From contig JAJSPD010000002.1 of the NCBI GenBank assembly GCA_021307315.1, forward strand, positions 1,482,928 to 1,546,927: a stretch of 64,000 nt of DNA. The letters run 5' to 3'. The position numbers were made by a program, and so were the translations under genes. Below, piece after piece: positions 1 through 64,000 of this stretch. Source of the DNA: Bisporella sp. PMI_857 (lineage: Eukaryota; Ascomycota; Leotiomycetes; Helotiales; Helotiaceae). Position 1 is the first letter of the stretch; each line of letters opens with the position of its first letter. Below the pieces are notes generated by a model. That model ran no database searches. It was given only the letters and a program-made list of their open reading frames with translations, and was not told the DNA's origin.

Positions 1-1648
1 TCACAATATTGGTTGTCACGGCCGACTGTGATTGCCAGCCATATATTCCTGGAGGCGAGCTGTGGAAGCCGGGACGCTCCTGAACCGCAGGCAGTGAGAG
101 ATAGCTAGAGTCTGGGAAGGCCCCGTGAGATGGAGATTCCATATGTTGCTGAGGGGCTGAATATTGACGGACAGGTATATGACGAGTACCTGGAAGTTGT
201 TGAAATGATGTGGAAACTGGCTCTGATTGTGGTTGTGGAAGATGTTGTTGCAAGTCGCCAGAGATTATGCCGGGAGAGCCATCCGGCGTATGAATAACAC
301 CTAACTCTTCATCATCCTCGTCTTTCATACCCTCATCTTCACTCTCGTCATCGGTGGATATGTTTCGATCCCCTGACATGATTGGGATACGTGTACTGCC
401 ATCTTGAAAGATACAAGTTAGCTCGGGTTATAATGTTTTAAGAGGTTTAAAGTGTTATACCAATCTCTCCGTTTTTAAACCGCTCCTCTTGTTTGGCCAC
501 CTTGAAAATCTCTTTGAAAAACACTCTTTTGCTTGCATTATCAGTTTTCTCCTTGTCATTGAACCAGGGTGTCATGACTTCGAGCGCCGCATCTTCAAGC
601 TTTTTCACGTTAAGGCGAAGCTTCTGGGCTGAAGGGTGTTGCTGATCATACGGCTGAATTACCATGCGTAGAATGTGGACAAGTAACCGAACCCGCTCTG
701 TAACATGTTAGGTAAGTGATTCCAAACCGATTTAATAAATCTTACGTGGCTTCAAAAGATGATCGGGCTCTCTGTGCGGAACTCTTTCCTTCTTGTCTGG
801 TCCAGGCTCTAGCGGCCACCATGATGGAGCAGCCTCTGATCCTCTGGTGTAAGGGAAGTGTGTCTGTTTCTTCGGCTCAACCAACTTAACAAATGCCTTT
901 CCTATATGCTTGCACGCATTCTGTTGCAGATCTCGGAATCTCTGGTAGTAGAACTTTTCCACTTCTAATTCGTCTCCAATTACTAATTGTTGGTATCTTT
1001 GCGTTTGGACGGGAATGGCAGTGACCTCCGACTCTGCATAATGGCCAAAGAGTGATGGCCGAGAGCGCTTTCTCTGCCTGATGCTTGAATGTCCCACACC
1101 TCCCTCATCCGAATCACTCAACGACACCCGCCTCATTCTTCGTCGGTTATCCGACGATGAACCGGCACTCAACTCGTTACGATACTCTCCATCGTGCATA
1201 GAGGCTAAGACAAAACGTCAGCAGCTCAATTCTTTCAAAAGATATTTAGAGATACAGACCTTTTGAAGATCTTCTTAAGCTCCTCCGAAAGTTTGAACGA
1301 AATCGATCATCGAAAAATCTTTCTTGATATGGGGCTATTTGGCTAGAGCTATAGGTTTTCTCTATGCCATGTTCGTCAACCACGAAAAGAGCAAATTCTC
1401 GTACAGGGATACCCGCACATTCCTTCAGAGCAGATTCGACCGGCTTAATTGATTAATCTAGAGTTCATATACACAAAGCAATGCAAACTCACGAGTGCTC
1501 TGGGATGAAGAACTGGAGCAGGAGCAAATCGAGTCTCTTGATGATTGGTGTTTAAGAAAGAACGATCTGGACATTCCCCTGTCCAGGTACTATCCCTTGA
1601 GGGAAAGCTTCGACCTTGCGGCGGGAAGGACCCTTGAAGCTGAACCAT
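1..1648 (-). CDS. DUF2841 / YDR124W-like helical-bundle protein (3' end outside window)
   Basis: Spliced model: exons 1648-1493, 1443-1260, 1204-746, 697-461 and 402 to beyond base 1, all joining in frame. The start is the ATG at 1648; an in-frame GTG lies 15 nt upstream but is not a credible eukaryotic start. Exon 2 encodes a conserved-looking stretch (ECAGIPVREFALFVVDEHG). Exon 3 ends with the family hallmark region (YYQRFRDLQQNACKHIGKAF, then HFPYTRG and WWP...HREPDHLLKP), continued in exon 4 by RVRLLVHILR. This block is the DUF2841 domain of yeast YDR124W and of Aspergillus hrmA-cluster-associated proteins. The C-terminal part is acidic, then Gln/Pro/Ser-rich and without structure signals. 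Function is unknown; in Aspergillus fumigatus relatives sit in a subtelomeric cluster tied to colony and biofilm form. The intron after exon 2 uses a weak GTCTGT donor. Confidence 0.72.
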
Positions 1649-4600
1649 GGTGAAGATATACACGAACGATGGAGTATTGTCTAAGATGCGGTGCAGTGTA
1701 CCTGGAAGTACTCACAGTAGCGGTGAGATGTGCAAGTCGAGTTGTCGTATTGAGGGAGATAATCTAAGATATGTAGAATCAGGGCGGAAGTCGGGGTTGA
1801 CCAGATAGTTGTACTCTATTAGAATATCCAATGCTGTGGAGCAGGATCCAATTGCAGGCTTCGGGATCTAGAGCTGTTAGGGGACGCCAAATTAGTGGTT
1901 GATTCACCAAGATACGCCTTAGCGACTCAAAAGAATCAAGGGGCCCTGAACGGTGGCTGAGAAGGACCTGGGGTGGATAAGAAACACGAGTCCAGGCCAG
2001 GGATGCAAGGAAACAAAAGGAAAGAAAGAAGGCCAAAGACAAACAGAACTACAGGCACTGACGTACAACCACCATGCAGTAAAGACTGTTTGAAGGGAGA
2101 CTCTCTTTCCGAGAAACGAGCAGGGTCCCAGGATGAGACCTTTGGTAATGTTGCCGTCCACTGGAGGTCGGCTGCCCTCTTTGTGAGATAATGTGTGTGT
2201 AAGAGTTGCGAAGGGACGGTGACGCCTGAAGACGTCAAAAAATCATCAATGTGCTTAGGTGGTATCCTCTAGTCCTTGGTGTTGGAAACACAACAAATGT
2301 AACACAAAGCCAAGTAACCGGAAAGGCCAGGTCTGGGATGAAAGACAGGAACTTGGTGGAGCCTATGAGCACAAGATATAAGACAGGTCCGAGTTCGGTA
2401 TAGCAATAAATAATCAATGTAACTTAGCGTGAACCATTACCCGTAGAGGTTTGTTTGCGTCTCGTAGACGGCGGCGAAAGAACGGCCGGTCTGTCAGCAA
2501 CCTACGGGTGGAGGAGCCGACCGAGTTCATCGAAACCGTCCCGAGACCTGCACACCGAGGTAGGAGCCGAATTGTGAATATTGGTAACCCTTCGTAAGTC
2601 TCCACAGTACAGTGCAGCAGCTATGATGTTTGGTGGAGATGGAAAATGGGAAGAAATGAAGCTTATGCTCGCAATTCCGTTTGTTTCACAGCCCCTCGTA
2701 ATGGGTAAAGTTGCGAAAGGGAAAGGGAAAAAGAGGCAGACAGGCAGGCTGGCAGACGAAATGGGGTTGATTTGATGTGCTTGACAAGGTCAGCTTGTGG
2801 AATGGAATGCAAATTCTTGGCGGTGTCAAATGTTCAGACTGATTTACTGCACACAATTGGGGATTTGATTGCCTGCAGATTACCCCTCTATACTTTATAT
2901 CGCCTCTCAAAGTGGATATGGTATGCGCCGCTATTAGCTTTTATAACATTTCCCAAGATTCATAAATTGATCGTCTCCGGACGGCTATTGGTTCTTTCCT
3001 AGGCAAGTTTGTTATTGGCGTTGCATTTGACTTTATGCTGGGAAATAGAACGCAATGAACGCTGAAGTTTCTATCGGTGCTGAACGTCGGCGAATCTCGC
3101 TCCAGACCTACGACTTCGATCTTCTACAGGCTGTACAATCCTCACTAATTAGCATTATTTGGCCCATGCGTACCTGTCAATACGGCCACCCATGACTTGG
3201 CGGGGGGATGCAAGTATAAGCAAGCAATCGAGCCAAATCCGACAATTTTTCAGATTGCGGCAAGTAAGTGATCGATCTTGCGCCGCAGGAGATAAGTGAC
3301 AGATTCACACCTTGTTTGGACGGCTCCTCCACGATCGAGCAGGCTGCGCAGCCCACGAGGGTTTGCCAGATCAATGCGGGCCGGAAGATAAGACACAGCA
3401 AACAGGACATGAGTATGAATTTACAATCGCAAAGCAAACAGATGTTAGAGATGCTATAGGCTTTGATGATATTTCAACCCAATGTTGAGGAAGAGCGTAA
3501 TGAATGGAGCCTGCCTTGATTCACTAGTGAGAATCATCTTAGACTCCTGTGCGCTCCCCCGCTTCCATCCTCTCCGCGTCAATACCACATATCATGGCGT
3601 CGCTATCATAGAGACCAATGCCATTGCAGGTGGTGTCATGTAGTGCTACCAGAAAATGGCCTGGGGAACAGCGAGAGTGCAGCCGGTCGAGGTTGTAGTG
3701 GTACAAAAAGAGGATGTTAGAAGCAGCGCGCCGCCATGTCCCAAGAAGGTTCTTGCTATCAAAAATATCAATAGGATAAACCACACCCCAAATACTACTC
3801 GCATCTGGCAGCCTGGATGTTCAATTCGGACGGTGACTTACCCACCAATTATTGCGGCTGTATATTTGACGGATAGTCCATGAGGGGCATCACCTTGTGG
3901 AGCCAAGCTGGTGGATTATCAGTGACCAGCAAGGGGCACTCAAAGTTGTATACATGAGCAAAACCAAAAAAAGAGAGATTCATGAGTTGTGTTCCTGAAA
4001 CTAAGCTCCGACCGGCAAGGGACATTCGCATATTGATCAAATTGGCAATGCGAGGATTTTCAATTGACCCTGACCTCGGCCCAGAATTTTACAAGCCTGT
4101 TTTAACATGGTAGATACCAGATTGGCTGTAGCTACCCATGGCAAAAGTGAGTTGTCTGTTTAAGCTAATTCTTGTGCCGCTCATGTTCCTTCATCTAATC
4201 AACAACCCCCTACGTACCTGTACTACTCCACAAATTCGGATCGTCGTATCACTTCGTATCGAGTACCGCACAGTGTCCTACAAAACCTCCCGGACTATCT
4301 TGGGTGAAGATGACGATCTGAGAAGAGAGTGGATAGCGTGGGGGTTGTTCCATTACATGCAACATACTCAACAATATATCCTCTATGTATAGATCGCAAA
4401 GCAGCGAGTCTCCAAGCTCAGAATTTCTCTATTGATTCAAAAGATTGACATCGTATGCTTTGACGCTTATACTGCTGGGAACGCCAGCCTGCCATTTGGA
4501 ATATTGGCGGATGTGGCGGCAAGCTTTGAAAATTAACCAAAAATCGAATTTGGAGAGTCGGACCTTGCAACTGCGGGAACGGTGGCTCGCAGCATCAGCC

Positions 4601-7600
4601 TTGAGAATTCCATACTCAGACAAAAAGTTGAAAGGGCTCCCAGATATAACATTGTTTTTGTCTCCACATGCAATTCTTCGTATGTGAGAAGCAGCCAGCA
4701 GCAGCTGTGTTTGCAGGTTCTGGGCTCTAGCCCTTTCCAGCCGTGGGCGAAAATAGCAAAGCCACGGGAGCTAGGCTCTCCGTGTGGATGCAATAAGGTC
4801 TCGGGAGCGCTGTAGGCATAGTCTCCACCAGTTAACAGAGCGGTAGCCGTTGTTTCGAGGAGCGCTCGAGTCAGTCCGTGCGTGACGACCCCGCTGAAGC
4901 GATGCCACCCCGAACGCTCATCTCAGTGCTCAAGGGGCTATAGTGCGCGTTTTTGCGCCCCACATTCTGTTTGAGTCTCAGTGCATGTAAGCTGTGCCGT
5001 CCAGTACATCTGACGTCTGAAGCACCCTAAGTGGTTAGTTGTCTGGTGACGAGAGTCTGGCTATCGGGACGGTGGCTTATCTCGTTTCCGCCGGGCCGAA
5101 AGATCCTTTTTTTTTTTTTTTGCTTATATGTACTTTCCATGTACACTGCCGCCGCCCCCAGAACAAAACAAATCTTTGAAATAGGGGACGAATGCGTAAT
5201 CTGTGTCTAGAAAATTATATACTCATATATGCTGGTTTCCTAAAATATATGAAATGAAGCCTTTTAATCTTCCTTTTATGCCTGCATAGTCTCTACAAGT
5301 AGAGGTTGTACATGGTGATGCACAGGAGGAGTGTTATCGGATGAATGCGATTTTAGGGTGGGAAAGTCAGCGTGGTTGTGGGGTACAATTTCTACGTACC
5401 AAGCTTCCTTGAATAACAAACACATTCATCGTAAAGTGATCGCTATATACGCTGCCCTACAGTACAGATTCAAGAGGGCAAGATGTAGATAAGAGAAAGT
5501 CTAATTCTCGCTTGTACCCGATAAAAAAGGGGCTCGAAAGTTTAAAATGTAAACAAACATGCTCTGTATGTAACCTTGTACATTTTCGCAAAAAAAGAAG
5601 CAAAGGGCAAACACTGGCACTGCAAAATTCCAAAGTATCGCGGAACTTCCGATAGGAGCATCCTGTACAGGACCCCCCAAAAAGTCATATCGGTCTTATT
5701 AAGGCACGCCACACAACTGCCGGGGGAATTAAACTGCATCAAAAAGAAACTTCCAAGCTCTGCCAGATACATCAAGCCTCTACCCCTCGCGACGATTTCT
5801 GCAAGTTGTCGCAGAGTCGTTACACAAAAAGAAAAGACACTGGTTCCCATCGCCTGCCCGGATCATCTTCCCCGCTCCAATCAAGGTTCTCCCTTCACAA
5901 ACCTGCCCGAAAAAGTAAAAATTAACAAGACGGGAGGGAAGCAAAGCAGCCACTAGCAAAGCAGCCATCACCATCAAGATATATATCAAAGCGCGAATTT
6001 TCAGGTCCAGAACACCGGGTCGTCTGGTCACCTCTCACTTTGCTTGGCGATCGACAGTCTACCCGTTCCGCCCCCGCAGAATGACCGTCGTCTGCTCGCT
6101 TCTTGGAGTGGGGGACAGGTCTGGTCTGGTCTTTGACATTGTGGTTACATATCACCAAGAACATCTACCGCTCCGCGCTCTAGATGGCATCACCGAGCAG
6201 GCACGAGTCATTTCCAGAGGACGAGACTTTCGTAGTCAAGTCCAGCATTACGGCAAACCGAAACTGGTTTCGGGACGTCTTGTCTCGTCTCGGTTCGGCA
6301 TGTCACCTTAAGGTTACCAAAGCTCACGCCTAAGATTGTCGTATTATTAACACGGAGTGTCAGCCAAATTATCGCAACAGCCAGCCGTCACCAATTTATA
6401 AATTGTGATTTACGGACAATGTGGAGGACTAAGAACAGAAAGGCCGGTTCTAATATATAGTTGCCCGGCGTTAAAATCTTACCCGCATGAACTAACGGTC
6501 ATGTGAAAGAAGGAGATGGTAATGGTGGTGTCATATGCTTGTTCTCGGAGGAGTTATATAAAGTATTATCTTGCACAATGATGTAGTATTACTATAATGC
6601 GCCTTGAAGCCCAGTCTGTGATGGCTGACGCGCGAAGCGAATAATAATAGGCGACGATAATGTCGATGTGAATATGTGGCGGGAGCTTTCATGTCATAAA
6701 ATAGTATTCGCAACTTATCCCACCTGTAGTTACTCACTCTCAGAGCCTACAGCCAATGAATTCTCATCATCCAAGATCTTCGGAAATGGCACCCTTCTCC
6801 TTTCAAAGGCGCCTGGGACAAATGCTCCGTATAATAGGACCTGACAAAGATCTGCGCTTTGAATCAGATTGGCACACTTGCCAAAGGTTCTTGCCTTATT
6901 AAAATTACCGACCATCTGCTTAGATAAAAATCCTACCCCAAAGTGGAACATTGCAAAAATGTTCCCAAGACTTTCCTCTTATTGAGGTTTGCTTGATTCA
7001 GTTTTCGTATTCATCCCATAACCCTTCCTACATTGTTTCATTACGTATATGTCAATTTAATCGTCCGCCCAGAGCTTCTTATGAACCTACAGGTACGTCC
7101 AAGATATAGAATTACACTGCTTCACTGCTATTCACTGCTAGCTATAAACACCGAGAAGGGAGCCCAGCATTTACTGGTATCGACCGTCCTCTAGAATCAC
7201 ACCCTCAACAACAGGGGCATTGTTTCCATTCTGATACATTAAACAGCCCCTTAATATCAATATATTCTAACCTGGCCATCTGGAAATCCTTCTTCCGAAC
7301 TCAGATCCCCCCAATCTGGACCAGACATCTCACTATCTGTGGAGAATGCTCATGGGTGGCATAGAGCACCACTACTGTATCTCAACGCTCCTCTATCAGC
7401 CGATCTCTAATATCTGCTGATTTCATTCACTCTAGCATCTCCTCTCGTGTACTGCTTGTCTATTCGCATACCTCTTAGCTTTATCCATATTAAAGGATTC
7501 AGGGTCCCTCAGCGTAGCAACACCACGACCCCAGAAATCGGGGACCCGGTATATCCTCCCACCAGGTGTTACACAAGTTATTGTGCCCAATCTATCAACC

Positions 7601-8958
7601 ATGCCTGCCATGTGCAACGCTGCCTATTCTACCAGCAAGAAAGCATATGCCGATCGCAACGCATTTTAACTTACCAACCAGAGCAGAGTCCTTAACTCTA
7701 CCCTCATTAATTCGCGTCACACATCAGACGTAATTGGATGGATCGCTCTCTAATATGCAGTCGCGATACACACACTCGTGTCTCTCTTGCATTCGTCAGT
7801 CTTAAGGTTTTATTTCTTCCGATTCGGATTTCTCCAGGCTATGCAGCTACCATGATAGTTCATGCAAGGCTTCTATAGCTGTAGAATTATAACCTGGACC
7901 TTGAGTTAATGCCTGCATCGTCTCTCAGGGCTGCAGTGAACAGCTCTCCACGAACCATATCGAGGAGATATAGTGTTCGCTTGCTCTTCATAGGGTGTCA
8001 CAGGAGAAAGACGGCCGTCCAACTCATTGCCGTGTCCTTCCGACTAATCGTACAAGGAAGCAAGGATATCAAACAGCATATTGCGGATGCCGACCACCAA
8101 AATAAGAGGTGAACGCGTAACTAAACCTACTAAGAACCCGTGAGCTACTAATATGCAGCGGCACAGCCCCTCATCATTGAGTACGAATGGGCTAGATGAA
8201 CAAAGCTGAAGTGCACGAGGATGCCTAGCCAGCATATAAGCCGGCAATCAAACTAACAGCTCACGCAACACGCAGCATGTAGCATCAAATGAACGACAGA
8301 CTTGGCTAGATTTAATATCCCGAACCAAGGTAAACGGCCGCGAACTTTCGACAAATAGAGAACCAGGAGCACAAGATATGACCGTAGCAGAAGGCTCTTA
8401 GCTAAGCAGCTCAGTGGGAAGCATAGGATAAAAGTTTGAATGGGGGAGGCTTTGCTGGACGGTCATCCAACCAGGCCAAAGGTACCAAACAGCCAGATAC
8501 ATGAACTGACTTACACGGTAATCGGGAGTTTCGTCTAAATAAACCCCCAGTGATAAAAGTAGGAACCGTACTGAATGGGGCCGCTGCCTCTTTTGCGTGA
8601 ATTGCTTATATCAATATATGTGATGGAATGCACTCCAGACAGGTCATGCAAGAAGGGTCCTCATTCAACAGCATATGCAGGCACACCTACCTGCCCATCA
8701 ACAACCCACAGAAGAAGCTCTATACTTACCTACGGCGATATGGTATATCTCCCACCTTAAAATCTCTAGAATTTAAATGTTAAAAGGATTATGGTTATAT
8801 GTACATTGATTCCTTTCGCGTTGAATTGTTCCTACATACATAACTTTTTCTGTTGTCCAATCTAAATAGTTAAGTATTGCTTGCTCATTCCGTGTGCCAT
8901 TGTCCATATGCTGCGGTACTAGTAACACACCATTTATATCACCTTCTGATCCCTGACT
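1649..8958. other. gene-poor 7.3 kb interval
   Basis: No reading frame here exceeds about 126 codons, none resembles a known family, and the longer ones on opposite strands overlap as chance pairs do. No pair of short frames could be joined across plausible introns into a recognisable protein. The only low-complexity item noted is a T tract at 5107-5121. The interval separates two minus-strand genes and must hold the 5' region of the DUF2841 gene and the 3' flank of the ABC transporter. Non-coding transcripts cannot be excluded. Confidence 0.5.
5107..5121. repeat. poly-T tract
   Basis: An uninterrupted run of about 15 T within the gene-poor interval. It is probably a neutral homopolymer, or a relic of a retroposed poly-A tail on the other strand; no adjacent element was recognised. 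Confidence 0.8.
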
Positions 8959-11900
8959 TTACTTCACACCATCGAGCAACCCCGCTTCCCTCACCAGCTT
9001 GTAAAACAACCCTTTACTCTCAATCAGCTTCTTTGGCGTATCAAATTCTTTCACATGCCCTGCCTCTAGCACCACAATCCTATCACTGTCTAAAATCGTA
9101 TTGATACGGTGTGCAATGGTGATAATGGTGCGTTTAGAGAATAGCGGCGAGCGTAAGGTATTTTGGAGAAGCGCGTCGGTCTCCACGTCGACCGCTGCAG
9201 TAGCTTCATCAAGGACAAGGATGTTGGATGGTGCCAAAAGAGCGCGTGCAAGAGATACAAGTTGACGTTGCCCCTGTGAGAGGTTGGATCCGCTAGGTGA
9301 TATTAGTAAGAGATGACTAGGGGTGCTATGGAAACTGCCAATAAAACAAGTCGAGACGTGGCCATACGAAGGCATAGTCTGTCTCGGGTAGATATACCCT
9401 GATAGGAAAAATAGAAATAATGATAGGCTGAAGAATTACCCACCCTTCATTGATTTTCGCTTCAAGGCCGCCATGCATGCTAGAGACGTGATCTTTTAAC
9501 CTGGCATGCTCTATATCATTCGTCAGCGTCATGGCCTTGAATAAGCCCACAGAAGCCGTATGGTGGGCATGAGCCCATATCTTCGCCCAAGGAGCTGACT
9601 TACCAAGCACACTCCACAACTCGGTGTCGTCGTGTATATGGCCAGGGTCTAGATTATCCCTGATGGTTCCCTCGAACAGAGCCGCATCCTGGGGGATGAT
9701 CGCTAGCCGGCGTCTTAGGTCCAGTAGCCCTATCGTGGAAGTGTTTAGAGCATCAATGCCGATATTGCCCTCACTTGGCTCGATAATGCGAAACAACGCA
9801 AGGGTCAGCGAACTCTTCCCCGCTCCAGTGCGACCTACGACACCGATTTTTTCGTGAGCTTTGATATCGAGGTTGACATCCTTTAACACGAGATCTAAGC
9901 CTTCGCGATAGCGCGTGCTGTAGTTGTTGAAGGTCACCGCACCATGAGCGGGCCAGCTGATTGGTGGCCGGTTTCGATGAATCACCTCAGGCGCCTCGCT
10001 CGGGAGGCGAGAATACTCCAGTACCCGTTCTACAGAGACAATGTTGGTCTCTACTTCTACCGTCTGGCGCACAATCCAATTGAGGGACTGGGTAATCTGT
10101 AGGGCATAGGCCATTGCCAGACCAACGAAGCCGGCAGAAAGTCCGCTACCGCTCGCCACCGAGATAATGGAGAAACCGGCTGAGGCCAGGATGATAATTG
10201 AACCAAGAAACTCGAGTCGCACTGCGAGCCATCTAAACAAGATTAGCAGGAGCCGAGGCAAGTGAAAGGAAGTACAAACCTATTCGCATTGATAGATGGA
10301 AAGTACGCTCGAATGTTAGCATCAACCCGCCATTCATTTTCTTGCGCAAAGCGTCCTTGCTGTCGGTATGCCCGAATGGTCGTGATACCACCGAGTGATT
10401 CTTGAAAGTGCGCATATATAGGGCTTTTGCTTACACTGTCAAGGCGCTTGAGCTCTCTTGATGTGCGCAGATAGTAACGTTGGACCCAGTAGTAAATTAA
10501 TGCCAGAGGCACGATCAATGCAATGAAGACAGGGGTCGAGATTGAAATGACGACCAAAGTGAACGCTGCCCGTGCCGTGTTGACAAAGAGCATATTAAAA
10601 GTCCTTGCAAGTACCTATTCACATTAGTACATTTGAAGTACCTGAATGAACAACGATATACTTACTTCATCTACCCGGTAAATATCACTATTTCGAAAAT
10701 TAAAGTTAGTAATTGGCCTTTCAATAATGTCTTGGGAAGGAATGTAATGTCACACGGCATAGGCATGGGCAAATCGGTGAAAGCAGCCGAGAAACCACAT
10801 GCACTGGACTGAATTCGGACAAAAGTTCACAACAACCCAGCCAGCCAGTGAAAAAATTAAGAGGTAACACAAGAAACAAGGCGCATTTTTCATGCACGCT
10901 CAGACTTCCCCCGCACAGTAAGCATGCAGCCATGGACCAAGAGGCACCCCAGTACTATTTCCCAAGGATCTGGCGCTGACCAAAAGGATGAAATCCATGC
11001 CTATAGTGACATCAATGAAACGCTGGGATCATTGGGACCACGAACCTTGAGAATCGATTCAGAATACGACCAGCTGGTGTTCTATTATTCGGCTATTGGT
11101 TAGCCACTGACATGGTTAGTCTGGTAACAAGAGGACTCACGTTTCGAAGAAACTCATGGGCGATCGGAATATTGCAAATGCCATCCTTTCGTGAAGCTTC
11201 CTAGATGCCTTTAACGGATGTTGGTTAGCTTCCGTCTCCACATTGCATGACGCGAAAGACCAGCCTGAATTTTGTTTCTACTCACCTCGATTGAACAGAA
11301 GATCCACAAGATTAACGTTTGTACAACAACAAGTCCGGCAGAGCCAATCCCCAGAGCGAAATATATGCCTATGTAAAATCCCACTCGCGGGTTCTTGCCT
11401 GAGTTACCGTTGACTTCAGACCAATTTTTGAGCCACACACTCCCGCCTGTGAGCGGTCAGCGAGCTGCATCGAACGCATAAACAAAAGGTAGAGGCTCAC
11501 CTATCTGTGCAGTTTGCGCACCGATCAGCATGAACAGGTAAATCGCTACAGCAAATACATTGCTGGTTTTGGCATACTCCGCATAAACTACAAAGTTAGT
11601 CATGGATCAGGCTTCTGGGGAAGCGGACTTACCGTTCCATTTCACTTTCCCTTGCTCTGAGAACTCCCTGCCTTGTTTTGTCTTCGTGGACGGTTCCTCC
11701 TCATCGCGAAGTTTGCCTCGAGGATTCAAAGTTGCTGTACTGGCTCGTCTGAGAGTGCCAGTGCTCATTTGGCGCCGCTTTGGGCTAGATGGGCCGGTCC
11801 TGATTGGTGCCATCTGGGTGGGATGTTCTTGAGCTTCTTCCAGTTCCTCCTTCTCCTCGTCATCTATGGGTTCATCTACATCTGCCGTGGTGGAGGAGCT

Positions 11901-14574
11901 GGTCGATGCAGTCTCCGAAGCTTCTGGTGATCTATCCTTACTTCCAGACGTTTTGATAAGATTTGCAATCTCGCCTCTCATGGCCATGAGCTGGTTGTAT
12001 GTTCCCCGTTCCAGAATCTTTCCGTCTCGAATCAAGCATATAAAATCTGCTTCCATTAAGACGGGGAGCGAATTGGTGGCCAGAACTCTTGTTTTGGTAT
12101 TGAGCAGGCCATTAGGACCAAACACATTATCGATGAGATGTCGTCCAACATGTTGATCAACGGCGGACAGACAGTCATCAAGTAGGTATATATCAGCTCG
12201 AGCATAGACAGCTCTAGCTAATGTCAATCGAGCTTTTTGGCCACCACTTAGTGAGATACCACGTTCGCCCACTTCGGTCTCGTCTCCGTCGGGAAGCTGA
12301 GCAAAATCTTCTATTAAAGCACATGCCTTCACCGTCTTATCGTAAAATTGAGGATCAAACCGATGGCCAAAGAGAATATTCTCCTTGACACTCGCATTCA
12401 TAACCCAAGGCTGCTGGGCAACGTATGCTGTTGAACCATGGATCACGACCTGACCCTTGACCTTCCAAAGATCACCCAGCAAGGCTTGGAGAAATGATGA
12501 CTTCCCCGCTCCAACACGTCCCACAACGCATGTGAGTTCCCCTTTCGAAGCGGAGAAGTTAATATCCTCCAGAACATTCTTATCGGAATGCCTATCCCAT
12601 GAGAAAGTTCCATCGCGAATAGTCAGCGATTCATCTCCTGCCTCCTCAACTGGTCCCTTGAAAATGACAGCGTCGGGTTGCAACTCCTCGGCAAGAAAGA
12701 ATGCGGTCAATCGACCAACTGCGACGGAAGCTTCAATGATCGCGGTGATAACCATAGGTAAGACTGCCAATGGGAATGTGAGAAGATTGAAGAGGGTCAG
12801 TGCTGGAAAGACAATATCTGTAGTCAAAGGTGTGCTCTTGGTGAGTACGAATACCGTGAATGTAGAGCAAGATACCAAGAAGGGAGTTGTCGACCACGTG
12901 AAATTCGCTACTGATTGCGCAGCACCTATTTTGCGAAGAGTCTTGAGTTCTTGATCGTTTCGTACATAGTTTAGCTTCCCCATGAATGCACTTCCCCATG
13001 CATAAAGCTTAATGCTCTTCATGTTGTTAATGACTTCTGCGATGAGTCTTGTTCTCGAGTCTTTATTCTTCATCTGCTCCTTTTGTAGCTTCTTCATGAG
13101 ACGTGCAATGAGACCATTGATAGGAATCATGAATATCATAGCTCCCACCCCGGCTAGCATGGAAAATCCCACAAGGTTGTAGAGTGAGATCATGCAGAGA
13201 GTGATCTGATATGGGGCGGACCAAAGTTGCTGGCCAAACTGCGTTAGATCCTGTAACCGCTGTGTATCGACTGCCATATGGTTGACGATATCTCCAGTAG
13301 ATTTACTCGCTCGTCCCTCATTTGATAGCCGCAATGACTTGGAATATATCACGGCAACTAATGATGTCTTGATCCGCATACCTGTCTCGAAAGCTCTTTG
13401 GAAGTATTGGTGCAGCGCCATTGTCTGCGCAACTGACACAGCAAACATAGCCAGCGCGATAGCAGCTCCTCTTATCACTGGCTCTGGCTTATCCGTGTTA
13501 TACGATCCCACAAACTGAATCAGCAGTCTGAGCAGTTGGGGCTGCACAAACGCTAAAGTATCGCTGACTGTCTTAAAAAGCGAGCCTCGAAAATATGGCC
13601 CATTGAATGCACGGAAGATAGCCATCCAAAGACTAGGGTTCTTTCTGTGCTTCAACTCATATTCCCAAGCTTCATTGAATGCCGCGCCGGTCGCCTTCGT
13701 AGTATCTCTTTTCGCCAGATTCCACAGATCATCCTCGGTCAGAAACTTCTTATACCCATATTTCATCATCGGCGTCATCCAGCTAAAGGTCAAGATAGAG
13801 AAAACGGTAGCGTGCGCGATTGGACACTCGTCTTCATCTCCAATGGCATGGTATGCGCTCTTCTTCTTCGGAACCAACCATTCTAGCCCGAACTCCACCC
13901 ACGATAGCCCGTATCCTAAACAGTATGCCACAAAGTATGGGAGGTGTTCTCTGTATATCTGCTGAGAGATCAGAGAGCGCAGCTTGAAGGAGAATGCGAT
14001 CAGTATGAGAAGCCAGTAGAAAAGCACCACACCGTTCGGATTCCGTAGCCGATCGTGCTCCAGCCATTGTATGGTAAAAATCACCCCCAAAGACAAAATC
14101 GTGAGGACGCTCGTAAGAAATCGAAAGTCGCCGGTCCAAACATCTGGATAATTCACAATTTGCAGAATAAGCTGTGCTGCAACAGACAATATAATCGCCA
14201 CTATGAGCGCCTATCCACCAAGTCAGCCTTTTTCCTCTCCGCTAGTATAGGCACATAATACAGACCTGCTTCGTCCAGAAATGCCAGTCCTTCCCCAGCG
14301 CTGCACGCTCCTTCCTCTTGACCAACCACCATATAGCTATAGCTCCAAACAGGATCCCATAAACCGCCACCGTGCTGACCCAAACATCCATAAAACAGGG
14401 CGTGAAATCGTATCTGTAGGGGCTCAAAGGCCCCCATCCCTCTTTGTTACCGCATAATGGCTGATTCCTTGATTTATCTGCCGTAAGATATCCGTGGCCG
14501 AGGGAGGAAAACGTATGGTATCCCGTGAAGGAGCCTGTTGCGAGAATTCTCTGCGCAGAGCCGGGGCCGCTCAT
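8959..14574 (-). CDS. MRP-type (ABCC) vacuolar ABC transporter, Ycf1-like
   Basis: Spliced model of 1541 aa in 11 exons: 14574-14266, 14210-11633, 11587-11501, 11446-11286, 11208-11141, 11081-11046, 10687-10666, 10614-10280, 10232-9604, 9510-9444, 9292-8959; the sum is an exact multiple of three. Domain order: hydrophobic TMD0 (about residues 30-200), TMD1, NBD1 (Walker A GRVGAGKSS near 667, signature LSGGQ near 756, Walker B ending LLDDCLSAVD), a charged Ser-rich linker holding RRASTATL near 925, TMD2, and NBD2 (Walker A GRTGAGKSS near 1330, signature LSQGQ near 1435, Walker B LVLDEATAAVD). The Asp in place of Glu after the NBD1 Walker B is the usual MRP asymmetry. Relatives pump glutathione conjugates and metal-glutathione complexes into the vacuole. 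Length matches yeast Ycf1 (1515 aa). The N-terminal motif CGNKEGWGPLSPYRYDFTPC fits the filamentous-fungal Ycf1 group. Confidence 0.9.
9511..9603 (-). other. 93-nt stop-free, in-frame intron in NBD2
   Basis: Perfect donor GTAAGT after ...WSVLG and acceptor ATATAG. Removing it gives WSVLEHARLKDHV, the normal MRP sequence. The intron is 31 codons long and contains no stop, so its retention would insert 31 residues in the second nucleotide-binding domain just before the signature motif. Confidence 0.8.
10666..10687 (-). other. 22-nt microexon of the ABC transporter gene
   Basis: Flanked by an acceptor ending AAATAG and a donor GTAAGT. It supplies the residues DIYRVDE plus one base of the preceding Ser codon, which are conserved in MRP transporters just before the second transmembrane domain (family pattern RFSSDIYRVDE). 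Skipping it would shift the frame. It lies between a 358-nt and a 51-nt intron. Confidence 0.8.
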
Positions 14575-15580
14575 CTCCGTTGATCAATCGCTTCAGCCTG
14601 GCTTCCCTTCTTTGTTCATAAGAGAAGAGTAGAGCGTCCGGAGCAGTGTATATGGACAGAGGGATGTTTACGTGGGGAGGGAGAAACGAAGGAGGAAGAA
14701 TTTGGTGGAGCCAATCCAATGATGTAAGCTGGAAGTTGTAAAGTAGAGCTAGCCTGGCGAACTCGGGTTTTGGGATTTAGCTCCGGCTGTTGACAAAGCA
14801 GGGGCGCGCCAGCATATAGAAATTATATAGACTAGTTTATTGAAAGATTACTACTTGCATTTGTGGATGTCGCTGGATAGGTTATCGCAGAACTTTTATG
14901 CCATTGCTACTTCACCGGCTCGTAATGCCCGGTGCCGCCACCCCATTTTTGGTATTGTAGCTTGTCATACATTGGTGGTGTTGATTAGCTTGCTTCACTG
15001 AACAAGCTTTTGTCCTCCCCGTCATTTAAAGCCAAGACGCCTCTGGACTTTTGGTTGATCATTTTTGTAAAAGCGACATGTCTCCTCATTAAAGTATTAT
15101 TAATCAGTTAGATGTTAATGGGGTTGATATCACGAAGAAGGGGTTCCCAGCATCCCAGCGGTATTGTCAGCCTCGCGCGCAAGGCTCGCTCTACCTCAAT
15201 GTTAGACAAGTTAGGTATCGGGGAAAAGAAATCTCGATTTCATGTAAAAAGCCTGATCTAGCACGATAGGACAAAGATATTTTTCAGTCTAAGCTTCCTG
15301 TCAAAGCCATCTCTGACTGAATTCCTTGTGCCCATCAGACTGCCAGCTTCAAAAAATAAAGCTAACGCATGCCACAAACTACCAACTATGCCCATATTCT
15401 CTTCTTCCCCAGATTAAAAAAATAAAGCCGTAGAGCTCCTCCCATACAAGTAGTCCATACAAGAAAAGGAAGCAGAAGTTGAAAGGTCATCAAAGCGTGT
15501 GGGTATCATCCAGGTCGTCAGCTCCACGATCTTTCGCAATGAAAAGACCACCCATCGATCCAGATGCAAGCATTTCATTC
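14575..15580. other. intergenic, 5' region of the ABC gene and 3' flank of the bHLH gene
   Basis: About 1 kb without a credible reading frame. It should contain the promoter of the minus-strand ABC transporter. No metal- or stress-response site could be assigned with confidence. Confidence 0.5.
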
Positions 15581-16411
15581 CTAGTTGTCCACACTCGAAT
15601 CCTTCTTGGGGTTCAATCCCGCACTTTGGCAAGCTTGCTTCCATGTCTCCACCTCGCGCCATGCTCGCTCATTCTCCGCCTTTAACTTGTCATTGCTGGC
15701 GCTAAGCTCAGCGATAGCCTGCTCGGTCAGGAGCTTCTCCAAGGTCCATTTCTCAATATTTTGCGTCTCGTTCTCCTTAAGTTGTGTAATAAATGCAACT
15801 GCTCGTTGGAGAATCGATCCTTTGTTCTTCTCGCATCCGGGGACGATCTTGGCCAACTCATTGATACCCTCGTTGATGGTCTCACGGCGACGGCGCTCAA
15901 CTAATTAATGTGAGCATGGGAACATAGAATTGGCATTGCTGCACTTACCTTCCTTGTGGTTGTCCTTACGAACTTTGTGCCACTCATCAGATCCTACAGC
16001 TGGCTTTGAGCGACTGCTGGAAGGTGTAGTAGTATCCATGAAGCTACTGTCGGCTTGTTGGCTGGTATCCATGTATGACTCCTGGTTTCGATCGCTCTCG
16101 GAATTTTGAGTTTGGAATGAAACATCGGTTGGTTGAGGAATGGATATGGTTGGATAAACTCCGACGTCGAGGGCAGCCGCGGCGGTTGAGGCGTGCGCAC
16201 TCAATCCGTTTTGGTCGGAATAAGGCTTGTAGTCTTGCAAGGTTTCCGGATCGTGATGACCGGACATGTCAGCGACCTTGCGCTTGCCTCCACGTCTCGT
16301 GTCATCAGCTGACTCTTGCTCGTACTTCCGCTTTTGCGCGCGAGATTCCGATGCGATATCTTCGCGCATGGCATTGGCAACTTCCTGCAAACCCGAGTGC
16401 TCAAGATCCAT
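15581..16411 (-). CDS. bHLH transcription factor, Cbf1 (centromere-binding factor 1)-like
   Basis: Two exons, 16411-15949 and 15900-15581, give 260 aa. The start is the first ATG (MDLEHSG); the frame is open further upstream but without an ATG. Residues 1-145 are low complexity (Gln/Ser/Asp-rich). The C-terminal half has the Cbf1-type basic helix-loop-helix: DEWHKVRKDNHKEVERRRR, then ETINEGINELAKIVPG, a short loop, and a second helix SILQRAVAFITQLKENE running into a leucine-zipper-like coiled coil. The H-E-R basic-region residues predict binding to CACGTG. In yeast Cbf1 serves sulfur-amino-acid genes and centromeres; in filamentous fungi mainly transcription. The intron falls exactly in the basic region, between Glu and Val-Glu. 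Three CACGTG sites lie in the next 1.5 kb upstream. Confidence 0.9.
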
Positions 16412-16743
16412 TTTGTCAGAGTATTGTGTGTATGTACGGCTTGCGACGCGTCGTAGGAGATGATTCGCAGATGGGCGGTACTTAGGTCCCAATTGCGCAG
16501 ATGACCTCGAAGGGCTGGTCGGTGGATTTTTAAGAATCAACTAAAGTTATTCGGGTCGAAACTGACGTGTTCTACCGAGGTATGTACAGGTGGAACGGCC
16601 TGGTGTCTCGCTGAGCCTGGCGTAGGTGAAGGTCTTGTTATTCGTGCTGAGGAGTCTCGAAACGCGTTGCTGCAGTAGTTCGTTCAGGTGCCTTCGAAAC
16701 GAACGTTTCTTGTGCCCCTTTAAAGTAGTACCTGCCAGGTCAG

Positions 16744-16749
16744 CACGTG
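16744..16749. promoter_or_regulatory. CACGTG E-box, 333 bp upstream of the Cbf1-like ATG
   Basis: Exact palindromic core recognised by Cbf1-type bHLH proteins, placed in the gene's own 5' region. Function is inferred from the motif only. Confidence 0.45.
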
Positions 16750-16992
16750 TCCTTGCAGATGAGGTACCACATAGCAAAGCAATTCCATTGCTCATGCGCT
16801 GACAGAGAATGAAATGTACAGCGACATCTGCCTTTGCGCCAGCCTACCCACTGCGACTAGTCATTGTAACAACGGCGCTGGGCCACAGTTCCATGAAAAG
16901 CCCGCAAACAGAGACAAGACACTGTTTGACGACCACATCGCCGACCACCAAAATCGCCGCGCAGTACAACTAAATGCTTTTTGCGCAGCGAT

Positions 16993-17030
16993 GCGGCGAC
17001 GGCGGCGACGGCGGCGGCGGCGACGACGAC
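16993..17030. repeat. CGG/CGA trinucleotide tract
   Basis: About a dozen consecutive CGR triplets. Its GC content stands out from the surrounding DNA. It lies about 600 bp upstream of the bHLH ATG, so it may be part of the 5' UTR or promoter. Confidence 0.85.
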
Positions 17031-17390
17031 AACCGTGATGGTGACTGTGTGTGCGTTCTAGTGACTGACAGCGTTATCGTGGTGGATGAGAAGCGCAGTA
17101 TCGTAGTGTAGAGGACTAAGGGGGGGGTTTGGTGGGGGTGGTCGAGCGGTGGCGGTCATATCCGGCATTGGATCACCAAACGAGCGATCGTGACCTCTGT
17201 ACCCTCTCTGCCCTCTTCGCCCGTCGCGTGTGGGAACGTCCCAACCTGTGACATGCGATACGCCTGCCAGAGGGTTGGAAGGTTCCACAAGAGATGGGAT
17301 GTGACATGGCCAGAAGGGACAGCGTGCAACCAGACGCTGGGCTTTCTTGTTTAAAGGGAAAAGGAAAGGAAACCAGGCGCAAAACATACC

Positions 17391-17411
17391 TTGTTGTTGT
17401 TGTTGTTGTTG
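17391..17411. repeat. (TTG)7 microsatellite
   Basis: Seven perfect TTG units in the divergent promoter. Open frames across it are simple homopolymers of Val, Cys or Asn and are not genes. Confidence 0.85.
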
Positions 17412-17626
17412 TCGCTCACTGCCGACCACCGCTTCTGCGATGCGACCGGTCGAAAAGAGGGATATCTCAACAACACTACAACCGCCTCTTCTAGGTAGCG
17501 GCGCAAGCGATAAATCTGAAGCTGGAGACGAGCGATGATTTTCCGAAGAGGTATGATCTGATATATTATTTGGCGCAGCCCTCTGGATCTCGAATGGTGG
17601 TCAAATGGGTGATCTCGAGGTAGGCG

Positions 17627-17632
17627 CACGTG
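17627..17632. promoter_or_regulatory. CACGTG E-box in the divergent promoter
   Basis: Second exact copy, in context GCGCACGTGTTT, roughly 0.9 kb upstream of FYV10 and 1.2 kb upstream of the bHLH gene. Confidence 0.4.
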
Positions 17633-17866
17633 TTTCGTCACGACTTTGAGCTGGATCACGAGCTTGCCAATGGAAGTAGTGATTGGTCGGCGGGGGAGGC
17701 AAGACCTGGACCAAAAAGAGAGACTGCAGAAAAGAGACAGTCGTATCGTATATGGAGGGGGATCTGAGACAGCGTCAACAGGGCCTTACTTTTTTTCTTC
17801 AGTCCTGGTATTCGTTTTCTGGATGGGCAGCGTAGCTGGGTTTGTCGCACGGAGGGGGGGTTTTTC

Positions 17867-17872
17867 CACGTG
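17867..17872. promoter_or_regulatory. CACGTG E-box in the divergent promoter
   Basis: Third exact copy, in context TTTCCACGTGAGG, about 660 bp upstream of the FYV10 start. Confidence 0.4.
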
Positions 17873-18533
17873 AGGAAGAAGTTGAAGAGAGAGAGAAAGA
17901 GTCAGTTCAGGTCACGAGCGAGCTTACATATCATCTGCGACGGGACAAGGCTGGGGGAAGGGGCACGGGCCTCTAATGCCTGGATTCTCAGGTGATAAAT
18001 ACCGCTAATCCTATTGCGGCTGGTTTGGTCAGGCGATAAGATCGGAGTTAATCCTACCGTCACCCACCCACACAAGACAGAAAGACAGGACAGTACTAGA
18101 TAGTTATCTCGTGAAGTATTGTAGAGCCAGCTTCGGGACCCTGGTAGTCTAGTAGTCTGTTGGTTTTCATTTATTCATTCATGTGCATGAAACTCTTACT
18201 GGAGGAATCCCCTTCACTGCCCAGTATAGTAAGTAGTAGTATGTGCCATTTCTCGAGAGGTTGAGGATGCGGTGACCTTTTTATCTAATCAACCCCAACC
18301 TCGTTGAGCCTGACATGACATTTCATAGATACATTCTTCTTGATATTTCAACTCCATTTTGTACGCTTTACCATCCAAGGTATTCAACCACTTCTTCCTT
18401 CTTGCAGCTTCAGAAGGACAGCTAGTCTTGGCTAGGCACGTCTAAGCAGAGCTTGAGCTTTCGAGCTCCTGGTTTTTTGCATGCATCTTCTGTTACCTCA
18501 AGCCCTCCCTCAACCTTCACGACCTACCCGAAA

Positions 18534-19901
18534 ATGGCAGATCATATAACATCCAAGCTGAATCCGGATAATCATTTAATCCTCGTATGCCATCAACCAG
18601 CGCATCGTGGAACAGAATCAAGCTAATTATGCCAGGACCAACCCCTCCTGCGTCTCCCTTTCGAACTCCTCCGGAAGAACCTGAAAGTCGCTCGCTTTAA
18701 CGTAGAAAAGGAGAGCGTAACCATCAAGACCTCCCTCAAAGAAACTACCAGTATAGCACTTAATGGTAGCGCCACTCCGGACGATGTGCTTAAGAACGTT
18801 GACTCAATGCTTGCCCGCATGCGGGGTCTGAAGCGGAAGCTCCAAGCGTGCTCAGAAGAAGACAGCAGGCTGCAACAGCAGGCGCAGAGCAGGATACAAC
18901 ATCTTGGCGAGCTATATAATATGCAAAGTCTAGATGATGTGAAATACGAGGGATGGAGTAGGACGCGGCTGGACCGTCTGCTAGTAGACTATCTGCTACG
19001 GCATGGTTATAAGGATAGTGCGACAGCGCTGGCGAAGGAGAAGAACATCGAGGATCTTGTGGATGTGGAGACATTTGTGCAGATGGGAAGAATACGGGAA
19101 AGCTTACAGAATGGCAGAGTCAACGAAGCGCTGGCATGGTGCACGGAGAACAAAAAGGACCTCAAGAAGCTAGACGTGAGTGTCATACACAGCATTACTG
19201 GCCGCTACTAATGGAGCAACAGAGCAATCTAGAGTTCATGCTCCGGTACCAACAATACATCGAGCTCGTCCGCACCGGAGATCAAACTAAGCTCCTGGAG
19301 TCAATAGCGCACGCTAAGAAATACCTCATACCCTACAAAGAGACATATCCCCAAGAAGTCCAGCAAGCATGCGGACTTCTGGCGTTCCCGCCTGGGACAC
19401 GCGCTGCTGCATACGCCGTGAGTCTTCTGTTAATCTAAATTACCAACATACGCTGACATTCTCTAGGAGCTCTACAGCCCATCGCGCTGGGCTACCCTCG
19501 CGAATCTCTTCATGCAAACACATAACAATCTCCTCGCCCTCCCGTCTGTCCCGTTACTGCACGTTGCTCTATCAGCCGGGTTATCTGCGCTGAAAACACC
19601 TTCCTGTCACTCCTCTCATGCCTCCTCGATCTCCCCCACCTCTGCATCGTCCGTCACGACATCTGTCTGTCCTATCTGCAGTACGGAACTGAATGATCTG
19701 GCCAGAAATGTGCCGTATGCTCATCATACAAAGAGCCATGTTGAGACGGATCTAGTATTACTACCAAATGGATGTGTGTACGGGCGCCATCGGCTGGAAG
19801 AGTATAGCAGAAAGGCAGGTTTGGGGCCTGAATTGTTGAAGGATTTGAGGAGTGGCGATGTGTATCCTGCCGAGGCGCTTAAGAAGGTTTATATCTCGTA
19901 G
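18534..19901 (+). CDS. FYV10: GID/CTLH E3 ubiquitin ligase RING-like subunit Fyv10 (Gid9)
   Basis: Four exons, 18534-18584, 18636-19175, 19223-19417 and 19467-19901, give 406 aa. The 17-residue first exon restores the family N-terminus: ...[19 protein letters not shown] spans the first junction. A LisH motif ([20 protein letters not shown], about 123-156) is followed by CTLH ([22 protein letters not shown] region), a CRA domain, and a GID-type RING starting CPICSTEL near residue 330 with later His residues. The protein is one of the two RING subunits of the GID complex, which ubiquitinates gluconeogenic enzymes such as fructose-1,6-bisphosphatase when glucose returns. Length is typical for the fungal subunit. 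It is divergently arranged with the Cbf1-like gene. Confidence 0.92.
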
Positions 19902-20231
19902 GATAGCATAGCGAATAGACATTAGAATTAAAGACGCTTGGTCAAATGATTGTCACGTGGGAATCATAGGCAAATATATCAGCCACAGCTCAGTTGAGCT
20001 GATGCCACAGCAAAACGTCATTGCGGGGTGATTTGTCGAAAGTTGGGTTAGCACCATGTTCTACAAGTTGATGTTTCTTATATATTGTGATCCTTCATAT
20101 ATGCCAAATATTGTGACTTGGCGTCATTCCTTCTGGAGTAAATCTTGATCAAGTTCATTTCCACCGCTTCCATTTGACATATCCAAACCGGAAAATTTAA
20201 CTACCCACAACCAGGCAACGAGCCCAACAAA

Positions 20232-21373
20232 ATGGTTCACGTTCTCCTCCTCGGCGGCCACGGCAAGGTAAATCCTTTCTCAGTTTGCGCTGTCTTTACG
20301 AGATTCAAGATATTTTCCTTCCCTTGAAGCTTGCCCGACTTAAAGCGCCGGCCTAACAAACCATCAGGTCTCCCTCCTGCTCACCCCTAGGCTCCTTCGC
20401 CGCGGCTGGAATGTGACCTCTCTCATCCGCAACCCTGAGCAAAAATCCGCTATTGAAAGCGCAGCAGGCACCGGACATGCCGGAAAACTCAACGTCATTG
20501 TCGAAAGTCTCGAGGATGTCAAGTCTGAGAGCGACGCGAAGAATATCTTGGACAAGGTAAAGCCTGAATGGGTCGTTTGGTCGGCTGGTAGGTCCATCCT
20601 CCTTCCTTACTGCACAGTTTGACGTGCCGTGCCTCATCCGGCTTCGTCAGAGAGGATGGTCGCTGATCGTTCTGAAATAAGGTGCTGGCGGGAAGGGCGG
20701 GAAAGAACGCACATATGCGATTGATAGGGATGCAGCGGTCCATTTCATTCGCGCCTCAGTTGCATCCCGTGCGATTGGCACGTTCCTCACCGTCTCTGCG
20801 CTCTCATCCCGCCATCATAAGGCACCGTGGTGGGACCAGGAGTCATGGGATCTCATTCAGAAGATGAATAAGGAGGTGTTGCCTGATTACTATAAGGCCA
20901 AGTTGGCTGCTGATGAAGTGTTGACCGTGCTTGGGGGGAAGAGAAGGGAGGAAGATGGCAAGTTTAGGTTAGTTAGTGTATTGCATCTGAAGAATATTCC
21001 GAGTTTCCGGCGTCCATCCATGCCTTGAAACTCGGAAATCTCCCGGTTTGGGCAGGCTGTGGCATATCTGATATCAAACTAACCGTGGGGTTTTCACTTT
21101 AGATATATAGTCCTCAGACCAGGACATTTGACCGATGAAGAAGCGGCTGGGGAGGTAAGTCTGGGCAGGACGAAGGCGAAGGGAGGCGTTAGTAGGGCTG
21201 ATGTAGCTGGCGTGGCGGCGGAGCTGTTGGGGAATGACGGCGCGAGCGGATGGTATGATTTACTGGACGGGAAGGAAAAGGTCGAGGATGCTGTGGCGCG
21301 GGTTGTGAAAGAAGGAATTGATGATTTTGAGGGCGAGGATTTGGAGGCTTACAAGAAGGATGTTGATTCGTAG
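20232..21373 (+). CDS. NAD(P)-binding Rossmann-fold protein (atypical SDR, YMR090W-like)
   Basis: Four exons, 20232-20267, 20368-20587, 20682-20967 and 21103-21373, give 270 aa with all phases consistent. The first exon encodes MVHVLLLGGHGK, the strand-turn-helix start of a Rossmann fold (here GGHGKV in place of the usual GGTGxxG), and the second continues it with VSLLLTPRLLRRGWNVTSLI. Later elements include a WVVWSAGAGGKGGKERTYAID segment, a conserved RDAAVHFI helix and YIVLRPGHLTDEE, all usual in atypical SDRs of the YMR090W / NmrA-like type. Substrate is unknown. The second intron contains a 3' end AATAAG, a little unusual but in frame. Confidence 0.8.
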
Positions 21374-22208
21374 GAAGTCGTAGTTGGCACACATAAAATA
21401 ATTGATATTGAGTTTGTGAGATAGGGCTTCAGAATATATCTTGCCTCAATTGAGAAGATCCCCTGTGATTGCAAATGTGTCTATTATGCCACCTTTTTTA
21501 GTCTGTGGTCCTTTATACAAGGGCCAAGGCGAAAAGATTCTGAACTGACAGCGCTTTTTGAGACGGCTGCGAAAGATATAGCAGCTCGATCCAGAGGCTC
21601 TTGTCCTTTTCGAGATAGGCCATTGTACGTTTCTTCGAATAGCGAAGACATGATACCTCGTACTATTTGTACCAAGAGACTGCCCGAATGGACTCTTGCC
21701 CTCCGCTAGAAAGCTCTCATTGGTGTTCGAATATGATCACACATGATATTATTTGCAACCTTCTCAGGCGCTGAGAATTTCTCGAGAAGGTGTCCAGAAA
21801 GGAAAGTGTCTAATGGAAGTTGGATAAAACTCTACCTGCGGCTTTCGAGGCATTGCCAACCTGGATAGAGCAGTTTCAAGGCTGCAACTAAGTCGCCGTC
21901 CGATTAGCCGAACAACATGGTTGGGAGTCAGTTTCGTGCGTGAAATATGAGTTTAGCTGAGTAAGATTAGGAGAAGTTAGAGATATGAGCATTTGAAGGT
22001 TGGGCGGAACGGAGACTGCTTTCATGTCAACAGGGCTGATCCAAAGAAATGGGAGAGCCTTCTATTCTGTGCAGTGTGAGCTATAAGAGATCCTCAACCA
22101 GCCTGATGGATCAAGCCCTTCGACGCCAAGTAGTTGCTACCAGGAGTAACAGTATAGCCTAATATCGTTTACATATATAGTACACCTCACAGTCTCGATA
22201 AGCAGGCA
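21374..22208. other. intergenic between convergent gene and P450 pseudogene
   Basis: About 0.83 kb with no credible frame on either strand. It holds the 3' flanks of both neighbours. Confidence 0.5.
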
Positions 22209-23961
22209 TCATTTCAGAAACGATACACGACAAGGAAACCTATCAGCAGGATGTGCACCACCCTGCTCAATCTGATAGACTCTCTCCCCCTCCACTCTCT
22301 TAATCCTGTCCCCCTTTGCGACATGTAACCGATCAAACTCTCCATAAGCATCCCGGACGTCGAACTCCCTTACAGTAAGCGCTAATATAATCTTCAACTC
22401 TAACATCGCAAGGCCCTCCCAATGCAGTTCCGGCGGCCATGCTCAAAAGGCCGCCAAGCTCCTTTCACAGGATACAATGAATCCCCTTGGGAAGCAAGCC
22501 AGCGTTCGGGAATGAAGTCGTCGGGTGAGGGCTAATATGCCGGATGACGGTGCATTGCTTGGTGCAAGATCCTTACCATGCAGTCGTTAGTCAGGTACAC
22601 AACACCTTGGTCATCGTGGATATTTACTCCAAGAGCGCCGTCGCGCATCTCTGTTGCTGGAGGAAAGAGACGCATTGCTTCTTTGATGACGGCGAGGCTG
22701 TATGTCATTTGGTTGAGGACTTGGGGGTTTGAAGATACAACAGCCCCTGCGGCGCTTATATCGGTGCCGACGAGTGTATCGTGTCCTGGCGAAGTTTTTG
22801 CATTTCTGTTGAATTTTTGGACAAGAGGTAGCAGATGTGACAGATTGTGCTGCTGGTGCTATCGTGCCCGGCGAATGGGAAGGGTGCGGATTTGGTATGT
22901 TGTGTAATTTCTGAAAGCACGGTCTAATCTGAGACTAGGGTTCTCAAGACTATTTAGCTTTAGGTAACCTTCAAGAACAAGGCTCACAACAGATTTGCTG
23001 TCGTGCTCCTCGCCACATGAAAGCTTGGCACAGTGCTCCTTATACCTCTTGTCAAGCTGGGTTCCAATGTAGGAATTCATTATTCTTGATTTGTGCCATT
23101 CCATAAATTAACGGACTGGGTTAATTCGTATGAAGGGGTTGAGTTCTCGTCCGGAGACTCTCCAACGAAGTTGGCTGAGTAGAGCAACTGCTAATGGATT
23201 ATGAGTCCGTTCTGAATTGAGATTGGATTCTCTATAGTAATGTCAGTAACATAATCAAGTTCAAGCGAAAGTAATATCGTACAGAGCAATAGCACCTATC
23301 ATATCCATTGTAAACCATAGAGTCTGCTCGTCCAACAAAAACATCTCATTTATTTCTGCATGCTTATGCAGTAAGTTTCTATATGCCCGTGCTTCATGGA
23401 CAATATTAGGAACAAGTTTGAGGATATGTCCTTGACTGAACCCAGAGTTGAAAGTATTGCGCCACAACTTCCATTCCTCATTAGCCATCGTGAAGAGAAT
23501 TAGTCTTCCAGATATTGGGTGGAACCAGGAAACCAGAGAGGCTGGCTTCATAGTTGCAAGAACTGTCTGTTGAATGACCTCGGTAGCTGCGGTTACTGAT
23601 GTGACCATCATTAGGGGCGTCTACAAAAGGCCACATGTCGAGATAGAAAATTCCGCCGGGATAATTTCGAGCAATCTGACCAAGACCGAGAAATTCATGT
23701 GCACCCAATGGTAGCTTATCAACATAGAGCTCCACCGCGAGTAAATGGCCAAGAAGCTTATTATGCTTGGGCGTTGGCTGCGAAAAGTCAATGTGAGTAA
23801 ATGCATCCGGTGTTCGTAGTTACCATTCCCAATTTCTGGAGCTCACTGAAAATAATCCTAGCTCTGTAGCCCTTGATTACGACGTTGATAACCAATGCCG
23901 CAAATAGAACCCCAAGAGAACCAAAGAGAAGCTTTGAACTCGGTAAAAGTTCAGACTTCAT
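22209..23961 (-). pseudogene. cytochrome P450 pseudogene
   Basis: Nearly the whole of a fungal microsomal P450 can be traced: membrane anchor exon (23961-23824), intron, PTPKHNKLLGHLL, a WKLWRNTFNSGFS region, the I-helix FAGHDSTSSTI, the ExxR helix KEAMRLFPPA, PERW, and the haem loop [14 protein letters not shown] followed by [16 protein letters not shown]. It cannot be translated. There is a net +1 shift near 23616, an in-frame TAA at 23108-23110, a 1-nt loss near 22784, a TAG at 22532-22534 where the family has Trp ([16 protein letters not shown]), and a 1-nt loss near 22410 just after the haem cysteine. The residues that remain resemble the sterigmatocystin-cluster type of P450s. Assembly errors could explain one lesion, not five. 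Confidence 0.88.
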
Positions 23962-24441
23962 TACTGTCTTCGAAGTCGTACGTCCACCAAGAAAAGACAC
24001 GATCTATGAGGGTCTCACAATGAGAAAAATAGGAATGCTGGGTGAGCTGTAGGTGAGAGACTGATCGCCGGCTGACTTTATACGCGTAGTCAGAGAAGCG
24101 ACCTGACAGAGTGCATGGGTTAGCGCCAAATTTTCCGTTTGGTATATCACGTACGTAAAATGGACTAGCAATTTGATTACATGGGCTGCGGCATGGAAAA
24201 GTTGCCCCAGCCAACTACATTATCAACCCTTCGCGGGGTGTGTTATGGTGAACAGGATGCACTGAAGCGCTAGGGCAACGAATTAGAACCTGAAATACTA
24301 GGATACAATGGGATGTAGGTAGATGTGGCTGGTTGGTTTGATTGTCTTGGTAGATTGGCAATGGAGAGAAGAGCAAGATCGCATATCAGTCTGTTAGTCG
24401 GAATTTTGGAGCTACTGATTCCTCCGGGATTGTCACAATAA
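23962..24441. other. intergenic
   Basis: About 0.48 kb between the P450 pseudogene and the 3' end of the beta-galactosidase gene; no feature seen. Confidence 0.5.
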
Positions 24442-27400
24442 CTATGCATATTCCAACCGCTTTTTGCTCCACCCAGGCTGCAAATAGCTCCAGTCGTCGT
24501 TAAACTTGAAATCAGTCTGGTATGCACCATAATTAAACAGTCTAACCTTGTCAAGCTTAGCACCATCATTTGTCATAGCCCATAGGCTCAAAGCAAAGGT
24601 ATTAAGACCACGGTTATTGATGATTCCTGGTGGGATGGGGAATCTTGTTTGCGGACCGATATGTGGGACGTATTTTCCATACTGGTATCCGTTTATGAAG
24701 ATCATGACTCTGGCGACTGTGCCAGCGGGAGCGCTTAGTTCGACTCCTAGTGGGACGTCGAGATCTGAGTCGATGTTGAGGTGGAATGTAGTGGTGTAAA
24801 ATTGAACACCGGAGCCGTTTATTCCGACGAAAGGACTCGATCGATCGAACTGGGGAGACGAAGGAACAAATGAAGGGAGGTGCCAGCCAAGTCGTTCTCC
24901 GTAAAGCCCCCCTTCGTTCACTATGAGTGTATATTAGATGAAGAATTGTGGTATAGAGTAATAAAGGAGGCACTTACTGGGGCCACGAACAGGATCAAGA
25001 CTCAAGGAGCCTGCAGCATTCCCTTGAATCTTCCATTCTTTGAAACCAGTACCAGATGATGATGGCAGAAGAGACGCACCAAGAATGCCACGAGGATTTT
25101 CGACGCCCTTGGCCGTGGATGTTTGATCATGGCCATGATAATCCACCACGACCGTGATCACATTTCCGGTCAAGTTTAGGTTGGCTTGAGGGAGAAGCAG
25201 CACAGCCGTGGTTGTGGTCAAGGTCGCATTTCCAACATTTCCACCAAGGAGCACTCCATTCAGCCATGCAGTCCATCCAAAGGCAAGCCCTCCAGAGGCG
25301 GTGATGCTCACCTTTAACAAGTTAGAACCATAACACTACATAGCTTTGGTGGGATTTGGAATTTGAAAAACTGTTTTAGGAATCGTAATAGTGAGATAAA
25401 GCGGCTCTTGAACGAGGTCCCAGGTTCCAGGCTCTGTTGAACAGAATTGACAGATTAAGAGGGGAAATTGATGCTTACAGAGGTCGCATTATTTCCATCA
25501 AAATAGCCCCGATAAATCTTCGCACCCACGTAGAAACCGTAGTCGCTAGCAAACAAAACTGGCTTTGTGATTGGCGCAATTGGGCTGAGTGTGGTCGATT
25601 TATTGCAAATAGTCCACTTGGTATCGTTATAAGATGGAACGATTTCGGGTAAAGAATCTGCAGAGCGCCAATTGACCAACGAGGGTAGGGAAATGGCTCG
25701 ATCGGCTGTGCCTGAAATTTGCGCTGTTACAGAACCATACAAAGTTCTAAATTTGAGAGTCAGTAATTTACATGAAAGCGTTTGTAAAGGGTCTCAGAGA
25801 AGCATACTTGGTGGCTGGAAGTCTTATTCCATTCCAGACAATGGTTTCAATGGAAGGCTGGCCAGAATATATTTCAATTGTTGTTGCAACATCGTTATCA
25901 CCAGAAACATGAGCCACACCATGAGAAATGTACGCATTCCGAACCAGATATGGTCCGATGACAAATATCTGTTCATCGGGTGTAACGCGTGGGTTCAGTG
26001 TTGTCGTAGGCGCCCAAAACTTCCATGCTGTTTCTCGTTCAAGAAGATAGATCAGAATGTCATTTATCTGTACCACAGTCTTACCAGAACTTTGCGTATA
26101 AACAAAGGTTGTGGCGTCGCCAGTTCTAGATGTTGCCTCAACTGTCGATGTGCCATGAGTGTCAAATTTGCTATCAGTGGAAATGTTCTGCAGTGCAAAT
26201 TGCCCAACCTGACCTTCTTCAAGGTAGAGAACAAGAACATCTCGATCAAAAACCCCATATGTAAGAACATCGGAAGACGAATATAGTAGATTATTGTTGC
26301 CGAAGTGATAATCAGTCACAATTATTTTACTTTGACGGCCGTTTAGTGTTATGTTTGGGACGTTTATGATACCAGCAGAGGTATTGAGGTTGGCAGAGAA
26401 AGTCGTGACAGCTCTCGATGGCGAAGAGTTATGTTGCACAGTATAAAAGCCAGCGTTGGTGTCCGGATTTCTAAGCTCCCATGTCCAAACTAAAGTGGAG
26501 TCGACCTAGAGAGTTAACCCAATCTCCTCCACATATCATATCCAACGCTTACCGAGTATCCAGTGCCATTGCCAGCCATGTATGTCTTTAATAAGTCCGT
26601 TGAAACCCTCGTGAAGAGGGTGATGAGCTTTGTTTGAGATAATTTATCCTGTATTTGCCTTGTCTCCCGAAGAGGTGCAGAGTAGTCATATGAAGTGTAG
26701 ACTACTGGCGCAGCGGCTATATATCCCTCAGCATAAAGTCCTGTGTAGTATACGTCGCTTCTTACAATGTCCCCAATTCGTTCCACCGAAAGCCATATAT
26801 ATGCTGAGGAGTGTAGTGCGTTGAGCAATGTTATTCTTGTAATAGACATCGGCAAAAGCTGGATCGTGTTCAGCCAAACAATCATCGTAGAAACTGCCTC
26901 CCCAAGGAGCGAACCATCCGCCCTCAAATTCTGGAAAGTAACTTGGTTGTGTAAAGGAGTAGTTTGAGAACCACTGGAAATAGTTCCTCACGAGATTAAA
27001 CCCGGTATTGATATTTGTACATGACATCCCTCCAGGGTAGCTATCAAGCCCGTAGATATTAACGGCGCCTCCAACATTCTGGTAATCCGTGCTCCAAGAA
27101 ACGCTACGCTGTCCCTTTTCATTATGCGTCAGAGGCACAGTAATTCCAGCTGCCTTGTATGCCTGAAAACTTTCCCATTAGATTGTACCAAACTCAAACA
27201 TAGGGATAGACTCTCTTGAGTCCTCTTTACATACTGTTTTTAATTGCTCCATGAATATAACTAATGTATGATTCGCTTGATGGACTGTCTCTTGGAGTTC
27301 ATTCTCGATTTGGTTTAATATAACAGGCTGCTATGAATCAGCTCTCGACTCGTTAAAAGAGAAATATAGTATATTACCCCTCCTTTCGTGATCTCGTTTG

Positions 27401-28042
27401 CTGCAATGATCTTTCCAATCTCTGCAACCCAAGGTAGCCATGCCTGATGATGTACTTCGTCACTCGTTCTTAGGCTGCCGAAACTACCATCCGAGCCATA
27501 GAGGGCAAGACCACCACCATTTGTTTCCGCATTGCAGTATGGACCTGCTCGAGCAATCACCCACAAACCAGCCTGCTTCGCATAATCAAACAGCAGTTGT
27601 ATATTCTTGCCTCCACTTGTAAAGTCATATACTCCTTTTGATGGGGAATGATAGGACCAGAAGAAATAGATACTAGAGTTGTCAGTCGAGAAGAATTTCG
27701 CGGCTTAAGATAATACCCACCTGATCGTGTTGAATCCACTTGCTCGAAATTTGTGAAAGATGTCCTATTGATCTGAGTATTATATTCCACGAGTAGCAGG
27801 CAGATACCCACAAGCCATAATTCCGGGACTGGAACTCGTTGGTAGTGAAACTCTGCAGAGCTGTGGGTGTACTTGTCAGCAAGCTCTGTGGAATCTGGCA
27901 CGACTTACAATATGAAAACCCTGCTATCATTGATGATCAAACTGTATGGGTCCCACGTTACTGTTTTCTGTAAGCCATTATCCGTGCCATTGACTACAGC
28001 GAAGAGCGTGAAGATAGCAGTCAAAATTCTAGAGAAGCGCAT
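24442..28042 (-). CDS. secreted beta-galactosidase, GH35
   Basis: Twelve exons (28042-27909, 27860-27812, 27764-27721, 27672-27378, 27327-27235, 27162-26766, 26716-26553, 26505-25808, 25746-25479, 25431-25372, 25311-24978, 24920-24442) give 1004 aa, the usual size of fungal LacA-type enzymes. A signal peptide (MRFSRILTAIFTLFAVVNG) is followed by the (beta/alpha)8 barrel: FSAEFHYQR, RAGPYCNAE (substrate-binding Glu 125), QIENE with the predicted acid/base Glu 184, and FPEFEGGWF with the predicted nucleophile Glu 283. Later exons hold the beta-sandwich domains, including AFGWTAWLNG. It removes terminal beta-galactosyl residues from plant wall polysaccharides or lactose. The donor at 25371 (GTTTTT) is weak and is the least certain junction. 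No lesion was found, in contrast to the neighbouring P450. Confidence 0.92.
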
Positions 28043-28799
28043 TTTCGATTCCAGAATTCTTCGCATTCATCATTGCTGCATCTCCTTGGACATTAGTTAT
28101 AGAGCAGCTCCCTTTTTGTTACGTATAGCAATATCGTGACGGCTCCGCATTTCAAACCGTTAGGTTTGCGCAGTGCCATCATCGTGGGTGAACAGGTACC
28201 GATCCCTATGGTCCTTCAACGGCCTCATAGTTGTCTGAGTTCCAGCAATCAGAGGTCAGCTGGTGATTGTGCCTGGCAGATCCTGACCTAAGCGGCTAAA
28301 ATGCTCTGTTCTACTTATGTAGAGTTGATTCGCGGCTAAAGGGATTGACGACGTTAAAGGGATTCAAATGGCATTATTCCCTAGGTAAGGTGGGGAGCGG
28401 AACCCTTGTTGCTCGGCATTCTTTTATCCGAGTTTGGGAAGTAGCCGAACCTCACGTGATCCCTTGTCCTCTTCACATTCTATATCGTCTTTCTAAATAT
28501 CTTGTCATGATGCATAGCTGCCAACAGTGGGCATCATAGAAGCACTAAGCAACCAACTAAGCAACAAGCAAGGTACTCGCTTTGTGTGAGGCTGACAAAA
28601 TCTGCATTAGAGTCCTCTATGCTTTCTACAGTGCCTCCAATTGGTGGATCTGGATACGCTACATCAATCTGACAAGGGCACAAGATGCAGGTTTGGTTAT
28701 CCCCGAACTTCCAAGTGCATTCCAGGACGGCCCAGTCCAGCACAGCAGTGGTTGTGCATATGCGGAGAGAGATCCATCGGATGAACGCGAAGTTGTACT
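28043..28799. other. intergenic / decayed 5' part of the next gene
   Basis: The left half is the beta-galactosidase 5' flank. The right end (about 28740-28800) has a stretch that in one frame reads like a damaged Zn2Cys6 cluster (Gly-Cys-Ala ... Asp-Glu-Arg ... Cys) belonging to the following gene. Confidence 0.4.
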
Positions 28800-30418
28800 A
28801 TGCTTCCACGGGGAAGTGATACTGATGCCCCGCTTCCACGACGACGATCCAGGGCACCAATTGCATCCACCAAAGCTAGACGGCCGACGAAGCAACGGCA
28901 CCGTCACAAGTCCCGAGCTCAGGAGGAAGAAGAATACAAACAATGTTCGGACCGTAGTGTAAAGCTGTTCAACAGCCCCCAGCCCAAGGCGATAGCCCCA
29001 TACAGTCCAGCCTCGGAGGGAGAAGAGGCGACCCTGCGATTCTTGATTCATTACTGTGAGCTATCTACTGTCTTATATCTTTTATAGCTACCATTGAGAA
29101 AACTAACAAATCAGTTGTCACTTTAGTCACCAAGGAAAGAGTTACCAATGTTGGCCCTCGATTTGAATGGTATCCTCTAGCTGTTCGCGACGATGCTTTC
29201 TTCCATGCTCTGATATCCTCGACAAGCTCCCATGCTGCATATCTGCAAAAGCGAGAGCTACCCCGCAATTTCTACTTTCATCGAGGCAAAGCGATAGAGT
29301 TGGTGAACAAGAGATTGGCTGAGGGTGCTCATGATGAAGGGGTATGCCATATGATTTCTGTGCGGAATGGTTGAGGATGGGAAACCCCCTGTCCCTTCAG
29401 CAAGAGCTAATCCTTCAAGCAGACAATCAACACAATTATCGTGTTCGCTCTGCAAGAGGTATACCCCCACCCAAGTTAGACGTTTGAGCAGTGATCTTAT
29501 GCTATTGGTAGAGCTATGAAGGCCGTCCTACCACGGCGATGATGCACTGTAAAGGTGTTATAAACTTGGTTCGGGCTGCTGGAGGCATAAACTCCCTTGC
29601 CCTTGATGCCAAGACTCGCCGTCATGTATACTTGTGAGTAATCAATTACGTGTGGACCAACATCTAGTTGACAACCATACTCTTCAGAATGGACCTCTCG
29701 GCGTGCATAAGTCTCGAATCAAAGCCCATTCTTTCATCAGGTCTTAACCCCGATCTGAATATATACTTTGGTTTCAAAAGCCAGACAACCGAAGAGTATA
29801 CGAAGACTTTTGAGGCGAGGCTATTCAACTTCACATTATCAAGTTTGTCTAGCATCGCAGCAGATGTTTTATGGGGTCTCAGAAATATTTCTACTATTCT
29901 TGAAGCTATTCATCTCGGTATAGACTCACCTGATACTGTCTTGCCGGATGATATCCAGTTTAGTGACCGTGTAGAAGCTCTCCAGCGCATCGCCAACACT
30001 CTTTGGTACGTGGAAGATCCTAAGGATGCGCAACACGCAATATTCAAAACATTTGGATGGGCGTGCATGATATACATTGTAGGCACAATATTTCCATGTA
30101 TTTCAATCTAAGGTGGCTAACCTATGGCTTCAGTATACCACACTACGCGAACTTCCACCCGAGCTTGGTATCAATTCATTACTGGCCGGCAAGACCAGGA
30201 ATGCGCTAGAAGGTTGTTCGGATTTGAACGTGCTTCTTGCAACATTTCATGATCTTTTGCTTTGGATCTTATTTGTGTGTGGAAAGGTCGCAGATGAAAG
30301 GGACCAGACATTCTTTGTGAAACAGGCGAGCAAAATCCTTCTTATGCGGAAAGTGGAGAATTCTGAAGGCATAATAATTCAACAAGGAGGGTTTCTCTGG
30401 CCAGAAAGGTTGCCCTAA
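28800..30418 (+). CDS. fungal-specific transcription factor domain protein, possibly decayed at the N-terminus
   Basis: Reading: exons about 28800-29055, 29088-29341, 29423-29458, 29512-29633, 29688-30078 and 30134-30418. The body resembles the fungal transcription factor domain of PF11951 type: PRFEWYPLAVRDDAFFHALI, SSTSSHAAYLQKRE, YFHRGKAIELVNKRL, then TINTIIVFALQE, YEGRPTTAMMHCKGVINLVR and MDLSACISLESKP. Such proteins normally begin with a Zn2Cys6 DNA-binding cluster; here the first usable ATG lies after the place where it should be, and upstream sequence carries only a broken version. The first intron would be only 32 nt, shorter than fungal introns normally are. I treat the gene as real in origin but uncertain in function. 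It may be a pseudogene or a regulator lacking DNA binding. Confidence 0.55.
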
Positions 30419-31555
30419 TGAACCATTGTGTAGAAAGTCCAACTTGCAGGGGTTGCCAGCCTAAGAGAGTATTAGGGATTACTCTCTAGCTTCTGGTACT
30501 TATTGTGTCATCTAACCTGAATGGATTAAAGAGAAACCACTTGACACGGGTCGGAAAATATTATGAGGTATTTGCATCTTGAAAGTTCATCAAGGCTCAT
30601 TGCGTATGCAATAGAAATAAGGCGAAGTTGGGACTCTACCACTGGTAATTTCTACCACCTTCATGTGTTTGCTTTTCTTGTCACTATTTATTTGCTGCGT
30701 GCCGTTCTACAGTTCAAGACAATTGTGCTGGGTCTGATTTTTTGGTTATCCGAGAACCGGTGATGCTGGTCCGTACTAACCCACTCACTCGGCCTTAATT
30801 TCTTGGTACTCACTCTCCCTCTCTCTCGCCTCTGGTGCAGGGGATTTTCCATTCTCTGTAATGAACCATAAAACTCGAACTGGTCAATAGGGCTTTTAGC
30901 CCCTCTTCTGTTTCGTAGTTGAGAGGCTGTGCCGTTACGTAGTGGCAATTCACCGTTGTTATTACATGAGGCGTTTTCCGCGTCCAGGCTACATCTGCTA
31001 TAAGAACGCCATATTTTCTGCTGAAGCACTTCTAGTTATATTCGTGCGGAGACTCCAGTGAGGCTAGTATCATTGATGACTGAGCTGAAATCGGCGCTGA
31101 TACTCCCCAATGCCATGATAGCTTCCTTCCAAGCCCAAGGGGAGCTGTCAAACTTTCTTAACCTTCACCGAATATCTCTTCCATTTGCAACTGTCACCCG
31201 ACCTCTATGATCCCACGCTATCCAATCATCCTAACACAGAATCTGAGGGTTGACGCTGGAGTAAATTATGGATCCAAAATTACTTTGACAGGAGCACAAG
31301 GGAATGAGGACAAACAACTTCAAACGAAGATGGAGGAGTGCCTCTCAAGACATGGAATTGGTTTTGTCTGTAGAGAAGAGGAGCGGATAAGAGTTGAAGA
31401 AACTGATGCTGTTGAAGGGGCGAAGGTTGGAAGTTTGAGCCCCATTTTTCTGGCAGCATCCAATTGCACAGCAAGTTCATATTTGCACGTCAATTCGTTA
31501 CAAAGTATACTATTTGGCAACAACAACTTTGGCATCAAGAATTCCTGGGCAACCA
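30419..31555. other. intergenic between convergent genes
   Basis: About 1.1 kb. Several short open frames on both strands overlap one another and resemble nothing known; none is supported. Confidence 0.45.
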
Positions 31556-33004
31556 TTATTCTTCTCCCCATGGACCAATTCCAGGCCCTTTGTACTGCTT
31601 TCCGCCTTTCCAAACGTGCGTGATCACCTTCCTGTCCTGCAACACCTTGATGTCAGTTAATGGATTTTCTTCAAGAGCAATGATATCAGCATCATAGCCT
31701 TCCTTCAACTGGCCGCTCAAAGAAGCCATTTCAGGTCCAATCGATAACGGCCCATTTGCTGTCGCAGCCTTAATCGCCTCCAAAGGTGACATGCCACCTT
31801 TCTCCACGGCGGACTGGAGCTCTAGAGCAGACCATGGACCGGGTCCGGAATCAATTCCCAAAATCATTTTCACGCCAGCCTCCACAGCTCCTTGGTATGC
31901 TTTTAGGTGTGCCTCTGCTGTTGCCTTCAACTTCTCCCAATTTTCCACTGGCAATCCTTTGCCGTTGGTAGCCAGGATTAAATCTATCATTCCCCTCGTC
32001 GCCACGTATGCGATGTCCTTCTCAATCATGAGCTTGAAAACTTCTTCATCGCCGTACGAGACATGCTCGAGTGTCTTACAGCCCGCCTCTATCGCTGCAA
32101 TAATGGCAGACTTCCCGTGAACATGCGCAGACACAATACGACCTTGCCTCTCCGCTTCCTCCACAATGATACGGAGTTCTTCGTTCGAGAATTGGGCAAA
32201 CTTAGGGTTATCATCCTTGGAAAAGATCCCCCCCGACGCAAGAACTTTGATAACCTTCGCTCCGCGCCTAATCTGCAGTCGAACTGCTCGTCGCACTTCT
32301 TCCGGACCATCAGCGACACAGAATGGATGTGAATAGTGCCCGGCATGAGGGTGCGCTACACCTAGATTGCCATACACATCCCCAATTGGCAAGGAATGAA
32401 TATCGCCATGCCCGCCAGTCTGACTTATACATGCGCCTGCAGAGTAAATGTTGGGACCGACAATAGTACCATCGTCAATTGCTTTGGCAACTTCACAACC
32501 ATAGCCTCCCACATCTCGAATCGATGTGTAGCCGTGCTGGAGCGCCTCCCAGCATTCACGAGCAAGCCGTGCCCCTTGTGATGCGGCGTGAGTCGAGAGG
32601 ATTGCTGTGTAGTCGTTATAATACAGATCAGGGCCCATCATATGGATATGCGCGTCCCACAATCCAGGCATCAGGACTGGGACATGATGTTTGGTGAGTT
32701 TACCTCGAAGATACTTCTTTGGAATATCGCTCTTGCCGCCTACATATACAATTGTTTTTTCACTAATCACAAGTCCTGCATCTACCTTTGGTTGTCCATC
32801 TCCAGGGATTAGTAAGTCTGCCGTAATGACTGTGAAGTTTGGTTCTTTTGAGTTGCTGATATTAGATGTGGCTGGTTTCCTGGTGAGCCCCAGAAGCCCC
32901 ATACCGCAAGGGGTGGGGCATGTTATATCAGATGAACATGGTGGCTGAGATGATGCTGTAGAGGATAATGCTTGGCGATATGCGAATGGGGGATGAGACA
33001 CCAT
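31556..33004 (-). CDS. metal-dependent amidohydrolase, ochratoxinase-type
   Basis: Single exon, 482 aa, from the ATG at 33004 (MVSHPPFAY); the frame is open further upstream without an ATG. The metal ligands of the amidohydrolase superfamily are all visible: His119 and His121 (DAHIH), Lys253 (KVIKVLASGG, expected to be carbamylated), His294 (SAHVHG), His314 (KTLEHVSYG) and Asp385 (LGIDSGPG). From memory, the Aspergillus niger ochratoxin A hydrolase ligands are H111, H113, K246, H287, H307 and D378; the spacing here matches with a constant offset of 7-8, and the length is the same (about 480 aa). The family hydrolyses amide or peptide-like bonds such as C-terminal residues of dipeptides and ochratoxin A. 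No signal peptide is obvious. The transposon insertion lies only 231 bp upstream of this start. Confidence 0.87.
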   Translation of the reverse strand: MVSHPPFAYRQALSSTASSQPPCSSDITCPTPCGMGLLGLTRKPATSNISNSKEPNFTVITADLLIPGDGQPKVDAGLVISEKTIVYVGGKSDIPKKYLRGKLTKHHVPVLMPGLWDAHIHMMGPDLYYNDYTAILSTHAASQGARLARECWEALQHGYTSIRDVGGYGCEVAKAIDDGTIVGPNIYSAGACISQTGGHGDIHSLPIGDVYGNLGVAHPHAGHYSHPFCVADGPEEVRRAVRLQIRRGAKVIKVLASGGIFSKDDNPKFAQFSNEELRIIVEEAERQGRIVSAHVHGKSAIIAAIEAGCKTLEHVSYGDEEVFKLMIEKDIAYVATRGMIDLILATNGKGLPVENWEKLKATAEAHLKAYQGAVEAGVKMILGIDSGPGPWSALELQSAVEKGGMSPLEAIKAATANGPLSIGPEMASLSGQLKEGYDADIIALEENPLTDIKVLQDRKVITHVWKGGKQYKGPGIGPWGEE

Positions 33005-33226
33005 TTTTCTACCTTTGATTCTATGTCCGAATTGCCTTTGTGGTCTCACTCGGATGATTATATGCTGCTGATGGTCGCCACTAAGTAAGAATTGGGTACA
33101 TGAAATTCTTGATATCACGAAGAGGACATGTGCCTGCAGCTATTATATATTTGACAGCTATGGCCTGAGGTATCCACCTTCCGCATGGAGCAAACTTTGC
33201 GTGATGACTAAGATTGCATTCAGGAG

Positions 33227-33234
33227 GCAGTTCG
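33227..33234. repeat. target-site duplication, left copy (GCAGTTCG)
   Basis: Eight bases directly abutting the left terminal TTACCTCAGT. The identical eight bases abut the right terminus at 38806-38813 in the same orientation. Confidence 0.85.
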
Positions 33235-33324
33235 TTACCTCAGTTTCCTCAGACCATAAGATTTTCGCTCACGTGGACGCTGCGCTAATCCTATTTGAGA
33301 ATGCTCGCGAATCTATGGTCTGAG
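33235..33324. repeat. left terminal inverted repeat region
   Basis: Starts TTACCTCAGTTTCCTCAGAC, matching the right end for about 17 of 20 bases with one gap. Further in, similarity to the other end is patchy (CTATTTGAGAATGCT against CTACTTTGAGGCATGCT, and TATGG...TCTGAG). It contains its own inverted pair, CTCAGACCATA at 33248-33258 and TATGGTCTGAG at 33314-33324, an exact 11-bp match able to form a hairpin. Confidence 0.75.
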
Positions 33325-33446
33325 CAGGGAATTAGTCCCCACCATATTAGGACGCGACTTTTTGAATTGTAATAGATAACTTTACCACCACTTCGAATAC
33401 AGTCATAGTAATTGCAAGAAATTTGAAACCGAACATCTTGAACAAG

Positions 33447-36003
33447 ATGCCGTCTTCCAAATCTCCAAATTCGCGGAGGCGTCACGCGCGGCGTGCCCCA
33501 ACTACCCCGCACCTACCCACCCTTCCTCGACGCGTCCAACAGCCCCAAAAGCAGACCGAGTATATCAGTGGCATGAAAAAGGGGGATAGGGTGTATCACG
33601 TGCTAAAAGATTTGCGTGACAAGCACCGGTGGTCTTTGAAAGACTTCATATTGCACTTGGTCACAGAGGAGTCGACTATAAAGGGCTCCCATACTTGTGC
33701 GATGCACACAAAGAACTTGTCTTCTGCCATATATCAACAAGAAGCGGTGGCCAAGCAGTTGTCAAAGGTTTCGGGTGACATCTGGACCACAACCAACTCA
33801 CAGCAAGTCTCACGGATTCGATCCGAGCTCGGCAAAGTGGGCAAGCCAGAGGTCGGATTAGGGAAGTTCGACCCTGACCACGAGGTTGGTACATTGGATA
33901 TACCCGCTTTGGCTGGACGGATACAGAAAGCAGCGCCAGAGCTCTTCAAACTGCTTGCAGATCTTATGGTACAGCAACATAGCAGCGGTCATATCACGTC
34001 GACCGACTCCCAAGGCAGCTTGGTGATGATTTGCTCAATTCTAGCTCGTGCTTATGCCCCGAGGAACTGCAATAACTTTCCTGTGTTGCTAGGTTTGCAT
34101 CTGCATTCAATGGGAGTTAAACGCCGTACTTTGGAAGTGCTTTCCGGTCTTGGTGTTTCTGCAAGCTATTGGGAAATCAATAAGCAGTCTGGGAATGTTG
34201 CTGAGAATGGAACAGTACAGTCGCTCTTCTTGCGTATTTCCCCCTTTCTCTATAAACAACACTGTATTTTTAATGTACCTGAATATAGCTAACTTATACA
34301 TACAGAAACTGATCGCGAGTTTAGCACAGACCCACCGGAATGAGCTTGTTGTCTGCTGGGACAATTTTGATTACAATCAAGGCGTTCGGCATCAAACCCT
34401 GGACGAGCCATCAAAACATGTATCTGCTACCACTGGGAAGCTGTGTATTGGCCGTGGTATACCTGCCGGAGGTCTTCAAAGGTCAATGTTACATCTGGAC
34501 GTGAAGCTTACTTCTCTCGATATTTGGAACGCAAATGGCAACAAAGAAGATGAAATACTTTACAATTGTCAACGTTATTGGATTGCTGAAGCCATTCGTT
34601 ACACCCATCGTACTGCTGTAGAAAGCGTGTTCGATCGGGACAATTCTATGTTATGGCCAGAGCTTCCATCGGTTGAACGTCTTCCTGTGCATCAAACACG
34701 CAATTACACACTCAGCCCTATTCTGGAGAATGAAGGCACGATTAGCGGTACATACAAGGTCATTGATGAGATATTTACAGGTCAACTGAACTTGGATCGT
34801 GAGAAGGAGTTTAATGGGCCGCTTCGGCTAGTGTTTGGGGATCAGAAGACGGTTTCTTTGGTCCGTACTGTACAGAAAGAACGTCAAGAAGCTGGCCATC
34901 CATATGACCAGTATAAGTGGCTATTGCCTGTACCAGGTCTCTTTCACTGGCGGACCAACTACATTGATATGATCCATGATACATACTCTGGATCTGAGTC
35001 TGCAGCAACAGAATCAACACTTTACCACAGCAAGAATGTATTGGGATGTATTCAAGGCCACAAAAGTCCGTTCCATCACAAAGAAGAAGTAGCAACACGA
35101 GCTTTTGATGCAAGGGTGACTGCTTGTTTTTACCGATCCCTTCCAGCCCAAGTTCGCCCTGCAGACTACAGCCAAGTCGACAACTACATCCACAAACTCA
35201 GTTGCGTCACGTTCATGAAAAAGGTTGATGAGATCCGCGAATATATCTTCCTTGCCAAAGAACAGTCAGACCCTGTTGATGAGGAGTTTTTAGCGCATGC
35301 TAGGTTCTTACAACAGATGGAAACATACAAGACGCTCAAGCTGGCTATCAAGCTTGGTGATGTTGGTCTGATCAAAAGGGTACTAGCAAGGTGTTGTTTG
35401 TTGTTTCATGGATCTGGCCAGTCCAAGTATGCTTTCCTGTCATTATACATGACCTGGCTTACTCAAACTGGTGCTGCCGACAAGGTATTACAAGATGCTA
35501 TTCTTGCCAATGGGCTAGTTAACCTCCGTGGTGCAAAAGACAGCCACTTTGAGATGGACCGGCTGAATGAACTCCTCAACCTTGAATTTAGGACATTGGT
35601 AGCTTTACGGAGAGCTTCCACGATGGAAATCAGTGAACTCTTCCGCCGAGCTGCTTTGACTGCCAGTTACTGTACCGGGTTGAAGGTCGATTTCGAAGCT
35701 ACTTTTGGTGAGTACAGCAACGGAAGACACCAAGTCAAAGATGCTAGTATAGAAGTCCGCAATCTAGCGTTCCAGATCTGGAATTCAGATTCTATCATCA
35801 AACAGCCACACGGACGAAGCTCGCCATTCAAACCCAGAGACATCTTACAAAAGGGGGTTGCAAAATTAAATATAGGGGTTGATAGGTTCAACAAAAGTGT
35901 TGTGGAAGGGCGGTGGGAAGAAGATCAAGATCTGGTGAACGCAACATCAACCCCTATTGCAGTGTTAGATAATACTGTCAATCTGGACGACGATAGTGAG
36001 TAA
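33447..36003 (+). CDS. DUF6589-like protein, candidate transposase
   Basis: Two exons, 33447-34214 and 34306-36003, give 821 aa; the 91-nt intron (donor GTACAG, acceptor ATACAG) joins ...AENGT to KLIASLAQ. The first 40 residues are basic and Pro-rich, fitting a nuclear protein. The C-terminal two thirds match the fungal domain of unknown function DUF6589: VVCWDNFDYNQGVRHQTLD, ATTGKLCIGRGIPAGGL, LRLVFGDQKTVSLVR and KWLLPVPGLFHWRTNYIDMI. The Asp residues in WDNFD and FGDQKT sit at the ends of predicted beta strands, as catalytic Asp residues do in RNase H-fold transposases; that role is my inference. The gene has no lesions and lies inside the candidate transposon. Confidence 0.72.
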
Positions 36004-38344
36004 GAAGAGAACACTTACTACTATCTTTACTCCGTTTTAAGCGCTTCGATGCACGATTATGTACGTTGCCAGATATATCCCCAAGGGGTTGGCGACTTGG
36101 CCCTCGCATAACTGGTGCATTTGCAGAGACCTGTAACGGGGACAAGGAAAGTGGATGTTGTAGAGGTGTCGATCGCTGAACAGGAGTTGATTGGCTCATG
36201 GACATTGGGGTAGTAACAGGAGCCCAAATCTCGGGGATGGTTTGATTACCACGAAGGCGTGGATGAGGTGTTGCGGCTGCTTCTCTAGTAGTTGCGATGT
36301 CAAGCTCTTTCCAAAGGGCTTCGCCATACTCCTCAAGATAATGCCATGGCCCAAGAACTGTGCGGAGGCAAGTAAGGTTGATGGCAGCAGTTTGATCTTT
36401 CACTATTCGCGTTAATTGATCTTTGGGAAGAAAGCAGTCGGCTATGGGCCGGAATGATGGATTTGGAAAGACTTTCGGGAGCTGACGTTCACACCAAGCT
36501 GTCAAGTGTGCAAGCATTCTTTTGTGTCTGGCTGTCAGGCTAGGGCCACGTTCATGATACAAGTAGTGTTTGTCCAAAGGGCCAAGGCCAAGTTCGTTGG
36601 GGTTGCAATTGCTACAACAGCGCCGTATGTCTGTTGAGAATTCTGGCGGCTCATCGAATTCTTGCAAGAATCGTTGTCTGAGACAGCCCTCATCATTTGC
36701 AAGCAAATACCAGAAGTCTGCTAACTTGCTCCGACGCTCTCCGTCTGCCATCCTCGTATTTGTCTCATTCCCAGCTTCCTCAATGTCACTACTGTCCTCG
36801 CTATCACTGGCTCCATCCAGTGCTTGCGCTTTCCAACTTGATTGGCGATTCCTTTGTTGACTTGCTTGACTGGCCGAGGAGGGTTTTCGCATACCCTTCA
36901 CCCAGTGTTCTAGCAGTATAATCATCTCACTGCTACCACCGTCTCTCCCTGCCCTGCCACCTCGTTGCCATGGAATAGCAGGCTCGTCGTCCTTTGGTAA
37001 TCCATTCAGTACAACACGTCGAACATCGGGCAAGTTGACACCTATCCCAATTGCTTCTGTAGCTAACAGTATGCGTATCCTAGAACCTGGCTGTTGAAAC
37101 TCTGTAATGATTGCTTCTTTGTCTGCTTTAGCCAACTCGCGATGAAAGACCACGACTACCTCACTACTCTGTGCCTCGGAATACAGGTGGTTGTCGCTCA
37201 TTTGCAGCCACATCCTTAGCTGATCTTTGGTAGAATATGCGACCTTCTTGGAGTCGAAAAAAACCACTGTTTTGGGCACGAGATGCATACAAGACGGAGT
37301 CTTATTATTTGCTCGAACAGCATCGTCCAGCAAAAAGCGTAAGGCGGAAGCACTCTTCTTTTGGTTCTTGGGTATTATGCCCATCCGCAATGCTATCTCT
37401 GGTCGATCGACAGAGGTCCGTATAACAGTAACATTCTTGTCAAATCCGACGGCTCTCTTGACTTCGTCTAGCGCCTGAGTATTCAACGTGGCCGAGCACG
37501 CGAACCAAGGGATATGACTTCCAAACAAGCTGCGTAGCACTCCTAGCCGTGCGTATGCAGTGCGAAAGCTTCTTCCCCATTGAGATACCAAATGAGCTTC
37601 ATCAAGGACCACCAAACCAAGCTGCTCTTTGAACAATGGATTCGTGGCTGTAGTATGAAACTTAGGGCCAGTTGCCAGCTCAGGACTGATCAGAAGGTGT
37701 GTGTATCGGCCATTCTTTACATCTGCAAGAATCTTTTTATTGATTGTGTCTGCATTCAAAAAACATGGCCTACCACCAATATTGGTGATGTATTCAGCCT
37801 GCTCTTGTCCGATTCGATCTAACGGCAATACAACAACAGTCATGGTTTTCTTCAGAAGAACTGATACCGCTTGTAGTATCATACTCTTTCCGAATGAAGT
37901 CTTTGCAATGAGGATGAGGTCTTTCCGTTGATATATGAGCTGCCATAAAGCATCACGCTGGCCTTCCCGCGGAGGATAAGGATATATGTGTTGAATTGCC
38001 TCCTCAATTGCATTCTTTTGGGCCAGTTCATCCTCATGCCTAGCGCCAGCAATAATCTCTTGAGCATGAGCTATTTTGGCGGCCACAACAGCTTGCGTCT
38101 CGACGGGCGTCCTCCCAGCTCCATCTGTCAACCCCACCTCAGCATTTGTAGTTGGTGTTATTGCTACCCCACTTTGTTCAACTGACTCTGGGATGGTGGT
38201 GCCATCCGTAGACGCGGTGTCTCCAGAGAAGTTGTCAAGGAAGCCCGTAATAGACAGTTGTGTACTCGACTGGTCAACTGCATCGATTGTAGTTCGCCGG
38301 GAGAGATTTGTTAGAATCCCTCTTTTGTATGTAGGCCGTGGCAT
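35978..38344 (-). CDS. RecQ-like DEAH-box DNA helicase of the transposon
   Basis: Single exon, 788 aa, ATG at 38344. Helicase motifs in order: QRDALWQLIYQRKDLILI with Walker A AKTSFGKS, VVLDEAHLVSQWG (DEAH, motif II), SATLN (motif III), VFFDSKK (motif IV), ILLATEAIGIGVNLPDVRRV (motif V) and QRGGRAGRDGG (motif VI). A later Cys cluster (RCCSNCNPN) stands where RecQ proteins have a zinc-binding subdomain. N- and C-terminal tails are Ser/Thr-rich. The Walker A is AKTSFGKS rather than the usual APTGxGKS. The combination fits the RecQ-like helicases that fungi carry in many copies, often in repeats. A role in unwinding element ends or repair after transposition is inferred. Its 3' end overlaps that of the DUF6589-like gene by 26 nt. 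Confidence 0.85.
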   Translation of the reverse strand: MPRPTYKRGILTNLSRRTTIDAVDQSSTQLSITGFLDNFSGDTASTDGTTIPESVEQSGVAITPTTNAEVGLTDGAGRTPVETQAVVAAKIAHAQEIIAGARHEDELAQKNAIEEAIQHIYPYPPREGQRDALWQLIYQRKDLILIAKTSFGKSMILQAVSVLLKKTMTVVVLPLDRIGQEQAEYITNIGGRPCFLNADTINKKILADVKNGRYTHLLISPELATGPKFHTTATNPLFKEQLGLVVLDEAHLVSQWGRSFRTAYARLGVLRSLFGSHIPWFACSATLNTQALDEVKRAVGFDKNVTVIRTSVDRPEIALRMGIIPKNQKKSASALRFLLDDAVRANNKTPSCMHLVPKTVVFFDSKKVAYSTKDQLRMWLQMSDNHLYSEAQSSEVVVVFHRELAKADKEAIITEFQQPGSRIRILLATEAIGIGVNLPDVRRVVLNGLPKDDEPAIPWQRGGRAGRDGGSSEMIILLEHWVKGMRKPSSASQASQQRNRQSSWKAQALDGASDSEDSSDIEEAGNETNTRMADGERRSKLADFWYLLANDEGCLRQRFLQEFDEPPEFSTDIRRCCSNCNPNELGLGPLDKHYLYHERGPSLTARHKRMLAHLTAWCERQLPKVFPNPSFRPIADCFLPKDQLTRIVKDQTAAINLTCLRTVLGPWHYLEEYGEALWKELDIATTREAAATPHPRLRGNQTIPEIWAPVTTPMSMSQSTPVQRSTPLQHPLSLSPLQVSANAPVMRGPSRQPLGDISGNVHNRASKRLKRSKDSSKCSLLTHYRRPD

Positions 38345-38717
38345 GATGAAACGCGGCGATAACGTGGACTTGAGGATTAAAATCGATATACATCAATCTA
38401 ATAGGCCCCTGGATGATATACACCAAGTTAGCATTGATTTCATCCCATGATTGGTGCTTTAGAAGGCGACGGCCATTTGGAGAGGTGGAGAGACGCAGTC
38501 GCTCGGTACACATAACTACCTCAAATCTGGATCAATTCTTAAAACGAGAGCAGGTTTATAAACAGGACTTCAAGGCGCACAAAATGGTGGAGCTGGATTT
38601 TTGATAAACGCGTTGTGGTGTTGAGAATTGACATCGTGTAAATATCGCATTCGCGTCCTTTTGGTGTTGTTTACAGCAAAACCTCGCTTCCTAATATTGC
38701 GCTCACCAAATTAACAA

Positions 38718-38805
38718 CTCAGACGTTCGCCATAAAAGCTGAGGTAAGCATGCCTCAAAGTAGACTAGCGTTAATAATAAGCGAACGTATGAGGGACTGA
38801 GGTAA
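38718..38805. repeat. right terminal inverted repeat region
   Basis: Ends ACTGAGGTAA. It contains an inverted pair, CTCAGACGTTCGC at 38718-38730 and GCGAACGTATGAG at 38781-38793 (12 of 13 bases pair), and the terminal motif CTGAGGTAAGCA occurs twice, at 38739-38750 and 38797-38808. Confidence 0.72.
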
Positions 38806-38813
38806 GCAGTTCG
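38806..38813. repeat. target-site duplication, right copy (GCAGTTCG)
   Basis: Exact repeat of 33227-33234, directly abutting the right terminus ACTGAGGTAA. Confidence 0.85.
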
Positions 38814-40736
38814 CTTATCTACAAGCAAAACAATACGGTATGCAAACTGCCTTTTCAGATCAGACTCAATGCTAAGACTTCTTGCGCGTTTTCTAATCAC
38901 AGTTACGTCAGAAGATATAAGATATGATGCTAGATGTCGTGCCTAAATTCGTTTTCAGACATTCCAGTGATATTCGTACATATGCCCCATCGCCGGTGCT
39001 CGTATAAGGTTTCAAGCGTGTTGAGCATTGTACATGCAGAAGTCAAGCTTCAATATGATTTACTAAAGAAAGTGTAGTTGCTGTAGCTTTTGAAGAATTG
39101 TTATTTCTTAAGTTCTAGGTGGCTCTACAAGAGAAACTTCATTGGTTTAGAAAGCTTTGATTTATCCGGTGTCATTCTGGAGCTCAGACTTTTCTCATCA
39201 TTGATGTTCACAAACACACCATTTTCAACATTTAATTTATGTTATTGGCGGTGCAGGAGAGTTTAACTTCACTCAATATTGCTTAGGGGCATCAGAATTC
39301 TGCTGAATTTCCCAGGCTCTAAACCGGCCGTTCAAATGCTACTACATACAAACCTCAGGTGCTAATAGACTGTAACGGAACCAATCCGCGAAGCCGAGAA
39401 AAGTGACCATATTCTTGTATGTGGAAAAGAAATCAACATCTTCATCACTTCTACTTCTTTCAAAACCTTTAGAGAAAGGAGAATGAGTGTACACATCCAT
39501 TACTGTTTGATTTGACGGTCCACTCAAGGAAAATGGTAAGATCAGAACGCACTAAACGATCCACCCAAGAAGTATAATAACTAAGTACGAAGATCTGGTT
39601 GATCACGTTATCCTGTATTGACTCCGTTACCGCGCTCGTACTTACAGTTTGCCGCCGCCCATAGAAAGGACTTAAAGACTCGATATTTTGTTGCTGCTTT
39701 CAGATATCGAAACTTCATAATATTCATTTTATTCTTCAAGTTGTGGAAATCACTTTGCCAGGGAAGTCTTCTCTCTCGAAGCTTACAATGATATAAACCT
39801 AGCAACCAAGTAAGGATATTTTGCTAAAGTCATTTAAGTATCAAACTTTTATTTCAGTTTGGTAAACCCCAACTCTTTCTTCCTCTCTTTGCCCTTTCTC
39901 GTTTACTATAAGTATTCTTCATATTCAGGTTAGCACTGAGAGAAATGAACGAAGGATATCTATGTGTGTACGTATTATTCCTTCTGACTGCCTCAATAGC
40001 TTCGCCTTTAAATCGGCCCAAAGCTTCTTCTTTATAAAAGAGTACCCGAGATACAAACATATATTAATCTAGTTATTAGAGACAGAGTCAATGGCATCAG
40101 AATCTGGGAACTCAACTTTCGCCGCCACCGTTTTGAAATATATCGGTTATATTACCAAACGATACATGTATTTTCTGCGGGTGAAATTCCACATATACAG
40201 ATGTCCCGGTTCTTGAGTCACGCTAAGAAGAGTGAAATAGCCTTCTGAATTTGAGGGACGTGTACCATGTCATAGTGGAACTAGCCATATCCTTACGAAC
40301 ATTTGATTTCAGCTTCTATTGAGCCCTTATAGGTTGAAAATTCTTCACTATGGCACTAAGTACAATTGAGCTCTCAACGAATATATATATATATATATAG
40401 CGCTTCTAAATATTGCGATGCCATGTTGGTATGTTTCAACAAGAGTAAGTTGACTGCCGGACTAAAATATTAATAGCCAAGCTTTGTGGCTCGTGCGGCT
40501 TTTGTCTTGGCTGACAACAAGCACTTTCCTACCTTGGCAACTAGATTGACAAAATACAACAACACTACTCTTGATCAGTACAGAACTGACGTGCAAGGAC
40601 AACAAATACAATGTGGAAAGTTTGGATCTCCGGGGGAGGCAAATCCTGTCTGATATGCCGGATACCCGTGTACAGTAAGTACAATAGAAATTCTTACAAA
40701 CACTAGTAAGTATAAAATCACCTCCTACGCACTACA
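38814..40736. other. AT-rich interval without credible genes
   Basis: Short frames only. A minus-strand frame with ATGs at 39510-39342 (FLGFADWFRYSLLAPEV) and another ending at 39608 read like pieces of decayed protein but I cannot assign them. Confidence 0.4.
40381..40399. repeat. (AT)n microsatellite
   Basis: About nine AT units within AT-rich sequence. Confidence 0.85.
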
Positions 40737-42117
40737 ATGCAAGTTTATCTTGCTCCCCACTGCAGCTCTTCTTAGCTTTTATTTGCATCTCCCCATTATG
40801 TAGTTCCCCCTACTCCTTGCGGTGGCTAGTGGTGGTCTGTGATCCCCCTACAGACCTAGCTCCTCCATAAGGTTGTAATGTCATAAGAGCTCCCTATCTA
40901 TCTCGACACGCGGCAATCTATTCGAATGACTTTGACTATGAGACTTTTATCGAGCCATTCCTCGAAAAGCTAGCAAGCATAGACTGGTCAAAAGTCCCGG
41001 TCCTGTCCTTTTTCGATACTTGGCAAAGCCCAATTCAGATACAGAGCAAGAGATATTAACGAAAGCTGGAAAGCTGCAGGCTACAAACTTAGGAGTCAAC
41101 GCAGCATAAGATACCATAGTCTACGCAATCCGCAAAAAAAAAATAGATATCTAGTGTAGAGAGGACTGTGAAATCAACGAAACCATTCGCATATAGTTTG
41201 GCAGATAATGCATCAACCATCAAGGTGGTGGAAGTATCAGAGGATGAACAGAAAGGAGTGAACTCCTTGACACTGCACAAAGCCTGTCCGGAATACAGCT
41301 CTTCTACTGGGAGTGACCAATCCGAAGTACGTAATCGCATTACTCTTAGTGTAGATATGCTAATTCCTTTCAGGAATTTCGAAAAGTGTATGCTACACCC
41401 CCAGCACTTCGCTTCAATGCTGCAGCGCCTGGCTGCAATTTCACACTGACTGACATCTATACCATGTCTCCTTTTTGGGGCTACGAGCCGGCTATTCGTA
41501 GCTCCTTTCCTTTCTGCGATCTCAAAGTCCTTAGTCCTGACGAGTAGCTTGGATTCGAGTACACAAATGATTTACAATACTTCTACAACACTGGTTATGG
41601 AAATTCTATCTCGGGAGCCATCGGATTTCCATGGGTCAATGCAACGGTCAATACTCTTATAGCGACTCAGAGTAACGAGTCTAACGCCACAACAGATCAG
41701 GATCTCTATATATCTTTTACACATCGATAACTGCTACCTACTATTCTTGTGGCACTTGGGCTGTTCAATAATTCGGCCTTCACTGGCGCGAATCCGATTA
41801 ACGAAGCCATGCCTTTGGACACTATCAACCACCGCCGAGCATGGATCTCGAGCAACTTTCTCCAGTTTCTGACCAACATTGCTATTGAGAAAATAAAATG
41901 CGATAGCTTTGGATTCAATGCTGGCATATATTTTAGAGTATTAGTCAACGACAGCCTACAGACTCTGGATGGTTGTAGAAGCGGACTAGGTGGCACCTGC
42001 TCAGAAAAGGCTATTGACGATTTGGTTGCGGAAAGAGCCGAGGCAGTAGGTGGTTTCGGTGCAAAATGTAAAGTAGACTACAGCATTAGCACAGGCATGT
42101 TCAGTGTCTACTTATAA
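40737..42117 (+). pseudogene. histidine acid phosphatase (phytase-like) pseudogene
   Basis: From a signal-peptide-like start, the frame runs into TAG at 40773-40775. Downstream the family is clear: DWSKVPVLSFFDTW, EQEILTKAGKLQATNLG, PFAYSLADNASTI, a preserved intron at about 41326-41371, NFTLTDIY, DLQYFYNTGYGN and FPWVNATVNTL, DLYISFTHR, and NSAFTGANPINEAM with DGCRSGLGGTC. Lesions: several frame shifts before 41170, TAG at 41545-41547 in place of the Trp of SPDEW, and TAA at 41728-41730. The catalytic signature RHGxRxP is altered to RHAAIYS near 40905-40923, so even the active site is gone. The functional ancestor was a secreted phosphate-scavenging enzyme. Confidence 0.82.
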
Positions 42118-42734
42118 ATGACATTTATGGTAATTTCTTGTTCAGCCGCAGAACTTAGTTTTTACTTTTTTGCTCCACTCTTTATGTTGGAATGCATGTA
42201 CATAGTTTCACGCGTTCCATATCGCGAGGATTGTGGGTCTCCTACTATCTATATAACTACCTGGCAATAGGCCGTAGCTTAGAAGAATCAACGAATATCA
42301 TAACTATACCAGCAAGAGCTTAGTCACAGCTACTACGCCTTTTGCTAGTGGTAGGTATTCCGACACTTTACAACCCATGTTAATTCGAGTAGTAATCGGT
42401 GTTTTATGACGCTAGCTAAATTTAATTTTAAGCATATTGTTTAATATCCAAAGCCTGCAATTGCTGTGAACTTTCATATATCTTTCAGTCAACAAATATT
42501 ACACATTTACCTACTGGTTTACGGTCTTCGTAGTTTTCCCCTAAGTTCAGAATTGCAAGATATGCAGGTACCCTCAATAGTTTCAACTTACCGCAATCAG
42601 AATTGCGTTTATGCGCAGCGCAATGTTAATTATGTTTTACAAATTCTGGCATCAGGGCGTGTTGTCTATTTCGGCGGAAAATAGTTCTAGAGGAGTGCAA
42701 GTACTGGCTAGGTCTTTCAGGATCGTATAATATA
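42118..42734. other. AT-rich spacer between two pseudogenes
   Basis: About 0.6 kb; one 72-codon open frame with no family resemblance. Nothing supported. Confidence 0.4.
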
Positions 42735-44890
42735 TTCCCAAGCAATGTTCGTTTCATCTGGTCTCCCGAATTCTTTGACAAAAGCATGGAGCATTTCCTC
42801 CAAGTGCTCTCGCATATGGCCCTCTTGCGTTTGGTACTTACGTATGAAATTGTGAACGCCTCTCCATGCTGAGTTCAAGGAACCCACAATCTAGGCATGA
42901 GCAGTGGTCGTAGCCGCGAAAATAGGTTATCCACTCGTTCTACGTAACACTACTTACTCACCTTCACCAAAATAATGCCCCATTAGCACAAGGCCGTATC
43001 AAAGAGGGGTATAGTTGACGGAATTGGTTTGGTGTAAACATTGCCTCCGAGCCGGACATATTCGGATCTGCGCTCTAATAGTAGTCATAATAGTCTAAAA
43101 GTTGACTACGAATGCCTCCTTCGTCAATAATATGCGAGTGGAAGAGGGCGAGATTTTTAATGCAGAGCTCAAGTAGCTCCTTATTTTTGCCTTGGCCATT
43201 TGGCCCAACAAACGAAGCGATTCGCTGTGCATTCTGCGACCATGTATATGAACATAGCAAGACAGCACCTTGATCCTAATCACCCTCAATATTATATGAT
43301 GGATAAACGCAAATTCGGATTGGTAGATCAGTAAATACTGCGCCACCTTTGATTCCACTCTTGGCCCCACCCGTTAGTCTTTAAGCGGATCCCCATCTTG
43401 CATGCGCAGTCGTGCTTCAGACAACGTATTGCGTCTTTCCGCAGAGGATCGAGGTCTCCTCCACGGAGATCTATTCGTTGCGCAGCGCACAAGCTAGAGT
43501 AGTGGTGCTGAACACGGTTGAGTAATTTTGCTGGCATTCTTCTCTTTTGACATAGGCGAGCATACCCAGATTACCTAGACCGGTCGAGCGGTCGATAGGT
43601 GTTGCAGTGGCGCGGCTATTCAGTTGTGGTTCAGCACTAACCGTCTTCTGCATTCCTTTCGTGATCATTTCTGACCCACTTTCTAGGAATACCTAACGAT
43701 CATCGTGGCCTGGAACTATTTCCGGAACTGAAGAGAAGTAGTCATCAAGAAGATTATCAATCACGCCTTGATCGAGGGTATTAGTAGCACTTTTGTGCAT
43801 TAGTAGGAAGAAGCTAAAAATTAGACAGTTCTAACTTACACTGTCATCGTATCAAGCCATTGGATAGTGCCCCAGTCAGCACCATTACTACGAAACACTT
43901 TCGTTGCTGAAAGCTCTTCCAACTCGATCAAAACTTGCCAGCCCAAAGAGAAGTCTTGATCGAACAACTTCTTCAAAGGAGAATATACCTGTCCTACGAG
44001 TTGATCCGCACCTGCGGTAATGTTCTCGTCGGATGCAAATTCTCCAAGATTTTGAATGGATCTTTGACTTCAGCTGAATAGCTGTTCTTCTTAATCTCAT
44101 ATAAACTTAGTGTATTGGAGATATTCAGGATGTCGTTGTAATACTCGGGAGTATCGCGAAGCCCATCAATGTAGTCGTGATAACGTTCTCAGTTAGATTA
44201 GAAGATATCATGAGTTGAGGAATATTGGTATCTTGCACCAAGCACGAAGTGATGGCATCACTGTAGCCGGAAAACAGATGGGCAACATAGATGTTGGAGA
44301 AATTTGATTGAGCACTTGCTAATTCATAATCCCTTCACCTATTAGATCCGAGAAATTATGTCTGGTCTTCGCTTCCAATAGCCCAGACCTTACTTTAAAA
44401 CCTCTGATCTATGCGTCAGTTCAGGTCAGCCTAAGCTTCGATGTACCTACTGATCCATAGCGGGAATCCTCGGATGTCACATAGCCCCAACATCAAAATT
44501 CTGGTGCCGCTCCTTACTGAAATGATGCGTATAAATCCGCCGCCAACACGGTTCGAAGACTCAAGGATCCCATATGTAAGGCCGGGGATGTTGAAAACTT
44601 CAGTATCATCGCAATGTAGAGGCCGGTGACACCTGCGCCGACAATGCAGACTCTGAGAGTGGGTAACAAAAGTTCATTACAAGACATGGAAATGTCAGGT
44701 TTCTGTGGCTGCGAGGAATATAAGCTTGTGGATACGTTCAACTTACTTTGATTGGTGTCTTTTTTCATGTTCGACAGAATCTCTCTCGCTATAGTTGCCT
44801 TCACATTAGGATGAACGTTCTTGAGGCATCCTGTTATTTCTGGCTCGCAGATTGCAGATCCTCAGGTATGTATAATATGAAAATATTCAT
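42735..44890 (-). pseudogene. flavin amine oxidase (L-amino-acid oxidase-like) pseudogene
   Basis: Read on the minus strand, pieces in different frames follow the family order. The dinucleotide-binding start is LRVCIVGAGVTGLYIAMIL, then ILESSNRVGG with a frame shift before RIYTHHF and FDVGAM followed by a stop where Arg is expected. Next come NLHPTRTLPQVRI and GWQVLIELEELSATKVF in shifted frames, then DLPIRICVYPSYNIEGD, AVLLCSYTWSQNAQRI, and a C-terminal block MFTPNQFRQLYPSLI and IVGSLNSAWRGVHNFIRKY (this last resembles the flavin-contacting end of fungal L-amino-acid oxidases). Multiple stops and shifts throughout. The ancestor oxidised amino acids to keto acids with release of H2O2 and ammonia. 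Confidence 0.78.
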
Positions 44891-45138
44891 TTACTCACTG
44901 GGAGGGAGCGAGCAATACTGCCAATGACTGTTACGGATGAAGTCTGTGAATAAGTGGCTTTGGTGAATGTATTTTGGAGTTTAGTGTTGCGTTGGAGGCA
45001 GATCTGATTTGAAGTTGAGAATATCGTAGGATATTTCCGGTTTGACTCTCCACAAACTTTTAGAAACCATGCAACTAAAAAGCTGACAGTAACTTACACA
45101 ATAAAACAAGTATCGAACAGCTCATAATTTCCCTTGAC

Positions 45139-46155
45139 AATGGAAGTTTCTCAAGCACATCATATTGTTGCCCTGGATACTTGCTACCATAATATACTAC
45201 TGTTCTCTTTCCCGCACATCCTCACTACTTATTACGAGATAACTACAACTGGCCATAATCTTAATACTACACGCCTCAGGGATGCAACAATTGCCTTTAC
45301 CGGCTTGGTTCTGGTCTCCGCTGTAACTATAAAGTAATGTAATCAACTGAAGCTAATCATTACCTCTTCTGCTGAGATAGACCACATCGATATTACCGCA
45401 CGTCGCGAGCGAGGCATCATTGTCTGCAACACTCCTGCCGCGACGGTCGAAGTCGTTGCCGAGTAGCCATCGCGCTATACTTTGCAACCAAGAGATAGAT
45501 TGTAAGTCTGCATGTATAGGTGCTACAAGGCAATTGGGAAGACGATCCAAGTGGGATGGGGGGACAGAGAGGAATACCCCCGCTGGCATGCAACCAGGAA
45601 GTTTTGGGTATTGTGGGATGTGGACGAATAACCATGTTCATTAGAATTGATGGCTGGATAATGGGCTGACATGATAGGTAAGCAAATCGAAACGGTCGTA
45701 ATAGCCTTGGGCATGCCGGTTTTAGTTGCTGGGCGACGAGGTGCTGTGCTACGGGCTGGATGTGTTGATTTCGAAAATATTCTGCGCCGTTGCGCTACAC
45801 TTATGCTGGCGTGTCCCTCGAATGAAACTACACGGTATCTGATTACAACACATGAGATACAGCTGATGCAGAGCTGTGCAATCCTGATTAATGTCAGCCG
45901 CGGTAGCGGGTGGTGTGAAGCTGATGTTGTGAAGGCACTAGAGAAAAATATCATTGCTAGTGTGGGGACGGATGTTTTTGAAGAGGAGCCAGCTAACAAA
46001 GACAAGAACCCGTTCTTGAAAGGCAAAGTGAAGGGGTTGTTGGTGAGTCCTCATATCGCATGGGTTTCTATGTCAGCCTCGGCAAATTGCGTGAGTCGAT
46101 CAAGGAGAATGCTGAGGCGTTTGTGGCAGGTAAACCGGTGAACCTAGTTACATAG
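45139..46155 (+). pseudogene. D-isomer-specific 2-hydroxyacid dehydrogenase pseudogene
   Basis: The order of the family is preserved: an N-terminal segment with NTTRLRDATIAFTGLVLVSAVTI, then EIDHIDITARRERGIIVCNTPAATVEVVAE, where a TAG interrupts the VAEHAIAL-type motif and the frame shifts to AIALYFATKR. The Rossmann loop is degraded (GIVGCGRI). ATLMLACPSNETTRYLI, INVSRGSGWCEADVVKAL, GTDVFEEEPANKDKNP and LVSPHIAW follow in the longest open part (45671-46141). The natural stop appears to be TAG at 46153-46155 after AFVAGKPVNLVT in another frame. At least four frame changes are needed, so it cannot be functional. The ancestor reduced 2-keto acids with NAD(P)H. Confidence 0.8.
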
Positions 46156-47342
46156 AACCAATCTCCCCAAAAAAAATTATTCTTTAAGGCAGAACGCATT
46201 TCTTTTAGGGATAAGCCTTTCTAGCGCGTTGCTGACTCGTAAAATTTGTGCTGCGCGGAAGTATAAGTCGCTTGACTTTGAATTATGACAAGGTAACTCA
46301 GGGGGGTCTTGTCGTCCTCGCAAATCAATTGCGGCGGTTCGCTGCTGAATTCTTTCGTGGCCATGACAGACCCATCTAAGCGCCAGCACATATGCTTAGA
46401 TGTAAAGGACCTACTCCTATAATGGATAAATGTGCCCAGAATTGGGGGCTATTTCTACCGCCAGGCCCCACCACCTTCTGAAAGCCGAGGATGTCCTGAT
46501 TAAAACTTAGACTCGCATACTATTCCACACGGGTTTGATGTCCGAAATCAGCATCATTACTAATACTGTACAGTGCATATTATGCTCAACGATATTAGAT
46601 CAGAAAGCAATGTCTTTCTATCTTTCACATGAAGTGTTGTCGAGAGGGACTTTTTGATGTTGCTGGGATTACCCCTGGCCCCAAAGCGGCTTCTTCCAAT
46701 TAGCGTTTCATGTCTAACCACCAAAAAAGGGGAGGTTTTTTTTTTGCCTACTGATGCTCTACAGTACCAAGCTTTTGCTGACTCAGAATTACATTTCCTG
46801 TTCAAGTTACCCTCTGCCGCCACAAATAAGGAAACATATATCATCTAGGCGCCAAAGATTCTTATGTTATTCTAAGACTTGGCTCTCGTTGAACGGGTCT
46901 TTTCTAAAGTAGAAATGAGGACGCCATCCTGGGTCTACCGCCGATATCTACCTTTATGGGCAATGCGAATGGTTTCAACATCCCTCTTGAAAGGATTACA
47001 CGAACTAGTCCGACTCAAAATTGTAGGAAAGAGGGCTGACTGTGCCTGTCCCGCCCCGTCCAGACTGGTCCCGGCAACTTCTTGATAGCCGTGAATCCTT
47101 GGGACGGCTTGGCCAAGATTGATTGGCGAACAGCGTTACATCAGAGTGGATTTTGTACTTTAAGCGCAGCACTCAGCTTGTCCCTTTGTGGAGCCCCATC
47201 TGTTGGTCCCTCATTAACTGTGTGCTGAGCCTCTTTTATTTAAACTTTTCATTCCCTCATGATGATGATGATGATCGGCTTAACACTTTTTCTTGCTTGA
47301 CTGTTTAGATGCGGGTTTGGGAGGACGAGTGCAAAGGACCAA
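46156..47342. other. intergenic, 5' region of the GPI protein gene
   Basis: About 1.2 kb. No supported gene. An ATG triplet run lies at 47259-47275 shortly upstream of the next start, and a T8 tract near 46739. Confidence 0.5.
47259..47275. repeat. ATG/TGA trinucleotide run
   Basis: Five to six GAT units. If transcribed, these would be several upstream AUGs within 90 bp of the GPI protein start. Confidence 0.75.
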
Positions 47343-49453
47343 ATGCGTTTATTGACTGGGATTGCGCTACTTGCGCTTGGCGAACATGCTGCGGCATACA
47401 ATTACCCTCGACAATTGGGTAAGTCCTGAGTAGCCGCAATCATAGTATCGTCAAGTCTGACTTCTCCAGCGTCGAACGCAACCACCACTACGACCACCAA
47501 AGCGCCATACTATGAACCAGGGGAGAATTGCACTGTTGGAATTGATCAACTCTATGGAGGATACACATCAGATCGCTCTGTACAATGCTACTGTGTGACT
47601 CAGTTGCGGGATTGGCTTTCAACTACGACTGTAGTTCGCACGGTATCTAAAACAAGAGGAGTTGGGGTTACTACTCTTACCCAGACTACCAGTGCAAGCA
47701 CGTATACAACAGTAGCGGCAAATCTTGTTACTGAAGTCTATACCGTGACTGGAAATTATGCCTTTGCAAATGAGAATAACTTCTACGGATCAGCAAGCCC
47801 TCCCTGTGTAAGCTTTTTTGGTTCTAACTATCCATTCTCGCGACTAATGCGTTTCTATAGTGTAGCTCGTGTACGATAGCAGCGCAGACCGTTGATTTGT
47901 TCTATTTTCCCACTCGTAAGTTGGATGCACCACTGCGCATACTGGTCTAACATATTCAGCTGCCGTTGAGGGTGCTGCAACTTCGTTCGAGTCGAATGGC
48001 TATACATTGTGAGTAGCCTGCTCCTATGATATCTAATGGATACTCATAGATGAAACAGTAAATCACCGAGTGTATATATTGGCTTTACCTCACTTTATGC
48101 ATTTGACTTTTGTGGAACTGTAGGCAGCGTATATAGCTCGACAACAATGGAGTTTCACCCTACGGAGATCTCCACATTTGGAAGCTTGACAGCGACAACT
48201 ACCACTCGCACACAAGCGCACGATGATTTCTCGAACATCACCCCAGGTGTGATCACAACGGAAACAAATACGTTAACGTTATCTGTGCCGGTGGCGACCC
48301 AGATTGACTTCAGAGACCTCGCTCAAGACTGTGACACGATCGAGGGATATACGTATATTGCATCGCTACCTCTCACACAGCTCAACAGTAAGTCCACACT
48401 CCTGCACGAGATGCACATGATATCTGACGTCGCTATTAGAGCTCGACCCTTGTCACCCAGTGATCCAATTGCCAGAACGCATAAAATCCCTTCAGCCTGG
48501 TTGGGCAGATTGTAATAAAAATCCTCTTGGCGGGTACATATCCCCTTGTTTTATTTCTAGAATTGTGCTCATGATTTCGTAGCTTCTACGATCCACCATC
48601 TGCTCTGACTCCCGTTTCGAGGCTTCAACCTGCCACTTCTACGCCTGTCCCAACTCCTCAACCAGCTGAAGATCCCACGATCGTCCCTCCAGCTCCTACT
48701 TCTACAATTCCTGCAGCACCAGTTCAAACTCCTGATCCTGTCCCTCAGCCTACAACGACTCCAAAGCCAATAGAGCCGACTCCAGATCCACAACCAGACA
48801 CAGCCATCCAATCGACCGTTGCGGTTTCGCCCACCCCAATAGTACCTGCCGATCCCCCAGTCTCCAACTCTCCTGTCGAGTCCCCAGGCGGATCGCCGTC
48901 GAACCCATCGCCCGTCAATCAGACGCCAGACCCAAACGCACCAGCACCATCAGTTACGTCAGTTCTAGTCCTTCCTCCAGCCTCGATCACCATTCCAACC
49001 GCTGGCGGCGTCATCGCATCTCAGACTCTCACTGCTGGCGCCGTAGTTACATCCGCTGGCGTTGTATTTTCCGTTATCTCGACTGGAAGTTCCATTGTGG
49101 CCGTAGTAGGCACGCAGACATTGATCGCCGGTGGCCAAGCTGCTTCCAACCAAGGTATTGTCTACTCTCTCCCTGCAACAGGGGGCAATATCATCGTGAG
49201 TGTTTTGCCGACGGCGGCGTCAGATCCTGCTTTGGGTGTTGTGATAGCGTCAATATTTGGCGGCTCTCCAGCGATTCCGACGTACCATGTTTATACTGTC
49301 ACCCCGAGTGCGGGTGCGGGCAATGGAACGTCTGGAGACAACACGACTGGACTTCCGTTTATAGAGGCCAGTAGTGCTTCGCGGTCGGGGAATGGTCTCG
49401 CTGGCTTCGCATTAGGGGCTCTGGGGTTTGGATTTATGGTTGCAATGCTTTAA
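47343..49453 (+). CDS. GPI-anchored Pro/Thr-rich cell-surface protein
   Basis: Seven exons, 47343-47418, 47470-47807, 47861-47915, 47960-48008, 48059-48387, 48440-48533 and 48583-49453, give 603 aa with every phase matching. The start gives a signal peptide (MRLLTGIALLALGEHAAA). Residues about 25-310 form a Cys- and Thr-containing ectodomain (NCTVGIDQLYGGYTSDRSV, SPPCCSSCTI, LYAFDFCGTVGS, LDPCHPVIQLPERI). Residues about 320-430 are a Pro/Thr/Ser-rich stalk, then a Gly/Thr/Val-rich segment with VVGTQTLIAGGQ-type motifs common in ascomycete wall proteins. The C-terminus (SRSGNGLAGFALGALGFGFM) is a GPI-attachment signal. Role unknown; probably a wall glycoprotein. An alternative ATG 33 nt upstream is in another frame and lacks a signal peptide. 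Confidence 0.8.
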
Positions 49454-49673
49454 TGTTTAATAGAGAGTTAGTCTGGAAGGCTGAAATGTACAGATATGAA
49501 TTATGAATACCCAATGTATATAGATGGATGACGCAGGATATGGATTCTAACCCTTCCGAGAGAAACAAAAGGATAATTATAAACTTATATTTACCATTGA
49601 AGAGAAGAGCACATACCCCATGACCTTGCTATAAGTTCAGACTTCGAACGGGTTTGCATATTTACAAATTATC

Positions 49674-50282
49674 TCATTCTTTACCCTGTCTACCCACCAA
49701 GGACGTCTCTCCGCTGCGTATCAACCCGATTACCCAGCCCACAGCATCTTCAGCATGCCCTTCTCTCATGGGAGCCATCAATTCCAAATCTGCCTTGGCA
49801 AAGGACCCGACAGCAATATTAAAAAATGGCCCCCAGCCATCAACCACATTATCCTCCTCTCCGCACCAATACGTTAGCGTGGTCCCGCACCTTCCACAGA
49901 ACGTTCTATGTACATCCTTCGAGCTTGAAAAATGCTTCAGATGCGTTCCTTCTAGTGCGCTTCCTTCCCCGGTCAGAACATCTGCTGCCGCAACCTTTCT
50001 CTCGTCGCTCGAGCCGAACGAAATCGAGAATTTGGCCCATGAGATTGGACAGATAAACCAGCATTGGATAACTGCCCCGGATACACGGCGACAGGTATCA
50101 CAGTGATCGAGCGAGATGAGCGGAAGCCGTTCCGTTGATGCGTTTTGTTGGCCGAATCCTTTTCTCTTGGCCGTGGGGATGACCGGCCTGGAGGCGAGTG
50201 GAGGGATGGAGATGACATATTTAATCGCACCGCAGAAACAGCCGCCTGAGAGGTCAACGGCTGCTTTGGGGAGGAAAGCCAT
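49674..50282 (-). CDS. GFA / CENP-V-type zinc-binding protein
   Basis: Single exon, 202 aa, ATG at 50282. The GFA-fold zinc ligands are in place: GGCFCGAIKY (two Cys near residues 15-17), DHCDTCRRVSGA and RTFCGRCGTTLTYW, a CxC, CxxC, CxxC arrangement like glutathione-dependent formaldehyde-activating enzymes and CENP-V proteins. Fungi have many such paralogues; most have no assigned substrate and S-hydroxymethylglutathione formation is doubtful for this subfamily. It converges with the GPI protein gene, 220 bp between stop codons. No lesion seen. Confidence 0.88.
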   Translation of the reverse strand: MAFLPKAAVDLSGGCFCGAIKYVISIPPLASRPVIPTAKRKGFGQQNASTERLPLISLDHCDTCRRVSGAVIQCWFICPISWAKFSISFGSSDERKVAAADVLTGEGSALEGTHLKHFSSSKDVHRTFCGRCGTTLTYWCGEEDNVVDGWGPFFNIAVGSFAKADLELMAPMREGHAEDAVGWVIGLIRSGETSLVGRQGKE

Positions 50283-52623
50283 GTTATATGAGTCGTTGCC
50301 TCGATACAGGTAATTTTGGCGATTCTGGTGATTCTTCTATAGCTAGCTTATGATTTGCTGAGTGCGAAATCAGCAAAGGGTTGGGGCGTGGAAGACTTGG
50401 CGAAAGGAAAGATGATGTCATTGATATTATGTAGAAATGCTTGATTCAAAATCCTACACAATACTCTATCATCGAGTTTGGACTTGCAGAGAGATGGGGT
50501 GCGCTGCGACCTTTTGTGTATCTCTATCAACTGTTTATCATTCTCATCAATATGCCAATACCTGCCATAGAGTTAACTGGTGTTGAACCGACTCAAGGTT
50601 TCCTATGAAGTTGCCATGCTCCGGTTAATAGCACTTTTGATCGTTTTCACTGCTTAGGGACATGAGAGCAAAGAAGTCGCATGTCTAACAAGATTCTCGC
50701 ATTTCGAATATCCAGACAAATGTTCTTAATCAAAGACTTTGTCTGCCTTAAAAAGATCCCGTGCGTCTCAGCATCACGAAACTATTTTGAGACATTACAT
50801 AAAATCCATTGGGCCTTGGAAACGAAGTAGTTGATATGAGATACACTTCGGCCATGGATAATTATCTATGTAATCCGAGGCTGGGAGACACGATCCGTAG
50901 CATAGTAATCGAATATTCAATCCTGAGAAAACTCCGTAGTAAGAGGAAATCATTGTAATTGTCTAAACACTAATTTTCTCACAAATATGCAGGTACACTT
51001 GTTTTATACCGCGCTTCCCCTGGTGAGAAATTATCTAGAACGGGTAGCTGAAATTTATCAACTGATAAGGAGACTCAAATTTGATATATTCACCGCGCTC
51101 CTTAGATAACTTTATATTGATTTGCGCATGAAACTTCCAATTAGAGAAGCAATTCGCACGTGTGCTTCAAGAGGAGGCTCCACGAAGAAAAATGCTGTGA
51201 GCCTAGAAACACTCATAAAGCTGATGTTACAAGCTTTGGCATTCATAGCCGGTGGTGTTTGGTGCAAGACTGGCCATTGCTGGGTAATTAACTTCGCATC
51301 GCTGACAGGTGTGATCTTAAAGTCTGGGACATCTTGGCCTGGATGACGCATGCTGTTCTTGAAATCATGTAGAAATGGAGGACCCCTTCAATAGAACTTG
51401 GAACTCGCCAGGCCATACTTATATTTTTCTCTTCAACTTTGAAAGAAGCTGAGACACAGAGTCCTAACCGAGACTTAGTCACATAGATGCTAGGGTTGGT
51501 TTTCGGTGAATGTTGAGCCGAATTCATAGTGGCTTAACTGTTGTAAGGTGAGCAAAGTGAAGTACCTTGTGCTCAAGACACTTCGTTGGCATTTTTTACT
51601 CAGATGCGACGATGTCGTGATCTTTCTAAAGAACTATCCGAGACTGAGCCGGTATGCCTCTTATTATTGAGCTGTAGTATCCATTTCTGTAGAAAGGTAG
51701 AAAAAGAAGAATGCTTAAGAAGCTACAGGAAATGTTTGCAGTTGACAGATGCAGGTGTGAAGGAGCTTCGGCTGGACTAATTCAATTTCACACTTAAACA
51801 ACCCATTTAGCCTGAAGACTAGGATATGTACGACGGTGACGGACATTAGTAGAACAACAACGAGAAATATTCTATTAAGGAGTGGAAAGGAGAGGTTTGA
51901 ACTTCTTCATGCACTGGCACCAAAAAGTACTCTGATTATCATTGGCTTGATACCTCCGTTCTGCCCCTTGATACTCTCCTCAAACATTTGAGACCTATCA
52001 TAGATGAGACGTCGGATAACTAGGCGGAGTTCCAAATAAGAATCTATGCCGCGATGGGATCATCTCCCCAGCATTAGCAGATCGAGTGATGGTGGCGATG
52101 AGAGCTCTCTGTCGGGATGGAAGCGAGGCTTGGCATTATGCAGATCGGCTCAAAATAGAAATAACACGTGATGCTGCCTTCTGGTTGTCCCCGTTTTTTG
52201 TCACGGGATCAGGCGCCAACCTCGCGATGGGCGGTCAACCTGGAAAAGGTGGAGATTTCATTTTGCAAGACACGGCACAGGGAACACGGGATACATGCAC
52301 CATTCCTTATTCGGGGATGGGACCATCAACTCTATTTCGACTTTCTCGACATCAGGTTAGAGGAGATGGCTGCTGAGTTAGTATATATTTTCCTTCCCAT
52401 CCTCATTCTCTTAGTCCTCCTTTTCATGCTTCTCTTTCAAGCTTGATCGCAATTGTGTTTCCTTGCATTTGCATACATATATACAAAGGGCGCTTTCACA
52501 GTCAGACAGTTTCACCACTATCCGTGTCATCGTGCTCATTAACCTCTCTTATCTTTCAATCTCTGTCAGTGACATTCCTTCCTCAACTTTGGCAAGGAAG
52601 GAAGGCGTACCAAGTCTTTCGTC
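50283..52623. other. 2.3 kb interval without supported genes
   Basis: Short frames only. A plus-strand frame ending at 52446 has a hydrophobic C-terminus (YIFLPILILLVLLFMLLF) preceded by DHQLYFDFLDIRLEEM and could be a relic, but no family was recognised. The right end is the promoter and 5' UTR of the ankyrin gene. Confidence 0.4.
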
Positions 52624-55600
52624 ATGGCAAGTATCATGGTGTATGTATCTCCAATCCAATTTAATCCTCCTCTTTCCCCTCTTCCTTTCAGAATTAACTT
52701 TTGTAATGCTTACCCTATCCGATCAGCCCCAGAGAGTCTGCTAGTTTTTCGCTTCCCAAACTGCCGCCCGGAGGCGTTGCTGGTTTCATTCCTCATCTCA
52801 CAAAACATGAAGAGAGCCCAGTTTCAGAGCTACTGCAACCATACAAGGACTTCGAATCGGAGCTAAGGAAGATCTATGCACAGCAGCCTGATCATGATGC
52901 TGTGAAGAATGGCTGTGTTAATTTGGTTCCTATCTTTGATGGCCATCAAGAGGTACGCTAATTCAATTGGATTAAGCGAGGCCTCGAGATTCCTGCCACG
53001 CATTGGGACTTCGGCCTCATAGTGCTGACTTGTGCCTATTAGGGGGTGAAAATTCGAGGGAGAAAGCTCAGTAAGGAGACTGAGGAGGAGAAAGAAAAGT
53101 TTATCATGTCATTGAAAAATGAGGAACGGTTAGCTGATGGAGGTCTGTTACCTGGTTGTTGTGGTCAGAATATTGTCTAATCTTTCACTTTAGCTCCTGC
53201 TATTGTTTCGTCATTCAGAGACTTCCAGCAAAATTTTAATTTGTTCTCCGAATCCTCTCTCGCTGATTTAGACTGGAGTAATGTCGTAGCGGCCGGTAGC
53301 GCTGTTACGACAGCTCTCCTCCCGGTCCCCGAAAAGTGGGCCGGCAGTAAACGAAGTCTGAGAGAATACTATCACCAACATCTGGCCCCGGCAAGTGACG
53401 TGGACCTTTTCATTTACGGTCTTAATGAGGAGGAAGCGATCGAGAAGATTAAGAAGATTGAGCGAAACATCAAGGATAGCATCCTCCACGAGACGACGAC
53501 AATCAGAACAAAGAATGCAATCACGATTGCCAGCCAATATCCCACCCGCCATGTTCAGATCGTCCTTCGCCTTTACGACTCAATCTCTCAGATAATCACT
53601 GGCTTTGACGTCGACTGTGCCTGCGTGGCATATACAGGCAAGCAAGTATTTGCCGCTCCTCGAGCTATTGCCGCATTCATCACACAATGCAATACCATTG
53701 ATCTCACTCGTCGTTCCCCTTCCTATGAGAATAGGTTATCTAAATATAGCCACCGTGGATTCGAGGCCTATTGGCCACTTTTGGACCGCACTCGGATCGA
53801 CCCAACGATATTTGAACGCTCGTTTGGTCGAACTCAAGGTCTCGCCCGTCTCTTAATTCTTGAAAAGCTACCTAAAGCTGCTGATCGAGAATCGTATATG
53901 GACCAACGTAGAGCAGAGAGGGGTAGACCAGCTGTTCAACGTGGCTATCGATATAGCCATGGCACGAAGGGAAACATCAAGGAACAAGAAGAGGATGAAG
54001 TAGCTGAGTGGGTGGAACAAGAAGAGGCATCCTCATATCATACAATGACTGTTCCATATGGTAGGTTTGCACGATGTGATGATTTTTCAGTTCGAGGTAT
54101 TAATACATTTAGAGTTGTTTGTAGCTAATATATCTCAGGCGAAAAATATACGGCTGCAAAAATCACCCGGTTGCTGTATGCGAAAGACCTTCTTCTCAAT
54201 GCAGAGTGGAACCAAGATAAAGAGCGAGAAGTCTATCTCCATCGCCATCCATGCTTCTTCGGAAATGCGGAAGAGGTCATACAAGATTGCTGTGGATATT
54301 GTCCAGAGCCCAAGACCGATGAGGAGATCGAAATTGCTGAGGAGGAAAGCAAGACTAACGTTTCTGGTACGGTGACAAAAGCTTAACCTTCGGTTTGTCT
54401 TCGAGATGATAACTAACTCTGGCTCTAGGAACGCTGAAGTTTCTGAAGGATGATCCAGGACGACAAGAGATCGGGAGCTTCAATCCAATCACCGATGATG
54501 AATGGACAACCATGGCCTATGTTGGAGATACTGCTCGCCTTTGCCAGGCAATCGTCGACGGCGACGTTGAGCATGTGGAAGATTGGTGCACCCAGGAAGG
54601 TGTCGACATTAATCGCCGGGATTATACCGGGCGGACTCCTCTTCATCTTGCTGTCATGGTATCTACCATTGATGTTGTTCAGTGTCTTATCAACCACGGA
54701 GCAAGATTGATTGCTAGGTTGATAGACGGTAGAACAGCCCTTCATTTAGCAGCTGCTCGAGGCAACATTAATATGGTAACCCTACTAAGTGGCTCCAAAT
54801 CTAGCATCTTAATGGGCTAATCTCTCCATTTAGGTCAAAGCTCTTATGGACAAGAGTCTAGCTAATGAAGAAGCGGAGAACGAAAAGAAAGATGCGAAAC
54901 GGGCCGCTAAGATGGCAACGAGCGCCATTGAACATGAATCTAGATCTTCGGTAAAGCATAGTGAAGTTGATTCGGATGAGGATTCAGCTTCAGAAGCCAG
55001 GCAAGCAGGGTGAAGATCACTCTCACTGTCACTTATTACTAACATAATTGATATAGTTCGATCAGTCTGGAAAGCCAAGATATCGCTGACTCTGACTCAA
55101 TGACAATGGGTTCTTTCGTTAAGATTGACAGTAAAGAGAAGGAGAAGGCAGATGTGAGCCCCTCCTCCCAAACGTTTTGGCAATTAACATACTGACCAAT
55201 ATAGGACGGCGTTCTTGAAGACTCGCCGGATGACCCTGACTTTTATGATGTGAACGTGATTGCATGGGATTATGGATTATCGCCTCTCCATCTTGCACTC
55301 CTTAATGGCCATCTCAATGTTATCGAAACCTTGGCCTCAGAATATGGCGCTGATGTTCTTCTCCCTGTTAAGCTTGTTGAGCCAGGAACCTCAAATGCCA
55401 GAGGTGCCATTATGACATTGGTATTGGCGTTGTCCCTTCCTATTGAAAAGTCAAAAGAGACGATTCAACTCCTTCTTAAACTTGGTATGTGCGTCTTAAA
55501 ACTACCGTTATGTGACACTGACGAAAACCTTCTCAGGTGCTACATCTGCCCAAGCAGATATGAATCATTTCACGGCTTTCCACTATATTGTAGGTGATAA

Positions 55601-58600
55601 CAACCAAGGTATCCTCAATCTTCTCTTAGAACATGATCGCCCTGCTGCTCTGAGTATCCTAAACAATCTGGGTTTTACTAGAAATTGGGATAATGAGATG
55701 AACTCGCCTTTGACAACCGCTGTTGGCAAAGGATTCAAAGACATGACGAAGAAGCTTCTAGAACTCGGGGCCAGACCTGCTATCTCCTTTGATGACTGGA
55801 TCAAGGGGTATCTGGCAAAGAATGATCGTGCAAAGAATCACACTGCTGAACAGAACCTGAATGCTTTCCACACTACGGCAACACAGCCAATTATTACCGC
55901 CGCAATTAAGGAATCTGGACAAATTGTGCAAGATCTTCTTGCGTATGGTGCCGATCCAAACACTCTGGTACGAAGCCTACAGACCAGGCGGATAGCCCCT
56001 CACGTTTTGTTTACGTTGACAATGCATTTAGGAGAAAACTGCATGGTCGCAGCTACAGAACAAGAATTATCGCTACTACAAAGGCGAGACAATTCTTGAC
56101 ATTGTTCAAAAGAAGATCAAGACCTTGTCAGCATACGTGCCGGAAGCTGACCATCCTGTCCATCCTATCAAACCGGAAAAGTTACGCAGTGAGACAAGCT
56201 ACATCTTTGGTACGTGTATTCTCTCTGCTCTCAAGCCAGATTAAAGTTGACACTGGATTGTTTCAGGTCTGGCAGACGGAACTTATCAAAAGTGGACAGC
56301 TATCAATGACTTTAAGACCGCTAAACAAGCAAATAAAAAGGCTTGGGAAATATATCAGACAGCCATCAAGGAAGAAAAGCACGATGGTGTCAAAGAAAAG
56401 ACAGAATTCGTTACTTCTCTGATCCATGAGCTTAAGCAGGCCGAGAAGTCCCTCCTTGCTGCGGGCGCAAAGACTTTCAAGGAACTCCATCCTGATATCC
56501 AAGCGGGTGACAATGACGCGAGCAATTATGCATACAAAACGCCAGTTGTACCTGACTATCAAACCAAGTTCTCTTTCAACGTCCCTGATCTCAATGACAC
56601 AAAGAAAGATGGATATTTAAGACTATTCGAAGCTGCATGGACTGGGGACGTGGAAGAGATCAAATCCCTGACCTTGGCTCCATGGCAACCAAAAACTGGA
56701 GGATCTGCTGTTAGCCCGCTCAGAGTTGCAGTTCAGGATGGTAATAGTCACAGCCCTTTCTCTATTGCTGTTCTTCGCGGTCACTATGATCTTGCTGAGA
56801 AAATTGTCGAAATATGCTTGGCGCAATATCACGATAACAACACCGCACATAAAAAGCGCTGGAACATGAAGTCAGATACCGACGATGAAGATTGCTCTGA
56901 TTATGAAAGCGAGGATGATCATGGGTTGCCTATATCCTCGGAACTTATCAGCGACAAGTACACGGTGGATAATCTTGGTGAAGTTGCTAGTGTTGTCAAG
57001 AGCGATGTTATGCCTTTAGCTATGATCGCATGGTCGTGTGCTACACAATACTTCCTCTTGAGTGAGGAAGTTAAACATGGTATTCTTCCTGTGGAAATAC
57101 TATTTCCAAATGTTTTCTTGACGTACAATTACTAATATATCACTATCAAAGAATACTCTAGGTCAACTATTCTAGAACATGCTGTTGTTACTGATGACAT
57201 GAAACTTTTGAAGTTCATGATTCAATTAGGACAGGAGCAGCAAATTCGCCTCGCGAGGGAGGATGATGCACAAAGATGCTATACCATTCAGCGAGATGTA
57301 TTCTTGAGAGCTATTAAGCTTGGCCGTACCCACATGCTTGCGGAAATGATTCGATCTACTGGTGTCGGAATTCCGCTCAATCAACTTATTAAGTCTAGTG
57401 GAATCGAGCTCAAGATGAAACCAAGATACTACCAAGGCTTGACTGTAGGGGGCAAGAAGCGTGCTGACTGGGCGCAGGCGCCGGGAGGTGAAATCCAGAT
57501 TGTGGAAGAGCGTATTCCACCACTTCTCCAAGCTGCACATGTTGGTAGTATTGAGTCTGTGGAATGGTTCATGAGCGATGCCCCCATGCGACGTTACAAG
57601 GAATTTGCAGAGGCAAATAAAAATGACAAGAGAGTCAGGACATTGGCGGAGACAGGAAAGGGCTTTGAGAAGACAATTGGTACTTGGCTTGATGCAAAAA
57701 GTATGTCGCTTGATTTAAATATCTGGCTTCCAGCGTGCAAAAACACTGACATAGAACAGACGACCTTACTCTCCATTGCGCAATCCTCCATACACCTGTA
57801 GGTGACTCGCAACTGGCACATCATCTTGGTCTCATCAGGCATCTACTGGCAGTCATGCCTAATGCTCTTGAGAAAAAATCATCAGAAGGATGGACACCAC
57901 TTCAACTTGCAGTATGGACACAACGCGAGGATGTGATATCGCATTTGCTTTCAATTGGTGCTAACCAACGACATCGTGACAAACTTGGAAGAAATCTGAT
58001 GCATGTTATGCTCGAGAGACGGTATGGAAAGGCCGAATTAGTCGAGACTAAATTTCGAGCTTTGATCGGCCTGTTTGAAAAGAATGACGTAACTGAAATG
58101 CTTACTGAGCGTTGTACCATCTCCCCTGGAGCTCTTTCACCATTAGCCTACTGGATGTCTCACAGTAGTGGCTCAAGGATCGATCTCGACATCATGAAAA
58201 TTTTGGCTGAGTATTCTAATGGCGAAGATCTGGAGATGATTAATGGAGAAGGAGATCTCCCTCTCCATGTGGTATGTCTCGTCTGCATATTTTCTGAACC
58301 TGCTCATTCTAAGATTAACAACGTTGTAGGCTGTCAAGAAAGGCCTAAGCACTATCAGCGGTTATCTGCTTTCGCTTAACCCATCTCTCCTCCATCGTGA
58401 GAACGCCACTGGACGCACACCACTAGAGATGGCTCGCGATATTTACTTGGCCTCATGCGTCCAGGAGCCACCCAATGTGAAACCTGACATTTATTATTAC
58501 CCAAACCAAGATGATTACAATGCAACTACGCGTCGACCTGCTGCTGAGTTCGTGCCGAAAAGAGATGAGGGTCAGCATGAGGAGACTAAGAAGCGGACAT

Positions 58601-58821
58601 ACGAGGTCTGTATGCAAGCTGATCGAACGTTGCTTAATGAGGAATGTGACGGCGAACCTAAGCACAAGCGGCGTCTTGTGAGCCTGTTTGAGGCAAACGA
58701 GGTAGCGAGGCGTTTAGCTGGAAGGAAAACAAGAGGTCGTGGACACGGAGTCGCAAATGGATACTTGATTGATGATGCTGGAAAGAGTGATGTCGTTTCT
58801 GAGTGGATGGAAGCTTGGTAG
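52624..58821 (+). CDS. nucleotidyltransferase-like domain + ankyrin repeat protein
   Basis: Fifteen exons (52624-52640, 52727-52952, 53043-53142, 53194-54060, 54139-54366, 54429-54775, 54834-55009, 55057-55153, 55205-55484, 55537-55967, 56032-56209, 56267-57079, 57152-57700, 57760-58271, 58330-58821) give 1770 aa, exactly in frame. Residues about 115-350 look like a polymerase-beta-type nucleotidyltransferase fold: VVAAGSAVTT (Gly149-Ser150), SDVDLFIYG (Asp183, Asp185) and a third acidic strand GFDVDCAC near 255, the G-S...DxD...D pattern. The rest is ankyrin-type repeats (GRTPLHLAVMVSTIDVVQCL, GRTALHLAAARGNINMV, LSPLHLALLNGHLNVIETL, GWTPLQLAVWTQREDVISHL) interrupted by acidic, low-complexity linkers. 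Similar proteins exist in many ascomycetes and slime moulds without known function. Junctions at 55009, 57079 and 57700 have alternatives. Confidence 0.82.
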
Positions 58822-60217
58822 ACAGGTCGGGTTGAGTTTGCCTAGCATCATTTCATCAAAGTAGTGTTCTGTTCGCACCTTCAGCCAATTGGGAACTCTC
58901 AGTGATATGCTTTACATATGTCGTCAGTCAATCCTTTTGAATCTGTCTTATGGTGCCGCATGTTTAAAAGCCTCCAATATCAATCCAATTGAATACATTA
59001 TGCATGTGATATGTTATGTATCAATCTATTATATTGTATATTTTCAAGTAGAATCTAAAGCAACACAAAAAACCTTCCCTACAGAAATGCATGAATAGGG
59101 AGCAAAATAGAGAGTGACAAATTTTGGCAGCTATTTTTAAGAGATCAATAGTAAGACAGGTATAGAAGGACTTGATACCGCAACACATAAAGAGGTTGGT
59201 TTTAAGAGGGATGTCGTTCTGGTCGTCTGAACAGGAGTGAGCCCTTTGTCCGAATTGTTTCGTATATCAAGTTGACAAACAACTAAAGGAATTGCGCCGG
59301 CGGAATACAGCTCTTATTCCTCCACAATCTTACCAACCAAGAGATGCCGATGTTGTATGTGAACGAGTTCAGTTGGCTATGTGCGCTCAACCCTGACTTT
59401 TATCTCGAGAGCCCAAGTCTCCATTTCGCATTGCCTGTAAGTAGTGCACGTGACTGCCACAACTGCCAGTTTGAGCGATGTAAACGCGCGCTTCGTGGTC
59501 ATTACGGAGTGCTGGGATGAGCGATCTTCGAAGGTGACATTTTGAAAGGGGTTGGGTACGAAAGATCAGTTCTGTGGCGAGCTCATCGGCGTTTGAAAGA
59601 TTAAAAGGAGCGAGCCATACTACGTTTTTGTATGCAGGTGCCATGCTAATATTCAAACTTTAATTGGTAGAATCTCGACTCTAAGAAAAATATTGTGAGG
59701 TATTAATGACAGAAGGCTTGGAAAGGGCATATGTTCGAGAGAAAGCAAAATGGTATTTCTTAGTCTCAAGATCCTCCAACAATAATTGAAAATACATCGA
59801 TTCATATGTTGAGGCGACCCTGGACCTCTCTACCTTAGCTCACAAATATGGGGGAGTGGCGCATGAATCAATAGGCTCATATCAAATGGCCAAGAATTAT
59901 CGTATCGTTTGTTCAAGGTCGCATCATTCTGTAATGTATGTTTCATTTACATTTTCCAAGGGGCAGAAGTGTTGTCAAGGCTTATATAGGTTGACATGGA
60001 AGGAGCGCTTTCTCATTTGATATGAAATATATCAGCATATAATTCTAGACACTGAGAGTTATCGATGATGGCTATTATGGATCTAAAAATGACTAGAAAT
60101 GACCTGATACTGAATGCATGTGGCTTGGGGCTGAATGCGCCACAGGTCTTGGCATTTCCTTTTGATTTTCTAGCTTGGCTGAACCGTGTGAGTTTCTATA
60201 GTTATCACGACTAAACA
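58822..60217. other. intergenic
   Basis: About 1.4 kb, AT-rich. A minus-strand ATG frame of 85 codons at 59387-59644 (MAPAYKNVVWLAPFNLSNAD) is the only candidate and resembles no family; I do not call it a gene. Confidence 0.4.
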
Positions 60218-62377
60218 ATGTCTCTATGCACTGTCTGTCTTTCTATAGATCTCCATAGGCTCACTCAGCTGTACAGTTACCATAATTTTCACCCTGAAGG
60301 CAGGAAAAAGATTAATGTAGGATATCCTCACCATAGAACATATGCAGACCTCGCCGCTTTCGCAATAACGTGCCCAGCATGTGCACTTTTCTTCCAATCA
60401 TCAAATGCGGACCCCAAATACCCCAACAAACCTGGGATTCAGTATGATGATACAGTTACTTTGTCTATCAAGACTGGCGATGGGTGGCCAAGGAGATATC
60501 TACCAGATCCGAGCAATCAGCAACGGGTGATGATTATCGGATTGCAAGTACGGGTTGGACCTATTGGGTCCAACGTGATATCTTATGACAAGGTTCTTGA
60601 CCTGTGGGTGAACGATGGGAAGTTTAGAGTCTTCTCTCTTCAGTAAATTGTCTAACTGTGGAATCTAGATGCATCACGGAGCCTAAAGTGTCTGGTTATT
60701 TCCCGGCCAGTTAAAGCCGTGGATGACGTCTCCACAATCCAGAATTGGTTGGGAATATGCCTTGCAAATCATCACAAGTGCAGAATGGATCAGAGGTCCA
60801 CTCCTGAATCCATTTTAATGGAGGCGGTTCCGCTACCCACCAGGGTACTTGACGTTGGGGTGGAAGGGAATAACTCACCACAAGTGCATCTCGTGGAAAG
60901 CCGTGGTCAGAAGGCCATGTATCTAACACTATCGCACTGTTGGGGCTCTGATCCAATAAGCACTACAACCAAACTCAATGTACGATCTCACAAGGCCGGC
61001 ATAGACATCGAGTCTCTGAGCCTAAATTTTCGGCATGCTATCACATTCACTCGCCGCCTGGGTTTCCGCTACTTATGGATTGACTCATTATGCATAATTC
61101 AAGACAATACGGAAGACTGGGAGATCGAGTCTTCCAAAATGGCGGAGATATATCATCAATCTGCGTTGACAATATCCGCAGCTAACTCATCTAGAGCCGG
61201 AGACGGATTCCTCAAACATCGTGTTTCGTCCGAAGAACTAGGGGTAAAGATTCCAATTAAGGATGGAATATTAGGCAAAGATTACTTTTATATTGGGCCG
61301 CCTAGTAAGAACTACTCCGAGGATGTTGACAACGGGCCGTTATATAAGCGAGGTTGGACACTCCAGGAGAGAGTGCTTTCCCGGCGAAACGTTTTCTTTG
61401 GAGTTCATCAATCTCACTGGGAATGCAAGACAGCGCGCTTTTCGGAGAATACTCCTTTAGTTCCTCAAGATGTCGTTGATATATCTGGAGGAGTCTCCTC
61501 ATTTCGAAGTTTGTATTCGCTGCCATCTCTTCTACCGGTCCTTCCTGCCGGTCAACCTTGCTTACAGAACATCTTTCCAAATACTACTATAGTGTCCTCA
61601 AGAAACACAGAGAACCAGAGCCAGATACTCAATCTTTGGTACCATCTTGTTGGAGAGTTTACCAAAAGGGATTTTACATTTGGTGATGACAAACTTCCGG
61701 CCTTATCAGGCATCGTCTCTGTGTTTGGCAAAGCACTTGGTGGCCACGAAAACACATATGCTACCGGCATATGGGTTGAAGACTTTGAGAGAGGGCTTCT
61801 TTGGAAGAACTTTGGGCCGACAGTGGCTACCCAGCGTAAAATGAGGAGCCCGAGTTGGAGTTGGTCCTGTGTTGATGGGCCAGTGCAGCTCGCACGTGAG
61901 ATGAAGGATTCTGTTCGACTTCTCAAAAGCGCCTCATGTGAGATTGGATACACAGGTAAAGATAAATTTGGGCGAGTAGACTTTGGTAAACTGTTCATGA
62001 AGGGCCAGATCAGAAAGGTGGATAGCCTGGAAAGAACCGGCCCTGACTTCCAGGAGCCGTTCATGTATGTGTTAACAAATGCAGTTCTCAAAGACCATTT
62101 GGGAAGAGAGATTGGAGCAGGTTATCTAGATGAGCCAAGCTGTGGTCTGGGCAAAGAAGATGTTTTTTGTGTTCCCATCCGTCACTCAAGGGATGTTGGA
62201 CTTAGGGCGTTAAGAGTGGATTGTTTATTGTTGTGTAAGATGCCTACCTACTTGGAAATGTATTCAAGAGTGGGAACTGCAACGTTAAGCATCATGGGAA
62301 GTGACTTGAGCAGTTGGGTGGCGCCGTTTCAAGAGTTTCTAGCTACTGCAGTGGAAAAGGATGTTGTGATAATTTGA
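60218..62377 (+). CDS. HET (heterokaryon incompatibility) domain protein
   Basis: Two exons; the first starts MSLCTVCLSID at 60218 and has a CPAC motif, the second is open to the stop at 62377. The intron lies within 60610-60690 but its exact ends are uncertain: donors at 60620 or 60642 joined to an acceptor at 60680 (CACGGAG) keep the frame ...LKCLVISRPVKAVDD. HET motifs are clear: YLTLSHCWG, a long helix ending FTRRLGFRYLWIDSLCIIQD, then DWEIESSKMAEIYHQSALTISA, followed by RGWTLQERVLSRRNVFF. About 700 aa. HET domains trigger cell death on contact with non-self hyphae and are distantly related to TIR domains. The C-terminal region lacks recognisable repeats. Confidence 0.88.
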
Positions 62378-63072
62378 AGTGCGCATATAACCCGGAACTT
62401 TGTTTTTGAAGGGTATATCAGCAGTATAAGGAAACTAAGTTTCGCAAGTGTACCATAATAACCCTGCGACCGAATACGCTATAGTGGATGTATGCACTTG
62501 AAGTAACACGGAATGCAAAGTTTATTGATTCAAGTTTCATAATGCCGCTACTTACATGATTACTTGAACTTCAACACATTTAGTATAAAAAGATCTGAGA
62601 GTGCCCATTAATTGCCTTCCAATAGTAGACTTCGATATGTCTGCACTACTATTAGCATGACCTTAAATTCTGACATGTATTTCGTCCAGAACACCTTGGG
62701 AGAATTCGAGTTACAGAGCATCGAACATGTTGCATAGCTCGTTTGAATTCGCATCTAAGTTTCAACCCCGACCTAAGCCACAGGCGGTAAATAGATTCGC
62801 TTATTCAGGGTTAGTGAATGACAGAAAAGGTAAGGAATGCTCGCTTATAACAATGTGCAGATACGCGGAAGATAAAGACGAGATCCCTGTACACAGCCTC
62901 ATAATGATCTGCCTCGCCATTATTGACGTTCAATTTCTCGGTACTGACAAGGACTGAGAATAGGGAATATAAACCCTCAGAAATTCCCCTAAGCTTCTGC
63001 AATAACACAAGCAACAATTTCAAATTTCATACAAAAAAAGCATTGACTCATACACTAAGGAGAAATTATAAT
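62378..63072. other. intergenic
   Basis: About 0.7 kb, AT-rich; 3' flank of the HET gene and 5' region of the next. No feature supported. Confidence 0.5.
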
Positions 63073-63714
63073 ATGGCTGCCCAGAACACGCAATCAGCGG
63101 TCGGTGGCTCCAACCAACCTGCTCCTGCCCACATAACTACTTTGAAAGTCGATTTCACTTGGAAAAAGTTCCAGGCTCTCATCACAGGCCAGGCCAATCC
63201 TCCTGATCCCCGCTACATTGTCCATTTCCAAGGAATCAAGTCACCGCACATTATCGTCAAGTCAGCCGATGACACGATCACAATTGGAGATGGAACTCTC
63301 CATCCTGTCTCCATAAACGCCGAGTACGAAGTTCGAGGCCGAGCAGGCAAGCTGAAAGCTCTGAAAAGGTTTCAGACACAATACACTCATCTCTCCCAAG
63401 CATACTCGGACGATGACTCTCTCGCAACTATGACCTGGACCAGCAGCTGTGGCTTCAAAACCTGGGACTTCATTTGTTTGGATGAGAAGCAGAATCCGGT
63501 CGCAAAATTCTCGGCTAATGCTTGGGCATTGAATAAAATTGGCACCATCGAGTTCTTGGGTCCTAAAGCCACCTCGCTTGCTGCGAGAGACGAGATCGTT
63601 GTTATTGGTTTGACTCTGTTTTATTGTATGTTGCTGCGCACCACCAGCATTTTGTCTTTTTTTGGTGCCATTATTGCACGGCCAGGGTCACTTGAGAATG
63701 ATAAGTCAGCATAG
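63073..63714 (+). CDS. uncharacterised small protein, possibly tubby-C-terminal-like
   Basis: Single exon, 213 aa, from MAAQNTQSAVGG; the context of this ATG (ATAATATGGC) is reasonable, and the upstream open frame is AT-rich filler. Residues 20-170 alternate short beta-strand-like segments (RYIVHFQGIKSPHIIVKS, TLHPVSINAEYEVRG, LATMTWTSSCGFKTWDFICL, NPVAKFSANAWALNKIGTIEF) in a way that recalls the single-domain tubby-like or LURP-type folds. A hydrophobic C-terminal segment (EIVVIGLTLFYCMLLRT) may anchor it to a membrane. I do not recognise the gene; the fold suggestion is weak. Confidence 0.55.
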   Translation: MAAQNTQSAVGGSNQPAPAHITTLKVDFTWKKFQALITGQANPPDPRYIVHFQGIKSPHIIVKSADDTITIGDGTLHPVSINAEYEVRGRAGKLKALKRFQTQYTHLSQAYSDDDSLATMTWTSSCGFKTWDFICLDEKQNPVAKFSANAWALNKIGTIEFLGPKATSLAARDEIVVIGLTLFYCMLLRTTSILSFFGAIIARPGSLENDKSA

Positions 63715-64000
63715 GGCAGGAATAAAATTACCAAGTTCACGAGTCTTTCTGGGCTAGACCTTGCTTAGATGGCTTAAATAATAGGGTATCAATATAGTTT
63801 TTGTTTAAAGCAAAGGCTTTGATTCATATTATCCTGGTAATTTTGGCGTATGACGTTTTCGTAATCTCTTTAACTATCCGGCTAGGTTTCAACTGTTATA
63901 GTGAAAATTTAAGCCCGGAACCCCCCGTGGTTGAAGGCTGTACTATCCTCCCCCTAATATTTTTGCATTCAAGGGTCAGAAACAGGTGATAGAATATGGT
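63715..64000. other. right end, no gene seen
   Basis: Short frames only, no recognisable coding. Confidence 0.4.

Follow-up and report, generated by a model that had tools for sequence, protein, structure and literature searches.

Within a 64,000-nucleotide stretch of Bisporella sp. PMI_857 DNA (the window), a 5571-bp segment is a DNA transposon that has moved with 8-bp target-site duplications and that mobilises gene-less derivatives, as comparison of its copies across the host genome demonstrates. The element carries two convergent genes, one for a DUF6589 protein that, judging from its modelled fold, is very probably the transposase, and one for a RecQ-like superfamily II helicase. A single explanation, in which the element is mobile, the DUF6589 protein moves it and the helicase gives aid, is considered highly likely. 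If this is true, the orphan Pfam family PF20231 would turn into a family of transposases, and fungal genes for DUF6589 or RecQ-like proteins that have been taken for host genes would need to be rechecked.

The segment (33235-38805) lies between exact 8-bp repeats, GCAGTTCG, and both of its termini open with TTACCTCAGT in inverted orientation. The first-pass annotation had reported this repeat, the inverted termini and a 5571-bp interior with two intact convergent genes, and all of these were found as described. The DUF6589 and helicase frames converge with a 26-bp overlap at their 3' ends. Gene starts and the intron were derived from the sequence alone because the window bears no annotation: the DUF6589 exons (33447-34214 and 34306-36003), joined across an intron (34215-34305) inferred from its GT..AG ends and the reading frame, give 821 codons without a stop. 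The features are the following:

33227-33234, no strand: left 8-bp target-site duplication GCAGTTCG, an exact match to 38806-38813
33235-33244, plus strand: left terminal inverted repeat TTACCTCAGT, where copy matches start
33246-33258, plus strand: left subterminal inverted repeat, outer arm TCCTCAGACCATA, 12 of 13 bp paired; arm length reached by 0/200 block shuffles
33314-33326, plus strand: left subterminal inverted repeat, inner arm TATGGTCTGAGCA, partner of the outer arm
33447-36003, plus strand: DUF6589 gene, proposed transposase (Pfam PF20231, frame, splice signals, copy differences confined to the intron, fold)
35978-38344, minus strand: RecQ-like superfamily II helicase gene, 788 aa (Pfam domains, nearest solved structures)
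38718-38730, plus strand: right subterminal inverted repeat, inner arm CTCAGACGTTCGC; arm length reached by 0/200 block shuffles
38739-38747, minus strand: internal copy of the terminus TTACCTCAG, 58 bp inside the right end
38781-38793, plus strand: right subterminal inverted repeat, outer arm GCGAACGTATGAG, partner of the inner arm
38796-38805, minus strand: right terminal inverted repeat TTACCTCAGT, where copy matches end
38806-38813, no strand: right 8-bp target-site duplication GCAGTTCG, an exact match to the left repeat

Mobility was established by searching the host genome assembly (55.6 Mb in 284 contigs). Copy matches to each end break off at the proposed terminus, which rules out a chance repeat. 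Four full-length copies were found (the window copy, two on C221 and one on C93), differing solely by two 1-nt indels, both intronic, with identical exons. The 8-mers flanking them are exact duplications, all different from copy to copy (GCAGTTCG, CCCAGGGG, CCCCCGGG and CCGTCGTC). Five shorter two-ended copies lack the genes; exact 8-bp duplications flank three of these (two on C150, one on C56) and no duplication was seen at the other two (C3 and C62), giving exact duplications at 7 of the 9 two-ended copies of this first family. The first-pass annotation had suggested looking for further copies with the same ends and their own duplications, and such copies are present. As gene-less copies move, the enzyme would act in trans. 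The near-identity of the copies points to recent activity, and the element appears to have been active recently, which opens to direct test what a helicase partner and structured ends do in DDE transposition.

Empty sites were sought in the host genome with the joined flanks of six insertion sites, and at four of them an uninterrupted paralogous counterpart carries a single 8-mer. Six empty counterparts exist for the second C221 copy, with agreement in all four that were retrieved, and the short C56 copy has a single one, which matches at 98.8% over 162 bp. Both counterparts retrieved for the other C221 copy agree, as does one of the two retrieved for the C93 copy, the remaining one being without 3 of the 8 bp; on the left side of the 8-mer, the match for these two copies extends over no more than 18-20 bp. 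The joined-flank search for the C150 site yielded no clear counterpart in the host genome. The empty sites anticipated by the first-pass annotation exist in paralogous form; for the window site, the host genome gave no clear counterpart with a single GCAGTTCG. Segmental duplication is ruled out by the differing flanks, the 8-bp duplications and the empty sites. Inverted termini with duplications of one length at several loci, and the presence of empty sites, agree with an autonomous TIR DNA transposon, for which the fold and the conserved acidic residues described below point to a probable transposase.

Two further observations concern the insertion sites. On C150 (L041:866-3010), two gene-less copies stand head to tail around a common 8-mer, in the order GGGGGGTG - copy - GGGGGGTG - copy - GGGGGGTG. 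They agree at 97.7%; the C56 copy matches one of them exactly, and the C3 copy is 99.3% like the other. Since each resembles a different copy, either a second insertion entered the duplication of the first or recombination joined them. In addition, G/C-rich 8-mers (CCCAGGGG, CCCCCGGG and GGGGGGTG; sites L038, L039 and L041) received three of the six insertions; they are near the ends of repeated sequence of similar palindromic look, which hints at a target preference.

The window DUF6589 protein matches Pfam PF20231 (E 1.4e-63), a 'family of unknown function' in Pfam, and no mention of 'DUF6589' was found in the literature searched. Its AlphaFold2 model (pLDDT 88.4, pTM 0.90), a prediction that the first-pass annotation had recommended, is nearest in structure comparison to the transposases P, Hermes, ISCth4 and Transib and to RAG, and VIA ranks 1-17 are DDE transposases or RAG without exception. 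Acidic residues are conserved among the relatives, with D176 present in 93 of 95 and D16 in 38 of 38, the latter position being covered by only 38 of 97 alignment rows because many gene models begin later. The candidates for the third residue are E413 (88/90), D415 (89/90) and E419 (89/90), in model numbering. The earlier suggestion of an RNase H-like transposase gains from the transposase-like predicted fold and the conserved acidic residues, and the third catalytic residue would be one of these three. Of the alignments used, one (A2) omits two of 98 hits (P0097 and P0098), and another (A3) holds 51 of 87 N-terminal hits plus four longer proteins. One listed protein of 970 aa, P0092 (Metarhizium anisopliae H633G_09939), combines DUF6589 with PF02171 (Piwi), as a true fusion or a gene-model error.

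The second gene is a RecQ-like helicase, as the first-pass annotation had stated. It encodes 788 aa in one frame (35978-38344, minus strand) with a RecQ-type superfamily II core, in which Pfam matches the DEAD and Helicase_C domains (PF00270 and PF00271), and its nearest solved structures are RecQ, RECQ5 and WRN chains, with E down to 2.5e-27. The label 'RecQ-like' is used because the score against the curated RecQ family TIGR00614, 141.2 bits, is under the cut-off of 219.8.

Both proteins have relatives elsewhere, at least 98 for DUF6589 and at least 87 for the helicase, in searches capped at 7996 scored candidates each. Fifteen DUF6589-helicase pairs lie on contigs equal in bp (14 distinct sizes), whereas offsetting one list by 1-20 bases leaves 0-5; helicase rows P0124 and P0161, for which the contig size is absent, are omitted from this count. 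The two genes bear consecutive tags in Penicillium sp. DV-2018c (N7461_001047 and 001048), and their divergence is correlated over 15 pairs, the window's and 14 of those just counted (Mantel r 0.79, reached in 0 of 9999 permutations). The paired contigs, consecutive tags and correlated divergence suggest that the two genes tend to travel together.

The same association recurs within the host genome, where the DUF6589 profile hits 13 loci with 16 matches; 14 control genomes gave no match. A convergent helicase relative lies beside DUF6589 at 10 of the 13 loci; at the others (C136, C268 and C269), which are fragmentary or degenerate, none was found within the stretch examined. A second family, beginning TTACCTCAGGCACTCAGGCCAT, comprises copies on C249 and C277 (6.39 kb, 99.3% alike) and one on C10 (about 84%). 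Its relatives on C9 (685 bp) and C233 (694 bp) show an exact duplication, CCGGCACC, and a 7/8 duplication, respectively, and no duplication flanks C249 and C277, two of the four two-ended copies found. The end motif of this family occurs 20 times in the genome at up to two mismatches, and its reversed control not at all. Near the intact C93 copy of the first family, about 2 kb away, a degenerate family-2-like end accompanies a helicase relative with 11 stops (C93:7107-8916).

A third family, beginning TTATCTCAG, has three copies of 10.9 kb that are 99.55-99.73% alike (C2:1097322-1108204, C210:113552-124455 and C224:341324-352223). The flanks of each copy match in none of the three; the six 8-mers beside them comprise three sequences, each present at two different copies in a circular exchange, as expected if intact insertions later recombined or the assembly misjoined them. 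A fourth end, on C256 (215941), also carries CTTGGTGG, 40 bp from the contig end. Compared with the window, the DUF6589 frames of families 2 and 3 are 31-44% identical, the first exon 25-28% and the helicases 38-43%. Taken together, these comparisons establish, at the level of genome sequence, that three or more families of one lineage in this host share the gene pair and the design of the ends.

This end design goes beyond the terminal motif. Across the three families, each of the six distinct ends opens with TTAYCTCAG, followed within 25 bp by an inverted-repeat arm, the arms being 12-16 bp long with a spacer of 50-84 bp and including CTCAG at 5 of the 6 ends. The arm sequences differ between the two ends (families 1 and 3) and between families, with complementarity kept. 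The observed arm length was reached by 0/200 shuffles at five ends and 1/200 at the sixth, in shuffles that exchange blocks of two nucleotides and differ from exact dinucleotide shuffles. Both arm pairs are intact in the four two-ended gene-less copies near 1.07 kb, but not in the C62 copy, 155 bp long, or at the solo end C10:99862. From this conservation of pairing, we infer that the subterminal inverted repeats may be the helicase substrate. The right end of the window element also holds a second CTGAGGTAAGCA (38739-38750), 58 bp inside, that resembles an extra terminus copy.

In the mechanism proposed, DUF6589 would belong to the RNase H-fold (DDE/D) transposases and, like Hermes, P, Transib and RAG1, would carry a large helical insertion after its second catalytic residue and before the third. 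It would bind TTAYCTCAG at the ends as well as the CTCAG repeats of the subterminal regions, excise the element and join both ends to the target DNA at cuts staggered by 8 bp. More speculatively, the helicase could open the subterminal inverted repeats or, alternatively, act at the donor gap or on replication intermediates.

The strongest alternative concerns identity rather than mechanism: the element could be AcademH or a close variant working in the same way, with DUF6589 as a Pfam placeholder name for the Academ-type transposase domain and with the second gene as the AcademH helicase, and this is given nearly, if not quite, an even chance. In the accessible parts of the sources, the AcademH lineage of Academ DNA transposons (Kojima 2020) carries a helicase besides the transposase, as here (PMC10045372, PMC10799480), is reported from Basidiomycota, Ascomycota and Mucoromycota, and is one of three groups, with KolobokH and Helitron, to whose helicases PF00270 and PF00271, the domains of the window helicase, are tied (PMC10799480). 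However, the duplications described for AcademH are 9 or 10 bp (PMC10045372), against 8 bp here wherever seen, in three families. AcademH is the serious candidate, fitting in gene content and not in duplication length when compared with its description. The epithet 'undescribed' in the first-pass annotation is not established, as AcademH and KolobokH are already described as pairing a transposase with a helicase in fungi.

The competing proposal makes DUF6589 the transposase of a new superfamily, defined by TTAYCTCAG ends, 8-bp duplications, subterminal repeats conserved in pairing and a convergent helicase that would open them; it is advanced tentatively, with the balance of probability tilted against it. 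The 27 DUF6589 members tested give no sequence match to the Pfam families of hAT (Hermes) or P element transposases, and the C/DxxH motif, 25-45 residues after D2, appears in 1 of 91 rows, the column being mostly GxxH. To our knowledge, a helicase partner is not usual for hAT or P elements. The 8-bp duplications are shared with hAT, where this length is described as usual, and with the KDZ groups Zisupton and Dileera, also fungal (PMC12730594, in the part available). In the same source, the KDZ transposons (Zisupton, Dileera and Kyakuja) have a TET/JBP dioxygenase as accessory gene, whereas here it is a helicase. The KDZ transposase domain PF18758 has no match in the 27 DUF6589 members, and a genome search with it gave 0 matches in the host and likewise 0 in the controls.

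As for the mode of movement, cut-and-paste is more likely than copying. A self-copying element, replicative by copy-out/paste-in or otherwise, in which the helicase serves the replication step, is judged unlikely: among the fold relatives of DUF6589, P element and Hermes, which are both cut-and-paste, score higher, but by a small gap, and the C150 tandem does not stem from one copying event, given that its members are just 97.7% alike. It is much less probable that the two genes are passengers of an element moved by an unseen transposase encoded elsewhere. The trans mobilisation of gene-less copies would suit such an arrangement, but all three families, diverged as they are, retain both genes and ends of one type, which is rare for passengers, and the predicted DUF6589 fold is transposase-like.

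KolobokH has next to no chance of being the right assignment, for the element shares with this fungi-only DDD/E group, as outlined in the accessible part of its description, a RecQ helicase (PMC9587614), but it has varied 8-mers in place of TTAA duplications, TT..AA against 5'-RR..YY-3' termini, a separate convergent helicase gene instead of a RecQ downstream of the transposase domain, and C/DxxH, a Kolobok feature too, in the single row mentioned. CxxC was found in 3 of 91 rows. The 8-bp duplications and TT..AA termini differ from a pattern of 2-5 bp duplications with mostly CA..TG termini. Helitrons were rejected on account of the inverted ends and target duplications, which are atypical of them. 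A Sly-type CMC transposon was also set aside, the signature and termini in the portion of the source available (PMC4592977) not fitting.

Finally, subtelomeric RecQ-like helicases of fungi are described, in the parts of two sources available, as multicopy, and in one species as having no detectable zinc-binding or RQC domains (PMC4522978, PMC5576322). The helicase studied here is likewise RecQ-like and multicopy, but it lies inside a mobile element with defined ends and duplications. Window position 64000 is the end of the 1.55-Mb contig C112, about 25 kb from the element, and the insertion may be subtelomeric.
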